64,000 nucleotides of DNA, from the NCBI GenBank assembly GCA_002127295.1, contig NFUV01000002.1, positions 62,001 through 126,000 of the forward strand, written 5' to 3'. Origin of the DNA: Chitinophagaceae bacterium IBVUCB2 (GTDB lineage Bacteria > Bacteroidota > Bacteroidia > Chitinophagales > Chitinophagaceae). The stretch's first letter is position 1. Each line of letters starts with the position of its first letter. The translations under genes and the position numbers were made by a program. Positions 1 to 64,000 of this stretch are shown one piece after another. Under the pieces are notes generated by a model. It had not been told where the DNA came from, searched no databases, and worked only from the letters and a program-made list of their open reading frames with translations.

Positions 1-57
1 ACACACATTACCTTAAGTTCCTGATTATCCAGGTACAATAAAATACACAAAAAATAA

Positions 58-405
58 TTAGCGGGAAACCTGGAATTTGCCAGACTCAATGATCTTACCA
101 GTAGGATCAATCAATTGATAGATGTAAACACCACGATTAAAATCGGTGAGATTAACGGTAGTTTTTTCAGGCACATTGTTTACTTCATGTACTTTCTTAC
201 CTAACACACCGTTATAGATATGAATAGTAAGACCTCTTTTATAATTACTTTGTAAATCGAATGTTATGTAGCTGGTTGCGGGGTTGGGATATAATCTAAT
301 AATCCGGTCTCCTCCATCAGAAACTGGATTGTTCCTGGAAGACTGCGCCTGCGATTGCAAAGAAATCAACAGGATAAAGGATAATATGGGTATAATTCGT
401 CTCAA
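58..405 (-). CDS. small secreted protein consisting of a T9SS type A sorting domain
   Basis: This 115-residue protein has an N-terminal signal peptide (about residues 1-20, ending SLQSQAQ). Almost all of the rest is a type IX secretion C-terminal sorting domain, starting at the typical RLYPNPATSYITF and ending with a GVYIYQL...GKFQVSR strand. Such domains normally sit behind a large catalytic or adhesive region, and here there is none. The start codon is TTG at 405: no in-frame ATG exists between it and an upstream stop. A TAnnTTTG-like element (TAAATTTG, complement of 411-418) lies only 5 nt upstream, so the message could be nearly leaderless. It may be a real mini-cargo protein or the remnant of a longer gene. 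The family call is firm; the function is unknown. Confidence 0.7.
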   Translation of the reverse strand: MRRIIPILSFILLISLQSQAQSSRNNPVSDGGDRIIRLYPNPATSYITFDLQSNYKRGLTIHIYNGVLGKKVHEVNNVPEKTTVNLTDFNRGVYIYQLIDPTGKIIESGKFQVSR

Positions 406-537
406 CGAAACAAATTTACTTTTATTATTCGAAAAATAGGCCTAAAATTTTATCTATGCAACGTAAAAATACGATTTGTCAAAAATTGTTGTAAATCATT
501 GACTTGCAGTCCATAAATATTAAATTTTAACGAAATC

Positions 538-1008
538 TTATTGAAGAGCGGTAAGAGTTTCTTGAATTTTTGAAAAATTGGGAATTTCGCCTGCATTCTC
601 CAATACTTCAGCATATCGAATGATTCCTTCTTGATCTATTACAAAAGCAGATCTTTTTGAAACACCTTTCATGTTATACCCAAACATTTCATAGATAGAA
701 CCATATGCCCGTGAAGCTTCTTTATTAAAATCACTTAGTAATGTAAAATTGAGTTGTTGATCTTCTTTATACTTGGCTAATGTGTGCAAAGCATCAACAG
801 AAATACCAAATACTTTTGCATTAATGTTATTATACCAATTGATATTATCTCTTACAGAACAAAGCTCTTCAGTGCAGGTACTGGTAAAAGCAAGTGGAAA
901 AAAAAGCAATAAAATTGGCTGGCCTTTTAGTTCGGACAAGGTGATTTGTTTTTTTTCGCTGTCAAATAGAGTAAAATCAGGGGCTGTTTGTCCAACTTCG
1001 ATTTTCAT
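538..1008 (-). CDS. peroxiredoxin, BCP/PrxQ-like (AhpC/TSA family)
   Basis: A 156-residue thioredoxin-fold peroxidase that would reduce hydrogen peroxide and organic peroxides in the cytoplasm. The active-site loop reads PLAFTSTCTEELC: Cys45 is the peroxidatic cysteine in the PxxxTxxC motif, and Cys50 is five residues later, the spacing of the resolving cysteine in BCP/PrxQ enzymes. There is no signal peptide. It lies 77 bp downstream of an OxyR-type gene on the same strand. The gap carries a separate promoter candidate, so it may be transcribed both with oxyR and on its own. The genetic link to OxyR supports a role in peroxide defence. AhpE-like is the alternative subfamily name. Confidence 0.93.
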   Translation of the reverse strand: MKIEVGQTAPDFTLFDSEKKQITLSELKGQPILLLFFPLAFTSTCTEELCSVRDNINWYNNINAKVFGISVDALHTLAKYKEDQQLNFTLLSDFNKEASRAYGSIYEMFGYNMKGVSKRSAFVIDQEGIIRYAEVLENAGEIPNFSKIQETLTALQ

Positions 1009-1030
1009 ATATTGTAATTGATATTTTTAA

Positions 1031-1062
1031 AAAATATAAACCTGTCCGATCATAATAACAAA
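1031..1062 (-). promoter_or_regulatory. candidate promoter of the peroxiredoxin gene
   Basis: Read on the minus strand, TTTG (complement of 1059-1062) is followed after 20 nt by TATATTTT (complement of 1031-1038). This matches the Bacteroidota consensus TTTG / TAnnTTTG at all but the last base of the -7 element. The start codon at 1008 is about 20 nt beyond the expected transcription start. This is inferred from consensus only. Confidence 0.5.
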
Positions 1063-1085
1063 GTGTTTAATAAACAGTTCACCTT

Positions 1086-2021
1086 TTATACAGGAATAAT
1101 ATTTGGACTCTTGTTTTTGGTGATTTTGTTTGGAATTGCATCTATGATTTCTCTCTTTAAAGCCTCAATCATTCTTTTCTTTAGAAAATCACGGTGTGTA
1201 ACAATACTTACCTCCCGCATCGGAATTGGCTTTTTGAATTGCCGGACCAATTTTTTCTGTTTCGGAGAAAGTTCCAGAATCGCAAGTTCTGGCAGAATAG
1301 TTATACCATCATTTAATTCCACCAGTCTTCTCAGTGTTTCCAGGCTTCCGGCTTCGTAATCAAAATGGCTTCCTTCGGCGCTGGCTTTACGTAGTTGACA
1401 AAGATTTGCAATCTGTGTCCGGAAGCAATGACCTTCTTCTAATAACCATAATTTGTTAGGGTCAATATCAGTCGGCAGCACATATGTTTTTTTGTATGCG
1501 GCATTTTTTGGGGATATATAAGCTACCATTTCTTCATAAAATAAAACTGTTTCTTTCATTCCAGCTTCATTAAGAGGAGTAACAAGGATGCCGGTATCTA
1601 TTCTTCCTTCCCTTAACCGGCTAATGATCGTATCCGTTGTCATTTCATTTATAATAAGTTTAATCAGCGGGTATTTTTTTGTGAAGGATGGAATAAACAA
1701 CGGTAAAAGATATGGTGCCAATGTAGGAATGATAGCCACTTTTAGTTCGCCGGCCAGCACACCTTTTTTTAATTGTAAAAAATCAGAAAGGCTGTTTCTT
1801 TCTTCAATAATTTTTTTTGCATATGCTATAACTTCTGTACCGATGGCCGTGGGTATTACCGGTTGTTTACTCCGGTCGAAAATACGAATACCCAATTCCT
1901 CTTCCAGTTTATGTAATTGCATACTTAATGTTGGTTGGGTAACATAGCTGGCAGCAGCAGCTTTGGCAAAATGGCGATAGGTATCAACCGCTATTGCATA
2001 TTCAAGCTGGGTAAAGGTCAT
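1086..2021 (-). CDS. oxyR: LysR-family hydrogen peroxide sensor OxyR
   Basis: A 311-residue LysR regulator. An N-terminal winged helix-turn-helix (about residues 1-60, with TQPTLSMQLHKLEEELG) is followed by a two-lobed effector domain from about residue 90. The segment LLEEGHCFRTQIANLC places cysteines at 199 and 208. This is the disulfide-forming redox pair of OxyR, with the same spacing and numbering as I recall for the E. coli protein. Oxidation of that pair would switch the protein to activate peroxide-defence genes. The downstream peroxiredoxin is an obvious target. A palindrome fitting the OxyR box lies just upstream of its own start, suggesting autoregulation. It starts at ATG 2021. 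Confidence 0.93.
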   Translation of the reverse strand: MTFTQLEYAIAVDTYRHFAKAAAASYVTQPTLSMQLHKLEEELGIRIFDRSKQPVIPTAIGTEVIAYAKKIIEERNSLSDFLQLKKGVLAGELKVAIIPTLAPYLLPLFIPSFTKKYPLIKLIINEMTTDTIISRLREGRIDTGILVTPLNEAGMKETVLFYEEMVAYISPKNAAYKKTYVLPTDIDPNKLWLLEEGHCFRTQIANLCQLRKASAEGSHFDYEAGSLETLRRLVELNDGITILPELAILELSPKQKKLVRQFKKPIPMREVSIVTHRDFLKKRMIEALKREIIDAIPNKITKNKSPNIIPV

Positions 2022-2024
2022 GAT

Positions 2025-2039
2025 ATAGAAATTTTCTAT
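2025..2039. promoter_or_regulatory. OxyR/LysR operator palindrome (ATAG-N7-CTAT)
   Basis: ATAGAAATTTTCTAT is a perfect 15-bp odd palindrome ending 3 bp before the oxyR start codon. It fits both the general LysR T-N11-A rule and the OxyR half-site ATAG-N7-CTAT. The position where a second half-site would be expected (2047-2061) is only weakly similar. The placement fits negative autoregulation. Confidence 0.6.
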
Positions 2040-2098
2040 TTAATCATGAAGTTATTCATTGTTGGCTATAAATGGTTTCTGATGGCGGAATGATACAA

Positions 2099-3115
2099 TC
2101 AGAATCGGGGACAAAGAAGATATTCCCCCTTTTCTTTTCTGAAAGCTCTGTATGAAACAGATAATTCAACGCCGCCCCTTCCATAGCTTGAAGGTTTCAA
2201 TTTTGAAATGTTTACATCATAGCTTAGGGAAACAGAAAAAGGAGTGTAGTCGATTTTTATGGCTGGTATTAATGCATCATTCCATCTTAGAAAAGCACCT
2301 GCATGTATCGTGTAATCCGGATTGTCCATATCGTCTCCTAGTTTTAAGCCTCCCATTGCACCTGCAACGGTCTCCGAAAAACCTCCTTGGAGTGATTGGT
2401 CAGCTTGTACAGTTATATAAGCGTTTTCTGAAACACTGAATCGAAGGCCTCCGGAAAAAACTAATTTAGGATATAGCTCTATACTGCTGTTGCGGTAAAA
2501 AGAATTGTTAGGCCGGTTGAAATGATGATAGGCTGCGCCAATGAAATAATTGTTATTGGGATTATAGTTTAAGTTTGAATTGTAACTGATGCCCACACTT
2601 CCATCCAGATAATTGTATTGAGTATTGGCGAAATTTTCCCCAATGCCGCCTCCACCATATTGACTATTCGTAGTAGCTTTTGAAGGATCAAAACGACGCT
2701 GCACCCAACCGCCCATAAAACCTAATGACAGGTAACGATTGTTTTCATTGCTAAGTGATTTGTGATAATTTAATACTGGCAATACATGAGCAGAAGTCCA
2801 GCCGATAGTTCCTGCTTTATCATACAGTATTTGCATTCCTGTTGTTAAAAAATCATTGCTTTTTCCAACCGGAATTTTATATTCTGCATTTACTGAACCT
2901 GTCCGGTAGGCATTAGTTACACTATTCCATTGATCCCGGTAAACAGCCTGTACTCTGATATCTCCTGTAAAAATGCCGGCGAGAGAAGGGTTTCTCCAAA
3001 GTGGTGCTTCATAGAATTGTGAAAAATGGATATCCTGTGCACACACTGTTTGTTGCAAGCAAAAAACAATCGCAAGCGAAGAGAAAATATTTTTTATAAC
3101 TGCCACGGTTCTCAT
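2099..3115 (-). CDS. PorP/SprF family type IX secretion outer-membrane protein
   Basis: A 338-residue protein with a signal peptide (about 1-26, ending TVCAQ). The family-typical opening DIHFSQFYEAPLWRNPSLAG follows at once, then a run of amphipathic beta strands ending in an aromatic residue (CPRF). Members form outer-membrane barrels linked to T9SS and gliding; SprF-like paralogues are usually encoded next to a large PKD or SprB-like protein and help that protein reach the surface. Here it starts 1 bp after the stop of the 1480-residue PKD protein, so the two are almost certainly co-transcribed and work as a pair. No other T9SS core component is in the window. Confidence 0.9.
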   Translation of the reverse strand: MRTVAVIKNIFSSLAIVFCLQQTVCAQDIHFSQFYEAPLWRNPSLAGIFTGDIRVQAVYRDQWNSVTNAYRTGSVNAEYKIPVGKSNDFLTTGMQILYDKAGTIGWTSAHVLPVLNYHKSLSNENNRYLSLGFMGGWVQRRFDPSKATTNSQYGGGGIGENFANTQYNYLDGSVGISYNSNLNYNPNNNYFIGAAYHHFNRPNNSFYRNSSIELYPKLVFSGGLRFSVSENAYITVQADQSLQGGFSETVAGAMGGLKLGDDMDNPDYTIHAGAFLRWNDALIPAIKIDYTPFSVSLSYDVNISKLKPSSYGRGGVELSVSYRAFRKEKGEYLLCPRF

Positions 3116-3116
3116 A

Positions 3117-6100
3117 TTATAGGATCAATGCAATATTTCCATTGAGTTTGATTATATCTCCATTTTCACAAAATACTTCAGCCTGGTACACATATACATC
3201 TGGCTGTGCTTTTTTGCCTTTAAAGGTTCCATCCCATCCATAAGATGCATCGTTAACCGGAAAATTTTGCTTCTCAAAAACTACTTCGCCCCAGCGATTA
3301 AAAATGCGCAAAAACTTTGTTCTTGCCAACCCAATACCTCTTGGATAGAATACATCATTGCTTCCATCAGCATTGGGAGAAAAAGTATTTGGGATAAACA
3401 GGTTTGATTGCTGACATAAAACCTGGACAACAATGTTGCCATAATTACGGCAACCATTTACATCAGAAAATATTACCTGGTAGTTAGTATTAAAACTTGG
3501 TCCCGCTTCCGGATTGGCACAATTTGTACAACTAAGTCCCGTAACAGGTGTCCATGACCAGGTGATAACATTGGGTGTATATACCGCTGGAATAATAGCA
3601 GGAAATCCAGCTTGTATTGTTAATGTAGGGGGCATGGTCACAGTCGGCAAAGGATTTACAAGAATATTTTGTGTAGTGGTATCCCTGCAACCGCTACTAT
3701 TGGTAGCAATAGCTGTAATGGTGAATGTACCTGCTTGCAGGTATCGCTGCGCTACGGGGTCCTCCAGATTTGAAGTGTTTCCATTCGGGAAAGTCCATTG
3801 CCAAGTAACTACTGAAGTGTCAGGTTGAAGGAAAATACCAGAATGTAGCAGTGAAGAATTTACGCATACTACCGTATCACCTGCTATATCAATTAGTGGT
3901 CGTTGTACTACAGCAATATAATTTGGTTTTGTCAAAGTATCACGACAACCACCTTGTGTAAGAATAGTCAATTGTACAGAATAAAGACCCGGTGCAGCGT
4001 AGGTATATGTCGGGTTTTGTAAAGTAGAAGTACCGCCATCTCCGAAATCCCAGTTAAAACTGGTGATCGGGTCATTGAAAATAGTAGAGTCGCTGAAATT
4101 AGCTGTACCAAAATCACAGAATAAACTATCATCTACTCCAAAATTTGCCGTTGCACCAATTACAAAGACTGTATCAAGACCTTGTAAAGGAATTATACAG
4201 CCAGAAGGATCGGTCATGATTATTTTTGGCAAAAAATTTCCAAAGGAACTATATATATGATTTGTAGTTGGTGTTGTTGTAGTTTCTGTATAGCCGTCAC
4301 CAAAATCCCAATAGTAGGACGAAATTGTCGCAGCTGTAAGAATATTAAGACTTACGTCCAAAGGTTTACAACCTCCGATAGGCAGATAGTCAATTCTTGA
4401 CCCAGCGGTGTCATCTAACACTATGGTATGAAAGGCAGAATCCAAACAGCCCCCCGGACTGGTAATAAGAAGTTTAACAGTATATGTACCGGGTGTTGAA
4501 TAAAAATGGACTGGATTGTTTAATGTAGAATTGCCTTCACCGGTACCAAAATCCCAAACCACAGAAGTATAAAAAGTAGATGTGTTGGTAAACTGAACTT
4601 CAAGCGGTACACAGGAACTTATTGAATCGCTGACGGTAAAGCTGGCGTCAGGTTCAGCAACACGTATATAAGCAACTTTGGTTATTGAATCAGCACATCC
4701 GAAAGCATCATCTATCCGGAGTTTTACATCATAAATTCCTGTTGCGGCATAAGAGTGGGTAGGAGATGTAAGGTTAGAAGTACCACCATCGCCAAAGTCC
4801 CATTGACTTGTAAAGCCTGCGGGTGAAGAAGTGTTGGTAAAAGTAACAATGCCACCAGGACAGGAAAGAGTATCAGCCGTAATAAAATTCGGTATGGGAT
4901 CCGTAGCATTAATTAAGTTAGTCAGGGTTATACTATCACGACAACCAGCGGCATCAGTAATAATTAGTTTTACTGAATAAACTCCGGTTGTATTATAAGT
5001 ATGTTGAAAAGGCGGTGCAGCAAAATTTTGAATAAAGCCATCACCAAAGTTCCATTGCCAGTTCGTAATTGCATTTATACCATCGGTTACTGACAGATCA
5101 TTAAACGTCGTTGTAAAGCCGGTGCAACCAGCAGTATTTGTAGCATCAAAATTTGCTGTCGGTCCATTAATGCGTATATAATTTGTTTTTGTCCTTGAAT
5201 CCTGACATCCGTTTATATCTAATGTTGTTAGTGTTACGGTATAAGTGCCTGCAGTAGTATAAGTATGTGATATTACCGGGCTGGGAACTGTTACCAATGG
5301 AGAACCATCACCAAAATCCCAGGTATAAGAAACAATATTGGCTGTATTAATGCCCGTTGCCTGGAAGTTAATCTGCGAAATTTTACAGACAGAAGTTTGA
5401 TCGGCAATAAAATCAGGATTCTCGTCAACCGAATTGACTGTTTGGGTAACTGAATGTGTACATGTTCCATTAGTAACAGTGAGGGTTACACTATATACAC
5501 CTAATGCCGGAAAAATATGGGTGGGACTTTGTGTATTATCTAGTGGCGAGCCGTCTCCAAAATCCCATGTCCAGGTTAGCGGTGATAATGCGGGATTAAC
5601 AATTGACTGATCTGTAAAAATAAAACGAAGACGATTATTACAATCAGGTGTAATTGCAAACCTTGCAATAGGTGGCAGTACTTGTATGTAATTGAGTTTG
5701 ATTAGTGTATCGGGGCAGCCATTGTTGGTGGCAATTAACTGAACATCAAAGAAACCAGTATCCTGGTAATTATAAGTAGGATTTTGTAATGTTGAGCTAC
5801 CACCGTCACCAAAATCCCATAACCATTCATCTACAGTAGATGGTGTAGAAAGATCTGTAAACTGAACCGCTCTTGTTGCACAAACAACTAATGGCGATGC
5901 TGTAAAATCAGCTGTAGGTTTTGATCCTGTTCTTACGGCACTATTAATTATTAAAGTGTCTCGGCACCCACCGCTTGTTGTAATTACCAATCTTACATTA
6001 TACGTTCCTTGAAGCGGATAGGTATGCGTAGGAAATTGGTTAAAATCAAGCGGAGATCCATCCCCAAAATCCCATTCATAGGAAGTGACAACGTCCAATG

Positions 6101-7559
6101 CTGTAATAACTGGTATAGGATTAATAGTAAAAGGAATACAACCTCTCGCTGGCAAACCAGTAATATTAATTATTGCTCTTTGAATATTTATATAGGCAGG
6201 CTTAACAATGGTGTCGGTACAGCCAAACCCATTTGTGACAATTAGAGTTACATCAAAATTGCCATAGGCAGTATAGGTATGTGATGGGTTTTGTAATGTA
6301 GAAGTCCCCCCATCTCCAAAGTCCCATTGCCAACCCGTAGCACCTCCGGTTGTTAAATCCTGGAAGTTAACGGTGAGTGGTGGTTCACACTTCGAAGTAA
6401 TTGGCGCTGAAAAATCGGCAACGGGTCTTGGGTTTACAGTGATGGTATTCGTGGAAGAATCCAGACAGGAAGTGAAATTGCTATATACTTTTACTGTATA
6501 AGTTCCGGGAACTGAGTAGGTATGTGTTGCCGTAAGCCCTGTAGCTGTACCGCCATCACCAAAATCCCATGAAGAAGATACGGGAACTGGTAAGGATGTA
6601 TTGGTAAAAGTTGCGGACTCATTTACACAAATACTTGTGGGACCTGTAAATGCAGTTGTAAAGTTTCCAATAATTATGGGTGCACTTCGAAAGGTGTCTA
6701 CACAACCAGCAGTACTTCGTGCAATTAACGTCACTACAAATGTGCCGTTTGCTGTATAAGTATGAATTGGATTTGTAGCAGTGGAAATGGGAGAGCCGTC
6801 ACCAAAATCCCATTCGTAGCTCAAAGTAGGTGGGCCGGTCGTGGCATTAGTAAAACTAATATTAGCCGGAGCTCTGCAGACTGTAGCTTGTGAATTAGTA
6901 AAATCAGCTGTTACTCCAGTCGTAACCCTTATATAATTTGGACGGCTAATTACCTTTACACATCCTTTATCGTTAGTTACTCTTAGTGTAACTGTAAAAT
7001 TACCTGCTGTCTCGTAAGTGGCCTCGGGATTTTGTAATGATGAGGTTACCCCGTTTCCAAAATCCCATGCCCATGTTACATTGTTATTTCCAACTCCTGC
7101 TGTTGAGAGATCGGTGAATTGAACCTTTAATGGGAAACAGCCGGCAACACTACTGGCCGAAAAGTTTACAGTGGGAGGCTCCCAAACCGTGATGTAGCTA
7201 GTACGAACTAAAGTATTTGAACCAGTAGCATTGGTAGCCGTAAGTGTAACTGTATAAGTGCCGGGTGTAAAATAGGTTGCTGTAGGATGTTGAAGTGTAG
7301 AGGTATTTCCATTTCCAAAATTCCAGTTCCACGAAGTAGGATTTCCTGTTGATTGATCCCGAAACGTAACAATTAATGGAGAGCATCCAGCTATAGGGGT
7401 ACCGGTAAAATTAGCGGATGGCGCCTGGGCTGATACTGATGTAATCCCAATAACAATGGCAATGGATAAAGCAATCAGTTTTGTAAGGATATGGTTCGTG
7501 TGTGACCTCAATACGATAACCGGTTTGATAGTTTTTATAAAAACGTTTCCTTCTGGCAA
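3117..7559 (-). CDS. giant PKD-repeat surface protein with gliding-motility-type C-terminal domain
   Basis: A 1480-residue secreted protein: signal peptide (cleavage near SVSA|Q), then about 15 tandem PKD-like domains of about 80-95 residues, each marked by a WDFGDG-type motif (first two WNFGNG/WDFGNG, twelfth WDFGTG, last WTFPNG). It ends with a gliding-motility-associated (type B) C-terminal domain from about 1388 (FIPNTFSPNADGSNDVF, FNRWGEVVF, GWDGTFKG). PKD arrays form elongated beta-sandwich stalks used as adhesins or polysaccharide binders. The C-terminal domain marks it for T9SS export, probably with the adjacent PorP/SprF protein. The given start is TTG; a second TTG at 7511 would give a tidier signal peptide, and no in-frame ATG exists before the mature region. 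Confidence 0.92.
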   Translation of the reverse strand: MPEGNVFIKTIKPVIVLRSHTNHILTKLIALSIAIVIGITSVSAQAPSANFTGTPIAGCSPLIVTFRDQSTGNPTSWNWNFGNGNTSTLQHPTATYFTPGTYTVTLTATNATGSNTLVRTSYITVWEPPTVNFSASSVAGCFPLKVQFTDLSTAGVGNNNVTWAWDFGNGVTSSLQNPEATYETAGNFTVTLRVTNDKGCVKVISRPNYIRVTTGVTADFTNSQATVCRAPANISFTNATTGPPTLSYEWDFGDGSPISTATNPIHTYTANGTFVVTLIARSTAGCVDTFRSAPIIIGNFTTAFTGPTSICVNESATFTNTSLPVPVSSSWDFGDGGTATGLTATHTYSVPGTYTVKVYSNFTSCLDSSTNTITVNPRPVADFSAPITSKCEPPLTVNFQDLTTGGATGWQWDFGDGGTSTLQNPSHTYTAYGNFDVTLIVTNGFGCTDTIVKPAYINIQRAIINITGLPARGCIPFTINPIPVITALDVVTSYEWDFGDGSPLDFNQFPTHTYPLQGTYNVRLVITTSGGCRDTLIINSAVRTGSKPTADFTASPLVVCATRAVQFTDLSTPSTVDEWLWDFGDGGSSTLQNPTYNYQDTGFFDVQLIATNNGCPDTLIKLNYIQVLPPIARFAITPDCNNRLRFIFTDQSIVNPALSPLTWTWDFGDGSPLDNTQSPTHIFPALGVYSVTLTVTNGTCTHSVTQTVNSVDENPDFIADQTSVCKISQINFQATGINTANIVSYTWDFGDGSPLVTVPSPVISHTYTTAGTYTVTLTTLDINGCQDSRTKTNYIRINGPTANFDATNTAGCTGFTTTFNDLSVTDGINAITNWQWNFGDGFIQNFAAPPFQHTYNTTGVYSVKLIITDAAGCRDSITLTNLINATDPIPNFITADTLSCPGGIVTFTNTSSPAGFTSQWDFGDGGTSNLTSPTHSYAATGIYDVKLRIDDAFGCADSITKVAYIRVAEPDASFTVSDSISSCVPLEVQFTNTSTFYTSVVWDFGTGEGNSTLNNPVHFYSTPGTYTVKLLITSPGGCLDSAFHTIVLDDTAGSRIDYLPIGGCKPLDVSLNILTAATISSYYWDFGDGYTETTTTPTTNHIYSSFGNFLPKIIMTDPSGCIIPLQGLDTVFVIGATANFGVDDSLFCDFGTANFSDSTIFNDPITSFNWDFGDGGTSTLQNPTYTYAAPGLYSVQLTILTQGGCRDTLTKPNYIAVVQRPLIDIAGDTVVCVNSSLLHSGIFLQPDTSVVTWQWTFPNGNTSNLEDPVAQRYLQAGTFTITAIATNSSGCRDTTTQNILVNPLPTVTMPPTLTIQAGFPAIIPAVYTPNVITWSWTPVTGLSCTNCANPEAGPSFNTNYQVIFSDVNGCRNYGNIVVQVLCQQSNLFIPNTFSPNADGSNDVFYPRGIGLARTKFLRIFNRWGEVVFEKQNFPVNDASYGWDGTFKGKKAQPDVYVYQAEVFCENGDIIKLNGNIALIL

Positions 7560-7733
7560 AAATTACTCATAGCGGGCTAAATAATTTATATTAACCATAA
7601 TGCCATCAAAAAAATCTGGACCTTGCTACGAAATCAGCTTTTGACTTTGTATATCAAAGCATTGCCTTAAGAGTTAAGTTTAAAGACTAGGACGGATTTG
7701 TCAACAAATGTAGTGAAGAAATATGTATTGGCT

Positions 7734-8147
7734 TTATTCTTTGTCGAGACGCATCGATTTGGTTTCGGCCCCCACAGTTTGGGTAGCAACCACAAAAGTC
7801 CAGCTGTTGTTGGTAATTTGCCAGCTGCCGTTAATTAATGAAAGAGGGTAGGCTGGCGAAGTAAAGTTTGCATAAGTGGTCATATTAGCCGCATCGCCAT
7901 TCCAGGTACCTGTTTTTTCAACAACACCATTTTTAATAGCATCTACATTTTTGGGATTGTTGTAATATTTAAATCTGTATGTAGCAAAATCAGCAGTAAT
8001 ATTTGTTCCGTTATGAACAAAATTGCTAACCTTCCACTGCCCATCAGTCATGGCTTTAATTACAAGGTCTTCTTGTATATTTTCAATGGTTTTTTTGCAA
8101 CCGGTAAGCAGGGTGGCAAATAGCATAAGAATGAGAATATTTTTCAT
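7734..8147 (-). CDS. small lipoprotein, lipocalin-like size, unknown function
   Basis: A 137-residue protein with a lipoprotein signal (LFATLLTGC, lipid-modified cysteine at 17). The mature part has the layout GQWKVSNFVHNGTNIT...TGTWNGD...WQITNNSWTFV, which resembles the small lipocalin-like/DUF lipoproteins common in Bacteroidota: a short beta-barrel that starts with a W-x-V strand. It is probably anchored in the periplasmic or outer face of a membrane. It is transcribed alone, with a 174-bp gap to the PKD gene downstream and divergent from the next gene. No catalytic motif is visible, and the ligand cannot be named. Confidence 0.7.
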   Translation of the reverse strand: MKNILILMLFATLLTGCKKTIENIQEDLVIKAMTDGQWKVSNFVHNGTNITADFATYRFKYYNNPKNVDAIKNGVVEKTGTWNGDAANMTTYANFTSPAYPLSLINGSWQITNNSWTFVVATQTVGAETKSMRLDKE

Positions 8148-8300
8148 ACGGAATCTTGATTGAACACAAATTAGTCATATTTCGGAGCCTAGGCAAGCAT
8201 TAATTACGATAACGTTAAAAAAAGAGTTTTTACGCAGCAAAAGATATTGCTTTTGTAGCTTAGCAACTTAAGTGGATTTTAATTATTTTAATCATAACTA

Positions 8301-10751
8301 ATGCGCAGAAAATTTACAGTATTGCTGGCTTTATCTTTTGTTTGTTTAAGAAGCGATGCGCAAAATCCTGCAGAAATCTTAAATAGTTGGTCTGAAAAAT
8401 CTCCAATCGAAAAAGTATACCTGCATACAGACAGGGAAAATTATATAGCCGGTGAAACGGCCTGGTTCAAAGCGTATTTATATTCAGATTATTTACCAGA
8501 TACCATCAGCACTGTTTTATATACTGAACTAATTAATGAGTCATCTCAGATTATTCGCCGAAGTATTTCACCAGTATTGGTAGGCAGTAGCAGCGGCCAT
8601 CTGGATTTACCAGATTCATTAAGCACAGGTTTTTATGTATTACAGTCCTATACTGCCACCATGCTTAATCAGCAACCTGATTTTATCTTTAAACGAAGAG
8701 TTTTTATCTATGGAAAAAATACTAGCCAGCTAGCCAGTAAACCACAGGAAAGAAAAATTGAAATTGATTTTTTCCCGGAAGGTGGAAATCTTATAGCAGG
8801 TCTTAGTAGTACGGTAGCGTTTAAGGCTGCCGATCAAAACGGTTATCCGGTGGCAGTGAAAGGATTTATTAAGAATGAGAAGAGTGAAATTGTTGCAGAA
8901 TTTTCAAGCTATCATGATGGGATGGGAATGTTTGATTTGAAAACTACTGCCAGTGAAAAATATTATGCTGTGCTTAGCGGTGATGCAATAGCGACTAAAT
9001 ATGAGTTACCTGCCGCTTTAGCAAAAGGAATTGTGTTAACCGTTATGCCGCATCCGCAAGGAAGTTATTTTGAAATACAACAACATCCGGGAGATGTAAA
9101 TTTTGAACCTGCCTATATGATTGGGCAAATACAGCATCATGTTGTATTTCGGCAAAATTTAAAAGCGGGCAGTAAAGAATTACAAGGAGTGATAAATACA
9201 CAAAATCTTCGCTCCGGTATTATGCAGGTTACTGTTTTTAATAAAGACGGACTTCCGCTGGCAGAGCGGTTATGTTTCGTTAATAATAAGGAATATTTTC
9301 AGTCAGCTGAACTAATTACAGACACCCTTAATTTTTCAGAAAAAGGTAAAAACCGTTTTAGTGTCTTGATGAAAGATACTTTGAAGGGAAATTTTTCCTT
9401 TTCCATTACAGATGCAGCTTTTAATGAAAACGAAATACGAAAAGAGAATATTCTTACTTCTTTGCTGTTGACTTCTGATATAAAAGGATATGTACACAAC
9501 CCGGCCTGGTATTTTGCAAACAATAATGATTCTGTAAATACGGCGATGGATCTGGTAATGATGACCAACGGATGGAGAAGATTTAAGTGGAATGAATTAT
9601 TGAAAGCACCAGCAATCAAGTATAAAGACCCAGCTTACATCACTTTAACCGGCAAAGTAAAAATTAGAGGTTCCAGTAAACCTTTTGCGGATAAGCAATT
9701 GTTTGTATGGATGATCACACCTGACTCCACCCGTACTGTGCAAATGGTACGAACAGATAAACAGGGAACCTTCCGGCTGGACTCTATGTTATTCTATGGA
9801 AACAATCGTTTTTTATTTAGCGATACACGAGGAAAGAAAAGTGATTTTATTGATGTTGAATTTACAAGTGACCCGGTGGAAAAACTATTTGCATTACCAA
9901 AACCGGATAACCAGCTTTTTCTTGCACCTGGAACTTTTGTTTTTGGAAGTAGTAAATATGCTGATGATTATGATGAAATTCGAAAAGCTGCAGGCCTAAT
10001 GTTGGATGAGATAACCTTAAAAGTTAGAAAAAAATCCCCTATACAAGAGCTCGAAGAAAAATATGCTAGTGGCATGTTTTCCGGAATGTCGGAAAAAACA
10101 ATTGATTTGATTAATACAGATGAAGTACTAACTCAGGAGAACATTTTTGATTATTTAAAATCAAGAGTACCTGGTCTTACCATTATGGATCCCAATATTA
10201 CAGATGCATCAATTCCTGAAATGGGCTCCCTGGATGATGGAACGAGTTACAAAATTTATTATCGTTATAGCCCCTCTGCAAGTTCAATGGGTCCAATCCC
10301 TATGACACTATATTTGAATGAAATTGAATCCAGTGCAAGTGTAATCGCAACATTACCTGCCAACCAAATTGCCCTGATAAAATTGTACAGTAGTTTTGCA
10401 GGAGCAGCCGGTAATGGAGCCGGTGGAGTGTTGGCTATTTATACAAAAAAAGATGTGGATATAACTATGAGTGCAGGTTCCTATCTTTCTAAATACAATG
10501 GGTTTACTGTAACCAAAGAATTTTATGCTCCTGACTATACAGCAAGCAGTATTGACAAATCAAAAACCGATAATCGGATAACACTGGATTGGAGACCTGC
10601 TATTTTAATCAACAGCATAAATCCAAAAATCCCATTTACTTTCTATAATAATGATCGCACCAAAAAATTTAGGCTGGTAATGGAGGGAATAACGATAGAT
10701 GGAAAATTGCTAATGATAGAAAAAATTATTTCAGCTAAAGCTGGATTTTAG
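8301..10751 (+). CDS. envelope protein with MG2-like N-terminus and TonB-plug-like C-terminal domain
   Basis: An 816-residue exported protein (signal peptide about 1-20, ending SDAQ). The N-terminus carries the segment EKVYLHTDRENYIAGETAWFK, the signature of MG2/macroglobulin-like domains in a large Bacteroidota family. Beta-rich domains follow, including a carboxypeptidase-regulatory-like stretch near 440-500. Residues of about 600-720 resemble a TonB receptor plug (NIFDYLKSRVPGL...IALIKLYSSFAGAAGNGAGGVLAIYT), yet no 22-strand barrel follows. The family is widespread but its role is unproven; association with TonB-type uptake or envelope maintenance is inference. No operon partner is close. 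Confidence 0.75.
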   Translation: MRRKFTVLLALSFVCLRSDAQNPAEILNSWSEKSPIEKVYLHTDRENYIAGETAWFKAYLYSDYLPDTISTVLYTELINESSQIIRRSISPVLVGSSSGHLDLPDSLSTGFYVLQSYTATMLNQQPDFIFKRRVFIYGKNTSQLASKPQERKIEIDFFPEGGNLIAGLSSTVAFKAADQNGYPVAVKGFIKNEKSEIVAEFSSYHDGMGMFDLKTTASEKYYAVLSGDAIATKYELPAALAKGIVLTVMPHPQGSYFEIQQHPGDVNFEPAYMIGQIQHHVVFRQNLKAGSKELQGVINTQNLRSGIMQVTVFNKDGLPLAERLCFVNNKEYFQSAELITDTLNFSEKGKNRFSVLMKDTLKGNFSFSITDAAFNENEIRKENILTSLLLTSDIKGYVHNPAWYFANNNDSVNTAMDLVMMTNGWRRFKWNELLKAPAIKYKDPAYITLTGKVKIRGSSKPFADKQLFVWMITPDSTRTVQMVRTDKQGTFRLDSMLFYGNNRFLFSDTRGKKSDFIDVEFTSDPVEKLFALPKPDNQLFLAPGTFVFGSSKYADDYDEIRKAAGLMLDEITLKVRKKSPIQELEEKYASGMFSGMSEKTIDLINTDEVLTQENIFDYLKSRVPGLTIMDPNITDASIPEMGSLDDGTSYKIYYRYSPSASSMGPIPMTLYLNEIESSASVIATLPANQIALIKLYSSFAGAAGNGAGGVLAIYTKKDVDITMSAGSYLSKYNGFTVTKEFYAPDYTASSIDKSKTDNRITLDWRPAILINSINPKIPFTFYNNDRTKKFRLVMEGITIDGKLLMIEKIISAKAGF

Positions 10752-10783
10752 GCGCAGTTAAATGCGATGACTAGTGGAAGTTG

Positions 10784-11407
10784 CTATTTTTTTGGAAATT
10801 TCTTATGGTTTAAAATATTGTCAATTTGCTGCACATAGCAATTAGTTTCAGCACCCATAATTAAGATGTATTGGTAGCAGTCTATCCAACCAACCGGTGT
10901 TAGTGCTACATGGTTACGCAAATCTTCTGTTGAAGACTTCATATATTTAATATGTTCATTGCGCCTGTTTTTAAAACTACTGATAGTTGTTTGAGTAGCT
11001 TTCCAGGGAGCATTGGCTAATTTAAAAGTATTACTTCCCGATGGTGAAATTGCCCCTTGTTCTGTCATCTTAACAATCTGCTCATCCGTATATTGAATAG
11101 CCAATCTTTTTTCAGGATTGGAAGTTTGCTGCATGATGGTCGTAATATTATCCCATAGCCTGTCTTCCGACCAGTTAATTTGCATTAAACAATTTTTGAT
11201 AGAGCTATTAGTACCTGGTTGAATGAAATTCAGTTGTTCTTCCGATAAATCTTTTACTCTTTCCAAAAGTTCATCTCGGCCTTCTTTTAAAAGGGTCACA
11301 GCAACTTTTCTTTCTTCTCTTGATACTGAGCTATCATTTAAGGTCCCTGCTAATCCGGTTACAACCAGCAAAGTAATCAGTAATCGGCCTTTGGTCCTTT
11401 GGAGCAT
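10784..11407 (-). CDS. DinB-like four-helix protein with N-terminal signal/anchor
   Basis: A 207-residue, mostly helical protein. Residues about 8-22 are hydrophobic (LLITLLVVTGLAG) and look like a signal peptide or anchor. The rest matches the DinB/YfiT helical-bundle pattern: LLEGRDELLERVKDLSEEQLNF near the start, a LMQINWSEDRLWDNI helix and a final helix with ETNCYVQQIDNIL. Canonical DinB-type enzymes bind a metal through three histidines and act as thiol transferases. Those histidines are not clearly present here, so catalysis is doubtful. An exported DinB-like protein is a recurring Bacteroidota variant. It stands alone, convergent with the preceding gene. Confidence 0.65.
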   Translation of the reverse strand: MLQRTKGRLLITLLVVTGLAGTLNDSSVSREERKVAVTLLKEGRDELLERVKDLSEEQLNFIQPGTNSSIKNCLMQINWSEDRLWDNITTIMQQTSNPEKRLAIQYTDEQIVKMTEQGAISPSGSNTFKLANAPWKATQTTISSFKNRRNEHIKYMKSSTEDLRNHVALTPVGWIDCYQYILIMGAETNCYVQQIDNILNHKKFPKK

Positions 11408-11518
11408 TATAATCGTTTTATTTAAGATAAGTAGCTTAGCAAGGGGTGGGAAAGAAAGTTAAGATACAAAAGATTTGGAAAGTGCAAACTTTGTTTTGGA
11501 TAAGAGGCGCAATTTATC

Positions 11519-12472
11519 TTAATGATTAAGCGGTCTCTTTTTTACCATACCTCCCATGGTGTCATTTACGCTTTGCATAACAATAAAAGCATTGGGGTCA
11601 ATCCGCTCTACTTCCTGCCTTAGGCGGCTAATCTCAAGACGGGTAACTACGGTAAAAATTATTTCAGTATTTTTTCTTTCTCCCCGTTTACCATATCCCT
11701 TATTACCGGTATAAATAGTAAGTCCCCGACCCATGCTGTGTTTAATGAAATCAGCAATCTTTTCTGTATGAGGAGAAATAATAGTAACACCTGTAAATTC
11801 TTCTATCCCTTCCAGTATAAAATCTATTGTTTTTGCTGCAGCCATATAAGTAAGTATGGAATACAAGGCCATTTCTACAGAATATAAGTAAGCGGCTACC
11901 GAGAAAATGACAATATTGAAGAGCATGATGAAATCACCCACAGAAATGCTTCGTTTACGGCTTAGAAAAATTGCTAATATTTCTGTTCCATCAATTACAG
12001 CTCCTCCACGAATGGTAAGACCGATGCCCGCCCCTAAAAAAAATCCTCCAAAAACAGCGATCAATACTTTGTCATTAGTTACAACAGGGTAGGGCACTAC
12101 AATAATCACAATGGCTAATATAGCGATACAGATAATACTCTTTATGCTAAAACTTCGGCCGATCTGCTTCCATCCCAATAAAAGAAAGGGAATATTGATA
12201 GCGATAATAAGGATAGAAAGCGAGATGCCGGTTTGACGGTTTGTAAGCAGCGAAATACCCGTTACCCCACCATCAATCAGTCCGTTGGGAATTAAAAATC
12301 CTTCCAGGCCAAATCCTGCTGAAAGAATACCCAAACCCATAAATATAATACTGCGGATATTATTACGGACTATACGACGTTGTTGGAGCTTCTCCTTCGC
12401 TTTTCTATATCCACTCATTGATTCTTGTGCTGTCGTAGAAAGTGCAATATCTATTTGGTTAGGCGTTGTCAT
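11519..12472 (-). CDS. YitT family inner-membrane protein (DUF161 + DUF2179)
   Basis: About 317 residues from the chosen ATG at 12472 (MTTPNQIDIA). A longer start at 12505 would add an unlikely hydrophobic leader. The N-terminal two thirds hold about five to six membrane helices with the family motif GLEGFLIPNGLIDGGVTGISLL. The C-terminal about 90 residues form the soluble DUF2179 domain (GLTIYTGNKGYGKRGERKNTEIIFTV...DPNAFIVM). YitT proteins are widespread and of uncertain transport function. It is monocistronic, divergent from the Nif3-like gene. Confidence 0.88.
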   Translation of the reverse strand: MTTPNQIDIALSTTAQESMSGYRKAKEKLQQRRIVRNNIRSIIFMGLGILSAGFGLEGFLIPNGLIDGGVTGISLLTNRQTGISLSILIIAINIPFLLLGWKQIGRSFSIKSIICIAILAIVIIVVPYPVVTNDKVLIAVFGGFFLGAGIGLTIRGGAVIDGTEILAIFLSRKRSISVGDFIMLFNIVIFSVAAYLYSVEMALYSILTYMAAAKTIDFILEGIEEFTGVTIISPHTEKIADFIKHSMGRGLTIYTGNKGYGKRGERKNTEIIFTVVTRLEISRLRQEVERIDPNAFIVMQSVNDTMGGMVKKRPLNH

Positions 12473-12617
12473 TGTTTCGAAGATAATAAAAAGGCAAAAA
12501 AACAAGTACCTTATCTGTAAGAATAGGGAATTCTAATGGGGATTTAAGATTGAATATTTATTGTTTTGTGCTTTGTAATTCCATTTGAGTATAATTTCTG
12601 CATCCTATCTTTAACTA

Positions 12618-13712
12618 ATGAAAATTGCTGAAATAATTTCTTTTTTAGAAACAGAGGCACCACCTTCTTTGCAAGAACAATATGACAATGCAGGTTTAAT
12701 AACTGGAGATGCAAGTTGGGAATGTACCGGTATCATTTGTTCTTTAGATGCAATTGAAGATGTGGTACAGGAAGCTATTAGTAAAAAATGCAATCTCATT
12801 ATTGCGCATCATCCAATTATATTCGGCGGATTAAAAAAGATTAATGGAAAGAATTATGTGGAAAAAACGGTCATTAAAGCAATAAAGAGTGACATAGCTA
12901 TTTATGCTATTCATACAAATCTTGATAATATTATTGGGGGAGTAAATGGAAAGATGGCGGCAATGCTGGGCCTGCAAAATCTTACCATTCTTTTACCAAA
13001 AGAAGGGATGCTTAAAAAGCTTTTTACTTTTGTTCCGCTTGCCGCTGCTGAAAAAGTTCGGGTAGCCATCTTTCAAGCTGGCGGTGGACATATCAGCAAT
13101 TACAGTGAATGCAGTTTTAATACAACAGGCACCGGGACTTTTAAAGCTGGCGAAGGCACTAATCCATATTCAGGCACAATTGGACAACGGCATATGGAGG
13201 AGGAAGTGAAGATTGAAATCATTTTTCCGGCTTACCTGGAAAGAAAAATAATATCAGCGATGAAGGCAAGCCATCCTTATGAGGAAGTGGCGTTTGATAT
13301 AATAAACCTTTCCAACTCTCATCCTCATATTGGCTCAGGAATGATAGGTGAGCTAAACCAACCGATGGATGAAAAAGCATTTTTAAGTTATATTAAGTCT
13401 GTTTTTGAAGCATCAGTAGTACGCCATACTACTTTACTATCCAGGCCAATAAAAAAGGTAGCGATATGTGGGGGAGCAGGAAGCTTCCTGATTTCCAAAG
13501 CATTAGCTGTAGGTGCCGATGTTTTTATTACTGCTGACCTTAAGTATCATGAGTTCTTTGATGCTAATAACCAAATATTGATTGCCGATATTGGGCATTA
13601 CGAAAGCGAGCAGTTCACAATCAACCTGCTACAGGAACTTTTAGCCAATAAATTCCCTACCTTTGCCGTCCTAAAAACAGCAGTAAAAACCAACCCGGTG
13701 CATTATTGCTGA
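12618..13712 (+). CDS. Nif3-like dinuclear metal-centre protein (YqfO/YbgI family)
   Basis: A 364-residue cytoplasmic protein of the Nif3/GTP cyclohydrolase I type 2 family. The metal ligands are visible: IIAHHPIIFGGLKKI near residue 65 and, near the C-terminus, ADIGHYESEQF. The 364-residue length matches the long form, which carries an inserted PII-like domain (here about 130-230, containing FVPLAAAEKVRVAIFQAGGGHI). Members form toroidal hexamers with a two-metal site; their physiological reaction is unsettled. It is followed after 25 bp by the zinc-ribbon coiled-coil gene. This two-gene order is common in Bacteroidota and suggests co-transcription. Confidence 0.93.
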   Translation: MKIAEIISFLETEAPPSLQEQYDNAGLITGDASWECTGIICSLDAIEDVVQEAISKKCNLIIAHHPIIFGGLKKINGKNYVEKTVIKAIKSDIAIYAIHTNLDNIIGGVNGKMAAMLGLQNLTILLPKEGMLKKLFTFVPLAAAEKVRVAIFQAGGGHISNYSECSFNTTGTGTFKAGEGTNPYSGTIGQRHMEEEVKIEIIFPAYLERKIISAMKASHPYEEVAFDIINLSNSHPHIGSGMIGELNQPMDEKAFLSYIKSVFEASVVRHTTLLSRPIKKVAICGGAGSFLISKALAVGADVFITADLKYHEFFDANNQILIADIGHYESEQFTINLLQELLANKFPTFAVLKTAVKTNPVHYC

Positions 13713-13737
13713 GCCTTTAAAAAACTCAAATACTACA

Positions 13738-14493
13738 ATGGCACACATTAAAGAATTTTCGGTTGAAGAAAAACTTACTTCTCTTGTTACCCTTCAGAAA
13801 ATTGAAAGCAAACTGGATGAGATACATATCCTGAAAGGGGAGCTTCCCATGGAAGTAGCGGATCTGGAAGATGAAATTCAAGGTTTGCACTCTCGCCAAA
13901 CTAGAATTGAAGAAGAGATTAATGGTGTAACAGAGTTTATAGAACAACGCAAAAATGCAATTAAGGAGGCTGAAGCGTTGGTTAAGAAATACGAAAAGCA
14001 AAGCGACAACGTAAAAAATAACCGTGAGTTTGAAGCCATCAACAAAGAAGTTGAAATGCAACAGCTGGAAGTCAAACTGGCGGAAAAGCATATTAAAGAT
14101 GCTACTGATGAAATAGCAGAGAAAGGAATTTTATTGGAAAAGGCTAAAAAGAACATTGCAGCTAAAGAAGGTGTATTGGCTACCAAGAAAGGTGAGTTGG
14201 AAAAAATTATTGCAGCAAACGAAAAAGAAGAAAAACATTTTAATAAGCAAGCGGCAGAAGCAAAACAACATGTGGACAGCCGTTTACTGACGAGTTATGA
14301 AAAAATTCGTAAGAGTTACCGTAATGGATTGGCTGTAGTACCAGTAGAAAGAGATGCCTGTGGCGGATGTTTCAATGCTATTCCCCCACAAAAACAAAGT
14401 GAGATCAAACAACACAAAAAAGTAATGATTTGTGAGAACTGCGGTCGTATCCTGGTTGATGAAGAATTGAGCAACAACGTAGAAATAAAGTAA
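13738..14493 (+). CDS. coiled-coil protein with C-terminal C4 zinc ribbon (DUF164/CdsZ-like)
   Basis: A 251-residue protein. A long antiparallel coiled coil (about residues 10-185, rich in E, K and A heptads) is followed by a zinc ribbon built from two cysteine pairs (CGGCFNAIPPQ near 207-210 and CENCGRIL near 231-234). The family is nearly universal in Bacteroidota and Chlamydiae, where it has been linked to nucleic-acid binding and to secretion. The exact role is unsettled. It directly follows the Nif3-like gene and ends just before a strong hairpin terminator, so the pair forms a closed two-gene unit. Confidence 0.88.
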   Translation: MAHIKEFSVEEKLTSLVTLQKIESKLDEIHILKGELPMEVADLEDEIQGLHSRQTRIEEEINGVTEFIEQRKNAIKEAEALVKKYEKQSDNVKNNREFEAINKEVEMQQLEVKLAEKHIKDATDEIAEKGILLEKAKKNIAAKEGVLATKKGELEKIIAANEKEEKHFNKQAAEAKQHVDSRLLTSYEKIRKSYRNGLAVVPVERDACGGCFNAIPPQKQSEIKQHKKVMICENCGRILVDEELSNNVEIK

Positions 14494-14510
14494 TCTGTTT
14501 TAATAATATA

Positions 14511-14547
14511 GAAACCCTTTCGCTAACACGAAAGGGTTTTTTGTTTT
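14511..14547 (+). terminator. Rho-independent terminator after the Nif3-like/zinc-ribbon unit
   Basis: An 11-bp perfect stem, AAACCCTTTCG (14512-14522) pairing with CGAAAGGGTTT (14529-14539), has a 6-nt loop and is followed by a T-rich run. It separates the operon from recN. Confidence 0.9.
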
Positions 14548-14582
14548 GCAGCATTCCTATTTACAACTAATTTGCGGGTACA

Positions 14583-16238
14583 ATGTTGTCCAGGCTATCC
14601 ATACAGAATTATGCTATAATCGATAAACTGGAAATTGATTTTCCCTCCAGGTTAAATATTGTAACAGGAGAAACTGGTGCAGGGAAATCTATTATTATCG
14701 GGGCATTGAATCTTATCTTAGGCGAGAGAGCCGATTCAACAGCTTTGGTAAATAAGGAGAAAAAATGCATTATTGAAGGTGTTTTTAATGTAGAAAAGCG
14801 AGTAGTGATAGAAAGTTTTCTGAAAGAAAATGATTTAGATGGGGAGAATGAATTGGTCGTTCGTAGAGAAATAAGTGGAGCAGGAAAATCAAGAGCTTTT
14901 ATAAATGATACTCCTGTTAATCTTTCACAATTACAGCAGCTAAGTGCTTTGCTAGTTGATTTACACCAGCAATTTGATACATTAGAATTAACCGAAAATG
15001 ATTTTCAACGAGAAGTGCTGGATGCACTTGCGGGCCATGCAGCAGTAATTGATGAGTATCGACATACATATCGTCAATGGCAGCAGGCACAAAAAGAATG
15101 GGAGCAATTAAAGGAACAAAAGCAACAGTTTGATAAAGAGGCCGACTACAACTCATTTCAGTATAAGGAACTGGAAGAAGCAGCTTTTAAAGACGGTGAA
15201 CTGGAAGATATTGATGCAGAATTAAAAATGCTGAATAATGCTGAAGGAATTAAAGCGGCGTTAAGTAAAGTGTATAGTGACTTACAAGAAAGCGAAAGTC
15301 CGATTGTACAACAATTAAAAACGCTATTGAATCAACTCAGTGTGTACTCATCGTATCATACAGAGTTACCGGGCTTATTACAGCGTTTGCAGGCCGCCCA
15401 AATAGAATTAAAAGACATTGCCGAAGAAATAGACCGTATTAATGGTCATATCAACTATGACTCCCGAATGATAGAAGAACTTAACGACCGCTTATCCCTG
15501 GGATACAAATTACAGAAGAAACACGGCGTTAATTCTACCAACGAATTACTGGCCATTTATCAACAATTAAAAGAAAAATTACAAGCGGTACTAAATATTG
15601 ATGAAGCCATTCAACAGAAAGAAAAAGAAACAGCAAAATTTTTAGCGAATGCAAAAAATTCTGCTGATAAAATTTCAGCAGCAAGAAAAAAGCAGGCAAA
15701 GCCGTTAGAAGAAAAGGTAAATAAGCTATTGATACAGGTTGGTATGCCCAATGCCAGGCTGAAAGTAGGAATAAGAGAAATTTCATTAAATAGTTTTGGC
15801 GCTGATGCCATTGAATTTTTATTTGATGCGAATAAAAGCGGCCAGTTTCAGCCAGTAAGGAAAGTAGCCAGCGGCGGTGAGCTTAGCCGGCTAATGCTTT
15901 GTATAAAGTCTTTAGTTGCACAATCTGTTGATTTGCCTACAATGATATTTGATGAAATCGATACCGGTATTTCGGGTGAAGCAGCCAGGCAAGTTGGAAT
16001 TATTATGAAAGAGCTTGCTGCCAATCGTCAGGTTATCTGCATTACTCATCAACCACAAATAGCAGGGAAAGCCGATGCTCATTTCTTTGTGTATAAAGAA
16101 ATAGTAAACGATGCTGTGAAAACAAATATTCGCCAATTAAGTAAAGAAGAACGAATTACTACGATTGCTAAAATGCTAAGTGGAGAAAAGCCAACAGTTG
16201 CTGCCATAGAAAATGCAAGAGAAATGGTGATGAATTAA
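14583..16238 (+). CDS. recN: DNA repair ATPase RecN
   Basis: A 551-residue SMC-like protein for double-strand-break repair. The N-terminal half-ATPase has Walker A GETGAGKSIIIGAL (about residues 29-42). A coiled-coil middle spans about 150-380. The C-terminal half carries the ABC signature ASGGELSRLMLC and the Walker B/D-loop PTMIFDEIDTGISG. It is full length for the family and starts at ATG 14583 with the invariant opening LSRLSIQNYAIIDKLEIDF. It has its own transcription unit after the terminator at 14511-14547. Confidence 0.97.
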   Translation: MLSRLSIQNYAIIDKLEIDFPSRLNIVTGETGAGKSIIIGALNLILGERADSTALVNKEKKCIIEGVFNVEKRVVIESFLKENDLDGENELVVRREISGAGKSRAFINDTPVNLSQLQQLSALLVDLHQQFDTLELTENDFQREVLDALAGHAAVIDEYRHTYRQWQQAQKEWEQLKEQKQQFDKEADYNSFQYKELEEAAFKDGELEDIDAELKMLNNAEGIKAALSKVYSDLQESESPIVQQLKTLLNQLSVYSSYHTELPGLLQRLQAAQIELKDIAEEIDRINGHINYDSRMIEELNDRLSLGYKLQKKHGVNSTNELLAIYQQLKEKLQAVLNIDEAIQQKEKETAKFLANAKNSADKISAARKKQAKPLEEKVNKLLIQVGMPNARLKVGIREISLNSFGADAIEFLFDANKSGQFQPVRKVASGGELSRLMLCIKSLVAQSVDLPTMIFDEIDTGISGEAARQVGIIMKELAANRQVICITHQPQIAGKADAHFFVYKEIVNDAVKTNIRQLSKEERITTIAKMLSGEKPTVAAIENAREMVMN

Positions 16239-16266
16239 TCTTCCTGATGCTTACTTTAAATTTTTC

Positions 16267-16317
16267 GTAACTCTACTCGTTTTATAGTAACTCTACCCAA
16301 TCGCATTGGTATATCTG
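16267..16317 (+). promoter_or_regulatory. direct-repeat activator site and -7-like element upstream of a T9SS protein gene
   Basis: GTAACTCTAC occurs twice in the same orientation (16267-16276 and 16287-16296), exactly 20 bp apart, on one face of the helix. The TAnnTTTG-like element TATATCTG (16310-16317) follows 13 bp later. No TTTG element sits at the proper distance; the promoter-proximal repeat lies next to that position. This is the layout of an activator-dependent promoter. The regulator is unknown. Confidence 0.4.
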
Positions 16318-16407
16318 CTCCGCAAATATGCTTGAAAGCCAAGTGCAGCATGGTTGTTGTGATAAACTTAACAACAATTGGAACGAATCCGTAACCCTAA
16401 ATCCAAC

Positions 16408-18087
16408 ATGATGAAAACGCCAAAATCCGTTCTCTTTCTGCTGTTACTTATGCAAACTTTTATCTCCTCAGGTCAAATTCAATGGTATCAAAACCAAGAT
16501 GCCAACACTCCCGAAACAGGAGGTACTGCTGCAATAAATATTCAATCTTTCACCAGTAATTCATTCATCGCTTCCTACTTGTGGAGTATTAATGGAGATG
16601 AATACAGTTGGAAGATTTCCAAAACACATATAAATGGAACTGAGCAACGGCAGTTTTTTGTACATGGGATTGCTGCCAGCACAGAGCTAAGAGTTGGAAA
16701 AAATAACTTGCTGTATGTTTTAAAAAGGAGCTTCCCGTTCGGTAGTAATGCCGAGTTTACTATTTATAAGTTAGACAGTAACCTGGTTGTTCGGGAACAG
16801 CGTAACATCTCATTCCCTAATAATTTTAATATTATCAACCTGAATGCTTTTGAATTAGACAATACAGGAAATGTATATGTAGCAGGGGATGGTCAATATC
16901 CGCAAGGGGCTGGATTTAGTCCCGCATCATTTGTAATTAAAATGGATAAGAATCTGAATACAAAATGGAGCAAGATGGATATGGAGCAAACTTCTTTTAC
17001 CCGTTTGCATATTGATAAAAACGGAACGGTACTCGTTTTGCAGGATCATCACACATTCTATCCCAACGTTAAATTGAAAAAGATCCATCAGAACGGGAAT
17101 TATTCTCATACTATCATCATACAAACAGATCCTGAACGGTATAGTGTTTTTTCAAAATTAGATAAGCATGATAACCTCTTAATTTATGGCGGTAAAACAG
17201 TGGGGGAGGCAGCGCAGGCAGTTTACTTTTTAAAAATTTCCCGGGCCAATGGTGGTATTATATACAGGAAAACGCATTTTACAGCGGCCGCCACGCAGCT
17301 AAACGATTTACAGTTTGATAAGCATGACAATCTTTTTAGCCTTGTAACATTATATTACTTAGATGGCAGGCAGGAGAGCCGCATCAGCCGTATCAATGCA
17401 GATAACGGAAAAATTGCCTGGAATAAATCGTTGCCTTATGAAATAGATAGTAGCAGCCTGATGAAACTGGTGATTAATGATGACGATAAGTTCTATGCAG
17501 TAGGAGAGAAGCGGAGCAGTACGTATTATTCAAAAGGATTTGCGCTACGAATGAAAAAAAATGGGCAGATGGATGCCAACTTTCCCTCACCTGATAGTGT
17601 TTCTTTTTATAGGTCTCATTGGTTAATGGATGGAATAATAGACCGTACGGATCGTCTTATTGCAATTGGCAATACAAGTGATTTTGATACCAGTACTTAT
17701 TCCAGTACTTATTTCAGATCCTTTGCTGTTAAGTTTGGGAATAACAATAATAATACTGGTTGTGATGTAAATGGAATGCCCATAGCTGAAGGTATACCGG
17801 CCGTATCTGAATCTATTAAAACAGAACAAGAAACAGTAATTACACCTAAATTGGTTGTGTATCCTAACCCGGTACAGAATCAATTGGTGGTTTCCAATAT
17901 TAGCCCGGCGGAATATGATCGGCTTACAATTTACAATATGCAGGGAGGATTGATATTACAGCAACCTGCTAAAAGCAATACCGTTCGTTTTGATGTATCG
18001 GGTCTTCCGGACGGAATGTATTTATTGGTACTGCGTTCTGCAGTAACGTTGAAAGAAACAAGTATTAAGTTTGTAGTGAAACATTAG
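16408..18087 (+). CDS. secreted beta-propeller-like protein with T9SS type A sorting domain
   Basis: About 560 residues from ATG 16408. A TTG at 16378 would add ten polar residues before the signal peptide and is less likely. The signal peptide ends near FISSGQ. Residues of about 40-450 form repeating units of the type LDNTGNVYVAGDGQ, LDKHDNLLIYGGK and FDKHDNLFSLVTL, the pattern of SBBP/delta-60-type beta-propeller blades. The last about 85 residues are a T9SS sorting domain (VVYPNPVQNQLVVSN ... GMYLLVLRSA ... IKFVVKH). It is probably released or attached at the cell surface. No enzymatic motif is seen. A hairpin terminator follows. Confidence 0.82.
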   Translation: MMKTPKSVLFLLLLMQTFISSGQIQWYQNQDANTPETGGTAAINIQSFTSNSFIASYLWSINGDEYSWKISKTHINGTEQRQFFVHGIAASTELRVGKNNLLYVLKRSFPFGSNAEFTIYKLDSNLVVREQRNISFPNNFNIINLNAFELDNTGNVYVAGDGQYPQGAGFSPASFVIKMDKNLNTKWSKMDMEQTSFTRLHIDKNGTVLVLQDHHTFYPNVKLKKIHQNGNYSHTIIIQTDPERYSVFSKLDKHDNLLIYGGKTVGEAAQAVYFLKISRANGGIIYRKTHFTAAATQLNDLQFDKHDNLFSLVTLYYLDGRQESRISRINADNGKIAWNKSLPYEIDSSSLMKLVINDDDKFYAVGEKRSSTYYSKGFALRMKKNGQMDANFPSPDSVSFYRSHWLMDGIIDRTDRLIAIGNTSDFDTSTYSSTYFRSFAVKFGNNNNNTGCDVNGMPIAEGIPAVSESIKTEQETVITPKLVVYPNPVQNQLVVSNISPAEYDRLTIYNMQGGLILQQPAKSNTVRFDVSGLPDGMYLLVLRSAVTLKETSIKFVVKH

Positions 18088-18110
18088 ATTATCCTCGTTC
18101 AATCATAAAC

Positions 18111-18138
18111 AAAAAGGAAGCGATAGCTTCCTTTTTTT
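18111..18138 (+). terminator. Rho-independent terminator
   Basis: Stem AAAAAGGAAGC (18111-18121) pairs with GCTTCCTTTTT (18126-18136) around a 4-nt GATA loop, followed by Ts. The A-rich 5' arm makes it work on the opposite strand too, so it may also end the convergent gene at 18171. Confidence 0.85.
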
Positions 18139-18170
18139 AGTTATTTAAGCCGGGCATGCCCATTTGTTAT

Positions 18171-18674
18171 CTATGCACTTAATTCTACTTTATACATCAT
18201 ACTAAAATAAGAGAATAATTGCCCCTGTTGATTTTTTGTATCACCATTCCACTCGTAGCCAAAATCAAATGGTTTTTTATTTCCCGTGGCAGCTTCACCA
18301 AAACCAACCAATGCCTGGGAGCTTTGTAAGCGAAAGCCATAAATAGCATCTTTCTTTACTGCTACAGGTTGCAATCCAAAGCGAATCCAACGGGCATCAT
18401 CTCCTTTTTGAAAAAATTTGCTTGCATTACCGATAGCTGGCCCCCATGCTTTGCTGGGTATATCAAACTCATGGAGAGTAAGTTCTACTTCTCCGGGTTC
18501 ATGTACGGCAGTGGAGTAAACCTGGATATTATTCAAAATTCCTTCAGCAGGGCATTTAAAAATCTGTCCTGCGCTGCGATCCGTTGGGTCGGTTAGCAAG
18601 TGACCGATCCATAATGTGGTGTTGTTTTCTATTTGTGAAAGAATGGGATGGCTGCCGGGTTTTGTAGCTGACAT
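18171..18674 (-). CDS. conserved hypothetical protein, probable beta-sandwich
   Basis: A 167-residue soluble protein without signal peptide or transmembrane segment. The sequence (TTLWIGHLLTDPTDRSAGQIFKCPAEGILNNIQVYST...EVELTLHEFD...AIYGFRLQSSQALVGFGEA) resembles a jelly-roll/galactose-binding type beta-sandwich, in which a strand-rich core is bounded by aromatic residues. I do not recognise a named family. It is a single gene, convergent with the T9SS protein and divergent from dnaB. Length, codon use and an ATG start support a real gene. Confidence 0.65.
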   Translation of the reverse strand: MSATKPGSHPILSQIENNTTLWIGHLLTDPTDRSAGQIFKCPAEGILNNIQVYSTAVHEPGEVELTLHEFDIPSKAWGPAIGNASKFFQKGDDARWIRFGLQPVAVKKDAIYGFRLQSSQALVGFGEAATGNKKPFDFGYEWNGDTKNQQGQLFSYFSMMYKVELSA

Positions 18675-19130
18675 AATTGTAGGGTTTAAATGTTACAAAA
18701 AATGAATGCAGCTATTTTGGCAGGAGGGTAAATAGAACCTTGTAAAGAAACCCTCGCTTTCGTTTTAAACATACTACTGGCGGCTTTATTGTACGAACAC
18801 TCGTTTTATTGTGAAATAATAGCAAAAATTTATGCACCATTGTGCTAAATACGAAGAGATTTTTACCGCATATTCAATTAACTTGAAGAAGACCGGGGAG
18901 TAAAATACTGGTGTGGATAACCCTGTTTTTGGGGTGAAAAAATGGTGCAGAAAGAAAAAGTTTTTTAAAAAGAAAATCGGAAGGATGGTAGCCCTTATTT
19001 TCGCTACCTGACTGACGGAAACATTCCACTAACAGAGAGATAACGATTTCTTAAAGCAAGGCCGGAATTACTACCCCAAAGTCATTAGTTTATAACTGAT
19101 GGTTTAACCTTTTATCGCCGTAACTGAACA
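18675..19130. other. 456-bp intergenic region upstream of dnaB
   Basis: This is the only gene-free stretch over 300 bp inside the gene-dense part of the window. It holds a perfect DnaA-box consensus (listed separately) and a weak TAnnTTTG-like element TATTTTCG (18996-19003) that lacks a good -33 partner. It has A-rich runs near 18955-18975. I see no tRNA cloverleaf, riboswitch core or small ORF with coding character. Confidence 0.5.
18912..18920 (-). promoter_or_regulatory. perfect DnaA box upstream of dnaB
   Basis: TGTGGATAA is the exact complement of the 9-mer TTATCCACA, the strongest DnaA-binding consensus, and lies 211 bp before the dnaB start. I found no second box nearby, so a replication origin is not supported. 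DnaA control of dnaB expression or DnaA titration is possible. Confidence 0.4.
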
Positions 19131-20696
19131 ATGGATCTCACAAATATTAATAAAGACCGTAAGCAAAGAAGAAAGTCCTCCCTTGATCTTGGAACAATGG
19201 TATATGGTAAAGTACCCCCACAAGCGAAAGACTTAGAAGAAGCTGTACTAGGTGCTATCATGCTGGAAAAAAGTGCATTTGATACGGTAGTGGAAATTTT
19301 GAAGCCCGAATGTTTTTATGTAGAGGCACACCAACGAATTTTCAAATCTATGCAGAGCCTGGCTAATAAAAGCCAACCCATAGATATCCTTACAGTAGCA
19401 GAAGAATTACGTTTTAAAGAAGAACTAGAAGTAATTGGTGGAGCATACTATGTAACCAAGTTAACCAATGCTGTTGTTTCTGCTGCCAATATTGAAGCAC
19501 ATGCAAGGATTATTCTGCAAAAATTTATTCAGCGGGAATTGATTCGCATTAGTGGTGAAATTATTGGTGATGCCTATGAGGACTCAACCGATGTTTTCGA
19601 TTTGCTGGATGATGCGGAAAGCAAATTGTTTGAAATAACGAATAATCACCTGCGTAAGAATTTTGATACGATTGATTCGGTTTTGGTTAAAACGATTCAG
19701 CGGATAGAAGATCTTCGGCATAAGAATGAAGATGTAACTGGTGTGCCGAGTGGATTTGCTGCATTAGACCGTGTAACATACGGATGGCAAAATACCGACC
19801 TTATTATTTTAGCTGCAAGACCTGCTGTAGGTAAAACAGCATTTGCACTAAACCTTGCCCGCAATGCAGTGATGAGTGCAAGCAAACAAACACCGGTTGC
19901 TTTATTTTCATTAGAGATGAGTGCCGGACAGTTGGTTCAGCGTATTCTTTCTGCTGAAAGTGAAATATGGTTAGAAAAAATTGCAAGAGGTAAATTGGAA
20001 GAGCATGAAATGAAGCAGTTGTATGCAAGAGGTATTCAACGGTTGGCACAAGCTCCTTTATTTATTGATGATACACCGGCATTGAACATTTTTGAATTGA
20101 GGGCTAAATGCCGTCGTTTAAAAAACAAGCACAACATCGGTCTTATCATCATTGACTATTTGCAGTTAATGAGTGGAACCAGTGAAAATCGTAACAGCAA
20201 CCGTGAACAAGAGATCAGTAATATTTCCAGGAACTTAAAAGCACTGGCGAAAGAATTGAATGTGCCGATCATAGCCCTGTCACAGTTAAGTCGTGCGGTG
20301 GAAACCCGTGGTGCAAAAGACGGATCTAAAACACCACAACTGAGTGATCTCCGTGAATCTGGAGCGATCGAGCAGGATGCAGATATGGTAATCTTTCTTT
20401 CCCGTCCGGAGTATTATGATATTACAACTAATTCTGAAGGGGAAAATATTAAAGGATTAACCGAAGTAAAAATTGCCAAGCACCGTAATGGTTCATTAGA
20501 AACAATTAAGTTGAAAGCCTTGTTGCATATTCAGAAATTTACAGGGTGGGATGATGATCCATATAATGGAATTGGTTTGCCGGGTGGTGCCTGGAAGCCA
20601 GTATCGGATGCAGATGGTGATGGTGCAAGAGTGTTTGTACAAACGGGCAGTAAAATGAATGATTTACCGCAGGATGATGAAGACACACCATTTTAA
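19131..20696 (+). CDS. dnaB: replicative DNA helicase DnaB
   Basis: A 521-residue hexameric RecA-fold helicase. The N-terminal DnaB_N domain (about 25-130, opening VPPQAKDLEEAVLGAIMLEK) is followed by the linker helix and the C-terminal ATPase. The Walker A motif is AARPAVGKTAFALN, the Walker B segment is LIIIDYLQLMSG, and LSQLSRAVETR and LRESGAIEQDADMVIFL follow. There is no intein, which dnaB genes often carry. The C-terminal tail is acidic. It starts at ATG 19131. It is separated from rsmE by a terminator hairpin, so it is monocistronic. Confidence 0.98.
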   Translation: MDLTNINKDRKQRRKSSLDLGTMVYGKVPPQAKDLEEAVLGAIMLEKSAFDTVVEILKPECFYVEAHQRIFKSMQSLANKSQPIDILTVAEELRFKEELEVIGGAYYVTKLTNAVVSAANIEAHARIILQKFIQRELIRISGEIIGDAYEDSTDVFDLLDDAESKLFEITNNHLRKNFDTIDSVLVKTIQRIEDLRHKNEDVTGVPSGFAALDRVTYGWQNTDLIILAARPAVGKTAFALNLARNAVMSASKQTPVALFSLEMSAGQLVQRILSAESEIWLEKIARGKLEEHEMKQLYARGIQRLAQAPLFIDDTPALNIFELRAKCRRLKNKHNIGLIIIDYLQLMSGTSENRNSNREQEISNISRNLKALAKELNVPIIALSQLSRAVETRGAKDGSKTPQLSDLRESGAIEQDADMVIFLSRPEYYDITTNSEGENIKGLTEVKIAKHRNGSLETIKLKALLHIQKFTGWDDDPYNGIGLPGGAWKPVSDADGDGARVFVQTGSKMNDLPQDDEDTPF

Positions 20697-20701
20697 ATTT
20701 C

Positions 20702-20728
20702 AGATTTGCAATTTAAGATTTTAGATTT
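20702..20728 (+). repeat. short A/T-rich degenerate direct repeat
   Basis: The spacer after dnaB contains imperfect AGATTT-centred repeats (CAGATTTG, AAGATTTT, TAGATTTG). This is the kind of low-complexity intergenic filler often seen in Bacteroidota. No function is evident. Confidence 0.35.
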
Positions 20729-20760
20729 GTCCCGTTCCTACAGACGGGACATTTTATTTT
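20729..20760 (+). terminator. Rho-independent terminator of dnaB
   Basis: Stem GTCCCGT (20729-20735) pairs with ACGGGAC (20744-20750) around an 8-nt loop and is followed by ATTTTATTTT. The run ends at the rsmE start codon at 20761, so rsmE transcription must begin inside or upstream of this structure, or by readthrough. Confidence 0.75.
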
Positions 20761-21468
20761 ATGGCACTCCCTTTTTTCTATATTGATAATTACGACGGCA
20801 ATGAAGCTATTATACTAAATGAAGAAACTTCAAAACATATTGTCCAAGTATTGAGAATGGGAACCGGAGAATTAATTAATCTGACTGATGGAAAAGGAAC
20901 GTTGATTAAAAGTGAAATTATTTATGACAATAAAAAGCATTGTACTGTTGAGGTCAAATCAAAATCCCAGCATCCAAAACCAGAGAGAAATGTTACCATT
21001 GCAATCTCGTTACTAAAGAATACCAATCGCTTCGAATGGTTTTTGGAAAAAGCTACCGAAATAGGAGTGTCACAAATTATTCCGCTTCTTTGTGAAAGAA
21101 CAGAGAAAGAAAAATTTCGACAAGATAGATTACAAGGAATTGTGATTAGTGCCATGTTGCAATCCCAACAATGCTGGCTACCTGTCTTACACGAACCAAC
21201 GAGATTTGAGGATCTGCCAACTTGGAAATGTACTAATGGTTCAAACTTCATAGCACATTGTATTGATAAGGAAAAGCGGCCTTTATCTCATTCTCACATT
21301 TCCACATCTTCACATTCCCTCATTTGTATTGGTCCCGAAGGAGATTTTACACCAAAAGAAATTGAATTGGCATTACAACAGCATTTTATTCCTGTTTCAT
21401 TGGGAGAAACAAGGTTGAGAACAGAAACGGCGGGAGTAGTAGCTGTAGCTTTATTAATGAATAACTAA
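20761..21468 (+). CDS. rsmE: 16S rRNA (uracil-1498-N3)-methyltransferase RsmE
   Basis: A 235-residue SPOUT-class methyltransferase that modifies U1498 of 16S rRNA with S-adenosylmethionine. An N-terminal PUA-like domain (about 1-70) precedes the knotted catalytic domain, marked by LLKNTNRFEWFLEKATEIGV, CIGPEGDFTPKEIELA and the knot motif GETRLRTETAGVVAVALL. An unusual Ser/His-rich loop (SHSHISTSSHS, about residues 177-187) comes just before the GPEGDF motif. Its DNA is a repeat of TCACATT-like words and looks like intergenic filler captured in the reading frame. The catalytic parts are intact, so the enzyme should be functional. Confidence 0.95.
   Translation: MALPFFYIDNYDGNEAIILNEETSKHIVQVLRMGTGELINLTDGKGTLIKSEIIYDNKKHCTVEVKSKSQHPKPERNVTIAISLLKNTNRFEWFLEKATEIGVSQIIPLLCERTEKEKFRQDRLQGIVISAMLQSQQCWLPVLHEPTRFEDLPTWKCTNGSNFIAHCIDKEKRPLSHSHISTSSHSLICIGPEGDFTPKEIELALQQHFIPVSLGETRLRTETAGVVAVALLMNN
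21287..21326 (+). repeat. TCACATT-word repeat embedded in rsmE
   Basis: Within the rsmE frame, a run of degenerate words (CTCATT, CTCACATT, TCCACATC, TTCACATT, CCCTCATT) encodes an extra Ser/His-rich loop. Similar word repeats are familiar from Bacteroidota intergenic DNA. Confidence 0.5.
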
Positions 21469-21479
21469 GAAAATCAGGC

Positions 21480-22094
21480 TTACGATAAATCCATTTTAAT
21501 TGCCCGTATAACCGCTTCTGATGCTGAAGCAACACCTATTTTTTTATAAATGTTCTTTACATGAGTACGTACCGTTTCATAGCTGGTGTTGGTAAGCTGT
21601 GCTATCAGCTTGAGGTGGTTTGCTTCCCTCATCAACTTTAATATTTCTTTTTCTTTCGGGGTTAGCCCATAGTCGGGTTCTAGTTTTTGTTCGTTTGTTT
21701 TGAACCGGGTACTCAGCACTATTTTCTGAAGAAGTACTTGTATTTCATCCGGCTTATTTTCAATTAGATTTTTAATTTTTAATAAAACATGAGCAGGCCC
21801 ATTACTTATATCTGCAATAGCGTCAATGCCATTATAAAGTGCTTCAGCCAGTTGACCATCATCAATTCTTTTCGTTGTAAGTAATAATACCGGACAGGAT
21901 GGCTGCTTATCTTGTTCGCATAGCTTATTAAAACTTGTAACATCAGCCAGCAGGAGGTTGGTACTATTAGTTATTGCATCTTTATTGGATGCTATTTCGC
22001 AAAGTATATTTTTTTGGGATGCAAATTCAACACTCCATTTAAGTGTATCTGCTACAAATGAATTTTCATGCAATATGGTTATTAATGTAGCCAT
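21480..22094 (-). CDS. LuxR-type response regulator with degenerate receiver
   Basis: A 204-residue protein. Residues 1-115 have the alternating beta/alpha pattern of a receiver domain: LITILHENSFVADTL, LLLADVTSF with an aspartate at the usual phospho-site position, then LLLTTK. The first acidic pair is replaced by HEN, so phosphorylation may be weakened. Residues of about 140-204 are a LuxR/GerE helix-turn-helix (YGLTPKEKEILKLMREANHLKLIAQLTNTSYETVRTHVKNIYKKIGV). Its start is 2 bp from the stop of the upstream TPR gene, so the two are co-transcribed. No histidine kinase is adjacent; the TPR protein may supply the signal. Confidence 0.85.
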   Translation of the reverse strand: MATLITILHENSFVADTLKWSVEFASQKNILCEIASNKDAITNSTNLLLADVTSFNKLCEQDKQPSCPVLLLTTKRIDDGQLAEALYNGIDAIADISNGPAHVLLKIKNLIENKPDEIQVLLQKIVLSTRFKTNEQKLEPDYGLTPKEKEILKLMREANHLKLIAQLTNTSYETVRTHVKNIYKKIGVASASEAVIRAIKMDLS

Positions 22095-22096
22095 GA

Positions 22097-23278
22097 TTAA
22101 TAATAGCCGCTAATTTTTGCTTCATCGATAATAGCAGCAAGTAATTCATTTAAACCGGATGTGTCTCCACTTACCCATGTTGTTGTGAAGGATTTAATTT
22201 TTTCTGTTAACAAATCAGGAAGTCTTTTTGCTTTGGGGTGTAATAAGAAGAAAATATATTTGCCAGCTTCCATTGCTGCATTTTTTTTTAATAGGGCTTC
22301 TAGTAAGGGAAAAATTGAAAGGTAATAAAGAGGGCTTTCATGCATTAAAAAATCAAATGATTTTCTTGCATAATCTTCTGCGTATAAAAAATTTTTCCTT
22401 TTTGCATAAACCCAGGCCAAGTTAGCAGTAGAGACAGCAACGTATAATTTATTGCCTGTTTTTTCTGCTTTTTCAATAGTCAACTTTGCCCAGAGTTCTG
22501 TCATCGATATATTGTTCTGCATTCTATAGCCAATGCACATATAGGTATAACACATCATTAGGAAGCCATAGTTTTTTTCACCAAGAATTTCAATGGCTTC
22601 CGCAAAGAGTTCTCTCGATTCCTTAATTTCTTCCCTCCACAAATGCACAAAACCACTTCCGGTTACTGCCATAGCAATGATGGTTGGATTTCCGGTTTGC
22701 TTTGCCAGGTGCATATAAAATTGGCAATGAGAAACAGCTTCTTCAGGTAACTGGTACCAACGGTGTTTTAATAGAAAGTGAAGTGATACGGAAAAATAAA
22801 AATCAATTTTTTTATTATTATCCGTTACCGCGGTGAATAATTTTCTTAATTCTTTTACACATTCTTCTACTTTTTCTGATTGCAAAGAAAAATAGAAGGT
22901 TGAACAACATTGTACCAAAATATTAAAATATTCAGCCTTTTCCTCCTCCGATGAAAGCAATGTTTGCCGGATGATATTCAACGATTTTTCTGCATTTATT
23001 GCAGCATTGTCAAGATCCCGTTGATTGATAAATGATTCGGTTATTTTTCTCCAGCACCTGGCTTGTTCCAACTTATTTTGGTGCGGCGCGGCTAATTGCT
23101 TCCATAAATTTCTGCTATCCTCGTGCAATCCATTTTGCTCCAGCAAATCAGCTAATACTTGTTGGCAATTAATTTTTTCTACCTCGGTTTTTGCAATGGC
23201 CAATTCCTTTTCAGCTTTTCGCAATTGTTCCCGGTAATCGGGTTGTAAGTGATTGATGCCAGTTAGTTTCACAATCAA
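22097..23278 (-). CDS. TPR-repeat cytoplasmic protein, partner of LuxR-type regulator
   Basis: A 393-residue helical protein of tetratricopeptide type. Repeat-like pairs include ARCWRKITESFINQRDLDNAAINAEKSLNI, EIKESRELFAEAIEILGEKNYGF and AWVYAKRKNFLYAEDYARKSFDFL. There is no signal peptide, membrane helix or enzymatic motif. The start is TTG at 23278; a GTG two codons later (23272) is an alternative. The gene lies immediately upstream of the LuxR-type regulator. TPR plus LuxR is the architecture of MalT-like regulators in a single chain, so these two proteins may be a split version in which the TPR part senses a ligand or protein. That role is inference. Confidence 0.78.
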   Translation of the reverse strand: MIVKLTGINHLQPDYREQLRKAEKELAIAKTEVEKINCQQVLADLLEQNGLHEDSRNLWKQLAAPHQNKLEQARCWRKITESFINQRDLDNAAINAEKSLNIIRQTLLSSEEEKAEYFNILVQCCSTFYFSLQSEKVEECVKELRKLFTAVTDNNKKIDFYFSVSLHFLLKHRWYQLPEEAVSHCQFYMHLAKQTGNPTIIAMAVTGSGFVHLWREEIKESRELFAEAIEILGEKNYGFLMMCYTYMCIGYRMQNNISMTELWAKLTIEKAEKTGNKLYVAVSTANLAWVYAKRKNFLYAEDYARKSFDFLMHESPLYYLSIFPLLEALLKKNAAMEAGKYIFFLLHPKAKRLPDLLTEKIKSFTTTWVSGDTSGLNELLAAIIDEAKISGYY

Positions 23279-23374
23279 ATTTATTCTTTTCCTTTTGTAT
23301 TAGTTGCTTCTACCTCAAATGGGGTATTGGTTTGCGCTGCTTGTTCTTCTTACATTTGGTATAAATCAGCAATT

Positions 23375-24028
23375 ATGAATATTGGCGTACTAGGTACAGG
23401 ACCTGTAGGACAAACAATCGGCACCCATTTAGTTAGCAAGGGCCATATAGTAATGTTAGGTTCCCGAAGTACAAATAATCCAACTGCTGTAAAATGGGCG
23501 ACTGAAAATAATTCCCGCCAGGGTACATTCAGCGATGCAGCCCTATTCGGCGACATTGTTTTTAATTGTTCATTCGGTAATGCGTCACTAGAAGTAGTGA
23601 AACTTGCAGGTATTCAAAACCTTCATAATAAAATATTGATTGATGTTGCAAACCCTCTTGATTTCTCTATGGGTATGCCACCGCGGCTTACAATATGTAA
23701 CGATAGCTCTTTAGGAGAGGAAATTCAGAAAATACTTCCTGGCACCAAAGTAGTTAAAGCACTGAATACGGTTAATAACGAAATAATGGTGAATCCGGGA
23801 AAAATAAACGGTGGCGGCGCTGAATTATTCATCTGTGGCAACGATGAAGAAGCCAGAGCAACAGTAACAGAGCTATTGGTACAAGAGTTTGGCTGGAAAA
23901 GAGAATGTGTTATCGATCTTGGCGGTATTATTCATGCAAGAAGTACAGAAGCATTGCTATTGTTTTTTATAAGCATAGCTATGAAATATGGAACCTTTTA
24001 TACGGGCATAAAAGTGTTGAAAGGGTAG
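23375..24028 (+). CDS. NADP-binding oxidoreductase, coenzyme F420-dependent reductase-like
   Basis: About 217 residues from ATG 23375, which opens with the Rossmann motif MNIGVLGTGPVGQTIGTHLVSKGH. The upstream TTG at 23327 adds a leader unlike the family. LGSRSTNNP follows the second strand, where an NADP phosphate would be bound. The fold matches the F420-dependent NADP reductase/ProC-like group (KVVKALNTVNNEIMVNP, a conserved VKAFNT-type motif). Bacteroidota are not known to rely on F420, so a different hydride acceptor is likely. It is divergent from the TPR/LuxR operon, and the two units share a 96-bp promoter region. Confidence 0.82.
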   Translation: MNIGVLGTGPVGQTIGTHLVSKGHIVMLGSRSTNNPTAVKWATENNSRQGTFSDAALFGDIVFNCSFGNASLEVVKLAGIQNLHNKILIDVANPLDFSMGMPPRLTICNDSSLGEEIQKILPGTKVVKALNTVNNEIMVNPGKINGGGAELFICGNDEEARATVTELLVQEFGWKRECVIDLGGIIHARSTEALLLFFISIAMKYGTFYTGIKVLKG

Positions 24029-24148
24029 CAATTTTTTAAACAGTTTCATCGAAAATTTCGGTTCTAAAAAAATATCCTAAAAGGGTAGGGGGATTCTATT
24101 GTAATGAATGCACCCAAGTATGTATAAGCAACTTTTAATTATTAAATA

Positions 24149-25318
24149 ATGAGTATGAAAAAGATAATCATTCTGATAGGGCTGATATTACTTTTAGCAC
24201 CTGCCTGCAAAAAGCAAACAGTAGAAGTTACAACCCAGAACAACGTGGAGCAACGACCTGTCTGTGGAATGGAAGAAGCCATGGCTAGTATGTCTGCTGA
24301 AATGCGTCAAGATATGCGGAATGAGTCTATACAAACAGAAGTCGCGGCAACTGAACTTTTACTGTTCCTGGATTTTGATGGAGCTACAGTCGTTTCGGGT
24401 TTTCCGTCGCCTACAGGTTACAGAAGCCCTTTAATAAGCGGAACCAGATATTGCCCTGCACCTTCACTTTCGGCGGCGCAAATCGAGGAAGTAATACAAT
24501 TAGTAAAAGATGATTTTTCTCCCTTCAAAATTGTAGTTACAACCGACCAATCTGTTTTTAATACATACCCTGCTTCTAATAAACAACTTTGCATAATAAC
24601 CACCATCCCAACTGTTATTGGAATGCCTAATAGCATTGGCGGGGTGGCACCTTTTGCCGGACTAAGTTTCCGCCTTCCATTTAATCCAAGTTTTGTTTTT
24701 GCAAACCTGTTTGGTGGCGATCTGGCAGAAATAGCAATTACTATTTCACACGAGGTTGCTCATACCATGGGATTAGGCCACCAGAGTCTTTATAATAATA
24801 GTTGTGCCTTAATCAATGAGTATCATCCGGGGTTTGGTAATGGTCTACTTGGTTTTGGTCCAATTATGGGAAATGGTGGAAAAAGAATCAGCAATTGGTT
24901 TGACCAGCCGTGTATTAATCCTAATTCAGGTGGCGGGCCACAAAATGATTTTGCTTTATTGAATAGCCAGGTAAATGTAAAAGAAGATGATTTCCCTAAT
25001 GAAGCCGGCAATCCTGGCAGCCATCCAATTAATGTTGGCGGACCTATGGATGGAATACTTGAACAAGCGGGGGATGTTGATTATATACTGATTAATTTTC
25101 AATCACCTGGCCCGGTTACGATCACCAGTGAGAATATTGATCTAAAAGTTTCTTTATATAACCCCGGTGGTGGTTTAATTTCTGAGTACAATGATGCAGA
25201 AGATACACATGTTATTATTCCTGCTGCCCGAGGGCTTGCTTTTCTGAAAGTGGAAGCAGTGAGTAATACAAATATGTCTTCACAGTTTATGACCGGAAAG
25301 TATAAAATCACTTATTGA
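24149..25318 (+). CDS. metzincin-type zinc metalloprotease lipoprotein with C-terminal PPC-like domain
   Basis: A 389-residue lipoprotein (LILLLAPAC, cysteine at 20). The catalytic motif HEVAHTMGLGH (His201, Glu202, His205, His211) is a full metzincin zinc site, and GPIMGNGG about 30 residues later supplies the Met-turn. Residues of about 295-389 resemble a bacterial pre-peptidase C-terminal domain (GDVDYILINFQSPGPVTI ... LKVSLYNPGGGLISEYNDAEDT). The lipid anchor and beta-sandwich suggest a surface or periplasmic protease attached to the envelope. It is a monocistronic gene ending in a strong terminator. Confidence 0.87.
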   Translation: MSMKKIIILIGLILLLAPACKKQTVEVTTQNNVEQRPVCGMEEAMASMSAEMRQDMRNESIQTEVAATELLLFLDFDGATVVSGFPSPTGYRSPLISGTRYCPAPSLSAAQIEEVIQLVKDDFSPFKIVVTTDQSVFNTYPASNKQLCIITTIPTVIGMPNSIGGVAPFAGLSFRLPFNPSFVFANLFGGDLAEIAITISHEVAHTMGLGHQSLYNNSCALINEYHPGFGNGLLGFGPIMGNGGKRISNWFDQPCINPNSGGGPQNDFALLNSQVNVKEDDFPNEAGNPGSHPINVGGPMDGILEQAGDVDYILINFQSPGPVTITSENIDLKVSLYNPGGGLISEYNDAEDTHVIIPAARGLAFLKVEAVSNTNMSSQFMTGKYKITY

Positions 25319-25334
25319 TTTGGCACTTGATAAT

Positions 25335-25369
25335 AAAAAACCGGTTTTCACAATCCGGTTTTTTATTTT
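25335..25369 (+). terminator. Rho-independent terminator of the metzincin gene
   Basis: Stem AAAAAACCGG (25335-25344) pairs perfectly with CCGGTTTTTT (25355-25364) around a 10-nt loop, followed by a T-rich tail. Confidence 0.85.
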
Positions 25370-25569
25370 GCCTTAGCTGGGCATGTATTTAAAGTTATAT
25401 CAGCTGCGGCATTGTAATAAGTTTGATATGTAGAGCCATTTATAAGGCAGAATTTCTTTGTACTGAAATAATACAATAACTATACCCAGAAAAGTTAGAG
25501 CTATTGTTTTGTACATAATACGATACTACACTTTTGTTTTTTTTATGCCAGAAACTTTATCAATCCCGG

Positions 25570-26376
25570 TTAGATAATTCCTGCCGTAATACCATAGGCC
25601 ACCATTTCAGCAGTTGATTTTGTTTGTGTTTTGCGCAGCATATTTTGTCGGTGATTATCGGTTGTTTTTACAGCAATTTTTAAAGAGTCAGCAATTTGTT
25701 TGCTGCTGTATCCTTTGGCTAATAGTCGCAACACTTCTGCTTCGCGGCTGGTAAAAGGATTCATCGGCTGCTTTGTTTCAATAAGGGTTTGTCCATCCAC
25801 ACACATAAATTGATGATGGCTGTCGTCATAAGTATTTAATAAAGTCATCATAGCATTTCCATCTTTTTTCAGGTGTGATATGTCGGTTACCAATGTGAGG
25901 CCGTAGATGATCCTGCCATTTTCATCAATGATGGTATCAACATATTGCACCATGCACCAGTTGTACGCATTTTCTTTGTTTAGCATACGGAGGTAGATAG
26001 TGGCCCTTGCATGTGCTTTTTTTTCAGCGGGGAGACCCATGTAATAATTAATCCAGTGCTGGCTAAAGCCAAGCATACTTGCATTATCATCCGGATGTGT
26101 ATAGCGAAATAAAATTTCCGGTGGCTGACCAATGAAATCATCAGCTCCGATAGGCGTCATTGTACTGTAAGAACCACCGGCATCATATATCCGCCAGTTA
26201 ATAGGATCGGCAATAAACCAGAAATGTTGTGCCCCTGCCATTTTTCTAAACAACGAAATAGTTGGTACAAATATTTCGGAAGGATTTAATGGTGATGACA
26301 GATGTTGACGGTGTCCGAAGCTAAGTCGCAGATCTTCTTCCTTTACCGGGTTCAAAAAAGTATACGTTGATTTCAT
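25570..26376 (-). CDS. PAS-like sensor fused to LuxR-type DNA-binding domain
   Basis: A 268-residue one-component regulator. Residues of about 35-180 have the PAS pattern (HFWFIADPINWRIYDAGGSY ... RYTHPDDNASMLGF ... GRIIYGLTLVTDISHLK). Residues of about 205-268 form a LuxR helix-turn-helix (PFTSREAEVLRLLAKGYSSKQIADSLKIAVKTTDNHRQNMLRK). There is no receiver domain, so the PAS part presumably senses a ligand directly. It is divergent from the 1347-residue adhesin across a 251-bp gap, so that adhesin is a natural candidate target. No consensus TAnnTTTG promoter is evident on this strand. Confidence 0.85.
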   Translation of the reverse strand: MKSTYTFLNPVKEEDLRLSFGHRQHLSSPLNPSEIFVPTISLFRKMAGAQHFWFIADPINWRIYDAGGSYSTMTPIGADDFIGQPPEILFRYTHPDDNASMLGFSQHWINYYMGLPAEKKAHARATIYLRMLNKENAYNWCMVQYVDTIIDENGRIIYGLTLVTDISHLKKDGNAMMTLLNTYDDSHHQFMCVDGQTLIETKQPMNPFTSREAEVLRLLAKGYSSKQIADSLKIAVKTTDNHRQNMLRKTQTKSTAEMVAYGITAGII

Positions 26377-26627
26377 TATGGTGGTATTAATGGTAGGTAT
26401 AAATCCCTATATGCAATAATAACTTAAGCTATCAATTTTACAAAATAACAACTGACTATCTTCTGTCGATGATGATCAGTGTGATTTTCGTTGTAATACT
26501 ATCAATAAAACCAGCAATTACGGTTTCAAAAAAAACTTGCATCGGGCCAGTAAAGAAAGTGGTGGCTGTTGATCAATTTTTAAAATGGGTTATCGGATAC
26601 CAGCTTAAGAAAAATTAAAATTCATTT

Positions 26628-29600
26628 ATGAGAAAATTTTTATTTACAGTTGCTTTTCTATTTATTGCCTCCATAGCTTTTTCGCAATCGGTAAAGTGGC
26701 TCAATTCATCAGGTGGTTCTGGTAGCCCGCAAATTCGGGATTTGGCCGTTGATCAGGCAGGGTTTATTTATGCCGTGGGATCATTTACTGCGAATATGTC
26801 TGTACATGGAAATGCTGTTAATACTCTGGGAGGGTGGGACGTCTTTATAACTAAATTTACTCCTGATGGGAACTTTATATGGATAAAGACTATCGGAGGT
26901 AACAGTAGTGATTTTGGACTTGAAATTGAAACAGATCAGCAGGATAATGTGTATGTTTCTGTTTTTTGCCAAAGTTCACCTTTGCAGGTGTCAGATTCAT
27001 TATTGTCTTCTTCGGTATCAGGCATACTGCGTTTTGATTCTTCCGGAAGTTTTGAAGCAGTATTGACAACAGGTATGAATGTATTCGATATGAAATGCTA
27101 TAATGGCTCAATCTATGCCCGCAAAAGTGTGAATACACTTTTTAAATTTAATTTAGATGGGGGTATTATTTGGAGTAAACCAATCACAGGAAGTATTAAT
27201 CCAAACAATATAATTCTTACATCTCCAGAAACAAGCCTGGAGATAACTCCGCATGGAAATATTATATTCTCGCAGAACTGCACCGGAAATTATACCTATG
27301 ATGGAGTAACGGTTAATAGCGGAAGCGGTACTTATGCAATTGCTACTTTGATTGATACCAACTCAAATCTTATACGGAATTATGCCTGGGGAATGAATGC
27401 AGGGGCCACTATAAGGCCAAGGTCAGCTATCGTTGATGCTGATCATAATGTTTACATGGCGGTTAATTTTCCTTCCAGCTATACGAACACTTTTGGCAGC
27501 AGTACCATTTTACACTTACTCAATGGTTCTGCTTTTCATGCTCTCTTGAAGTTCGATTCTCAGGCTACACCTGTTTGGGCTTATAATATCAGCTGCGCCA
27601 ACAGTACCAACAACTTTTTTGATCTTTCACTTGACAACAATGGAAATATTGCAATGCTGGGAATGTATACTGATATAACTACACTTGGTTCTATCAGTTT
27701 TCCCACTAACAGCTTTAACGGAAATATTTTTACTGCAGCGATTTCTCCGGCAGGTACACTGTTAACAGGCATGGGCTTAGGTACTAATAATACAACAGAC
27801 AGGGCCAACGATCTGGAGTTACTGGCTGATGGGGCTTTTGCTTTAGGAGGGATGGCTGGAACTGGCGTCCCTCCCGTAAAGTTTGGATGTATCAGTTCGG
27901 TTAGTCCTGGCTTTCTCGTTTTGAAATACAGTTACGAAACACCGCCTTTGCCCGATGTAAACTTTACACATCTCCGTGAACAGCGGAAAGTCTTTTTTTC
28001 TTCTACCTTAAGTAATGTTAGTAACGTTATTTGGGATTTTGGTGATGGTACAACATCTACGCAACGTAACCCATCACATACTTATACTACTCCTGGCAAT
28101 TTTAATGTTCGTCTTATTGGAGAAAATAGCTGTGGTACGGATACAGCCTCAACCGAAATTCTTTACAAAGGAATACAGAAAGTATTGCCAGGGAAGATTG
28201 CAAACAGCCAATTTCAGATAGTGATCGCAAAAGGGGGCTTTCCTTTTACTACTGCACAAATGGTTCTTAAAAAAGGTACGCATATCATATTTGCAGAATC
28301 AACAGCTGTGAATGACAGTGGTATGGTTCAAGGTAGTTTCTTGCTGCAAAATGAACCACTGGGTATGTATGATGTTATCATCAACTCAGGTTCTTTCACG
28401 GATACGCTGGTAAACAGTCTCGAGATGGAGCCTGTCCGGAATGATTCACTCACAATCCAGGTTTCAGGACCTTCGCGGAGGCTCATAAACCGGTTTCAAC
28501 CATACCAGGTAACCATAACGAATCCGAGTAATGTCAATTATTTCGGAGTGCCTGTTCTCATTGCAATGAATCCGAATAATGAAATTGCCAGGTTGTCAAA
28601 CCGGGTGATTTCTGATTCACTCAGTCAATTGATGAGGGACAGCGCATTTGTACATGATTTTTACATGGCGTATAACTCAGCCAGTAGCGATTCTATGTGG
28701 CTCGGGATGTTCCTCATTCCAGTGGTGGCGGCTCAGAGTACAGAAACGATTGAGTTTTATATGCGTGGTACAACATTGGGGGATAAGTTGATAGTGGCTT
28801 CGCTTTTAAGACCCTGGTATGATTCGGCACAGCTTGTGCAACTGGGATTAAATCGGACTGAGACATCCTGTGATTTCTTGGGTGACGGAATGAATTGCAT
28901 TTTGGATATTTTGGGGCAGTTCCCCGGAGCCAGTTGCCTGGTTAGTGCAGGAAGCTTGGGTTGCGCCTTAGGAAATCTGGGAAGAGATGCTGTAGGAAAC
29001 CGCAACCGGGGTGGGGACGGGAAAAAGTATATAGCGGATGTTTTCAACGTCATGGCAGATGCTGCCAGCACTATCTTCTGTTCAACAGGAGGTATCATGA
29101 AGTCGAAGGCTAAGCTGGTAGCGGAAGATGCTGTCTCGGAATGGGCCGGTGAATTACTCGGGATTACAGCTTCAATTCTAAATGGGGAGATGCCAAATAA
29201 TCCTTTTTTAAAACTTACGGCAATTCCTGTTACCATACCCGGCAGCTGTTTTACAGCTTTTGCTAGTCCTCCAAAAAGTATTGAACGATTCTTTATAAAG
29301 GATGTCTCTTCAATGGACCCCAATGATAAGACCGGTCCGCTTGGAATTACAACGGATAATTTTATTGATAAAGAAAGTACTCTGCAGTACCTGATCCGGT
29401 TTGAAAATATCAATACTGCTACTGCACCAGCATCGGAAGTACGGATCATTGATACCCTTGACATCAACTTTTTTGATTTGTCAACCCTACGCTTTACCGG
29501 GTTTGGCTTTGCCGATTCTACTTACCAGGTATTAGGCGGAAGCGAAAGTTATGTCCAGGAGATAGATCTCCGGCCAGCTAAAAATACCATTGTACGGTTC

Positions 29601-30671
29601 ACCGCAAAACTGGATACGGTACTTCATACTTTATCCTGGCTCTTTGAATCGCTTGATCCTGTGACAAGGGAACTGGTTGCCGATCCAGATGACGGGTTTC
29701 TGAACCCTAACCAGCAATCACCGGAAGGTGAGGGTTTTGTTTCGTTCAGTGTTCAACCTCTGGCGAATCGGCCTCACCTGCAGCAAGTAATGAACACAGC
29801 CAAGATAGTTTTTGATGAGAATGCACCCATTTTCACAAACGTCTGGAAAAATACAGTAGACATAGAAAAACCATCCAGCCAGGTGTTACCACTTCCCACC
29901 GTTTTGAACGATACTACATTTTTATTAAGATGGAGTGGAAATGATAATCATGCAGGAATCTTGGGTTATGATATCTATGCAATTATTAACGATACTATTA
30001 CCCGCAAGATATTACGCAATACACCTACTGATTCTATCCGGATTAACGGGGCTTTTGGTAATACCTACAAATTCTTTTCTGTGGCCAGCGACCTCGTAGG
30101 TAATATTGAAGATCTGCCAGGTGTGCCTGATGCTGTGATCACCCTTTCTGCTCCGCTACCATTGACCATTCTTTCTTTTACTGGTAACCGGCAAAACAAT
30201 AATGCGGTTTTACAATGGCGAACAGCAAATGAAGTAAACGTTAGTCATTTTGAAATACAGCGTAGTAAAAACGGAATCGATTTTATTAGTATAGGAACTA
30301 TCGCTGCCGGCGGCTCTTTGTACTCATTAACTGACCCGGCTATTTTCAATACTCAGTCGGTTGTTTATTACCGTCTGAAATCCGTAGATATCGATGGCCA
30401 ATTTAAATACTCCGCCATTTTGAAGCTAAGCCGACAGGAAAATGGGGTGTTAACTGTATATCCTAATCCGGTAAATGATCAACTGGTAATAGGAGGGTTA
30501 AAACTGGGAGGGATGCTCCGGATTTTTGATGCTCAGGGTAAACTTTTACAGCAAAATGCCGTATACACTCAAACTATGACTATTGATATGAAGGGTTTTT
30601 CAAACGGCATATACTGGTTGCAATATTCTAGTAATGGTGAAATGCATACACAGAAAATATTTAAACATTAA
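26628..30671 (+). CDS. large T9SS-secreted adhesin-like protein (propeller-like, PKD, DUF7619-like)
   Basis: A 1347-residue protein. A signal peptide (ending IAFSQ) precedes beta-propeller-like repeats (about 25-440, for example DQAGFIYAVGSF, DQQDNVYVSVFCQ, DADHNVYMAVNF). One PKD domain follows (about 445-520, VIWDFGDGTTSTQRNPSHTY), then a beta-rich middle. An unusual Cys/Gly-rich, partly hydrophobic segment spans about 745-860. The DUF7619-type repeat is at about 890-1090 (SMDPNDKTGP, YLIRFENINTA, FTAKLDT, FDENAPIFTNVW), followed by a fibronectin-like domain. A T9SS sorting domain closes it (LTVYPNPVNDQLVIGG ... GIYWLQYSS). It is probably a cell-surface adhesin. It is monocistronic, with the PAS-LuxR regulator divergent. 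Confidence 0.85.
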   Translation: MRKFLFTVAFLFIASIAFSQSVKWLNSSGGSGSPQIRDLAVDQAGFIYAVGSFTANMSVHGNAVNTLGGWDVFITKFTPDGNFIWIKTIGGNSSDFGLEIETDQQDNVYVSVFCQSSPLQVSDSLLSSSVSGILRFDSSGSFEAVLTTGMNVFDMKCYNGSIYARKSVNTLFKFNLDGGIIWSKPITGSINPNNIILTSPETSLEITPHGNIIFSQNCTGNYTYDGVTVNSGSGTYAIATLIDTNSNLIRNYAWGMNAGATIRPRSAIVDADHNVYMAVNFPSSYTNTFGSSTILHLLNGSAFHALLKFDSQATPVWAYNISCANSTNNFFDLSLDNNGNIAMLGMYTDITTLGSISFPTNSFNGNIFTAAISPAGTLLTGMGLGTNNTTDRANDLELLADGAFALGGMAGTGVPPVKFGCISSVSPGFLVLKYSYETPPLPDVNFTHLREQRKVFFSSTLSNVSNVIWDFGDGTTSTQRNPSHTYTTPGNFNVRLIGENSCGTDTASTEILYKGIQKVLPGKIANSQFQIVIAKGGFPFTTAQMVLKKGTHIIFAESTAVNDSGMVQGSFLLQNEPLGMYDVIINSGSFTDTLVNSLEMEPVRNDSLTIQVSGPSRRLINRFQPYQVTITNPSNVNYFGVPVLIAMNPNNEIARLSNRVISDSLSQLMRDSAFVHDFYMAYNSASSDSMWLGMFLIPVVAAQSTETIEFYMRGTTLGDKLIVASLLRPWYDSAQLVQLGLNRTETSCDFLGDGMNCILDILGQFPGASCLVSAGSLGCALGNLGRDAVGNRNRGGDGKKYIADVFNVMADAASTIFCSTGGIMKSKAKLVAEDAVSEWAGELLGITASILNGEMPNNPFLKLTAIPVTIPGSCFTAFASPPKSIERFFIKDVSSMDPNDKTGPLGITTDNFIDKESTLQYLIRFENINTATAPASEVRIIDTLDINFFDLSTLRFTGFGFADSTYQVLGGSESYVQEIDLRPAKNTIVRFTAKLDTVLHTLSWLFESLDPVTRELVADPDDGFLNPNQQSPEGEGFVSFSVQPLANRPHLQQVMNTAKIVFDENAPIFTNVWKNTVDIEKPSSQVLPLPTVLNDTTFLLRWSGNDNHAGILGYDIYAIINDTITRKILRNTPTDSIRINGAFGNTYKFFSVASDLVGNIEDLPGVPDAVITLSAPLPLTILSFTGNRQNNNAVLQWRTANEVNVSHFEIQRSKNGIDFISIGTIAAGGSLYSLTDPAIFNTQSVVYYRLKSVDIDGQFKYSAILKLSRQENGVLTVYPNPVNDQLVIGGLKLGGMLRIFDAQGKLLQQNAVYTQTMTIDMKGFSNGIYWLQYSSNGEMHTQKIFKH

Positions 30672-30780
30672 CAAGGATACAAATAACAAAATGACAATTG
30701 TAAATCAATCCGACAATAAAATTTTCAGATATATCTGAGGTAGTAAAATACCATTATAACATATTAATACCTATTTGGCT

Positions 30781-30818
30781 GGGTGTCTTGCATAGTGCAG
30801 ATGCCCGGTTTTTTATTT
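30781..30818 (+). terminator. probable terminator of the adhesin gene
   Basis: An imperfect stem (GGGTGTCTTGCA at 30781-30792 against TGCAGATGCCC at 30796-30806, using G-U pairs and one bulge) with a 3-nt loop is followed by GGTTTTTTATTT. It overlaps the 3' end of the convergent terC-like gene. Confidence 0.5.
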
Positions 30819-31625
30819 CGCCATATCGCCTTCATTAGTTTCATGCTCATCAAGCACTGGCTCGTTCAATTTCACCACATGAGCTTTTGTCTTTTTGGCC
30901 TTGCTCATCATGGTCATGTTCAGCATTTCAACAATAAAGGAGAAGGCCATACCGAAGTAGATATAATTTTTCAATTTTAATTCATGCGCCGCATCGGCAT
31001 CCCAACCTTCCATGATCAAACTGAGTCCAATCATTACTAAAAATGAAAGTGCCAGCATCTTTAAGGTGGGATGCTTATGAATGAAACCAGAAATTTTTCC
31101 GCTGAACAGAAACATGATCGTCATGGCTATTACTACAGCTGCTATCATTATTTCTACATGCTTGGTAGTACCACCGGCAGTGATCACACTGTCGAATGAA
31201 AAAACGGCATCAATGAGTACGATCTGTCCAATCGCTTTTCCAAACGAAAGGGCTTTTTGATTTTTCATTGTCTCATTGGGATCTTCCCCTTCCAGCTTGT
31301 GGTGAATTTCCATCACCGATTTATATATAAGGAATAAACCACCCGCCAGCATTACAATACTGGCCAGGTCAAATCCTTTACCGGCAATGGTAAATACCGC
31401 TTTTCCTTTTTGTGCCAGCAACCATCCAAGTCCCATCAGTAATAAACTGCGCATAATAATTCCCAATACCATCCAATAGCGGCGGGCTTTAGTTTGCTGT
31501 TTCTTATCCTTCAGCCGGTTCATGATAATGCTTACGAAAATCACATTGTCAATTCCCAATACAACTTCCAGTACAACAAGAATAAGAAAACTGATAATAC
31601 TCTCCGATGTCAATAAATGCTCCAT
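30813..31625 (-). CDS. TerC family integral membrane protein
   Basis: A 270-residue protein with about seven membrane helices and the TerC family motifs: FLILVVLEVVLGIDNVIFVSI at the N-terminus and VLIDAVFSFDSVITAGG in the middle, each placing conserved acidic residues inside a helix. TerC homologues are linked to tellurite resistance, and in several bacteria to manganese efflux that feeds exported enzymes. The substrate here is not determined. It lies 9 bp downstream of pyrD on the same strand, and a lipoprotein gene precedes pyrD, so all three form one transcript. Confidence 0.92.
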   Translation of the reverse strand: MEHLLTSESIISFLILVVLEVVLGIDNVIFVSIIMNRLKDKKQQTKARRYWMVLGIIMRSLLLMGLGWLLAQKGKAVFTIAGKGFDLASIVMLAGGLFLIYKSVMEIHHKLEGEDPNETMKNQKALSFGKAIGQIVLIDAVFSFDSVITAGGTTKHVEIMIAAVVIAMTIMFLFSGKISGFIHKHPTLKMLALSFLVMIGLSLIMEGWDADAAHELKLKNYIYFGMAFSFIVEMLNMTMMSKAKKTKAHVVKLNEPVLDEHETNEGDMAK

Positions 31626-31634
31626 TATTTTAAC

Positions 31635-32684
31635 TTAAAGTGATTTGCAAATTCGTTTTACAATAGCAGGTCCTTCGTAAATAAAACCTGTCCATACCTG
31701 CACTAAAACAGCGCCGGCATCTAGTTTCTCTTTGGCATCTGCTGCTACAAAAATACCGCCAGATGCGATAACAGGGATTTTTCCTTTTGTTTTGCTACAA
31801 ATGTATTTTACAACTTCAGTACTTCGTTGCTTTACTGGTAACCCACTTAAACCACCGGCTCCAATCATTTGAAGTTTGTGATTAGTAGTTTGCAGCTTGT
31901 CACGGCTAATAGTAGTATTCGTGGCAACCAATCCATCTAACTTAATTTCCAATGCCAGATCAATCACATCGTCGATTTGTTCTTGTGTAAGATCCGGTGC
32001 AATTTTTAATAACAGTGGTTTGGGATCATGCTGCGTTGCATTAATGGTTTGAAGATGCGATAAAATTTTTCGCAGGGATCCTTTTTCCTGTAACTCTCTT
32101 AATCCGGGAGTATTAGGAGAACTAACATTCACTACAAAATAGTCAACATAAGGATGTAATTCCTTGAAGCATATTTCATAATCCTTCCAGGCGTCTTCAT
32201 TAGGGGTTACTTTATTTTTACCAATATTTCCGCCAATAATCATTCGTGAAGGTGAGTGGTTAGATTTAGGATTTTCTACTGACCATTGGCGAAGTCTACC
32301 CGCAACTATTTTCACCCCATCATTATTAAATCCCATCCGGTTGATCAGCGCTTTGTCTTGTGGCAACCGAAATAATCTTGGTTTATCATTGCCGGCTTGC
32401 GGCAGCGGCGTTACGGTTCCTATTTCTACAAAACCAAAACCAAGTGCTTCCAACTCGTTCAAATATTTGGCATTCTTATCAAAGCCAGCCCCCAGCCCTA
32501 CAGGATTTTTAAAATTTAAACCACCCAAGCTGGTGGTAGATTTAGTGTGCAGAGGCGAATAGCTTGCAGCAAGCAGCTTTTTAAAACCAAGCTTACAAAG
32601 CAATTTCAAATTGTTCATGGCAAAATAATGAACCCCCTCCGCCGGAAATAAGAAAAGAATATTTCGTATAATTTTATACATCAA
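31635..32684 (-). CDS. pyrD: dihydroorotate dehydrogenase (quinone), class 2
   Basis: A 349-residue FMN enzyme that oxidises dihydroorotate to orotate in pyrimidine synthesis and passes electrons to the quinone pool. The N-terminal amphipathic region (about 1-45, FFPAEGVHYFAMNN-like) is the membrane-binding part of class 2. Motifs are GLGAGFDKNAKYLNEL, FVEIGTVTP, RLFRL, INRMGFNNDG and VNVSSPNTPGLREL with the class 2 catalytic serine, then GGIF near the end. Two loops look captured from repeat DNA: NPKSNHSPSR (about 137-146) and LQTTNHKLQM (about 263-272). Both lie between core elements, so activity is expected. The dihydroorotase gene is 19 kb away. Confidence 0.96.
   Translation of the reverse strand: MMYKIIRNILFLFPAEGVHYFAMNNLKLLCKLGFKKLLAASYSPLHTKSTTSLGGLNFKNPVGLGAGFDKNAKYLNELEALGFGFVEIGTVTPLPQAGNDKPRLFRLPQDKALINRMGFNNDGVKIVAGRLRQWSVENPKSNHSPSRMIIGGNIGKNKVTPNEDAWKDYEICFKELHPYVDYFVVNVSSPNTPGLRELQEKGSLRKILSHLQTINATQHDPKPLLLKIAPDLTQEQIDDVIDLALEIKLDGLVATNTTISRDKLQTTNHKLQMIGAGGLSGLPVKQRSTEVVKYICSKTKGKIPVIASGGIFVAADAKEKLDAGAVLVQVWTGFIYEGPAIVKRICKSL
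31868..31901 (-). repeat. intergenic-type word repeat embedded in pyrD (first)
   Basis: On the coding strand the words CAAGCTGCAAACTA, CTAATCACAAACTT and CAAAT encode LQTTNHKLQM just before the IGAGG motif. Such AAGC/CAAACTA/CACAAACTT word strings are typical of degenerate intergenic filler in Bacteroidota. The insertion keeps the frame. Confidence 0.45.
32245..32275 (-). repeat. intergenic-type word repeat embedded in pyrD (second)
   Basis: On the coding strand the words AAATCTAACC, ACTCACC and TTCACG encode PKSNHSPS just before the conserved IIGGNIGKNK motif. This is the ACTCACC/ATTCACG type of degenerate word repeat, again in frame. Confidence 0.45.
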
Positions 32685-32696
32685 CTCGGGTATAGG

Positions 32697-33305
32697 TTAG
32701 TTATATGTTGCCAGCTTTGCCAACAGCTCTTTCGTAAATAATTTATCTGTCATAGGATCATTTTCCTTTAATTCTACAAAGGACCATTCTTTGGCATATT
32801 CATCTTTAACAGCAACCATTACACTTTTCTCTTTGATACTTATAATGCCTTTTTCATCAAGACTAATATTTTCTGCACCATACTCTGCAGCCATCGATTG
32901 CATGATATTTTTAAGCATCTCTTTATTATAGGCAGTGCTGTCGGCGGTATTTATAAAATTCATTCGCATGATCATAGAGTATTTGACTTTTGCATATTTC
33001 CCTTCGCCAGACTCAAATACCGGGTAAAGCGTATCAACCTTTACCTCATCAAGCTCAACTTTCATTTCATCGCCATTAAAAGTTTCTTGCATGCTTTTTA
33101 TTAAATCTGCCTTAGGAGCGATGGTAAACAACTTGGGATAAAGATAATCTGCCATTTCCTCTATGTTCATGTTGTCATTAGCTTTCATAAATGAGGCTAA
33201 CCTGCTCTCCAGCGAAACATTATCTGGGGCATCAGCTTTTTTGTCTTTAGAAGCACCACAAGCGCAGAAAATCAATACGATAACACTCAGTATCAGGTTT
33301 TTCAT
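32697..33305 (-). CDS. lipoprotein of unknown function
   Basis: A 202-residue lipoprotein (signal VLIFCAC, cysteine near 14-16, followed by GASKDKKAD). The mature part is a mixed alpha/beta domain (LASFMKANDNMNIEEMADYLYPKLF, YAKVKYSMIMRMNF, SVMVAVKDEYAKEWSFVEL), similar in layout to NTF2/SnoaL-like or DUF lipoproteins, but I cannot name a family. It is the first gene of the transcript lipoprotein-pyrD-terC. Its link to pyrimidine synthesis is unclear and may be only operonic. Confidence 0.72.
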   Translation of the reverse strand: MKNLILSVIVLIFCACGASKDKKADAPDNVSLESRLASFMKANDNMNIEEMADYLYPKLFTIAPKADLIKSMQETFNGDEMKVELDEVKVDTLYPVFESGEGKYAKVKYSMIMRMNFINTADSTAYNKEMLKNIMQSMAAEYGAENISLDEKGIISIKEKSVMVAVKDEYAKEWSFVELKENDPMTDKLFTKELLAKLATYN

Positions 33306-33382
33306 GGTTTAATTTTTTCCAAAGAAACCCTATCAGCAACGGAAACCAAAAACTTTTTTTCCGGATAACTGAATCCATTAAT

Positions 33383-33417
33383 TTTGGTATAGAAAGTTGC
33401 ATAAACAACTAACTTTG
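33383..33417 (+). promoter_or_regulatory. promoter of the thiolase gene
   Basis: TTTG (33383-33386) is followed after 23 nt by TAACTTTG (33410-33417), an exact Bacteroidota TAnnTTTG element. The start codon at 33476 leaves a leader of about 50 nt. Confidence 0.55.
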
Positions 33418-33475
33418 ATTTATGGTTAGAATCAGAGTTTGATAACCATAGACAGCAAACAATTAAATTTTTTTT

Positions 33476-34654
33476 ATGCAGGAAGCATATATAATTGCCG
33501 GGTACAGAACAGCAGTAGGAAAAGCAAAGCGGGGAGGTTTTCGTTTTTATCGTCCGGATGATTTGGCGGTAGAAGTGATTAAAGGATTAATGGCAACAGT
33601 ACCCCAGTTAGAAGGTAAAATGGTTGACGATGTGATTGTTGGTAATGCTGTTCCGGAAGCTGAACAGGGATTACAATTTGGCCGCATCATTTCCGCAAGA
33701 GCACTGGGGTTCGATGTGCCAGGTGTTACGGTTAATCGTTATTGTGCATCGGGATTAGAAACCATTGCTATGGCTACTGCTAAAATTAGAATGGGTATGG
33801 CAGATTGTATCATTGCGGGTGGAACGGAAAGCATGAGCCTGGTTCCTACTGCAGGGTGGAAAACAGTTCCTTCCTATAAAATAGCAAAAGATGAACCCGA
33901 TTATTATCTCGGGATGGGACTAACTGCAGAAGCAGTTGCCAAAGATTATAAAGTAAGCAGGGAAGACCAGGATGAGTTTTCATACAATTCACATCAAAAA
34001 GCTATCAATGCTATTAAGAGTGGATATTTTAAACCCGGTATTCTTCCAATTGATGTGGAAGAAATTTATCTGGATGCCAATGGTAAAAAACAAAAGAAGA
34101 ATACCATTATTGACACCGATGAAGGACCAAGAGCTGATACTTCTGTTGAAGCATTAGCAAAATTAAAACCTGCATTTGCTGCGGGAGGAGTAGTTACTGC
34201 AGGTAATTCATCTCAAACTTCCGATGGTGCGGCTTTTGTTATTGTGATGGGTGAAAAAATGATGAATGAATTAGGTCTGAAGCCGATCGGAAGATTGGTA
34301 AGCAGTGCTGTTGCTGGAGTACATCCACGTATTATGGGTATTGGCCCGGTTGCAGCTATTCCTAAAGTATTAAAGCAGACCGGTCTTACTCTTGCTGATG
34401 TTGACCTGATAGAATTAAATGAAGCATTTGCATCACAAGCTTTGGCTGTAATTAGAGAAGCTGGTCTTGATCCTTCTAAAGTAAATATTAATGGAGGTGC
34501 TATCGCATTAGGTCATCCATTAGGTTGTACGGGAGCAAAATTGACCATTCAAAATCTTCACGATATGAAAAGGCTTAATAAAAAATATGGAATGATCACC
34601 GCTTGTGTAGGCGGTGGACAGGGTATAGCCGGCATAATAGAAAATATTCAATAA
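33476..34654 (+). CDS. acetyl-CoA C-acyltransferase (thiolase)
   Basis: A 392-residue thiolase. The nucleophilic Cys90 is in [14 protein letters not shown], His347 is in [14 protein letters not shown], and the C-terminal catalytic Cys377 is in TACVGGGQG. All three catalytic residues are present and the length is standard. It condenses or cleaves acyl-CoA units in fatty-acid oxidation or acetoacetyl-CoA formation. No FadB-like multifunctional protein is adjacent, so the degradative role (FadA-like) is likely but not shown by context. It is monocistronic: a good promoter upstream and a strong terminator after. Confidence 0.95.
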
Positions 34655-34673
34655 TATTTCACATGAGAAAAGT

Positions 34674-34706
34674 AAAACCGGGAGTGTATCGCTCCCGGTT
34701 TTTTTT
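34674..34706 (+). terminator. Rho-independent terminator of the thiolase gene
   Basis: Stem AAAACCGGGAG (34674-34684) pairs perfectly with CTCCCGGTTTT (34692-34702) around a 7-nt loop, followed by Ts. Confidence 0.9.
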
Positions 34707-34755
34707 ATATTCTTCCTCCTGATATTTCTTAATTTCAATTTCAGCCAGACAAAAA

Positions 34756-35397
34756 ATGCACATGAAAAAATTTATTCTGTTATTCAGCATTATCATCATT
34801 TGTTTTTCTTTTTCTTCCGATAATCAATTTAAAAAACGGTGGATCTCCATATTTGATGGTAAAACTCTCGATGGCTGGAGAGTGGGTGCCAATTCACAAA
34901 CGTTTAAAGTGGAAGATGGAATGATAGTAGTGAATGGTAACGTAGCACATCTTTATTATGATGGCACAATCGGCCAACATGAGTTTAAAAATTTTGAACT
35001 TAAAATTGATGTAAAGACAATGCCCGGTTCTAACTCTGGTATTTATTTTCATACCGCCTTCCAGGAAAGTTCCTGGCCAAAGAAAGGGTATGAAGTGCAG
35101 GTAAACAATTCTCATACTGATTGGCGCCGGACAGCTGGTTTATACGCCATTCAGGATGTTAAAGTAGCACCAGCAAAAGATGAAGAGTGGTTTACCATGC
35201 ATATCAAAGTAAAAGACAAACGCATTACTGTAAAAGTGAATGACAAATTGATAACAGACTATATTGAACCCGATAATGTAAAAAGAGAACCTAATATGGC
35301 CGGTCGGGTTCTTTCCAGTGGTACCATTGCTTTACAAGGTCATGATCCCAAGAGCAAAGTCTTTTATAAAAATATAAAAATGAAAATAACAGGTTAA
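34756..35397 (+). CDS. DUF1080 (3-keto-disaccharide hydrolase) domain secreted protein
   Basis: A 213-residue exported protein. A signal peptide (about 1-18, FILLFSIIIICFSFSS) is followed by one DUF1080 lectin-like beta-sandwich: FDGKTLDGWRV at the start, GQHEFKNFELKIDVKTMPGSNSGIYFHT in the middle and IALQGHDPKSKVFYKNIKMK at the end. These are the family landmarks. Members act on 3-keto-glycosides or bind sugars; the substrate here is unknown. A second in-frame ATG (34762) could be the start. It is convergent with the MEDS-domain gene, with only 3 bp between stops. Confidence 0.9.
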   Translation: MHMKKFILLFSIIIICFSFSSDNQFKKRWISIFDGKTLDGWRVGANSQTFKVEDGMIVVNGNVAHLYYDGTIGQHEFKNFELKIDVKTMPGSNSGIYFHTAFQESSWPKKGYEVQVNNSHTDWRRTAGLYAIQDVKVAPAKDEEWFTMHIKVKDKRITVKVNDKLITDYIEPDNVKREPNMAGRVLSSGTIALQGHDPKSKVFYKNIKMKITG

Positions 35398-35400
35398 GTT

Positions 35401-36027
35401 TTAGACAGCTTTATAAAAAACTTCAGTAGATGGTCTTGGACTTCCATCAATAATTTTACTGTGTTCACAACAAATAGTCTCTATCGAAGTATTTATGTTT
35501 TGAGTAAAGCCAATTTTAGGATAAGCACAGAAGAGTGTGAAGTCTTCTTTTTCATGAACCTTATTCCACAAACATTCAAGATGAACTGTAGCACCATTTA
35601 ACCCCTTCTCCCAGAGCATGGCAACCATTTCTCCAAAAGCCCTTATTTTTTGATTATGCTGGTGTGCCTGTTTAAAAAGAGCAGTAATTAGTTCATCGAA
35701 TAACTTTTCATCCGGCCAGTTGTTTACCATAAACTTAGCAAGCATTTCAGCAGCATCAAGTGCAATATATTTACCCTCGGATTTCAGGATATTCATATCA
35801 AAACCTTGATTTTTTAAACGATTTTCTATTGCTTCTACATGTTCTGGGGTAGCAATAATAATTATACCGTCTCCTGCAATCAAACCTGAGCCAATAAAAC
35901 CCTCGAGGGAATCTAAGAACACTTTGTCATTTTCATAAATCTGAATGATGTGATCACAGGGTGCAATTTCACCCCAGAAAACTTGCAGGGTCGATTTTTT
36001 CCATCCTTCTTTTTTAAAATCTGTCAT
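35401..36027 (-). CDS. stand-alone MEDS (DcmR-type sensory) domain protein
   Basis: A 208-residue cytoplasmic protein that is nearly all MEDS domain: WGEIAPCDHIIQIYENDKVFLDSLEGFIGSGLIAGDGIIIIATPEHVEAI near the start, then FGEMVAMLWEKG and LFCAYP. MEDS domains are known as sensory modules of DcmR-like regulators and as inputs to histidine kinases. Here there is no attached DNA-binding or kinase domain. It would therefore act through a separate partner, which is not encoded nearby. It lies divergent from the DUF1800 gene. Confidence 0.83.
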   Translation of the reverse strand: MTDFKKEGWKKSTLQVFWGEIAPCDHIIQIYENDKVFLDSLEGFIGSGLIAGDGIIIIATPEHVEAIENRLKNQGFDMNILKSEGKYIALDAAEMLAKFMVNNWPDEKLFDELITALFKQAHQHNQKIRAFGEMVAMLWEKGLNGATVHLECLWNKVHEKEDFTLFCAYPKIGFTQNINTSIETICCEHSKIIDGSPRPSTEVFYKAV

Positions 36028-36125
36028 TTTCCATTTTGAATTGATTCAAGCACAGAATTATCCAAAAAATAGACCCGATTTTAATTCCACAATTTGTGGA
36101 CAGGCTTTAATAAGGCAGGCTTTTC

Positions 36126-36156
36126 TTGCATTCGCTTAAACCTTTGGCTAACTTTA
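36126..36156 (+). promoter_or_regulatory. candidate promoter of the DUF1800/DUF1501 operon
   Basis: TTG (36126-36128) is followed after 20 nt by TAACTTTA (36149-36156), which differs from TAnnTTTG only at the last base. The start codon at 36184 is about 25 nt downstream. Confidence 0.4.
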
Positions 36157-36183
36157 ACATCATAAGCTCACCAAACAATTGCT

Positions 36184-37842
36184 ATGGACAGACGTGACTT
36201 TCTTACGGCCGGGAAGAAAAATCCCCAACCTGTTGCTATGTCGGCTTCAGGCTTCCGTACCCAATCCGGGCTTAATCCTTATAGTGGCCCGTGGACAAAA
36301 AATGAGGTTCAACACCTCCTCAAACGTACAATGTTTGGCTCCCGCAAATCGGATATAGATTATTTTCTTGGCCGGACGATGAACCAGGCTGTTGATGAAT
36401 TACTAAATCCCACAGCAGCATTACCCTCACCCCCGGTAAATGATTATAGCCCGGGAACAGCAGACCCTAATGTGGCAGCCGGTGCTACCTGGATAAACAA
36501 TCCCACGAATGATGGAACACTGAATAGTCTTCGTCGTAATTCATTTAAAAAATGGTGGGCGGGTGTAATGATCAACCAGGACAGAAGTATCAGGGAACGA
36601 TTGACCTTGTTTTGGGCAGATCATTTTGGAACAGAAACCACCACTATTGGAATTGCTCATTATGTATATCAACATCATGAATTATTACGGCAAAATGCGT
36701 TAGGAAATTTTAAACAGCTAGTAAAAAATGTTACGATCGATGCAGGAATGCTCCGTTATCTAAACGGTTATTTGAATACAAAAACTGCCCCTGATGAAAA
36801 TTATTCCAGAGAATTACAGGAATTGTTTACACTAGGTAAAGGTCCGGGTGCAGGCTTTACTGAAGATGATGTGAAGACAGCGGCCAAAGTATTAACAGGC
36901 TGGCGAATTAATGGGACTACCTATACCGTTTTTTGGGATGCAGCAAGACATGATGAAACTAATAAGCAGTTCTCATCTTATTATAATAATACAGTTGTTA
37001 CGGGCAGAACAGGAGCAAATGGCGCATTAGAGACGGATGATTTGATTACGATGATCTTTACTAAACAAGAAGTCTCAAAATATATTTGTCGTTGTTTGTA
37101 TCGCTGGTTTGTGTATTATAAAATTGATGCTGCTGCAGAAACAAATGTCATAGAACCGCTGGCTACTATTTTCAGAAACAATAATTATGAGGTAAAACCA
37201 GTACTGGATGCGCTGTTAAAAAGCGAACATTTTTTTGATGTACTGAACCAGGGCTGCTTGATAAAAAGTCCGGTGGATGAAGCGATAAGCTGTTTACGGG
37301 AATTTGGTGTTGTATTTCCAAATACTACTACAGAGTATGCTGATGCCTATGGAATGTGGAATTATATCAAGAACTGGCTGGCGTCAATGAACCAGGATAT
37401 TGGGGATCCACCGGATGTTTCTGGATGGGCCGCTTATTACCAGGAGCCACAGTTTCATGAGTTATGGATCAATTCGGATACATTGCCAAAACGGAACCAG
37501 TTTACTGATACAATGATCCTCACGGGTTACTCCCGAAATGGAAAAAGGATAATCATCAATGCCGTAGCTTTTACACAATCATTATCAAATCCTGGAGATC
37601 CTAATCTTTTAATTGATGAGGCGTTATCCATATTGTACCGGGTTCCTATATCTGCAGCCTCCAAGCAAATAATTAAAGAGCAGATTTTACTGAGTAATCA
37701 AACACAGGATTATTATTGGACCAATGCCTGGAACGCCTATATCGCTGATCCTGCAAATACAGCCAATTTTAATATTGTGAACACCCGGTTGAAATCATTT
37801 TATCAATACCTGATGAATTTGTCAGAGTATCAATTGTCCTGA
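36184..37842 (+). CDS. DUF1800 domain protein
   Basis: A 552-residue protein of the DUF1800 family. Landmarks are the N-terminal WTKNEVQHLLKRTMFG, the central RERLTLFWADHFGTE, the Arg/Glu motif NYSRELQELFTLG followed by FTEDDV, and DPPDVSGWAAY near the C-terminal third. It lacks a clear signal peptide; the opening MDRRDFLTAGKK resembles a degenerate Tat leader. It is paired with DUF1501 21 bp downstream. This two-gene unit is recurrent in Bacteroidota and other phyla and is thought to act in the envelope; the biochemical reaction is unknown. Confidence 0.9.
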   Translation: MDRRDFLTAGKKNPQPVAMSASGFRTQSGLNPYSGPWTKNEVQHLLKRTMFGSRKSDIDYFLGRTMNQAVDELLNPTAALPSPPVNDYSPGTADPNVAAGATWINNPTNDGTLNSLRRNSFKKWWAGVMINQDRSIRERLTLFWADHFGTETTTIGIAHYVYQHHELLRQNALGNFKQLVKNVTIDAGMLRYLNGYLNTKTAPDENYSRELQELFTLGKGPGAGFTEDDVKTAAKVLTGWRINGTTYTVFWDAARHDETNKQFSSYYNNTVVTGRTGANGALETDDLITMIFTKQEVSKYICRCLYRWFVYYKIDAAAETNVIEPLATIFRNNNYEVKPVLDALLKSEHFFDVLNQGCLIKSPVDEAISCLREFGVVFPNTTTEYADAYGMWNYIKNWLASMNQDIGDPPDVSGWAAYYQEPQFHELWINSDTLPKRNQFTDTMILTGYSRNGKRIIINAVAFTQSLSNPGDPNLLIDEALSILYRVPISAASKQIIKEQILLSNQTQDYYWTNAWNAYIADPANTANFNIVNTRLKSFYQYLMNLSEYQLS

Positions 37843-37863
37843 TCTGCTATAAACTGACTACAC

Positions 37864-39450
37864 ATGAAAAGAAGAGATTTTATTAAAAATACAGTGCCGG
37901 CTGCTGCATTATTACCTGCTGTGGTAGATGGATATTCAGTAAAGGCTTTTAATGCCGAATCTCCTTTAATGCGGGCATTAATGATACCCCCGATCGAAAC
38001 GGATCATGTATTAGTTATTATTCAATTGAATGGGGGTAATGATGGATTAAATATGGTAATACCAATTTCTACTTATAGTAATTATTATAATGCAAGAACG
38101 AATGTAGCGATTGAGCAAAATAAAATATTAGGATTAACCGGCTATGGCAGTACGGGCCTTCATCCCAGCATGACGGGTTTGCAGGCTTTATATAATGAAG
38201 GGAAATTAAATATTGTGCAGGCTGTTGGTTATCCTTCTCCAAACTTTTCACACTTCAGGGCAACGGATATATGGATGAGTGGATCATCAAGCACACAAGT
38301 AGTTAATTCAGGTTGGGCAGGTAGATATCTGAATACTGAGTATCCAAATTTTCCCACGGGTTATCCCAACACTACCATGCCGGATCCGCTGGCAATACAA
38401 ATTGGTTCGTTGACTTCTCTTACCATGCAAGGTCCAAGTGTAAGTATGGGAATGAGTATTACGAATCCAACAAGTTTTTATAATCTTCTTAATAACATTG
38501 CTGATCCTGCACCTAATAACCCAATGGGACAGGAGCTCTCTTATATTCGAACGGTAGCCAAACAAACTAATTTGTATGCAACACGAATAAAAGATGCGGC
38601 GAACCTGGTAACGCAGCAAGGAGTTTATCCAACAAATAATTCATTGGCGGATCAATTAAAAATAGTTGCCCGCCTTGTGAAAGGTGGATTGAAAACAAGA
38701 ATTTATATGGTGAGTTATGGGGGATTCGACACTCACTCGTTGCAAGTAAATACAACAGATACAGCAACTGGTACACATGCAAACCTTTTGGGGAACGTAT
38801 CCAATGCCATTAAAGCATTTGTAGATGATTGCCAGTTTTTAGGAATACAGGATCGGGTGATTGGATTAACTTTCTCTGAGTTTGGGCGCCGTATAAAATC
38901 AAACTCAAGTACCGGAACAGATCATGGAGCTGCCGCACCAATGTTCATTTTCGGAAAAAAAGTTACAGCAGGTGTTACTGGCACTAATCCTCCCATACCC
39001 GTTAATGCTACAGTTAATGATAATATTCCAATGCAATATGATTTTCGCAGTATCTATGCTTCTATACTCGAACGTTGGTTTTGTGTTTCTTCAACCACAT
39101 TGCAAACAATCTTATTTCAAAATTTCCAAAGCCTGGATATTTGCAACAATGCCAGTTGTACAACTACTGGCACCAACGACCCGAACCAATCGGGAATAGA
39201 ATTAATTTCAAATCAACCTAACCCTTTTACAGAATCAACCACGATTAGGTTTACCACAAGAGGAGGTCATACACTTATTCAAATAATAGATATGTTGGGC
39301 CGGGTTATAAAAACGCCAATTGACAGGGACTATGCTCCAGGAACTTATACAACCATATTTGAAAGTAATGGTTTACCAACAGGGGTATATTATGCCCGTT
39401 TACAAAATGGACCTGTGCAACAAGTTCGCCCCATGCTTAAAGTAAGATAG
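37864..39450 (+). CDS. DUF1501 domain protein with Tat-like leader and T9SS sorting domain
   Basis: A 528-residue protein. The leader MKRRDFIKNTVPAAALLPAV has a twin-arginine motif. The DUF1501 (sulfatase/alkaline-phosphatase-like) core follows, with VLVIIQLNGGNDGLNMVIPI near residue 50 and the C-terminal signatures YGGFDTHSLQ and LTFSEFGRRIKSN and DHGAAAPMFIFG. From about 445 a T9SS sorting domain follows (ISNQPNPFTESTTIRF ... GVYYARLQN ... RPMLKVR). The protein would cross the inner membrane by Tat and the outer membrane by T9SS. It is probably co-transcribed with the DUF1800 gene. Confidence 0.9.
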   Translation: MKRRDFIKNTVPAAALLPAVVDGYSVKAFNAESPLMRALMIPPIETDHVLVIIQLNGGNDGLNMVIPISTYSNYYNARTNVAIEQNKILGLTGYGSTGLHPSMTGLQALYNEGKLNIVQAVGYPSPNFSHFRATDIWMSGSSSTQVVNSGWAGRYLNTEYPNFPTGYPNTTMPDPLAIQIGSLTSLTMQGPSVSMGMSITNPTSFYNLLNNIADPAPNNPMGQELSYIRTVAKQTNLYATRIKDAANLVTQQGVYPTNNSLADQLKIVARLVKGGLKTRIYMVSYGGFDTHSLQVNTTDTATGTHANLLGNVSNAIKAFVDDCQFLGIQDRVIGLTFSEFGRRIKSNSSTGTDHGAAAPMFIFGKKVTAGVTGTNPPIPVNATVNDNIPMQYDFRSIYASILERWFCVSSTTLQTILFQNFQSLDICNNASCTTTGTNDPNQSGIELISNQPNPFTESTTIRFTTRGGHTLIQIIDMLGRVIKTPIDRDYAPGTYTTIFESNGLPTGVYYARLQNGPVQQVRPMLKVR

Positions 39451-39499
39451 AATCATGTTTTTAGAAAAATGTGGAGACTACAAAAAATTGTAATTATTT

Positions 39500-39532
39500 T
39501 TTGCAACTAAGATACATTTGTATATATATTTG
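39500..39532 (+). promoter_or_regulatory. promoter of the TonB-dependent receptor gene
   Basis: TTTG (39500-39503) is followed after 21 nt by TATATTTG (39525-39532), an exact Bacteroidota match. It lies downstream of the longest possible start (39471), so translation must begin at ATG 39555. Confidence 0.65.
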
Positions 39533-39547
39533 CAACATAGTAGCAAA
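39512..39547. promoter_or_regulatory. operator candidates over the TonB receptor promoter
   Basis: TTTGCAACATAGTAGCAAA (39529-39547) is an inverted repeat (TTTGC/GCAAA arms) covering the end of the -7 element and the expected start site. The palindrome ATACATTTGTAT (39512-39523) sits in the spacer. TTGCAAC also occurs over the -33 element (39501-39507). The layout suits repression by a Fur/Zur-type metalloregulator, an inference. Confidence 0.4.
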
Positions 39548-39554
39548 AAATAGT

Positions 39555-41990
39555 ATGAAGATTATAGCTGTTCCCCTTTTATTCATTTCTTTTTTTAGTT
39601 CGGGTCAACCCCTGTTTGCAGATATTAAATTAAGAGAACCATTTTTAGGAAGAAGTATTGAACTTAAGATCAGTTTATCAGGAACGATAACCGATGCAAA
39701 AACCGGGGAGCCATTAGTTGGTGCTTCTGTTTACCTCACTGATGATAAAATTGGGGCTATTGCAAATGAAAAGGGAAAATATGTGTTGACCAATATTCCG
39801 GACGGCCACCATGTAATTGAAATATCTCATGCGGGTTATGCCACTATAGTTGAGCATTTGGAATTGATCACTGATACAGAAAAAGATTTCAAACTTTCTG
39901 CAGAAGTAGTCGAAAACCGGGGAGTGATAATTACGGGTGTCTCTGGTGCTACCAGTATTCGAAAAACGCCGGTACCAGTAACATCTATTCGCAAAACTGC
40001 TTTATTACAATCATCTTCTACTAATATAATTGATGCATTGACGCAAGTGCCGGGAGTTTCTCAACTTTCAACAGGTCCTGCTATATCAAAACCCTTTATT
40101 CGTGGATTAGGTTATAACAGGGTAGTAATAGTTAACGAAGGCGTACGGCAGGAGGGACAGCAATGGGGCGACGAGCATGGGGTTGAAATTGATGAACTCA
40201 GCGTTGGAAGAGTAGAAGTATTGAAAGGCCCCGCCTCATTAATATACGGAAGTGATGCATTAGCCGGGGTTATAAATTTTATTACCAATACACCCGTTGC
40301 AGAAGGTACTTTCAAAGGGAATATTTTATCAAACTATCAAAGTAATAATGGTTTGTTTGCATTGAATGCTAACCTTGCCGCTAACAACAACGGATTTAAC
40401 TGGAATGTGTACGGCACTTATAAATCAGCCGGGGATTATAAAAATAAATATGATGGAAAAGTTTTGAACTCAAGATTTAATGAAAGAAATTTTGGAGGCT
40501 ATGTTGGTATTAATAAAAGTTGGGGCTATAGCCATTTTATATTTAGCTGCTTTGATCAACGATTAGGTTTAGTAGAAGGTGACAGAGATGATGCTACTGG
40601 TCAATTCATTTTATTTGCCGGAAATCCATTAGAAAGAATTGCTACCAATACAGATTTAGATTCAAGACACCTATTTGTACCACAACAAAGAGTACAACAT
40701 AATAAATTTATTCTTGATAACAATTTTGCAATTAATAAAAGCCGCTTAAAAATTAACCTGGGTTACCAGAATAGTCAACGGCAAGAATTTGGCAACCCCG
40801 AAGACCCGGCTGAGAAAGAATTATTCTTCGACCTGCGTACTGTTAATTACGCAGTACAATGGCAGTTACCAGAACTCAAAGAATGGCATACTACTATTGG
40901 TGTAAATGGGATGGGACAGAAGAACCTTAATAAAGGACAAGAAGCATTAATACCGGAATACAATTTATTCGATATTGGTATTTTTATATATGCACAACGC
41001 TTATTTAATAAAGCAACACTAACCGGCGGATTTCGCTTCGACAACCGGTCCATAGATTCAAAAGAATTTTTTGAAGGCGCTGATCTTAAATTTGAAAAGT
41101 TCAACCGGTCATTTTCTAATTTTTCAGGAAGTGTTGGTGTGAGTTATGAACCATCGGACATCGTTACCATAAAGGCAAATATTGCAAGAGGTTTCAGGGC
41201 ACCTACTTTGGCTGAATTGGCCAGTAACGGTGCACATGAAGGCTCTAATCGATATGAATACGGCGATCAAAAACTAAGATCTGAAACAAGTCTGCAGTTT
41301 GATGCCGGATTTGATGTAGACTATGAACATTTTAGCATTGGTGTAAGTGCTTTTTATAACAATATCAGCGATTTTATTTTTTATAGAAAATTGGAATCAG
41401 CTTTTGGAGGGGACTCCATAGTGAATGTGGATGGAGAAGATATTACTGCTTTCCGGTTTAATCAACTGGATGCTACGCTTCGGGGGGTAGAAGCATCGAT
41501 CGATTTACATCCGCACCCATTGGATTGGTTGCATTTTGAAAATACAATGTCATTTGTTCGGGGAACATTTAATCAAAATATTGATGGCTCAGATAATCTT
41601 CCTTTAATACCAGCGGCAAGGCTTACCAGTGAATTACGGGCTACTTTTAACGAAGGGGGAAAATCTTTCCGAAATATATATATCAAAGCAAGCACCGATA
41701 AAACATTTAAGCAAAACAAAGCTTTTACCGGGTTTGATACCGAAACAGCTACCAGTGGTTACACCTTGCTTAATGCAGGATTTGGTGCTGATATTACAAA
41801 TAGCAAAATGAAAACTCTATTTAGCCTTCATTTTTCTATCACTAATATTACAAATGTGGCTTATCAAAATCACCTGAGCCGCTTAAAGTATGCAGCAGAA
41901 AATATGAATACAGGCCGGTTGGGTGTATTTAATACAGGAAGAAATTTTTCTGTTAAAGCGAATATTCCGCTTGATTTTAGTAATAAATAA
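39555..41990 (+). CDS. TonB-dependent outer-membrane receptor, ZnuD-like features
   Basis: About 811 residues from ATG 39555. The 39471 start is upstream of the promoter and is not used. A signal peptide (ending FFSSGQ) is followed by a carboxypeptidase-regulatory-like domain (about 40-130, GTITDAKTGEPLVGASVYLTD). The plug is at about 150-265 (IIDALTQVPGVSQLS, SVGRVEVLKGPASLIYGSDALAGVINFI), and a 22-strand barrel ends in NIPLDFSNK. The barrel segment RGFRAPTLAELASNGAHEGSNRYEYGDQKL resembles the signature of the zinc-receptor ZnuD group. Operator-like repeats at the promoter and a DUF4625 lipoprotein two genes down fit metal uptake. The receptor call is firm; zinc is a hypothesis. Confidence 0.93.
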   Translation: MKIIAVPLLFISFFSSGQPLFADIKLREPFLGRSIELKISLSGTITDAKTGEPLVGASVYLTDDKIGAIANEKGKYVLTNIPDGHHVIEISHAGYATIVEHLELITDTEKDFKLSAEVVENRGVIITGVSGATSIRKTPVPVTSIRKTALLQSSSTNIIDALTQVPGVSQLSTGPAISKPFIRGLGYNRVVIVNEGVRQEGQQWGDEHGVEIDELSVGRVEVLKGPASLIYGSDALAGVINFITNTPVAEGTFKGNILSNYQSNNGLFALNANLAANNNGFNWNVYGTYKSAGDYKNKYDGKVLNSRFNERNFGGYVGINKSWGYSHFIFSCFDQRLGLVEGDRDDATGQFILFAGNPLERIATNTDLDSRHLFVPQQRVQHNKFILDNNFAINKSRLKINLGYQNSQRQEFGNPEDPAEKELFFDLRTVNYAVQWQLPELKEWHTTIGVNGMGQKNLNKGQEALIPEYNLFDIGIFIYAQRLFNKATLTGGFRFDNRSIDSKEFFEGADLKFEKFNRSFSNFSGSVGVSYEPSDIVTIKANIARGFRAPTLAELASNGAHEGSNRYEYGDQKLRSETSLQFDAGFDVDYEHFSIGVSAFYNNISDFIFYRKLESAFGGDSIVNVDGEDITAFRFNQLDATLRGVEASIDLHPHPLDWLHFENTMSFVRGTFNQNIDGSDNLPLIPAARLTSELRATFNEGGKSFRNIYIKASTDKTFKQNKAFTGFDTETATSGYTLLNAGFGADITNSKMKTLFSLHFSITNITNVAYQNHLSRLKYAAENMNTGRLGVFNTGRNFSVKANIPLDFSNK

Positions 41991-42017
41991 ATTGCAACTT
42001 TTGCCTCCAAATTTATA

Positions 42018-42042
42018 CCCCGTTTTGCGGGGCTTTTTTTTA
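42018..42042 (+). terminator. Rho-independent terminator after the TonB receptor gene
   Basis: CCCCG (42018-42022) pairs with CGGGG (42028-42032) around a TTTTG loop, followed by C and eight Ts. It is short but GC-rich, so it may allow partial readthrough into the next two genes. Confidence 0.8.
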
Positions 42043-42058
42043 TACAGACATTTGCAGT

Positions 42059-42511
42059 ATGGAAATCACTTTTAATACTCCGGCATTATTATTTCCGGCT
42101 ATCAGCCTTTTGTTGTTAGCGTATACCAACCGCTACCTTGCTTTGGCAAGCCTTATACGTAAGCTGCATGATGAGTATATGAAAGGTGATAAGAAGGCAC
42201 ATCTTCTGCAACAAATTAAGATTTTGCGCATACGCATTAACATGGTTCGTCAAATGCAGGCCCTGGGTGTATTTAGTTTTTTATGCTGTGTGGTTACTAT
42301 GTACAGTGTGTATAAAGAATGGCTGGGGTTTACCAGTTATGTATTTGCTGCAAGCCTCCTGAGTTTACTGGCATCACTTGTTATTTCTCTTTTGGAAATC
42401 TCGCAGAGTACAAAAGCACTTGAATGGGAACTGAGTGATATGGAAGAGCTGGAAAAGACAAACTTTTTTACTGATTTATGGGGAAGTAAAGGTGAAAAAA
42501 AAGATTCGTAG
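42059..42511 (+). CDS. DUF2721 family membrane protein
   Basis: A 150-residue protein with three predicted membrane helices (about 8-28, 72-92, 98-122). A charged loop (LIRKLHDEYMKGDKKAHLLQQIKILRIRINMVRQMQ, about 37-72) separates the first from the others, a pattern typical of DUF2721. The N-terminal segment FNTPALLFPAISLLLLAYTNRYLALASLIRKLH is the family hallmark. The function is unknown. It is followed after 9 bp by the DUF4625 lipoprotein gene. A terminator separates it from the receptor gene. Confidence 0.83.
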   Translation: MEITFNTPALLFPAISLLLLAYTNRYLALASLIRKLHDEYMKGDKKAHLLQQIKILRIRINMVRQMQALGVFSFLCCVVTMYSVYKEWLGFTSYVFAASLLSLLASLVISLLEISQSTKALEWELSDMEELEKTNFFTDLWGSKGEKKDS

Positions 42512-42520
42512 ATTTAAGGC

Positions 42521-42952
42521 ATGATTTTATGCAGATTCCAGGTGATTTTATTTGTAGCTATGCTGGGCTTTTCTTGTTCAAAAGGTGATGACGCAACTGG
42601 TGAAGATGATAGTCCGCATGTAGTAACTCCAACCGATATTGTTGCACCCGTAATAGATATTTATACTCCTACACCCAATCAGATATTCTCCAATGGAAAC
42701 GCAATAAATATTACCGGTAAAATAAGTGATGATCTTGGCTTATACAATGGAAGCATTCGTATTACAAATGATGCAAACGGTGAATTAGTAAAGCAACAGC
42801 TATATGAAATACATGGGTTGTTGACGTATAATTTTAATATTAGTCATATTGTTTCTGTTACAGCAGCAAGTGATTATACCGTGACAGTTACTTTTCAAGA
42901 TCATGGACTTAACAGAACTACTACAACTGTTAAAATAAAAGTGAACCCATAG
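42521..42952 (+). CDS. DUF4625-like lipoprotein
   Basis: A 143-residue lipoprotein (FVAMLGFSC, cysteine near 19). The mature part is one immunoglobulin-like beta-sandwich (APVIDIYTPTPNQIFSNGNAINITGKISDDLGLYNGSIRI...YTVTVTFQDHGLNRTTTTVKIKV), the pattern of DUF4625. Such lipoproteins are often encoded beside TonB receptors in Bacteroidota, so it may cooperate with the receptor two genes upstream in capturing substrate at the outer membrane. Its stop is 3 bp from the convergent rhodanese gene. Confidence 0.75.
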   Translation: MILCRFQVILFVAMLGFSCSKGDDATGEDDSPHVVTPTDIVAPVIDIYTPTPNQIFSNGNAINITGKISDDLGLYNGSIRITNDANGELVKQQLYEIHGLLTYNFNISHIVSVTAASDYTVTVTFQDHGLNRTTTTVKIKVNP

Positions 42953-42955
42953 GTA

Positions 42956-43267
42956 TCAAAGAGATTCAATAATCTTAAGCACATTTTGCCAGCTACCTCC
43001 ATTATGGGCTGTTATTCCAGCTGCTTTTAAGTATTTCAAAGCAGTGCTGCTACGTTCGCCAGAGCTACAACAAACTATCACGGGTAATTTAGAAGCTTTA
43101 ATTCTTTCTATGCTGGCCTTAATTCTATCAACCGGAATATTAAATGCATCGGGAATATGACCTCTATCATACTCTTGCGGGGTACGAACATCAATTATGA
43201 TAGCTCCTTTTTGTAAAGCCCTTTTTATCTTTCCTGCCCCCAGTTTTAAAAAAGAAAATAGTCCCAT
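42956..43267 (-). CDS. single-domain rhodanese
   Basis: A 103-residue cytoplasmic rhodanese-like domain. It opens with FSFLKLGAGKIKRALQKGAIIIDVRTPQEYDRGHIPDAFNIPV, and the active-site loop is CSSGERS with Cys67. It would carry persulfide sulfur for thiosulfate sulfurtransferase-type reactions; the acceptor is unknown. It is co-transcribed after the ABC exporter (2-bp gap). Confidence 0.92.
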   Translation of the reverse strand: MGLFSFLKLGAGKIKRALQKGAIIIDVRTPQEYDRGHIPDAFNIPVDRIKASIERIKASKLPVIVCCSSGERSSTALKYLKAAGITAHNGGSWQNVLKIIESL

Positions 43268-43269
43268 AT

Positions 43270-45120
43270 TTACGCCACTGAGATTTTATTTTTTCGTTCA
43301 CCAATCTGCTGACGCCACATTGCATAATACAAGCCTTTTTCTTCCAGCAATTTTTCATGATTACCTGTTTCTACAACATCACCCTTTTCCAATACATAAA
43401 TTCGATCGGCATGCATAATGGTTGAAAGCCGGTGTGCAATTAAAATGGTAACCTGCTCGCCCTGGAGAGAAATTTCACGGATAGTATCAGTAATTTCTTC
43501 TTCTGTTAGAGAATCCAATGCAGAGGTGGCCTCATCAAATAATAATAATTTTGGTTGGCGAAGTAATGCTCTTGCAATAGAAAGACGTTGCTTTTCTCCA
43601 CCCGATAATTTTAATCCACCTTCCCCAATCATTGTTTCAAGCCCTTTTTCAGCTCTTGCCAGCAAAGTAGTGGCAGATGCTTTTTTTAAAACTTCTAGTA
43701 ACTCTTCTTCTGATGCGGCGGGATTGACAAAGCTTAAATTTTCCCTGATTGTACCCGAGAACAATTGTGTATCCTGGGTTACAAAACCTATCTGGTTACG
43801 CAGTGCTTCAAAGTCAATACTGTTTTCGTCAATCCCATTGTATAAGATCTTTCCTTCTTGCGGACGATACAAACCCACTAATAATTTCATTAATGTTGTT
43901 TTGCCCGATCCTGATGGTCCTACAAAGGCGATAGTTTCCCCCGTCTTTACTTTAAAGCTAATGTCATTGATGGCTTTATGTGCAGCAGTCTGGTGTTTAA
44001 AAGCAACATGATCAAATTCTAATGTTTGAATTTCTCCCAGATGCTTTGGATTGGCTGCCTGTGGCTCGGGAGCTTTCTTCATTAAATTGGAAAAATTCTC
44101 TAACGAAGCCTGTGCTTCACGATAAGTAAGGATGATGTTGCCAATTTCCTGCAAGGGACCAAAAACGAAAAAGGAAAAGATTTGCATCGTTACAATTTGT
44201 CCTGCATCCATCTTGCCCTGGTAAATAAACAGCATCAACAGAAAAAGAATTATTTGACGAAGTGTATTAACGAAAGTTCCCTGAACAAAACTGATACTGC
44301 GGATTCTTTTTACTTTAGTTAACTCTAATCCTAAAATTTTAAATGTGTTTTTATTTAACCTGCTTACTTCCTGCTGTGTAAGGCCAAGGCTTTTTACCAA
44401 TTCAATATTACGTAGTGATTCTGTGGTAGCACCGGCCAGGGCAGTAGTTTGGCCGACAATTTTTTTCTGAATGGTTTTTACTTTTTTACTCAGCAGATTA
44501 GAAATAATGGTGAGCAAAAATATACCACCAAAATAAACCAACGGCAGGCTCCAGTGAATGGTAGTGGCATATACGGCAACAAAAACAATTCCCACAATTA
44601 CCGGGAAAAGAATATTAATGAATGAGGAAACAAATTTTTCAGTATCAATTCTCACTTTTTGTAAAATGCTCAGTGTTTCGCCACTTCGGGCATCTTCAAA
44701 CTCCTGGTAAGGCAACTTCATGGCATGTTGCAGCCCCTGGGTAAAAATAGTGGCACCAAACTTTTGAGTGATGAGGCTTAAAAAATAATCCTGGAAGGCC
44801 TTGGCAATTCGGCTTATCATGGCTACAGAAATAGAAGCTATCAGTAACCACACTACGCCATATATAGTCTTATTTTTTTCAACTTTATTTACAACACCTG
44901 CCTTATCCATTTGAACCGTGCTGTCTACATATTCTTTTTGGGTAAACAGGAAATCATTCCAGTTTAAAGGCTCCACTTTTTGGTGGTAGCTTCCCAAGTT
45001 AACTAATTTTCCAAAAATAATGGGGTCAACGAGAGAAAAGCCGATGTTAATAGCCGCCAGTAGTAAAACCAATGCCACCAACCATTTGTAAGGTTTGAGA
45101 TAACGCAGTAATATCTTCAT
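43270..45120 (-). CDS. ABC exporter half-transporter (fused permease and ATPase)
   Basis: A 616-residue protein. Six membrane helices lie in about 1-335 (first helix LKPYKWLVALVLLLAAINI), with an extended periplasmic loop after the first helix (about 35-75). The nucleotide-binding domain is in about 365-605, with Walker A GPSGSGKTT, Q-loop VTQDTQLFSG, signature LSGGEKQRLSIARAL, Walker B LLLFDEATSALD and H-loop IAHRLST. It is MsbA-like and should act as a homodimer. The cargo (lipid, drug or peptide) cannot be decided. It is followed 2 bp later by the rhodanese gene. Confidence 0.95.
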   Translation of the reverse strand: MKILLRYLKPYKWLVALVLLLAAINIGFSLVDPIIFGKLVNLGSYHQKVEPLNWNDFLFTQKEYVDSTVQMDKAGVVNKVEKNKTIYGVVWLLIASISVAMISRIAKAFQDYFLSLITQKFGATIFTQGLQHAMKLPYQEFEDARSGETLSILQKVRIDTEKFVSSFINILFPVIVGIVFVAVYATTIHWSLPLVYFGGIFLLTIISNLLSKKVKTIQKKIVGQTTALAGATTESLRNIELVKSLGLTQQEVSRLNKNTFKILGLELTKVKRIRSISFVQGTFVNTLRQIILFLLMLFIYQGKMDAGQIVTMQIFSFFVFGPLQEIGNIILTYREAQASLENFSNLMKKAPEPQAANPKHLGEIQTLEFDHVAFKHQTAAHKAINDISFKVKTGETIAFVGPSGSGKTTLMKLLVGLYRPQEGKILYNGIDENSIDFEALRNQIGFVTQDTQLFSGTIRENLSFVNPAASEEELLEVLKKASATTLLARAEKGLETMIGEGGLKLSGGEKQRLSIARALLRQPKLLLFDEATSALDSLTEEEITDTIREISLQGEQVTILIAHRLSTIMHADRIYVLEKGDVVETGNHEKLLEEKGLYYAMWRQQIGERKNKISVA

Positions 45121-45251
45121 AAAAATTATTGAGAGGGAAATTGTAAGTCTTCAGCCTGCAAACATCGTACAAGTTCGTAAAAAATGACAAGATTTCAGCT
45201 TTCGGGGTAAATTGCAGGATTACTACAAAGCCCCATTTGAAGAATAATCAG

Positions 45252-46310
45252 ATGAAAAAGTACATGATTGATTTGCATCGGCTACGTCATAATCCATACA
45301 ATGGATTGTATACTTTTTCATGCCACCTGGCTGAATATCTATTATTGAACAGTGCGGCTGATGAACAACTGGCTTATTATTTACCGAAAGAAAAATTTGG
45401 GCTATTTGGCGACAAGCCAAAATATGTTGCTCATAAACGGTGGCACAAACTTTTTCAACCGGGTACGGGGCAATATGATGTGTGGCATCTTACTACCGGC
45501 ATTTCTCAATACCGGCCTTTTAATAAAAGAACCAAAGTTGTGTACACGATTCATGATATGAATTTTTTGGTGGAAGAGTCGGGCAATTCAAAATATAATA
45601 AGCGATCATTAAAATTGATGCAGAGAAATGTAAACCAGGCCAGTCATATTGTAGGCATCTCCGAACATGCGTTAAAGTTTGCAGCCGGCCATCTCGATTT
45701 TGGATCCACTGCCACTTCTGTCATTTATAATGGAAGCAGTGTGGCAGAATTCCCCGGTTTTGACAAACCGGACTATAAACCTGCAAGGCCTTTTTTATTT
45801 TCGCTGGGTCTTGTGCAGCCAAGAAAAAATCTGCATGTGCTTCCCGCATTATTGGTAAACAATGAATATGAGCTGGTAATTGCGGGACTTAATAATTTTG
45901 ATTACACCGGGAAAATATTAGAAGAAGCAAAAAGGTATGGTGTAGAAGACAAGGTAAAGTTTGTGGGTCCCGTGGATGAGCAAACAAAATACTGGTATTA
46001 CAAGAACTGCGAAGCATTTATGTTTCCATCTTTTGCTGAAGGATTTGGGGTGCCACCGTTAGAAGCCATGCATTTTGGCAAACCTGTTTTTTTATCCCGT
46101 TTTATGAGTCTCCCTGAAATTGGAGGTAATGCTGCTTACTATTTTGATGATTTTGAGCCGGAGACTATGCGAAACTGTTTTGAAAAAAGTTTATCGGATT
46201 ACATATCTAACGACCGTATTGAAAGTATAAAGCAACAGGCAGCATTATTTAGCTGGCATACTACGGCCAAGAAATATTTGGATGTTTACCGAAAAGTTTT
46301 AACGTCATGA
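45252..46310 (+). CDS. GT4-like family glycosyltransferase
   Basis: About 352 residues from ATG 45252; a TTG at 45237 is the alternative. A two-lobed GT-B fold: the N-terminal acceptor lobe contains NPYNGLYTFSCHLAEYLL and VVYTIHDMNFLVEE, and the C-terminal donor lobe contains SLGLVQPRKNLHVLPALL and the nucleotide-sugar motif PSFAEGFGVPPLEAMHFGKPVF. It would transfer a sugar from a nucleotide donor in the cytoplasm, most likely for surface polysaccharide or lipid glycosylation. It is followed after 44 bp by a methyltransferase gene, which fits a polysaccharide-modifying pair. Confidence 0.92.
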   Translation: MKKYMIDLHRLRHNPYNGLYTFSCHLAEYLLLNSAADEQLAYYLPKEKFGLFGDKPKYVAHKRWHKLFQPGTGQYDVWHLTTGISQYRPFNKRTKVVYTIHDMNFLVEESGNSKYNKRSLKLMQRNVNQASHIVGISEHALKFAAGHLDFGSTATSVIYNGSSVAEFPGFDKPDYKPARPFLFSLGLVQPRKNLHVLPALLVNNEYELVIAGLNNFDYTGKILEEAKRYGVEDKVKFVGPVDEQTKYWYYKNCEAFMFPSFAEGFGVPPLEAMHFGKPVFLSRFMSLPEIGGNAAYYFDDFEPETMRNCFEKSLSDYISNDRIESIKQQAALFSWHTTAKKYLDVYRKVLTS

Positions 46311-46354
46311 ATTCAATCGCACTGCAAGTAGGTGTTTAGTATAATTATTAATTA

Positions 46355-46903
46355 ATGCAGCATAAGGTTCCAAAATCTTTTAGGCCCGGTTTAAATAATG
46401 CCTTCTATTTTACCAGGGGAGCATTGTATAAAAAAATAAAACAGTTTGCCCCTCAGTTGCACGGCAGACTCATGGACTTTGGTTGTGGCAGTAAGCCGTA
46501 TCAATCATTGTTTATTAATGCTACAGAATATATTGGTGTTGATTATGCCGGCGAAGGTCATTCTCATACTAATGAGTCCATTGATGTTTTGTATGACGGA
46601 AAAAAAATTCCTTTCCCCGATGAATATTTTGATGGGGCTTTCAGCAGTGAAGTAGTAGAGCATGTTTTTAATTTGGAAGAAATACTGCCAGAGATTGCAA
46701 GAGTGATAAAAAGGGAGGGGAAATTATTAATAACTTGTCCTTTTGTGTGGCCTGAGCATGAAGTGCCGGTTGATTATGCCCGCTATACTCAGTTTGCATT
46801 AAAGGACTTGCTGGAGAAGAATGGATTTTCTCTGCTGGTTGCGCATTGCAATAAATACCTGGATTGTCTTTATATCGTTCTGCTTGAATGTCTCTTGCTT
46901 TGA
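46355..46903 (+). CDS. class I SAM methyltransferase, 3' end lost (truncated)
   Basis: A 182-residue reading frame with a class I methyltransferase core. The SAM-binding motif is GRLMDFGCGSKPYQSLF (about 35-51), followed by YIGVDYAGEGHSHTN, IPFPDEYFDGAFSSEVVEHV and LLITCPFVWPEHEVPVDYARYT. Relatives I know of continue for about 60 more residues after the region of LLEKNGFSLLVA (about 162). Here the last 20 codons are simply the antisense of the ComM gene (CNKYLDCLYIVLLECLLL reads against its conserved YKDNPGIYCNA). The gene therefore appears to have lost its natural 3' end at about 46840. Function is doubtful. Confidence 0.75.
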   Translation: MQHKVPKSFRPGLNNAFYFTRGALYKKIKQFAPQLHGRLMDFGCGSKPYQSLFINATEYIGVDYAGEGHSHTNESIDVLYDGKKIPFPDEYFDGAFSSEVVEHVFNLEEILPEIARVIKREGKLLITCPFVWPEHEVPVDYARYTQFALKDLLEKNGFSLLVAHCNKYLDCLYIVLLECLLL

Positions 46904-48164
46904 TCACTCTGTCCCGTATACTGGCAGAATTCTCCTGCGGCCGTGTAGCGGATAGTTCACTAAAAGGAACAGGTGTTACTTCCACATGCAAATCAATTCT
47001 ATCAAGCAAGGGCCCGGAAATTTTATTCAAATATTTCTGTACCGTGCCGGGCGGACAGGTACATTCTCTTTCCGGGTGATTATAAAAACCACAAGGGCAT
47101 GGATTCATGGACGCCATCAACATAAAACTTGCGGGAAAATCAACAGCGATCTTTGCTCTTGAAATAGTTACTTTCCTTTCTTCCATGGGCTGCCGCATTA
47201 CCTCCAATACCGTTCTTTTAAATTCTGGCAGCTCATCTAAAAACAACACTCCATTATGCGCCAACGAAATTTCCCCCGGCTGCGGTATTCCACCCCCGCC
47301 AACCAATGCAACATCTGAGATGGTATGATGTGGTGAACGAAATGGTCTTTTGGAAACTAAAGTTGAGTTTTCCGGCAACTTACCCGCTACGGAATGAATT
47401 TTTGTTGTCTCCAATGCTTCCTGCAATGAGAGCGGAGGAAGAATGGTCGGTAATCTTTTTGCAAGCATGGTTTTGCCTGCGCCGGGCGGTCCAATTAATA
47501 TAGCATTGTGCCCCCCTGCAGCTGCAATCTCTAATGCCCGTTTTATACTCTCTTGCCCTTTTACATCAGCAAAATCAATTTCAAAATCATATTGCGAATG
47601 AAAAAACTCTTCCCTTGTATTAACAATAGTTGGGTCTAATCCTTTTTCATCATTTTCAAAAAAATCAATCACTTCTTTTATATGGCTAACCCCATAAACA
47701 TTCAGGTTGTTAACCATCCCAGCTTCTTTGGCATTCATTTTAGGTACTATCAATCCCTTAAAACCTTCTTTTCTTGCTTGTATGGCAATAGGTAATGCAC
47801 CTTTGATAGAACGAATTTCCCCATCCAGCGCCAGTTCTCCCATTATTACATACTGACTCAATGCCTCCCTGTTTTCAATTTGTTCAGATGCACCTAATAT
47901 TCCCAGTGCTATAGCCAGATCGAATGCCGTTCCACTTTTTTTTATATCAGCAGGAGCAAGGTTAACTACCACTTTAGTGCGGGGTACAGTAAAATTGTTG
48001 GTTTTAAAAGTGCTTTCAATTCGTTGAAGGCTTTCTTTAACGGCATTATCAGGTAAGCCGACAATCATCATATCTTTTCCGGAAGTACTGAGCCAGTTTA
48101 CCTCAATGGTGATTGTAATGGCCTCAACGCCATACACTGCACTGCCAAATGTTTTTACAAGCAT
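46668..48164 (-). CDS. comM: YifB/ComM family Mg-chelatase-like AAA+ protein, C-terminal domain broken
   Basis: A 498-residue reading frame. The N-terminal ChlI/Lon-like domain (about 1-190) opens MLVKTFGSAVYGVEAITITIEVNW. The AAA+ ATPase follows, with Walker A LIGPPGAGKTMLAKRLP and Walker B NGVLFLDELPEF, then MNPCPCGFYNHPERECTC. Homology runs to ERYKDNPGIYCNAQ (position about 46839), in the middle of the usual Mg_chelatase_C domain. The remaining 56 residues are unlike the family and are antisense to the methyltransferase gene. The normal last about 70 residues are missing. ComM is a helicase-like factor for branch migration in natural transformation; this copy is probably impaired. Confidence 0.88.
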   Translation of the reverse strand: MLVKTFGSAVYGVEAITITIEVNWLSTSGKDMMIVGLPDNAVKESLQRIESTFKTNNFTVPRTKVVVNLAPADIKKSGTAFDLAIALGILGASEQIENREALSQYVIMGELALDGEIRSIKGALPIAIQARKEGFKGLIVPKMNAKEAGMVNNLNVYGVSHIKEVIDFFENDEKGLDPTIVNTREEFFHSQYDFEIDFADVKGQESIKRALEIAAAGGHNAILIGPPGAGKTMLAKRLPTILPPLSLQEALETTKIHSVAGKLPENSTLVSKRPFRSPHHTISDVALVGGGGIPQPGEISLAHNGVLFLDELPEFKRTVLEVMRQPMEERKVTISRAKIAVDFPASFMLMASMNPCPCGFYNHPERECTCPPGTVQKYLNKISGPLLDRIDLHVEVTPVPFSELSATRPQENSASIRDRVIKARDIQAERYKDNPGIYCNAQPAEKIHSSPASPLMQTEYSGHNQPALHAQATQKDKLLIISPPFLSLLQSLAVFLPN

Positions 48165-48235
48165 GATTTGAAGATAGAGAAAAATATGAACTCCCGTTAT
48201 ACCACTAACTGGTATTACTGCAGTGTTAGCACAGG

Positions 48236-49855
48236 TTATTTTGTGGCTGCCAAAGTTCCTTGAAACAAAAGCGAAGTGTTAGGGTCAACAGATATTGAAA
48301 TAGATGAACTTGATACAGGAAAATAAAACGTCTCCACTTTTTTAGTAACATTTATTTTTTTTATTTGCTTCTTAGCAGAAGTAACTCCAATAGCTATTTC
48401 TAATGGGAACTCAAATATTTTGTTTTGTAATTGTTCCACCGTAATAGCTACACTTTTTTCTTTTGCTTGATACTTCCAGGTAATATTTAGTTTGGGGTTT
48501 TCGGGAGTATGAAGCCATTGGTCAAAAAAAACATTCAAATTTTTACCTGATATGGTTTCAAAAATAGTTTGAAGGTCTTTGCTGTCAGCGTTCTTGCCTG
48601 CATAAGTCGCATAGTATTGGCGAATCGCTTTATGAAAAACAGAATCACCCAGTTGCCTGCGAAGCATGTGCAATACCCAGCCACCTTTCTGATAACTGTT
48701 GGCATTGAGTAATTGCATATAATCAGGACTAAAATCAACTACTCGTTTTTGAGAACTGTTCACAAAATCAATAACAGTTTCCCGGTCAGCCTTCATCCTG
48801 CTATTCAAACTATCGGTGCCATATTTTGATTCGAGATAAACATGAGTGAGATAAGTAGCAAATCCTTCACTCAGCCAGAGATGTGCAAAGCTTTTCTCGG
48901 TAGCCATATCACCAAACCACTGGTGTACTATTTCATGTGCTATCAACGCTTCTTCTTCTCTTTTGCCGGTTACTGAATTTTCAAAATAGAAAATAGCACC
49001 GGCGTTTTCCATACCGCCAAAGATGGTCTTGGATTGCACATTCGCCAGTTTTTTATAAGGGAATGGGCCGATGTAATTTATATACCAGGCTAATATTTCT
49101 TTTCCAATGGCATAATCATAAAAACCTTCTTTTTTATTTTCAGGATAAACCCAGGTGCTTACCGGAACACAGTTTACATCGCCAACATTATTCACAGCAA
49201 AATCAGCTACACCGATCACCATTACTTTTGTTGGCAACGGAACATCTTCTCTATAATGCGTTAGCTTTTTATTGTTGAATAAATTTGTTTCTTCTACCTG
49301 CATACCATTAGATATTACCTGGTAATGAGATGGGGCAGTGATAATAAATTCCACCGTTGCTTTGTCTGCCGGATCATCTACACATGGTATCCAGTTGTGT
49401 GCCCTGTTGGGCCAGTTGTCGGAAAAGAAAGTACGATTACCGTATTTGTTTTTAGAAATGATGAGACCATCGCCGGGAATGCCTTTGTATTCAATGGTAA
49501 TAGTATCGTTCTCTCCAGGTAATAATTTCTTAGGTAACTTGATTTTTACTTTGTCATTTTCATGCAGATATTCGATAAGCAATGGAGAGGCAGTTATTCG
49601 AATATCTAAAGCTTCCATTGTATTAAGATCAGTTATTTTCATTCCCTTCCCAATCCCGTTGATTTTAGTAAGGTCGAGTTCTAAAAATTCAGCAGGCTCG
49701 TTAGCCTTAAAATATATTGTTGCAATTCCATAAATATTATCAGTTGTATCTGAAAGACTGATTTCATATTTATAATGTAACACATCAATACTTCTTTGCG
49801 AAAAAGCAGGTGCAATAAAAAGTAATACAAAACAGCCCAATAGAACTCTCTTCAT
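48236..49855 (-). CDS. M1 family aminopeptidase, secreted
   Basis: About 539 residues from ATG 49855; a TTG at 49885 is less likely. The signal peptide ends IAPAFSQ. An N-terminal beta-saddle domain precedes the thermolysin-like domain with the exopeptidase motif GGMENAGA and the zinc site HEIVHQWFGDMATEKSFAHLWLSEG (HExxH plus Glu 18 residues later). A C-terminal beta domain follows. It removes N-terminal residues from peptides in the periplasm or at the surface. It is shorter than full M1 enzymes because it lacks the large helical C-terminal domain, as many Bacteroidota members do. Confidence 0.93.
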   Translation of the reverse strand: MKRVLLGCFVLLFIAPAFSQRSIDVLHYKYEISLSDTTDNIYGIATIYFKANEPAEFLELDLTKINGIGKGMKITDLNTMEALDIRITASPLLIEYLHENDKVKIKLPKKLLPGENDTITIEYKGIPGDGLIISKNKYGNRTFFSDNWPNRAHNWIPCVDDPADKATVEFIITAPSHYQVISNGMQVEETNLFNNKKLTHYREDVPLPTKVMVIGVADFAVNNVGDVNCVPVSTWVYPENKKEGFYDYAIGKEILAWYINYIGPFPYKKLANVQSKTIFGGMENAGAIFYFENSVTGKREEEALIAHEIVHQWFGDMATEKSFAHLWLSEGFATYLTHVYLESKYGTDSLNSRMKADRETVIDFVNSSQKRVVDFSPDYMQLLNANSYQKGGWVLHMLRRQLGDSVFHKAIRQYYATYAGKNADSKDLQTIFETISGKNLNVFFDQWLHTPENPKLNITWKYQAKEKSVAITVEQLQNKIFEFPLEIAIGVTSAKKQIKKINVTKKVETFYFPVSSSSISISVDPNTSLLFQGTLAATK

Positions 49856-49902
49856 GAAATAAATATTAGTATTAAAAATACGCAAAACTTGAAGGAGGTG
49901 GG

Positions 49903-51219
49903 TTACAATTTCTCCAGCATTTCCACCACTTTCTCCCTCTTAAGGATGACATAACCGATGCGGTCGTTGCTGATGCCCTCTTTTAATTGGTAACTAAATT
50001 CCAATTGCTCATCTTTTACGTTTGTTTCAAAATAGCGGAAGGAAATATTAGGATACATTTTTAATTCTTCCCCAATTTCATACAAGTGAGTGGAGAGTAT
50101 GAACAATGAATTTTTCATTTTCATTAACCCTTTAATAACGGTTAACGAACATTTCATCGCATCCTGCACATTGGTGCCTTTAAATAATTCATCGATCAGT
50201 ACCAGCCATTTTTTCCCATTATTGATCTTTTCAATGGTATGTTTTATCCGCTGTACTTCATTAAAGAAAAAGCTTTCGCCTTTGGCAATATTGTCTACTA
50301 CATTAATATTGCTGAGCAGACCGTCAAACAAAGTCAGCTTCATGTTTTTTGCGGGCACACCCATTCCAATATGCGCTAAAAACACAGCGGAGCCGAGTGC
50401 TTTTATCAAAGTGCTTTTACCAGCCATATTTGCCCCTGTTAAAAAAAGAAAATTATGCTCGGGGTTCATTTGAAGATCATACGCTACCGGCTTGGGTAAT
50501 AAAATATGATACAAACCTTTTGCATCTACCAGGGGCGAATCCTGCTCAATAAATTTAGGGAAACTAAGATTATATGTTTTTACTGCAACTGCCATGGAGT
50601 ACCAGGCATCAAGGCGACTATAAATATCGATCAATTCCAGTGTTCCATTTTTATATCGTCCACGAAGATGATAACCAAAGTATAAATTTTGCCCGGTAGA
50701 AAAACGTTGCGCAGGTTCTGATACAGATAATTTTTGTAAAGGAGGTTCTTTCAACAATCCATTAATGCGGTCAATGTATAAACGAATATTTGGAGGCAAG
50801 TCAAGTTCTTCCAGGAGGTCTGCTATCTTTTTAATGCCCCTGTAAAAATCAGCGAAGTGTGTCATGGAGTATTTCACCATTGCATAATCTTCGCTATGCA
50901 GCCACTTATAGGTCATATTATTTAACGAAGCGGGGCTTTCACTAATGGGGTCTAATGCATAATCGAGAAATTTATCAATAACCAATATTGTTCCGTTGCT
51001 GATATCAGTCGGCCAGTCTTTCACATGCTCCATAAAAGTGCGGATGACTCTTTGAGTGCCGAGTATCTTTTTGAGATCATCATGTGGTTCACTAAAGAAT
51101 TTCCGCAGCCACTCTCTTCCACCTACTGTTCGGGTGAAATTCAGTTTATGAAAAATAGAAAATTCCTCTTCCGGGTGGAAAATAGAAATATCGCTGAATG
51201 AAATTTTGTCTATTTGCAT
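49903..51219 (-). CDS. MutS-related ATPase lacking the mismatch-recognition domain
   Basis: A 438-residue protein with only the MutS core (about 30-220) and ATPase (about 225-435). The Walker A motif is LTGANMAGKSTLIKALGSAVFLAHIG, the signature region is NVVDNIAKGESFFFNEVQRI and Walker B is WLVLIDELFKGTN. It lacks the N-terminal mismatch-binding and connector domains of MutS and the Smr tail of MutS2. This makes it a member of the short MutS-like group common in Bacteroidota, whose role is unknown. It is encoded in a minus-strand run with the M1 peptidase (gap 47 bp to its ATG). Confidence 0.88.
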   Translation of the reverse strand: MQIDKISFSDISIFHPEEEFSIFHKLNFTRTVGGREWLRKFFSEPHDDLKKILGTQRVIRTFMEHVKDWPTDISNGTILVIDKFLDYALDPISESPASLNNMTYKWLHSEDYAMVKYSMTHFADFYRGIKKIADLLEELDLPPNIRLYIDRINGLLKEPPLQKLSVSEPAQRFSTGQNLYFGYHLRGRYKNGTLELIDIYSRLDAWYSMAVAVKTYNLSFPKFIEQDSPLVDAKGLYHILLPKPVAYDLQMNPEHNFLFLTGANMAGKSTLIKALGSAVFLAHIGMGVPAKNMKLTLFDGLLSNINVVDNIAKGESFFFNEVQRIKHTIEKINNGKKWLVLIDELFKGTNVQDAMKCSLTVIKGLMKMKNSLFILSTHLYEIGEELKMYPNISFRYFETNVKDEQLEFSYQLKEGISNDRIGYVILKREKVVEMLEKL

Positions 51220-51232
51220 AGTTAGATAGAAT

Positions 51233-51297
51233 GCAGATGTTTATGATTTTTATGATAAGCACAGATTAAATCAGGATAAATTATCATGAAAATCTGC
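51233..51297. repeat. imperfect long inverted repeat between MutS-like and dihydroorotase genes
   Basis: GCAGAT (51233-51238) and ATCTGC (51292-51297) bound the element, and inner arms TTATGATAA (about 51250-51258) and TTATCATGA pair with one mismatch. It resembles degenerate hairpin filler frequent between Bacteroidota genes. It has no T-run on either strand, so it is a poor Rho-independent terminator. Confidence 0.4.
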
Positions 51298-51306
51298 GTT
51301 CTGCAC

Positions 51307-52650
51307 TTACCTGTCAAATTTAAGTCGTTGCCCTTGCTGTGATTCATCCCACACACTATTTCCATAAACTAAATGCCCATTCACAAATGTATGTGTGACC
51401 GAGGCCGGAAATGTGAAACCTTCCAACGGACTCCAGCCACATTTATATAATATGTTTTCTTTTGAAACAGTATTTGATCTCTTCAAGTCCACTATTACTA
51501 AATCCGCAAAACAGCCTTCCCGGATATAACCCCGGTCTTTTACCTGGAAACAATCTGCTACTGCATGGCTCATCTTCTCCGCTATTTTTTCCAATGAAAT
51601 GCGTCCTTGTTGATGGTGATGTAGCATTAAAGACAAAGAATGTTGTACCAACGGTAAACCTGCATGTGCTTTTTCATAAGGCTCGTCTTTTTCCTGCCAG
51701 GTATGCGGAGCATGGTCAGTTGCAATTACATCCAAACGATCATCCAGCAAAGCTTTCCATAATGCTTCTTTATTATTGGGAGCTTTAATTGCCGGATTGC
51801 ATTTTATCTTATTTCCCAACTGCGCATAATCGTCGCTGGTAAAATGTAAATGATGTACACATACTTCTGCAGTAATACGTTTATCTTTTAAGGGAAACAT
51901 ATTGGTAAAGAGTTGTAATTCTTTTTCTGTACTGATGTGCAGAATATGTAGCCTCGTATTGTATTTTTTTGCGATCTGGATGGCATATAAAGATGATTCA
52001 TAACAGGCTTCCTCGTTTCGGATGATGGGGTGGTCAGCAGCGGTTAATTCTTTTCCGGTTGCTTTTATTTTTTGCAGGTTCTGTTTAATGATGGATTCAT
52101 CTTCACAATGCGTAGCGATCAACACTTCGCTTTCTCTGAAGATCCTGTCTAATGTATTTGGATTATCTACCAGCATATTACCAGTACTGCTGCCCATGAA
52201 TATTTTTATGCCACAAACATCTTTTCTTTTGTAGTTCGTTTTTAAAACTTCTTCCGCATTGTCATTACCTGTACCCATAAAAAATGAATAATTGGCCAAT
52301 GAAGTTTTTGCAGCGATCGAATATTTATCTTCCAGCAATTCTTGTGTTAATGCATTGGGAACCGTATTCGGCATTTCCATAAAACTGGTGACACCACCCG
52401 CCACTGCAGCCTTTGCTTCGGTATAAATATTGGCTTTGTGTGTAAGTCCGGGCTCACGGAAATGAACCTGGTCGTCAATACAGCCGGGGAAGAGGTGTTT
52501 TCCCTCACCGTTTATCTCCTTAAAACCCGATTTGATCGTATCTATTCTTGATTGAATCTTCTCAATCTTATTTCCTGTTATCAACACATCTGCCGTTTGA
52601 ATGTGGCCTTCGTTGACAACCTGTATATTCTTTATCAGATATTTTTGCAT
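51307..52650 (-). CDS. pyrC: dihydroorotase, Bacteroidota type
   Basis: A 447-residue amidohydrolase. Family landmarks are GCIDDQVHFREPGLTHKANI (about 57-76), the lysine segment KIFMGSSTGN, histidines in THCEDES and HILHIST, and DHAPHTWQEKD. The usual HxH metal pair is QVH here. From memory this variant is usual in Bacteroidota dihydroorotases, so it does not imply loss of activity. It catalyses cyclisation of carbamoyl-aspartate in pyrimidine synthesis. Allantoinase is the alternative in this superfamily but fits the motif less well. It is divergent from the Wzi-like gene. Confidence 0.88.
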   Translation of the reverse strand: MQKYLIKNIQVVNEGHIQTADVLITGNKIEKIQSRIDTIKSGFKEINGEGKHLFPGCIDDQVHFREPGLTHKANIYTEAKAAVAGGVTSFMEMPNTVPNALTQELLEDKYSIAAKTSLANYSFFMGTGNDNAEEVLKTNYKRKDVCGIKIFMGSSTGNMLVDNPNTLDRIFRESEVLIATHCEDESIIKQNLQKIKATGKELTAADHPIIRNEEACYESSLYAIQIAKKYNTRLHILHISTEKELQLFTNMFPLKDKRITAEVCVHHLHFTSDDYAQLGNKIKCNPAIKAPNNKEALWKALLDDRLDVIATDHAPHTWQEKDEPYEKAHAGLPLVQHSLSLMLHHHQQGRISLEKIAEKMSHAVADCFQVKDRGYIREGCFADLVIVDLKRSNTVSKENILYKCGWSPLEGFTFPASVTHTFVNGHLVYGNSVWDESQQGQRLKFDR

Positions 52651-52679
52651 ATTTTGTTGGCTGAATCTAACTATGAATT

Positions 52680-54362
52680 ATGCAATTTAAAAAAACCCTT
52701 GTAAGACTGCTTGTAATTCTTTTGCCGCTTGCAAGTACTGCTCAATCTACCTTCCTGCCACAAGGCGATAAAGCCAATATATTACTGGAAAGACTGGAAA
52801 TCAAAAGCCGGTCGGATTCTTTTTTTATTTTCTCTAAAACAAAGCCCTACAGCCGCCGCCATGTTGTTAGGGCGGTAGATCACTATACGATACAGCCTGG
52901 CATTAAACTCTCCAAAGTAGATGCGCATAATGTGCGAAGCCTTTACATTAATAATTTAGAATGGGTACCGGAAGCCGACCGTTCCAATTTCCTCAGCAAA
53001 AAGCCTATCGGGAAAAGCTTTTATAAAACACCTGCCAATCTTTACGAAGTACATGTAAAAGATTTCGACCTGGTAGTTAACCCGGTCATTCAATTTACCC
53101 TGGGAAAAGAATCAAACAGCGACGAAAATCTTTTCTTGAATACAAGAGGCGTTTCTGTACGGGGACGAATTGCTAATAAGATCGGCTTCTTCTCCTATAT
53201 TACCGATAACCAGGAAAGAGATCCGGGGTATGTGCGCCAGTGGGTAACCGATAGGAGAGCAGTACCTGGCCAGGGTTTATATAAAACCTTCAAAGGACTG
53301 GGCTACGATTATTTTGATGCCCGTGGGTACATCACTTTCAACGTTACTAAATACATCGATGTTGCTTTTGGATACGATAAAAATTTCATCGGCAACGGTC
53401 ATCGCAGTTTGTTCCTGAGTGATTTTGGCAACAACAACCTGTTTTTAAAACTCAATACAAGAATCTGGAAGCTCAACTACCAGAACCTGTTCATGGAATT
53501 ACATTCCGCAACGCCCCCTTCCGCTACACAGTTGATACCTAAGAAATATGCTGCCATGCATCACTTAGATATCAATGTTACCAAATGGCTGAACATCGGA
53601 TTGTTTGAAGGGGTTACATTCGGCCGAAAAGACCGTTTTGATTTCGGTTATCTTAACCCGATCATTTTTTATCGTTCTGTGGAGCAGCAAAATGGAAGTT
53701 TTGATAATTCCATTATCGGACTTGATTTCAAAGCCAATTTGCCAAAACGTATCCAACTGTATGGTCAGCTGATGCTCGATGAGTTTTTACTCTCTGAAGT
53801 AAAAGCTAACAATGGGTGGTGGGCCAATAAATGGGGTATTCAGTTAGGCGCTAAATACATTGATGCCTTTAATATAAGTAACCTTGATCTGCAAGTGGAG
53901 CATAACCGGGTTCGTCCGTTTGCCTATTCTCATTATGATTCTGTTGCTAACTACACACATTATAATCAACCGTTGGCGCATCCGTTAATGGCCAACTTTA
54001 GTGAGTTTATTGGTATTGCCCGTTACCAGCCAGCACCAAAATGGCTTGCCGTTGCTAAGTTGATCTATTATCAGCAAGGCAGGGACAGTAGTAGCCGCAG
54101 TTTTGGGTCAAACATCTTCTTACCTAATGGTCCACCTTACAGAGTTGGCGACTATGGATACGATATTGGCAGTGGTTGGAAGACAGATGTGTTCATGGCA
54201 GCATTTCTTCTCTCTTATGAGCTAAGAGAAAATCTGTTTGTTGAACTAAACGCAGTGGCCAGGAAACAAAAAACAACAACGGCACCAATTACAAGTATGA
54301 ATTCTACGATCATCAATTTTGGAATTCGTTGGAATATGCATAGAAGGGATTTTGATTTTTAA
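52680..54362 (+). CDS. outer-membrane beta-barrel protein, capsule assembly Wzi-like
   Basis: A 560-residue exported protein (signal ending ASTAQ). An N-terminal helical/periplasmic part (about 25-140) precedes a long series of amphipathic strands: VKDFDLVVNPVIQFTLGK, GVSVRGRIANKIGFFSYITDNQ, YDKNFIGNGHRSLFLSDFGNNNLFLKL. It ends in NFGIRWNMHRRDFDF with a terminal phenylalanine. The IGNGHRSLFLSDF motif matches Wzi-type barrels, which bind surface polysaccharide at the outer membrane. No capsule locus is adjacent, so a general envelope role is equally possible. Confidence 0.72.
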   Translation: MQFKKTLVRLLVILLPLASTAQSTFLPQGDKANILLERLEIKSRSDSFFIFSKTKPYSRRHVVRAVDHYTIQPGIKLSKVDAHNVRSLYINNLEWVPEADRSNFLSKKPIGKSFYKTPANLYEVHVKDFDLVVNPVIQFTLGKESNSDENLFLNTRGVSVRGRIANKIGFFSYITDNQERDPGYVRQWVTDRRAVPGQGLYKTFKGLGYDYFDARGYITFNVTKYIDVAFGYDKNFIGNGHRSLFLSDFGNNNLFLKLNTRIWKLNYQNLFMELHSATPPSATQLIPKKYAAMHHLDINVTKWLNIGLFEGVTFGRKDRFDFGYLNPIIFYRSVEQQNGSFDNSIIGLDFKANLPKRIQLYGQLMLDEFLLSEVKANNGWWANKWGIQLGAKYIDAFNISNLDLQVEHNRVRPFAYSHYDSVANYTHYNQPLAHPLMANFSEFIGIARYQPAPKWLAVAKLIYYQQGRDSSSRSFGSNIFLPNGPPYRVGDYGYDIGSGWKTDVFMAAFLLSYELRENLFVELNAVARKQKTTTAPITSMNSTIINFGIRWNMHRRDFDF

Positions 54363-54427
54363 AATCTCCCTGACCGCCGAAGAAGTGTTCTTGTTCTCGG
54401 ATGTTGTAACTCAGGATTACCAATATT

Positions 54428-54835
54428 TTATTTTTTGAATAGCAATCTGTCCACAGAATATTTGCCGCTGCCTAGTACAAAAATAGGTAAGCATAAAAGC
54501 AAGTATAGCAGCGAAATTTGTTTGGCCGTAAACGGATCTTTTGCATGTGCAATAAAATAGGCTACTACCATCGTTATAAAAATCGGAATGATCGATAGAC
54601 GGGTAGCAAAACCGATCAATACAAAAAAGCCACAAAACAGTTCTGCAAAAATTACCAGGTTAAAGGAAAGCTTTGAGCCGATGCCAATAATATCTCCAAA
54701 CATAGGCAGTATCTGGTCGTATGATGCCAATTTTAAATATCCGTAATAGACAAACAGGCCGCCAACAATTAAACGAAGCCACAATGCAGCAACATCTGTA
54801 TTCAAAGATGCAGTATTGAAGATTTTATTTTTCAT
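54428..54835 (-). CDS. DoxX family membrane protein
   Basis: About 135 residues from ATG 54835, chosen over 54907 because the extra leader is polar and overlaps the upstream gene. It has four membrane helices with the DoxX pattern (ALWLRLIVGGLFVYYGYLKL ... FAELFCGFFVLIGFATRLSIIPIFITMVVAYF). DoxX-like proteins are membrane components linked to redox and detoxification complexes in other bacteria. It is the last gene of the ArsR-led operon, 20 bp after the first SRPBCC gene, so it is likely part of the same response. Confidence 0.88.
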   Translation of the reverse strand: MKNKIFNTASLNTDVAALWLRLIVGGLFVYYGYLKLASYDQILPMFGDIIGIGSKLSFNLVIFAELFCGFFVLIGFATRLSIIPIFITMVVAYFIAHAKDPFTAKQISLLYLLLCLPIFVLGSGKYSVDRLLFKK

Positions 54836-54855
54836 CTTTTTATATTTATAATGGA

Positions 54856-55287
54856 TTAAGCCTTCGCCAGGAATTTCGGGAGCAGGTTGCCGATCAATTC
54901 TGTCCATCCACCCATAAAACTTTCTTTTGCAAAATCAGGACCATTTTCCTGAAATGATTCTAATCCTTCATGAGTAAGCTTTAATCTTGTGGTTTCCCCT
55001 TCGGGAAATAACTCAAATGTTACGATAGAATATCCATCCAGGTTTTTATAGGTCCAGCTATACTCCAGCTTGCTTCCGGGAATAACTTCTAATACTTTGC
55101 ATAAATGAATAAATTCTTCACCGGTAGTTCCTTTTCCTGCAAACTGAAATTCAAAACCAACTTCTGGTTTAAAGGCTGACAGATCGAAATACCATTGCTT
55201 CATTTGTTCTTTATCGCTGATGGCTTTCCAAACTTTATCAGCAGTAGCATTAAGAACTCTCTCGATGGTGAATGCTGTTGTTTCCAT
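54856..55287 (-). CDS. SRPBCC (AHSA1-like) domain protein 1 of the ArsR operon
   Basis: A 143-residue single AHSA1/START-like helix-grip domain: FTIERVLNATADKVWKAISDKEQMKQWYFD at the start, EFQFAGKG and LEVIPGSKLEYSWTYKN in the middle, and a long C-terminal helix. SRPBCC domains make a hydrophobic cavity for small ligands, and the ligand here is unknown. It differs from the two paralogues upstream (WYFD instead of WWGP). Gap to the next gene upstream is 6 bp. Confidence 0.88.
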   Translation of the reverse strand: METTAFTIERVLNATADKVWKAISDKEQMKQWYFDLSAFKPEVGFEFQFAGKGTTGEEFIHLCKVLEVIPGSKLEYSWTYKNLDGYSIVTFELFPEGETTRLKLTHEGLESFQENGPDFAKESFMGGWTELIGNLLPKFLAKA

Positions 55288-55293
55288 ATTGTA

Positions 55294-55767
55294 TTATTTA
55301 AGTTGATTGTTTTGAATATATTCTTCCAGTTTTCTTAATGTTTGTTTGCCGCCTTCAACAGCATTGGCTGCTTTTACAACCCGATCTCTCACTTCAGCAG
55401 ATGAGAATAAGGCAGTCATTATAATATTTGTCTTGTTGCCCTGTTTTTCAAAAATGATAGTGTTATGAAAATGTATTGCTGGATTTTCATCATCAGAACT
55501 GTGTGCATATACAATCCGCTCAGGTTTTACTACCTCAGTAAAAACAATTTTATTGGGGTAATCTGTTCCATCCGGCCCATGCATCATAAAACGCCAAATG
55601 CCGCCGGGTTTTACTTCCATTTCATATATGGTATTGGTAAAGCCATCCGGGCCCCACCAATGTATAACATGCTCAGGATTGGTCCATACTTCCCACACTA
55701 ATTCTCTTGGTGCATTGACGAGGCGGGTAGTGACAAGTTCTCTATCTGCTGTAGTTGTTGCTGACAT
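55294..55767 (-). CDS. SRPBCC (AHSA1-like) domain protein 2 of the ArsR operon
   Basis: A 157-residue single domain: RELVTTRLVNAPRELVWEVWTNPEHVIHWWGPDGF, MEVKPGGIWRFMMHGPDGTDYPN and a C-terminal helix with GGKQTLRKLEEYI. The WWGP and HGPDGTDY motifs are shared with the next gene upstream, so the two are tandem paralogues. Both overlap or abut their neighbours (6-bp spacing), the packing of a single operon. Cytoplasmic; ligand unknown. Confidence 0.88.
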   Translation of the reverse strand: MSATTTADRELVTTRLVNAPRELVWEVWTNPEHVIHWWGPDGFTNTIYEMEVKPGGIWRFMMHGPDGTDYPNKIVFTEVVKPERIVYAHSSDDENPAIHFHNTIIFEKQGNKTNIIMTALFSSAEVRDRVVKAANAVEGGKQTLRKLEEYIQNNQLK

Positions 55768-55773
55768 AGTTGT

Positions 55774-56226
55774 TTATTTTTGATGTTGTAATACATATTC
55801 AAGACGGTCGAAATTTTCTTCATTGGCCGCCGCAATAAAATGATGTAATTTTTCATACTCACTCAGCAAATCAAATTGCATACTAAAGCTAAGCCGGGTG
55901 CTTTTATTCAATTCCTCAAAAGTGGCAGTAACTGTGAAAGTATGTATGGGCTCTATATGTTCAAGAACAATTTTATCAGGACTTTTTATTTCTACAAAGC
56001 GGCATTCATTAAAATAGTCTGTTCCGTCGGGAGCATGCATGGTAAACTTCCATTCACCACCAGCGGTAAAATCAAACTCATGAAAGGTATTGCTGAAACC
56101 TTTCGGGCCCCACCATTGCGCTAACAACTGCGGATCGGCCCATGCATTGAACACCTGGTTTATTGGGTGGTTGAAAAGCCTTATAGTAATTATTTCAGGT
56201 ACAACTGTTTTATTTTCTCTTTGCAT
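55774..56226 (-). CDS. SRPBCC (AHSA1-like) domain protein 3 of the ArsR operon
   Basis: A 150-residue AHSA1-like protein (IITIRLFNHPINQVFNAWADPQLLAQWWGPKGFSNTFHEF, FTMHAPDGTDYFNECRFVEI), a close paralogue of the preceding SRPBCC protein. Its start overlaps the end of the arsR gene by 17 bp, so the two are translationally coupled. ArsR directly in front of AHSA1 proteins is a recurrent arrangement in which the regulator controls the SRPBCC gene. Confidence 0.88.
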   Translation of the reverse strand: MQRENKTVVPEIITIRLFNHPINQVFNAWADPQLLAQWWGPKGFSNTFHEFDFTAGGEWKFTMHAPDGTDYFNECRFVEIKSPDKIVLEHIEPIHTFTVTATFEELNKSTRLSFSMQFDLLSEYEKLHHFIAAANEENFDRLEYVLQHQK

Positions 56227-56560
56227 GAGTTTTCCTTTTTGGTTTAGCAGGTGCCTGCAAAGTATTCAGGTAGTTTTCGAGTGCATCAAGTTTGGCCGTC
56301 CAGAATTTCTTGTACTGTTCTACCCATTCAGAAACTTCATTCAGCTTATCAAGTTTTGCTTCACAAAATCTTTCTCTTCCCTGTTGTTTAATAGTTACCA
56401 AACCACATTCGGTCAATATTTTAATATGCTTTGAAATAGCAGGCCGGCTCTGTTGAAATTTATCAGCAACAGAATTTAAGTTCATAGATTCATGGGCAAT
56501 CATATTAATAATAGCTCTGCGTGTTGGGTCAGCAATGGCCTGGAATACGTCCCGTCTCAT
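56210..56560 (-). CDS. ArsR-family winged-helix repressor
   Basis: A 116-residue regulator. It opens MRRDVFQAIADPTRRAIINMIAH, the recognition region is VADKFQQSRPAISKHIKILTECGLVTIKQQGRERFC and a basic tail follows (KPKRKTHAKRK). It lacks the cysteine metal-binding CxC motif, so it is not a metal sensor of the classic type. It belongs to the group that precedes AHSA1 genes. It should bind the GTAAC-type inverted repeat at its own promoter and repress the operon arsR - three SRPBCC - doxX. Inducer unknown. Confidence 0.9.
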   Translation of the reverse strand: MRRDVFQAIADPTRRAIINMIAHESMNLNSVADKFQQSRPAISKHIKILTECGLVTIKQQGRERFCEAKLDKLNEVSEWVEQYKKFWTAKLDALENYLNTLQAPAKPKRKTHAKRK

Positions 56561-56577
56561 AGTGAAAATTTAATTAT

Positions 56578-56593
56578 GTAACTAATCGGTTAC
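56578..56593. promoter_or_regulatory. ArsR operator candidate
   Basis: GTAACTAATCGGTTAC is an inverted repeat with 5-bp arms (GTAAC and GTTAC) overlapping the -7 element and the expected start site of the arsR promoter. A second TCGGTTAC copy lies 24 bp away (56610-56617) in the spacer, within an imperfect GTAACC/GGTTTC repeat. The position predicts autorepression. Confidence 0.55.
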
Positions 56594-56622
56594 AAATATA
56601 GGAAACCTTTCGGTTACGCAAA
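56593..56622 (-). promoter_or_regulatory. promoter of the arsR-SRPBCC-doxX operon
   Basis: On the minus strand, TTTG (complement of 56619-56622) is followed after 18 nt by TATATTTG (complement of 56593-56600), an exact match to the Bacteroidota consensus. The core AGGTTTCCTATATTTGT is identical to that of the glxA-like promoter at 62331-62361. Confidence 0.65.
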
Positions 56623-56667
56623 ATTTATTTTCACTTTCAGGCAATGTGTTTAGAAGTTAGCCCTGCA

Positions 56668-57078
56668 TTACGATTTAGGAACCTGGCTTTCATCCATATA
56701 CAACAACTCCCACTGGTGACCATCCAGGTCAGCAAAGCTATGTTGGTACATCCAGCCATGATCGGCAGGTGTTGTGTAGATGGAGCCTCCGGCTTCAACT
56801 GCTTTTGCTACTGACTCATCTACTTTTTCCCTGCTTTCTGCATCAATAGCAATCAGTACTTCCGTAGTTTTTGTGGCATCTGCAATTTGTTTTTTGGTAA
56901 AGGTTTGAAACATCGGCTCGGTAAGCAGCATTGCATATATACTTCCATCATTAATAATCAGACAAGCGGCTTTCTCATCCGTAAACTGGAGGTTGAAGGA
57001 AAATCCTAAATGTGTAAAGAAGTCCATTGACTTTTTTAAATCTTTAACCGGCAGGTTCACAAAAATTTTACTTGGCAT
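56668..57078 (-). CDS. VOC family (glyoxalase-like) protein
   Basis: A 136-residue single vicinal-oxygen-chelate domain: MPSKIFVNLPVKDLKKSMDFFTHLGFSFN, CLIINDGSIYAMLL and the C-terminal HSFADLDGHQWELLYMD, with the DPDGHxWEL pattern. VOC proteins hold a metal and act on small electrophiles, antibiotics or isomers; here the substrate is unknown. It is the last gene of the nine-gene operon from 62239, just before the arsR promoter. Confidence 0.88.
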   Translation of the reverse strand: MPSKIFVNLPVKDLKKSMDFFTHLGFSFNLQFTDEKAACLIINDGSIYAMLLTEPMFQTFTKKQIADATKTTEVLIAIDAESREKVDESVAKAVEAGGSIYTTPADHGWMYQHSFADLDGHQWELLYMDESQVPKS

Positions 57079-57111
57079 AGCATTTCATTTTATATGTAAT
57101 GGAAATTAGTT

Positions 57112-57870
57112 TCAGCTTTTCTTTAAGCCTAAATAGTATTCTCTTTTCTTTTTATCAAAGTGCTCAATGGAATAACGCAATAAAGTGCGGGGCATAGTAG
57201 CTGCATATTTATCCAAAAAAGCTACCAGTTTTTTGGGTTCTTTCGTTCCCGCAAAGCGCAACATCCATCCAGTTGCTTTATGCACCAGGTCTTCTTTGTC
57301 TTTTACCAACAGTTCAGCGATCTTGAACGTATCTTTCACATCCTGCTGCCTGATAAAATAGCAGGTGCTTAGAATGGCAGTTCGTCGCTCCCAAATATTT
57401 TTCGATTTTGCTAATTTATATAAAATGGTATGCGACTTATCATATAAATAACTGCCGGTCATATGCAAACAACCTAAGTCAACCAGGTCCCAATTATTAA
57501 TTCGATCATGACGGCGCATGTATAATTCATAAAACTCTTTTCGTCTTTCCGGGCTTGTCTTTTTATTACGGGATTCTTTATCCATGATACTTACCCCGCC
57601 TGCTCTTACTTCATGTATCCGGCTTTCCAAAAGTTTTTCAATCTCAACAACAGGCATTCCTTCAAATTCTTTTGCCAAAGAAAACAACTGTCCCATTTTT
57701 ACACCCATAAATTTATCGCCATGCCCATATTCTCCTTCGCCTGATTTAAAATACCGCTGAATTTTTTTCAATTCAATATCCGATTGATAGGTCTTTAATT
57801 TTTGAATAAACTCTTTAGCAGTAAGTTTGATTGGTGAAATTGCTTTTGTTGTTTTCTGTATGGTCGCCAT
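57112..57870 (-). CDS. AlkD-like DNA alkylation repair protein
   Basis: A 252-residue HEAT-like repeat protein of the AlkD DNA glycosylase family. The key segment INNWDLVD places Trp127 and Asp131 with the same four-residue spacing as the aromatic/aspartate pair in the B. cereus enzyme. The second aromatic lies in KATGWMLRFAG. Members remove N3- and N7-alkylated purines. Its presence next to DinB, VOC and SRPBCC genes is the main clue that the operon answers alkylating or electrophilic damage. It sits 12 bp from the next gene. Confidence 0.88.
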   Translation of the reverse strand: MATIQKTTKAISPIKLTAKEFIQKLKTYQSDIELKKIQRYFKSGEGEYGHGDKFMGVKMGQLFSLAKEFEGMPVVEIEKLLESRIHEVRAGGVSIMDKESRNKKTSPERRKEFYELYMRRHDRINNWDLVDLGCLHMTGSYLYDKSHTILYKLAKSKNIWERRTAILSTCYFIRQQDVKDTFKIAELLVKDKEDLVHKATGWMLRFAGTKEPKKLVAFLDKYAATMPRTLLRYSIEHFDKKKREYYLGLKKS

Positions 57871-57882
57871 GCTTACACGGTA

Positions 57883-58182
57883 TTATTTCCTGAAGGATAG
57901 CTTATTTGATTTTAAAACGCTTCGCAGTATAGGAATTGTTGCCTTTCCCATTCCATGCAATTGTAATATCTCAGCTTCAGTTCTTTTAGCTAGCTGTGCT
58001 GCTGTTTTAATGCCACTATTTTCCAATGCCCTTCTTGCAGGTGCTGATAACAGGGATAAAAAGCCATCAATGGGTTTTTTGGCTGCTTCGCAAACCGGGC
58101 AAGTTGGACAATCTGTGCTCTTATAAAATATATGGCCTTCGCTGCAAACCCGTCGATTCGTTGATGAAACTTTTTTCTTCAT
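57883..58182 (-). CDS. small zinc-ribbon plus helix-hairpin-helix protein
   Basis: A 99-residue protein. The N-terminus has a cysteine cluster (VCSEGHIFYKSTDCPTCPVC) that looks like a small zinc finger. The C-terminal half (LSAPARRALENSGIKTAAQLAKRTEAEILQLHGMGKATIPIL) resembles the alpha-subunit C-terminal domain of RNA polymerase, a helix-hairpin-helix DNA/protein-binding fold. It could be a DNA-binding accessory of the operon. It lies between AlkD and a two-domain VOC gene. Confidence 0.7.
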   Translation of the reverse strand: MKKKVSSTNRRVCSEGHIFYKSTDCPTCPVCEAAKKPIDGFLSLLSAPARRALENSGIKTAAQLAKRTEAEILQLHGMGKATIPILRSVLKSNKLSFRK

Positions 58183-58197
58183 TTCGATGTATTGATA

Positions 58198-59049
58198 TCA
58201 ACTTACAGCTGCTTTTTCCAGATCGGCAATAATAAATTTTCTCATTTTCAAAAAGGCTTCCATTACTTTTTGTGCTTTAGAAGGATCTGACATTAATTTT
58301 CCTAACACAGCAGGAACAATTTGCCAGGAAACACCAAACTTATCTTTGAGCCATCCGCACATACTTTCCTCCCCACCGTCTGCGGTAAGTTTATTCCAGT
58401 AGAAATCTATTTCTTTCTGGTTGCTGCATTCAACTACAAAAGAAATGGCTTCATTAAAACCAAATTCATGACTGCCCGGTCCATCCATCGCCATAAAAAC
58501 TTTATCATCCAGGATAAACTGGGAGTGTTTTACATTGCCGGCAGCCTGTTCTTCATTCTCACCATACAATAATATACCGGTGATGGAGGATGCCGGAAAC
58601 AGCGCCGTATAAAATTTAACAGCTTCTTCCGCTTTTCCATAACGGTTGCCGGTAAATAAAAAGCAAGGAGTTATTTTCTGATTTACATCGCTGTATTTTC
58701 CTTTCATCAATTGCCAGGAAAGACCAAAACGGTCTTCGAGGAAACCATATCGTTCACTCCAGTCATATTTGTCAAGCGGCATCATTATCTTGCCACCATC
58801 AGCAAGTTGTTTCCATAGTTCATTGATCTCATCGTCTGATTCGCAAACCACAAAAAATGAAATAGCTGGATTTGGTTTGAACATAGGTCCGCCATTCAAC
58901 CCCATAAATTTTTGACCTGCAATTTCAAAGTTTACTACCATGGGTGTATCGGCCGTGATAGTTGAATTAGGAAACAGGGAGCAATAGAATTCAGCAGCAG
59001 CTTTTGCATTGCCATCATACCAAATACAGGGGTGAATGTTGTTTTTCAT
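58198..59049 (-). CDS. tandem-domain VOC (PhnB-like) protein
   Basis: A 283-residue protein with two head-to-tail PhnB/3-demethylubiquinone methyltransferase-like VOC domains. The first is at about 1-130 (IHPCIWYDGNAKAAAEFYCSLFPNSTI, YDWSERYGFLEDRFGLSWQL). The second is at about 130-265 (ITPCFLFTGNRYGKAEEAVKFYTALFPAS, CGWLKDKFGVSWQIVP). The repeats are alike in motif order, so this is an internal duplication. Cytoplasmic; substrate unknown. It has 15-17-bp gaps on both sides. Confidence 0.87.
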   Translation of the reverse strand: MKNNIHPCIWYDGNAKAAAEFYCSLFPNSTITADTPMVVNFEIAGQKFMGLNGGPMFKPNPAISFFVVCESDDEINELWKQLADGGKIMMPLDKYDWSERYGFLEDRFGLSWQLMKGKYSDVNQKITPCFLFTGNRYGKAEEAVKFYTALFPASSITGILLYGENEEQAAGNVKHSQFILDDKVFMAMDGPGSHEFGFNEAISFVVECSNQKEIDFYWNKLTADGGEESMCGWLKDKFGVSWQIVPAVLGKLMSDPSKAQKVMEAFLKMRKFIIADLEKAAVS

Positions 59050-59066
59050 TTTCAGGTATTTAAAAG

Positions 59067-59921
59067 TTAGATCGATTCGGTATGTTTTTTATAGCTATTA
59101 AGAATTGCCTGCCATCCATCTCTTTGCATGTCCAATGAGTTTTGATTCTCTGCATCAAAAGTTTCTGTTACGATGGTCTTGCCATCCTTTTCTTCAAACA
59201 AGATGGTGGCTTTTCTTCCATCGCCCATTGTATAGCTCATAGATCTATGTTTTGTTACTTCGGTGTATTCACCACCAAAATCAAAACTGAAACTGCCATC
59301 TTTAGCGGCCATCGTAGTTTTAAAGGTGCCGCCAACTTTTACATCATTATCAGCATAAGGAGCATGCCAATCATCTGATGCCTGGCACCATTTGGTAATA
59401 TGCGCCGGATCTGTCCATGTTTCCCAGGCTTTTTCAACAGGGGCATTAATTACTGCAGTAATGGTAATAGGTACTTTGGTAGTTCCTTCTGCCAGTTCTT
59501 TTATATTTTTAAGAGCAATAGGCCACATCTTTTCAAACATTTCTTTGAATTCATCTACTATATCCATGTCAACAGTAAGAGTACTTACTCCATTATCTTC
59601 TTGCAAAGAATAATTTTCAGTAGAACCGCTCCATACTTTTATTTTTTCACTGGTGGTGTCTTCTACATCGCCAGTTACTTCGCCCAGGTGTTTGAACGAC
59701 ATGTATTCGTTTGGTTTGTTAACAGCCACCATACTTACCATGCCATTTCCACTCTGGTCAACAAACAATACTTTGCTTCCTTCTTTCCAGTTATCTGTTT
59801 TTACATCCGAACCTTCGCTAAAAGCAGTTGTCCATTTGCGATAAGCATCAAGGTTCCATAATATTTCCCATACTTTTTCTTTGGGAGCATTAATTGTTGT
59901 AGAGAATTTAATCTTTTGCAT
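59067..59921 (-). CDS. tandem-domain SRPBCC (AHSA1-like) protein
   Basis: A 284-residue protein. Two SRPBCC domains are joined head to tail: the first, about 1-145, begins IKFSTTINAPKEKVWEILWNLDAYRKWTTAF. The second, about 150-284, begins ITAVINAPVEKAWETWTDPAHITKWCQASDDWHAP. The first retains a divergent ligand-cavity sequence, and the second keeps the WC(Q) variant of the family motif. The ligand is unknown. Both flanking genes (VOC, DUF1801) also have duplicated domains. Confidence 0.88.
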   Translation of the reverse strand: MQKIKFSTTINAPKEKVWEILWNLDAYRKWTTAFSEGSDVKTDNWKEGSKVLFVDQSGNGMVSMVAVNKPNEYMSFKHLGEVTGDVEDTTSEKIKVWSGSTENYSLQEDNGVSTLTVDMDIVDEFKEMFEKMWPIALKNIKELAEGTTKVPITITAVINAPVEKAWETWTDPAHITKWCQASDDWHAPYADNDVKVGGTFKTTMAAKDGSFSFDFGGEYTEVTKHRSMSYTMGDGRKATILFEEKDGKTIVTETFDAENQNSLDMQRDGWQAILNSYKKHTESI

Positions 59922-59938
59922 AGAAGTTGTTTTAATAA

Positions 59939-60703
59939 TTATTTGGTGTCAATTGATTTTACAATTTCATTGATGATGCGGGAGAGTTCTTTTTTGTTTT
60001 TCTCAGCTTCAGCTTTGTTTTTAAAATAAATTAATCTCCTGTCTTTATATTCTCCCTGTAGTAATTCAGATTTTACTTTTACCACAGCAGGGTGATGAAA
60101 TACCAGTAGCAGTTTGTCTTTTTTATAAGGGCCGAATGTTACAATATCTTCCTTATAGTAATAGCTAGGTGCATTCCACTTAATTCTTTCATTGAGTTTG
60201 GCAGAAGCAGCTTTGATTATTTTACGAACAGCTTCAATTTCTTTTTTGGTAGCTGTATCCAACTTGTCTATCCAGCTTTTTACTTGCTGCTCATCGGTTG
60301 GCTTGGCTGTTTTCTTTGTAACAGGTTTTTTTGCAGCTGCTTTTTCTTTATTTTTTTCTATCCTGTATTTTACAATCTGTGTTATCAATCCTGAGGGTAA
60401 AGGTTTATCTAGCGCAAACTTTACGGTGCCTTTAGAACCTTCATATTTCGATAACTCTTTTTTAAAAGCTTCAATTCCATTAGGTGCGGGATAAAAGCCA
60501 ATATGATTTTTATAGCCACCAAAATGAACAAGATTTCCATCCAGCACAAATGTGGGAATACCATAGCTGATTGTTTCTGTAGCTTTTGGAGCGGCTTTTT
60601 TTATGATAGCCCTCATTTTTTGCAGCACTAACTGCACTTCCTTTGGAAACCCTGCTATGTATTCATCTGTCGTTTTAATTGCTGTGTTCATTCTTGTTGC
60701 CAT
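59939..60703 (-). CDS. tandem DUF1801-like protein
   Basis: A 254-residue protein. The N-terminal DUF1801 domain (about 1-115: KTTDEYIAGFPKEVQLVLQKMRAIIKKAAPKATETISYGIPTFVLDGNLVHFGGYKNHIGFYPAP) is followed by a lysine-rich linker. A second DUF1801-like domain follows (about 140-250: VKSWIDKLDTATKKEIEAVRKIIKAASAKLNERIKWNAPSYYYKEDIVTFGPYKKDKLLLVFH). The fold is a small alpha/beta domain found in electrophile-related clusters; the biochemical role is unknown. Confidence 0.87.
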   Translation of the reverse strand: MATRMNTAIKTTDEYIAGFPKEVQLVLQKMRAIIKKAAPKATETISYGIPTFVLDGNLVHFGGYKNHIGFYPAPNGIEAFKKELSKYEGSKGTVKFALDKPLPSGLITQIVKYRIEKNKEKAAAKKPVTKKTAKPTDEQQVKSWIDKLDTATKKEIEAVRKIIKAASAKLNERIKWNAPSYYYKEDIVTFGPYKKDKLLLVFHHPAVVKVKSELLQGEYKDRRLIYFKNKAEAEKNKKELSRIINEIVKSIDTK

Positions 60704-60730
60704 TTATTTATTATTTAAATCAAACAGGGA

Positions 60731-61264
60731 TTATTTTTCTAAAATAACTTTTAAGTTCTCCAAATTCTTTTGCATGTCTTTTCCTACTAATTTTCCCATA
60801 AACAGGTTAGAAAAATTCATGGGAAATTTTGATTTGCCATAAAACAAATTTGATACAGTCGTTTGCCCATTGCCTGCGGAGCTGACGGTAGTTACAGCAT
60901 TATTAGTAGCCTGGAAAGGTTTTTTAAAACGAATTTCAACTTCCATGCTCTCACCATCTGTTATCTTTTTTATTTCCTGTTCACCCACACCCACATTTTT
61001 GTCATCACTTGTCCATGCTGATGTTGCACCAACTGTTCCGTCATTACCAGTGTACACTAATTTTATATTAGGGTCTTTCATTACCCATATGCTGTAATAT
61101 TCCTGGTTTTTCAGCAGCTTCAGGTAATTAAACACTTCCTGTTTTGCTTTGCTGATAGTTATTTGTTTTTCAACACTAAATTCTCTTGGTGTAAAGAATG
61201 CAATAATTAAAAACAGGGCAATAAGGCTGCCAATTACAGCTAGTATGGTAATTAAAATACTCAT
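60731..61264 (-). CDS. membrane-anchored SRPBCC domain protein
   Basis: A 177-residue protein. An N-terminal hydrophobic helix (about 3-25, ILITILAVIGSLIALFLIIAFF) anchors a single SRPBCC domain (about 30-177: REFSVEKQITISKAKQEVFNYLKLLKNQEYYSIW, GATSAWTSDD, then a helix at the C-terminus). It is the only member of the cluster fixed to the membrane besides DoxX. The ligand is unknown. It sits 27 bp upstream of the DUF1801 gene. Confidence 0.85.
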   Translation of the reverse strand: MSILITILAVIGSLIALFLIIAFFTPREFSVEKQITISKAKQEVFNYLKLLKNQEYYSIWVMKDPNIKLVYTGNDGTVGATSAWTSDDKNVGVGEQEIKKITDGESMEVEIRFKKPFQATNNAVTTVSSAGNGQTTVSNLFYGKSKFPMNFSNLFMGKLVGKDMQKNLENLKVILEK

Positions 61265-61297
61265 GGTAATTTTTTTTGAGTGAACCTTAAAGCTATT

Positions 61298-61714
61298 CTA
61301 TTTTTTATTTTTATCGAAATGCAGCAGCCAGTGATTTCCAAATTTATCTGTCAGGTCGCCGAATAAGGCACCCCAGAAACTGATTTCCAAAGGGTGAGCA
61401 GAAACTCCGTCAGCCGAAAGTTTTGCATAGCAATCTTTAATTTCCTTTTCACTGTTACAATCAAGCATCAGCGAAACAGCATTACCCCTGAGCAACCCTC
61501 TATTCGCAACCATGTCAGAGCCTAACAGTACTAATTTGTCATTGGTAAGTGTAGCATGTAAAATACTGTCTTTCATTTGTTGCGGCATTTTATCTGCCAA
61601 CGGCGATTCTCCAATAGTTTGCAATTCAAGTTCGCCACCGAGGCAGTCTTTATAAAATGTCATCGCTTCCCTGCAATTACCATTGAAGGTTAAGTATGAA
61701 TTAATAAATGCCAT
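61298..61714 (-). CDS. single-domain PhnB-like VOC protein
   Basis: A 138-residue VOC/PhnB-like protein (MAFINSYLTFNGNCREAMTFYKDCLGGELELQTIGESP ... FWGALFGDLTDKFGNHWLLHF). It lies 3 bp after the DinB gene and has the same fold as the two other VOC proteins of the operon, which makes four VOC domains in one transcript. Substrate unknown. Confidence 0.88.
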   Translation of the reverse strand: MAFINSYLTFNGNCREAMTFYKDCLGGELELQTIGESPLADKMPQQMKDSILHATLTNDKLVLLGSDMVANRGLLRGNAVSLMLDCNSEKEIKDCYAKLSADGVSAHPLEISFWGALFGDLTDKFGNHWLLHFDKNKK

Positions 61715-61717
61715 AGT

Positions 61718-62239
61718 TTATTTCTTATGAGTTGATAAAATATTTTTTAATTGAATAGTGTGTCGTTGTACATGAAATAGGATGAATTGAATCCATTCAT
61801 ATCTTGTTAGAAACCCGAAAGTGGGAAACTCAAAATCCATACAGGCTTCATCCAACGGTTTGCAATTGATAATACTTGTTAAATAGAGTTTGTTGACTTC
61901 AAGTTCTTTTAACAGTTCATTTCTGTCATACTGCTTTTCTTCCGGTATGATAAAATCCGGCGCCTTCATTTTTATTTCCATGTTCAGAAAAAGCACTTTT
62001 AATTTTTCTACCTGTTCATCATATGGCCGCCCTGTTTTTTTAATTTGCGAATCAGGAATACCTGCAGTTGCTTTTATAATATGTTGAGCTACTTGTCCCG
62101 CTGTCCAGCTTCCTGCAAATGGCACTTCATTTATTTGTGAGGTTGTAAACAAGGAAACAAGATTTACAAAGTCAGTAAAACTCTGCTCCAGTTTTTCTGT
62201 GAGTTTTGTTGTGTCAGGTATTGCTGCTGAAACTTTCAT
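61718..62239 (-). CDS. DinB superfamily protein (first gene of the operon)
   Basis: A 173-residue four-helix DinB/YfiT-like protein. The family metal-binding histidines are likely present: GSWTAGQVAQHIIKATAGI carries His in helix 2, and FLTRYEWIQFILFHVQRHTIQL carries a HxxxH pair in the last helix. DinB-like enzymes of this type act as metal-dependent thiol transferases (bacillithiol or glutathione type), which suits a detoxification operon. It is the first gene after the divergent regulator. Enzymatic partner thiol unknown. Confidence 0.85.
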   Translation of the reverse strand: MKVSAAIPDTTKLTEKLEQSFTDFVNLVSLFTTSQINEVPFAGSWTAGQVAQHIIKATAGIPDSQIKKTGRPYDEQVEKLKVLFLNMEIKMKAPDFIIPEEKQYDRNELLKELEVNKLYLTSIINCKPLDEACMDFEFPTFGFLTRYEWIQFILFHVQRHTIQLKNILSTHKK

Positions 62240-62330
62240 TTCTAAAAAATTAGGTGCTTTTTTTGTTTACAGCACAAAGATGTTTTGAATAATTGATTGG
62301 GAAGGGTGGCGTATATGACATATTAACGGG

Positions 62331-62361
62331 TTGATTGCGACAAAGAGGTTTCCTATATTTG
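62331..62361 (+). promoter_or_regulatory. promoter of the GlxA-like regulator, near-leaderless
   Basis: TTG (62331-62333) is followed after 20 nt by TATATTTG (62354-62361). The start codon at 62366 is only 5 nt beyond the element, so the transcript would begin at or next to the ATG. Confidence 0.6.
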
Positions 62362-62365
62362 TTTT

Positions 62366-63349
62366 ATGAAAAAAGTATCTATACTGGTTCCTGAATCATC
62401 AGTAATGCAAGCCATTGCTGATCCTCAGTATCTTTTTAGTGCAGTCAATAAATTTTTGTTGTCTGCCGGTAAGCCGCCATTGTTTGAAGTGGAACTTGTT
62501 GGAGCAAAGAAAGAAGTACATATAAACAATGGCTCGTACTCAGTACATCCTGACAAGCAATTAAAAGAAGTAAAGGAAACAGACCTGATTATTATCCCTG
62601 CTTTGTTGGGAGATATGCCGGCGGCAATAGAAAAGAACAAAGCATTGGTACCGTGGATTCAGGACAAATATTATAATGGGGCAGAAGTGGCATCTCTTTG
62701 TGTAGGGGCATTTTTATTAGCATCAACAGGATTGCTGAACGGGAAAAAATGTTCGACACATTGGGGCTTTCAAAACGAATTCAGGGAAATGTTTCCAGAA
62801 GTGGAAGTGGTAGAAGGCAGCATAGTAACTGAAGAAAAAAGAATTTATTCCAGCGGGGGTGCCAACTCTTACTGGAATTTACTTTTGCACCTGGTAGAAA
62901 AATATACCAACCGCCAAACGGCTATTCTTGCCTCTAAGTATTTTGCAATTGATATTGACCGTAACAGCCAGGCTGCTTTTGCCATGTTTAAAGGGCAGAA
63001 AGATCACACGGATAAGGAGATAAAAAAAGCACAGGACTATATTGAAAAAAATATTCATGAAAAAATTACGATCGATGAACTGGCAGGCCATGCGGCCATC
63101 AGTCGCAGAACATTTGAACGACGGTTCAGGTTAGCTACCAATAACTCCGTACTGGAATATGTTCAGCGGATAAAAATAGAAGCGGCTAAACGACAGTTTG
63201 AAAACAGCCGGAAGAATATTAATGAAGTGATGTATGATGTGGGCTACACCGATACCAAAGCTTTTCGGGACCTGTTTAAAAAAATAACCGGGCTTACACC
63301 TATAGAATATAGAAATAAGTATAATAAGCAGGCTGTGGCCGTAATCTAG
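62366..63349 (+). CDS. GlxA-family regulator: DJ-1/PfpI domain with AraC helix-turn-helix
   Basis: A 327-residue regulator. The N-terminal DJ-1/PfpI domain (about 1-195) carries the elbow sequence VASLCVGAFLLASTGLLNG with the conserved cysteine, and IYSSGGANSYWNLLLHLVEKY near its end. The C-terminal AraC DNA-binding domain (about 215-320) has HEKITIDELAGHAAISRRTFERRFRLATNNSVLEYVQRIKIEAAKRQFE and the second helix pair. It is divergent from the nine-gene DinB operon and is the best candidate activator for it; the ligand of the DJ-1 part is unknown. Confidence 0.92.
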   Translation: MKKVSILVPESSVMQAIADPQYLFSAVNKFLLSAGKPPLFEVELVGAKKEVHINNGSYSVHPDKQLKEVKETDLIIIPALLGDMPAAIEKNKALVPWIQDKYYNGAEVASLCVGAFLLASTGLLNGKKCSTHWGFQNEFREMFPEVEVVEGSIVTEEKRIYSSGGANSYWNLLLHLVEKYTNRQTAILASKYFAIDIDRNSQAAFAMFKGQKDHTDKEIKKAQDYIEKNIHEKITIDELAGHAAISRRTFERRFRLATNNSVLEYVQRIKIEAAKRQFENSRKNINEVMYDVGYTDTKAFRDLFKKITGLTPIEYRNKYNKQAVAVI

Positions 63350-63640
63350 TAACTGTTACATGCCGAAGGAGGCCGTCTTCTTATGGCCGAAGGAGGATGT
63401 AAGCCACAAAATGTGGGAAGGATGTATTATTGAGATTGTCAACGGCCAGGTATTGCTGCAGGCGGGATATTTTATAACGTCCAGCCCCGAACAAAAGCTG
63501 ATTGAAAATATTTTGTTGAAGTTAAAAATTAAAGTCAAATTACTAATGTCCAGCCCGGACTAGAGTACAGCGCTGCAAACTGCTGAAGATTCAATGTCCA
63601 GCCCCGCTTGCCAGCAATACCCATGTTGTAGGCATGTGCT
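63350..63640. other. structured non-coding stretch with three GTCCAGCCC motifs, cassette-like edge
   Basis: About 290 bp between glxA and the final ORF. It starts with a direct repeat (GCCGAAGGAGG at about 63362 and 63387) framed by TTACAT (63356-63361) and ATGTAA (63398-63403). AAYGTCCAGCCC occurs at 63476, 63545 and 63593. The last copy begins a stretch, CCCCGCTTGCCAGCAATACC then CATGTTGTAGGC (63602-63633), that can form an imperfect hairpin and lies directly 3' of the last ORF. This layout recalls gene-cassette recombination sites. A 67-codon ORF (63360-63563) here has no supporting features. Confidence 0.4.
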
Positions 63641-64000
63641 TCACTTCAGCCGTCTAAGCAAACGTTTTCTATACCCGTTGCTTACACCTTGCTTACGCCA
63701 TGAAACAATGACGGCATCGTAATTGTTTCTTTTTTGCTTTTCTTCGCTTGTTAAAATGATAAGATTATTTACAACATCTTTTCCGCCCCAATTTTTGAAG
63801 TATTGCTGTTTGTCAATGAAAGAACCACTCAAAACAAAAGCAATTTTTTTTCCTTGAAAGTCAAAATCTTTACGTTGCTTCAACAATTCAGCGTTGAAAT
63901 ATTCTGCTTCATTATTGGTCAAAACAGGATTGATTGCTTTTCCTATGTTACCGGAAAAGGTAGTGTCAAACAAATATTTCAGTTTACTAAGGTCAGCGTT
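63641..64000 (-). CDS. partial hypothetical protein, 5' end outside the window
   Basis: At least 119 codons. The frame is open to the window edge (NADLSKLKYLFDTTFSG upstream of the first possible TTG start), so the N-terminus is missing. The visible part contains KRKDFDFQGKKIAFVLSGSFIDKQQYF and NLIILTSEEKQKRNNYDAVIVSWRKQGVSNGYRK. No family is recognised. The stop lies beside the cassette-like structured element. Lineage-restricted genes of this type are typical of cassette arrays. Confidence 0.5.
   Translation of the reverse strand, partial: NADLSKLKYLFDTTFSGNIGKAINPVLTNNEAEYFNAELLKQRKDFDFQGKKIAFVLSGSFIDKQQYFKNWGGKDVVNNLIILTSEEKQKRNNYDAVIVSWRKQGVSNGYRKRLLRRLK

What the first reader, a model, noticed from the sequence alone, without database searches (positions are those of the whole stretch)
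54428..63349. Candidate electrophile/alkylation-response module: DinB, VOC, SRPBCC, DUF1801, AlkD, HhH, ArsR, DoxX under a divergent GlxA regulator
Fourteen minus-strand genes with gaps mostly of 3-33 bp run from 62239 to 54428. They include DinB, four VOC domains, six SRPBCC domains, DUF1801 x2, AlkD, a zinc/HhH protein, ArsR and DoxX, and a divergent GlxA-type regulator bounds them. DinB-type thiol transferases, glyoxalase-like VOC and AlkD have recognised roles in handling electrophiles and alkylated DNA. SRPBCC, DUF1801 and HhH roles are unknown. The inference is a single response to an electrophilic or alkylating compound, with small-molecule binders for sensing or sequestration. I do not know of a described system with this composition.
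Basis: partly seen in the sequence, partly recalled or inferred. Interest (0 to 1): 0.75.

Follow-up and report, generated by a model that had tools for sequence, protein, structure and literature searches.

The report
Plug-in detox operon with conserved switch
A row of 14 small genes sits next to one control gene whose DNA docking site is kept nearly unchanged in many Bacteroidota while the controlled genes are swapped freely, which suggests an inducible, exchangeable kit against toxic small molecules.

Summary
In detail: 14 minus-strand genes with the stated domains, divergent from a DJ-1/AraC ("GlxA-type") regulator. It is two units, not one. (1) Nine genes (DinB to VOC3) lie downstream of a conserved operator, a direct repeat with half-sites 22 bp apart (consensus TGTCGCAATCAACCCCTTAAATTGCCGTATTTACAC; window copy 62307-62342). 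The motif scores positive in 66 of 82 regulator upstreams (0 of 1460 control windows) and in 27 of 28 loci outside the window's family that were not used to build it (one not readable). The commonest spacing to a Bacteroidota -7 box is 24 nt on the cassette side and 11 nt on the regulator side; the window fits both (one mismatch in the cassette box). (2) ArsR, three SRPBCC genes and DoxX have their own promoter with two palindromes, seen in 9 of 14 ArsR homologues. Cargo is exchanged: the first gene changes family at least 34 times among 74 loci on the regulator tree. AlkD is an occasional member. A toxicant-response function is plausible (invariant Cys112, DinB His triad, AlkD catalytic residues, bshC) but not shown. 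Six searches of open-licence papers listed no description of it.

The parts
62366..63349 (+). GlxA-type regulator: DJ-1/PfpI-like domain + AraC HTH; Cys112 and His132 invariant, Cys129 nearly so
   Evidence: Cys112 and His132 in 110 of 110, Cys129 in 103 of 110 regulators
62307..62342 (-). putative regulator operator, tandem direct repeat, half-sites 22 bp apart, reading toward the cassette
   Evidence: 66 of 82 upstream regions, 0 of 1460 control windows; 27 of 27 readable loci outside the family; only strong site in the window
62275..62282 (-). -7 box of the cassette promoter (CATCTTTG, one mismatch to TAnnTTTG), 24 nt from the operator
   Evidence: spacing counts
62354..62361 (+). -7 box of the regulator's own promoter (TATATTTG), 11 nt from the operator
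   Evidence: spacing counts
61718..62239 (-). DinB_2 protein, His53/His156/His160 triad, candidate bacillithiol S-transferase
61298..61714 (-). VOC (PhnB-like, PF06983)
60731..61264 (-). SRPBCC (Polyketide_cyc2), hydrophobic N-terminus
59939..60703 (-). two DUF1801 stretches (weakly YdhG-like by PDB sequence)
59067..59921 (-). two SRPBCC/AHSA1 domains
58198..59049 (-). two PhnB-like VOC domains
57883..58182 (-). Cys-rich N-terminus + RNAP alpha-CTD-like HhH (PRK07758)
57112..57870 (-). AlkD-type DNA glycosylase with W127, D131, W202 at the catalytic positions
56668..57078 (-). VOC, last gene of the regulator-controlled unit
56602..56617 (-). first ArsR-type palindrome GTAACCGAAAGGTTTC
   Evidence: homologues
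56593..56622 (-). internal promoter: TTTG, 18 nt, TATATTTG
56578..56593 (-). second ArsR-type palindrome GTAACCGATTAGTTAC
   Evidence: homologues
56210..56560 (-). ArsR repressor, start of the second unit
55774..56226 (-). SRPBCC/AHSA1, overlaps ArsR by 17 bp
55294..55767 (-). SRPBCC/AHSA1
54856..55287 (-). SRPBCC/AHSA1
54428..54835 (-). DoxX membrane protein; likely start at 54835, not 54907

Best explanation
A dedicated, inducible xenobiotic/electrophile tolerance locus built as a fixed dock with exchangeable cargo. The regulator (DJ-1/PfpI-like sensor with invariant Cys112 and His132, plus AraC DNA-binding domain) binds a tandem direct repeat between two divergent promoters. When its sensor pocket is triggered (inferred: by an electrophile reacting with Cys112, or by a ligand binding there) it activates the cassette promoter from a site just upstream of the -7 box (inferred) and adjusts its own expression through the same site (inferred). 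The cassette makes single-domain ligand binders and enzymes: DinB conjugates toxicants to bacillithiol, VOC/SRPBCC/DUF1801 proteins bind or convert them, AlkD excises alkylated bases (all inferred from family). ArsR-SRPBCC x3-DoxX is a second, separately repressed unit downstream (inferred from its promoter) that may also be reached by read-through. Shown here: genes and domains, conserved repeat, favoured promoter spacing, recurrence, cargo turnover. Not shown: binding, inducer, enzyme activities.
For: Repeat in 66 of 82 upstreams versus 0 of 1460 control windows, and in 27 of 27 readable loci outside the family, not used to build the motif, with 1 site above the same threshold in 380 kb of control. 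Exact TAnnTTTG at 24 nt in 35 of 66 and at 23 nt in 6; on the regulator side at 11 nt in 23 of 66. Box, exact or one mismatch, at 22-26 nt in 52 of 55 operator loci with a cassette against 4 of 11 without (Fisher p 4e-5). Operator and cassette associated: 52 of 64 against 6 of 16 (p 0.001). Pfam: a sample of 120 divergent-side genes gives PF06983 30, DoxX_2 14, AHSA1 13, RibD_C 13, DinB_2 10; none of these is among the 25 families listed for 120 control genes. Of 20 operator matches not beside a regulator listed, 7 score over 20, and in 6 of these the first gene in reading direction is DinB (3), SRPBCC, DUF1801 or DoxX. Cys112 in 110 of 110. BshC in the genome, DinB His triad, AlkD catalytic residues. 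AlkD plus HhH under the operator in L239 and L249.
Against: No expression, binding or phenotype data. Twelve of 64 operator loci have no recognised cassette and 6 of 16 operator-negative loci have one, though at least two of the 16 (L063, L113) carry the half-site at another spacing. Two of the 27 outside loci score only 13.8, close to the control maximum of 12.9. Pseudomonas ArgR, of the same class (domain recalled), senses a metabolite, arginine (PMC10963909), so the trigger may be a ligand. AlkD is rare in the cassettes. Cys112 and Cys129 are conserved in the operator-negative regulators too (16 and 13 of 16), so they are not tied to this operator. B. subtilis bst mutants showed no growth defect under stressors (PMC5815605, passages). 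The window's cassette -7 box has one mismatch.
Confidence: 0.6

Rival explanations
1. The regulator senses an ordinary small metabolite, as arginine is sensed by Pseudomonas ArgR, and the cassette is a catabolic or modifying pathway for one family of compounds, not a toxicant response.
For: Same regulator class (recalled) and a similar half-site: ArgR's ARG box TGTCGCN6GNAA in tandem, 5 bp apart, against TGTCGCAATCAACCCC with a 22-bp period here.
Against: Cargo is not a coherent pathway: small binders and enzymes are swapped among loci with regulator and operator kept. AlkD and HhH are hard to fit in a catabolic route. Cys112 is invariant.
Confidence: 0.22
2. Resistance to particular genotoxic natural products, as in self-resistance sets that use an AlkD-type glycosylase (YtkR2) with drug-modifying or drug-binding proteins; the exchangeable cargo reflects different toxins.
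For: AlkD homologues act on bulky adducts of yatakemycin-type drugs (PMC8626424, passages); a mycobacterial DinB operon with a divergent regulator is induced by zeocin and H2O2 (SiwR, PMC10693628, passages); one VOC protein matches Ble-like_N.
Against: My label GyrI-like for a frequent first gene is not confirmed by Pfam or by PDB sequences. Most cassettes lack AlkD. No biosynthetic cluster was sought.
Confidence: 0.13
3. Gene accumulation: small stand-alone enzymes collect behind a convenient inducible promoter with no common function; only the regulator's autoregulation is under selection.
For: DoxX and SRPBCC presence is near random on the regulator tree (20 changes against 21.0 shuffled; 24 against 27.2). 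Some operator loci have no cassette.
Against: The same few families recur, also at operators away from the regulator; the cassette-side -7 box is kept where a cassette is present (52 of 55) and less so where not (4 of 11).
Confidence: 0.05

Closest known systems
YqhC-yqhDE and NemR-nemRA-gloA of E. coli (electrophile/glyoxal response)
   Same: Dedicated regulator beside a detoxification operon; YqhC is AraC-type and divergent; Cys-based sensing in NemR (PMC5297802, passages)
   Different: Different cargo; no DJ-1 sensor domain and no exchange of cargo behind a fixed operator in the passages seen
SiwR-dinS (Mycobacterium smegmatis)
   Same: Divergent dedicated activator; DinB genes, in some Actinobacteria with a glyoxalase-like gene; genotoxic induction (PMC10693628, passages)
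   Different: WYL-domain regulator, palindromic operator, two-gene operon, Actinobacteria
Pseudomonas ArgR (AraC/XylS; DJ-1/GATase1-like domain recalled)
   Same: Tandem direct repeats with TGTCGC half-sites (PMC10963909, passages)
   Different: Arginine regulator with many predicted sites; here one strong site in the window and one exact 15-mer match in the genome
AlkD/YtkR2 DNA glycosylases
   Same: Catalytic Trp/Asp/Trp conserved in the window's AlkD
   Different: YtkR2 is a self-resistance gene inside a biosynthetic cluster; here AlkD is cargo of a regulated cassette

Membership tests
DJ-1/PfpI + AraC (GlxA-type) regulator | DJ-1/PfpI domain followed by AraC HTH | tested here: met
DJ-1/PfpI + AraC (GlxA-type) regulator | binding to tandem direct repeats | tested here: inconclusive
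   conserved repeat found; binding itself cannot be tested here
DJ-1/PfpI + AraC (GlxA-type) regulator | Cys at the DJ-1 nucleophile position (position recalled; not defining for all members) | tested here: met
   Cys112 in 110 of 110
Electrophile-response operon (NemR/YqhC type) | induction by electrophiles through the regulator | not testable with these tools
   no expression data
Electrophile-response operon (NemR/YqhC type) | dedicated adjacent regulator with an operator at the operon promoter | tested here: met
   by sequence only:
AlkD DNA glycosylase | PF08713 and catalytic Trp109/Asp113/Trp187 (B. cereus numbering) | tested here: met
   for the window; in L239, L247 and L249 the last Trp is shifted by one residue in the alignment
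DinB/STL bacillithiol S-transferase | three conserved His | tested here: met
   His53, His156, His160 in 29, 30 and 32 of 32 aligned sequences, window included; cf. BstA H67/H160/H164
DinB/STL bacillithiol S-transferase | host makes bacillithiol | tested here: inconclusive
   bshC found; bshA and bshB not searched
DinB/STL bacillithiol S-transferase | thiol transfer activity | not testable with these tools
   needs an assay
Self-resistance set of a genotoxin cluster | neighbouring biosynthetic cluster | not tested
   of the window only 51307-63349 was annotated
ArsR-repressed operon | palindromic operator at its own promoter | tested here: met
   by sequence only: of 14 homologue upstreams 11 have at least one such palindrome (up to one mismatch) and 9 have two; the window has two

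The most novel reading that the evidence does not exclude
Bacteroidota carry a phylum-wide plug-in tolerance system: one conserved Cys-bearing DJ-1/AraC sensor, one conserved two-way operator-promoter dock, and freely exchanged cargo of single-domain small-molecule binders and enzymes (VOC, SRPBCC, RibD_C, DoxX, DinB, DUF1801, AlkD, HhH and others), so that the sensed chemistry is shared while the defence repertoire is strain-specific.
Probability: 0.45. Interest if true: 0.75.

Novelty: new variant of a known kind. Interest (0 to 1): 0.62.

Why it matters
VOC, SRPBCC, DUF1801, DoxX, RibD_C and DinB proteins are widespread and mostly without a known substrate (recalled). A conserved operator and a single sensor give a handle: if the inducer is found once, the likely ligand class of many such proteins follows. 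It would also be a case of cargo exchange behind a fixed promoter dock; whether any recombination element drives it was not examined.

Tried and rejected
Whole 14-gene operon as one unit: rejected because of the internal ArsR promoter. AlkD as the heart of the module: of the 13 AlkD loci with the highest identity (L009-L021; all titled as Bacteroidota groups except L019, titled only 'bacterium'), 7 have same-strand cassette-family neighbours (L009, L010, L011, L016, L018, L019, L020), L013 and L014 have one opposite-strand neighbour and 4 have none adjacent (my reading); among 147 family genomes 7, the own one included, hold an AlkD of 59% identity or more. GyrI-like plus AlkD as a yatakemycin-type pair (L011): dropped, the three members of that first-gene family that I scanned have no Pfam hit and the family profile has no convincing PDB match; one other cassette protein of 29 is Cass2/GyrI-like. 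Regulon spread through the own genome: 15-mer matches with up to two mismatches do not exceed the reversed control (39 against 52). Foreign origin by composition: GC 0.373 and 0.382 against 0.385 for the rest of the window. Paper searches: searches returned 0, 0, 1, 0, 6 and 1 papers; of these I opened one (PMC5297802, passages), the others were judged by listing. Open-licence PMC only. Structure prediction was not run.

Caveats on counts. The 80 loci are the matches down to E about 3e-116 (54% identity), less the own locus, G120:C462 (no upstream DNA) and G007:C24, which was fetched as L085 with 14 lower matches (L086-L099); these 15 were mapped but not counted. Family labels come from profiles seeded on the window and on these loci, and gene calling prefers labelled ORFs, so they favour the cassettes. 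The Pfam check uses samples of 120 of 167 cassette-side genes and 120 of 172 control genes; control genes were called without labels, only the 25 commonest families are listed, so single control hits could be hidden, and YCII, which I count as a cassette family, has 2 control hits. Without the unconfirmed GyrI label 192 of 295 becomes 180, and first genes of a cassette family 53 becomes 43 of 80. The motif was trained on the same 82 sequences; the loci were not used for it. In one search, L188 was left out (a genome of the window's family) and L177 had no labelled regulator: 27 of 28. The 40 loci are 40 of the 42 matches outside the family listed and overlap those; two (L253, L258) scored no operator. 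In one search the cassette state of the window, L011 and L067 was set by hand; L067 (same contig as L009) counts as having no cassette because of the 500-bp gap rule, though one search shows one. Of the 57 exact 15-mer sites, 25 are by my reading not beside a regulator listed; 20 of these were fetched. L234 and L235 turned out to lie beside other GlxA-type regulators. Of the 7 that score over 20, L237 is not before a cassette gene; 13 of the 20 score lower or not at all.
Full report
What is there. The fourteen minus-strand genes and the divergent regulator are at the stated coordinates with the stated domains. Gaps are 3-33 bp in 10 of 13 junctions; the others are 107 bp before ArsR, a 17-bp overlap ArsR/SRPBCC, and a DoxX overlap that disappears with the start at 54835. 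The genome is 4.0 Mb in 3 contigs.

The regulator is common, the cargo varies. In 147 genomes of the family the regulator has a match at E <= 1e-40 in 92 and AlkD at E <= 0.001 in 31, but AlkD of 59% identity or more in only 7, the own genome included. Most of the gene order recurs in L009/L067 and L011; in L009 DinB and DoxX are not labelled and HhH stands elsewhere. Across 80 regulator loci, 58 have at least one cassette-family gene in the divergent gene run, the first gene is of a cassette family in 53, and 192 of 295 genes are, against 3 of 322 in 20 control regions. Families by loci: VOC 37, SRPBCC 29, DoxX 21, RibD_C 19, an unconfirmed GyrI-resembling family 12, DUF1801 11, DinB 11, ArsR 5, SnoaL 3, YCII 1. 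Pfam on samples agrees (YCII has 2 control hits). Further cargo seen by Pfam among unlabelled genes includes DUF899 (5 of 29), GNAT acetyltransferases (3) and ABM (2). At phylum level 38 of 247 genomes, own-family ones included, hold the regulator at E <= 1e-80; of 40 such loci outside the family, 33 have a cassette and 38 a repeat scoring above 12. AlkD is there in L239, L247 and L249 (one family code, f23), with the HhH gene in L239 and L249. AlkD there is 48-51% identical to the window's, and the HhH proteins of L218, L239, L241 and L249 56-63%.

The operator. Word counts in 260-bp regulator upstreams showed TGTCGCAA in 34 of 82 against 0.9 expected from first-order shuffles. The refined 42-column motif has a 36-bp core that is a tandem direct repeat, half-sites starting 22 bp apart (21 in some loci). 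It exceeds 10 bits in 66 of 82 upstreams, in all 66 in the orientation reading toward the divergent side, and in 0 of 1460 control windows. At least two of the 16 negatives carry the half-site at another spacing. On loci not used for training it is above 12 in 27 of 27 readable ones, two of them at 13.8, against 1 site (12.9) in 380 kb of control. The Bacteroidota -7 box TAnnTTTG (motif recalled) lies exactly 24 nt beyond it in 35 of 66 loci and 23 nt in 6; on the regulator side it lies 11 nt away in 23 of 66. In the window the boxes are CATCTTTG at 24 and TATATTTG at 11. With a cassette present, 52 of 55 operator loci have the box, exact or with one mismatch, at 22-26 nt; without, 4 of 11. 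The simplest reading is activation of the cassette by a dimer bound just upstream of the -7 box, plus autoregulation (inference). The repeat resembles the ARG box of Pseudomonas ArgR.

Targets elsewhere. In the own genome the 15-mer core has one exact match, at this locus; 57 exact matches in 147 genomes compare with 18 for the reversed pattern (my addition of the control columns). Of 20 sites not beside a regulator listed, 7 score above 20. In 6 of these the first gene in the reading direction is a cassette-family gene: DinB in L219, L234 and L236, DUF1801 in L222, SRPBCC in L229, DoxX in L235; L234 and L235 also have another GlxA-type regulator on the other side; L237 has no such gene. So the operator predicts the kind of gene behind it even where this regulator is not adjacent.

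The second unit. The 107-bp gap holds TTTG-18 nt-TATATTTG, with GTAACCGAAAGGTTTC just upstream of the -7 box and GTAACCGATTAGTTAC overlapping its last base. Of 14 ArsR homologue upstreams, 11 have at least one such palindrome and 9 have two; three have none by this pattern. ArsR-SRPBCC x3-DoxX is therefore probably a separately repressed unit; read-through from the first unit is possible.

Turnover. On a quick tree of 110 regulators the first gene's family changes at least 34 times among 74 loci (100 shuffles: mean 47.5, minimum 42). Among 82 loci with a cassette, DoxX presence changes 20 times (21.0 shuffled), SRPBCC 24 (27.2), DinB 13 (16.2), DUF1801 12 (15.4), VOC 12 (19.3), RibD_C 14 (26.6). 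Cargo is partly inherited and largely exchanged. The tree is quick, with 37 of 107 inner branches starred.

Function. For electrophile/xenobiotic handling: Cys112 and His132 are invariant in 110 regulators and Cys129 nearly so (103), but also in the 16 without a scored operator (Cys112 16, Cys129 13), so they mark the regulator class and not this operator; the nearest chain in the PDB (3er6) has Thr and Ala at these places. The DinB protein keeps the His triad of bacillithiol transferases, the genome has bshC, and bacillithiol synthesis is reported or predicted for Bacteroidetes (PMC6282198, abstract and passages). AlkD keeps the catalytic Trp/Asp/Trp. Against: no inducer data, a metabolite-sensing precedent (ArgR), no growth defect of bacillithiol transferase mutants in B. 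subtilis. I put toxicant response at about 0.6, metabolite response at about 0.2.

Known relatives. It works like YqhC-yqhDE, NemR-nemRA-gloA and SiwR-dinS, each a dedicated regulator with a detoxification or stress operon, but is none of them. Six searches of the open-licence PMC library listed no paper whose title or abstract start describes this combination; subscription papers and preprints were not searched. Papers were seen as search listings, abstracts or passages only, none in full.

Noticed in passing
L022-L038: AlkD-type proteins of 39-47% identity to the window's occur in records titled mostly as Patescibacteria-type bacteria and archaea, a wide spread that suggests transfer.
   Followed up: no
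L041: Several operator-like half-site matches spaced about 50 bp apart upstream of the regulator.
   Followed up: no
L219 (G028:C11): Full operator with a -7 box at 24 nt in front of DinB-SRPBCC and no labelled regulator within the 6 kb fetched: possibly controlled in trans.
   Followed up: partly
L009: A second ArsR-SRPBCC cluster beyond the regulator has a different palindrome pair around its -7 box (read by eye), so ArsR operator specificity seems to diverge.
   Followed up: no
L239:4776-5255: The HhH protein here is 159 aa and the window's HhH protein matches it in two stretches, which suggests a duplicated HhH part.
   Followed up: no
own genome G000: Ten DinB_2 matches, nine over the Pfam cut-off, spread over three contigs: DinB is a multi-copy family in this organism.
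   Followed up: no
window 52680-54362: A protein weakly like Wzi (below the Pfam cut-off) converges on the cassette's DoxX end.
   Followed up: no
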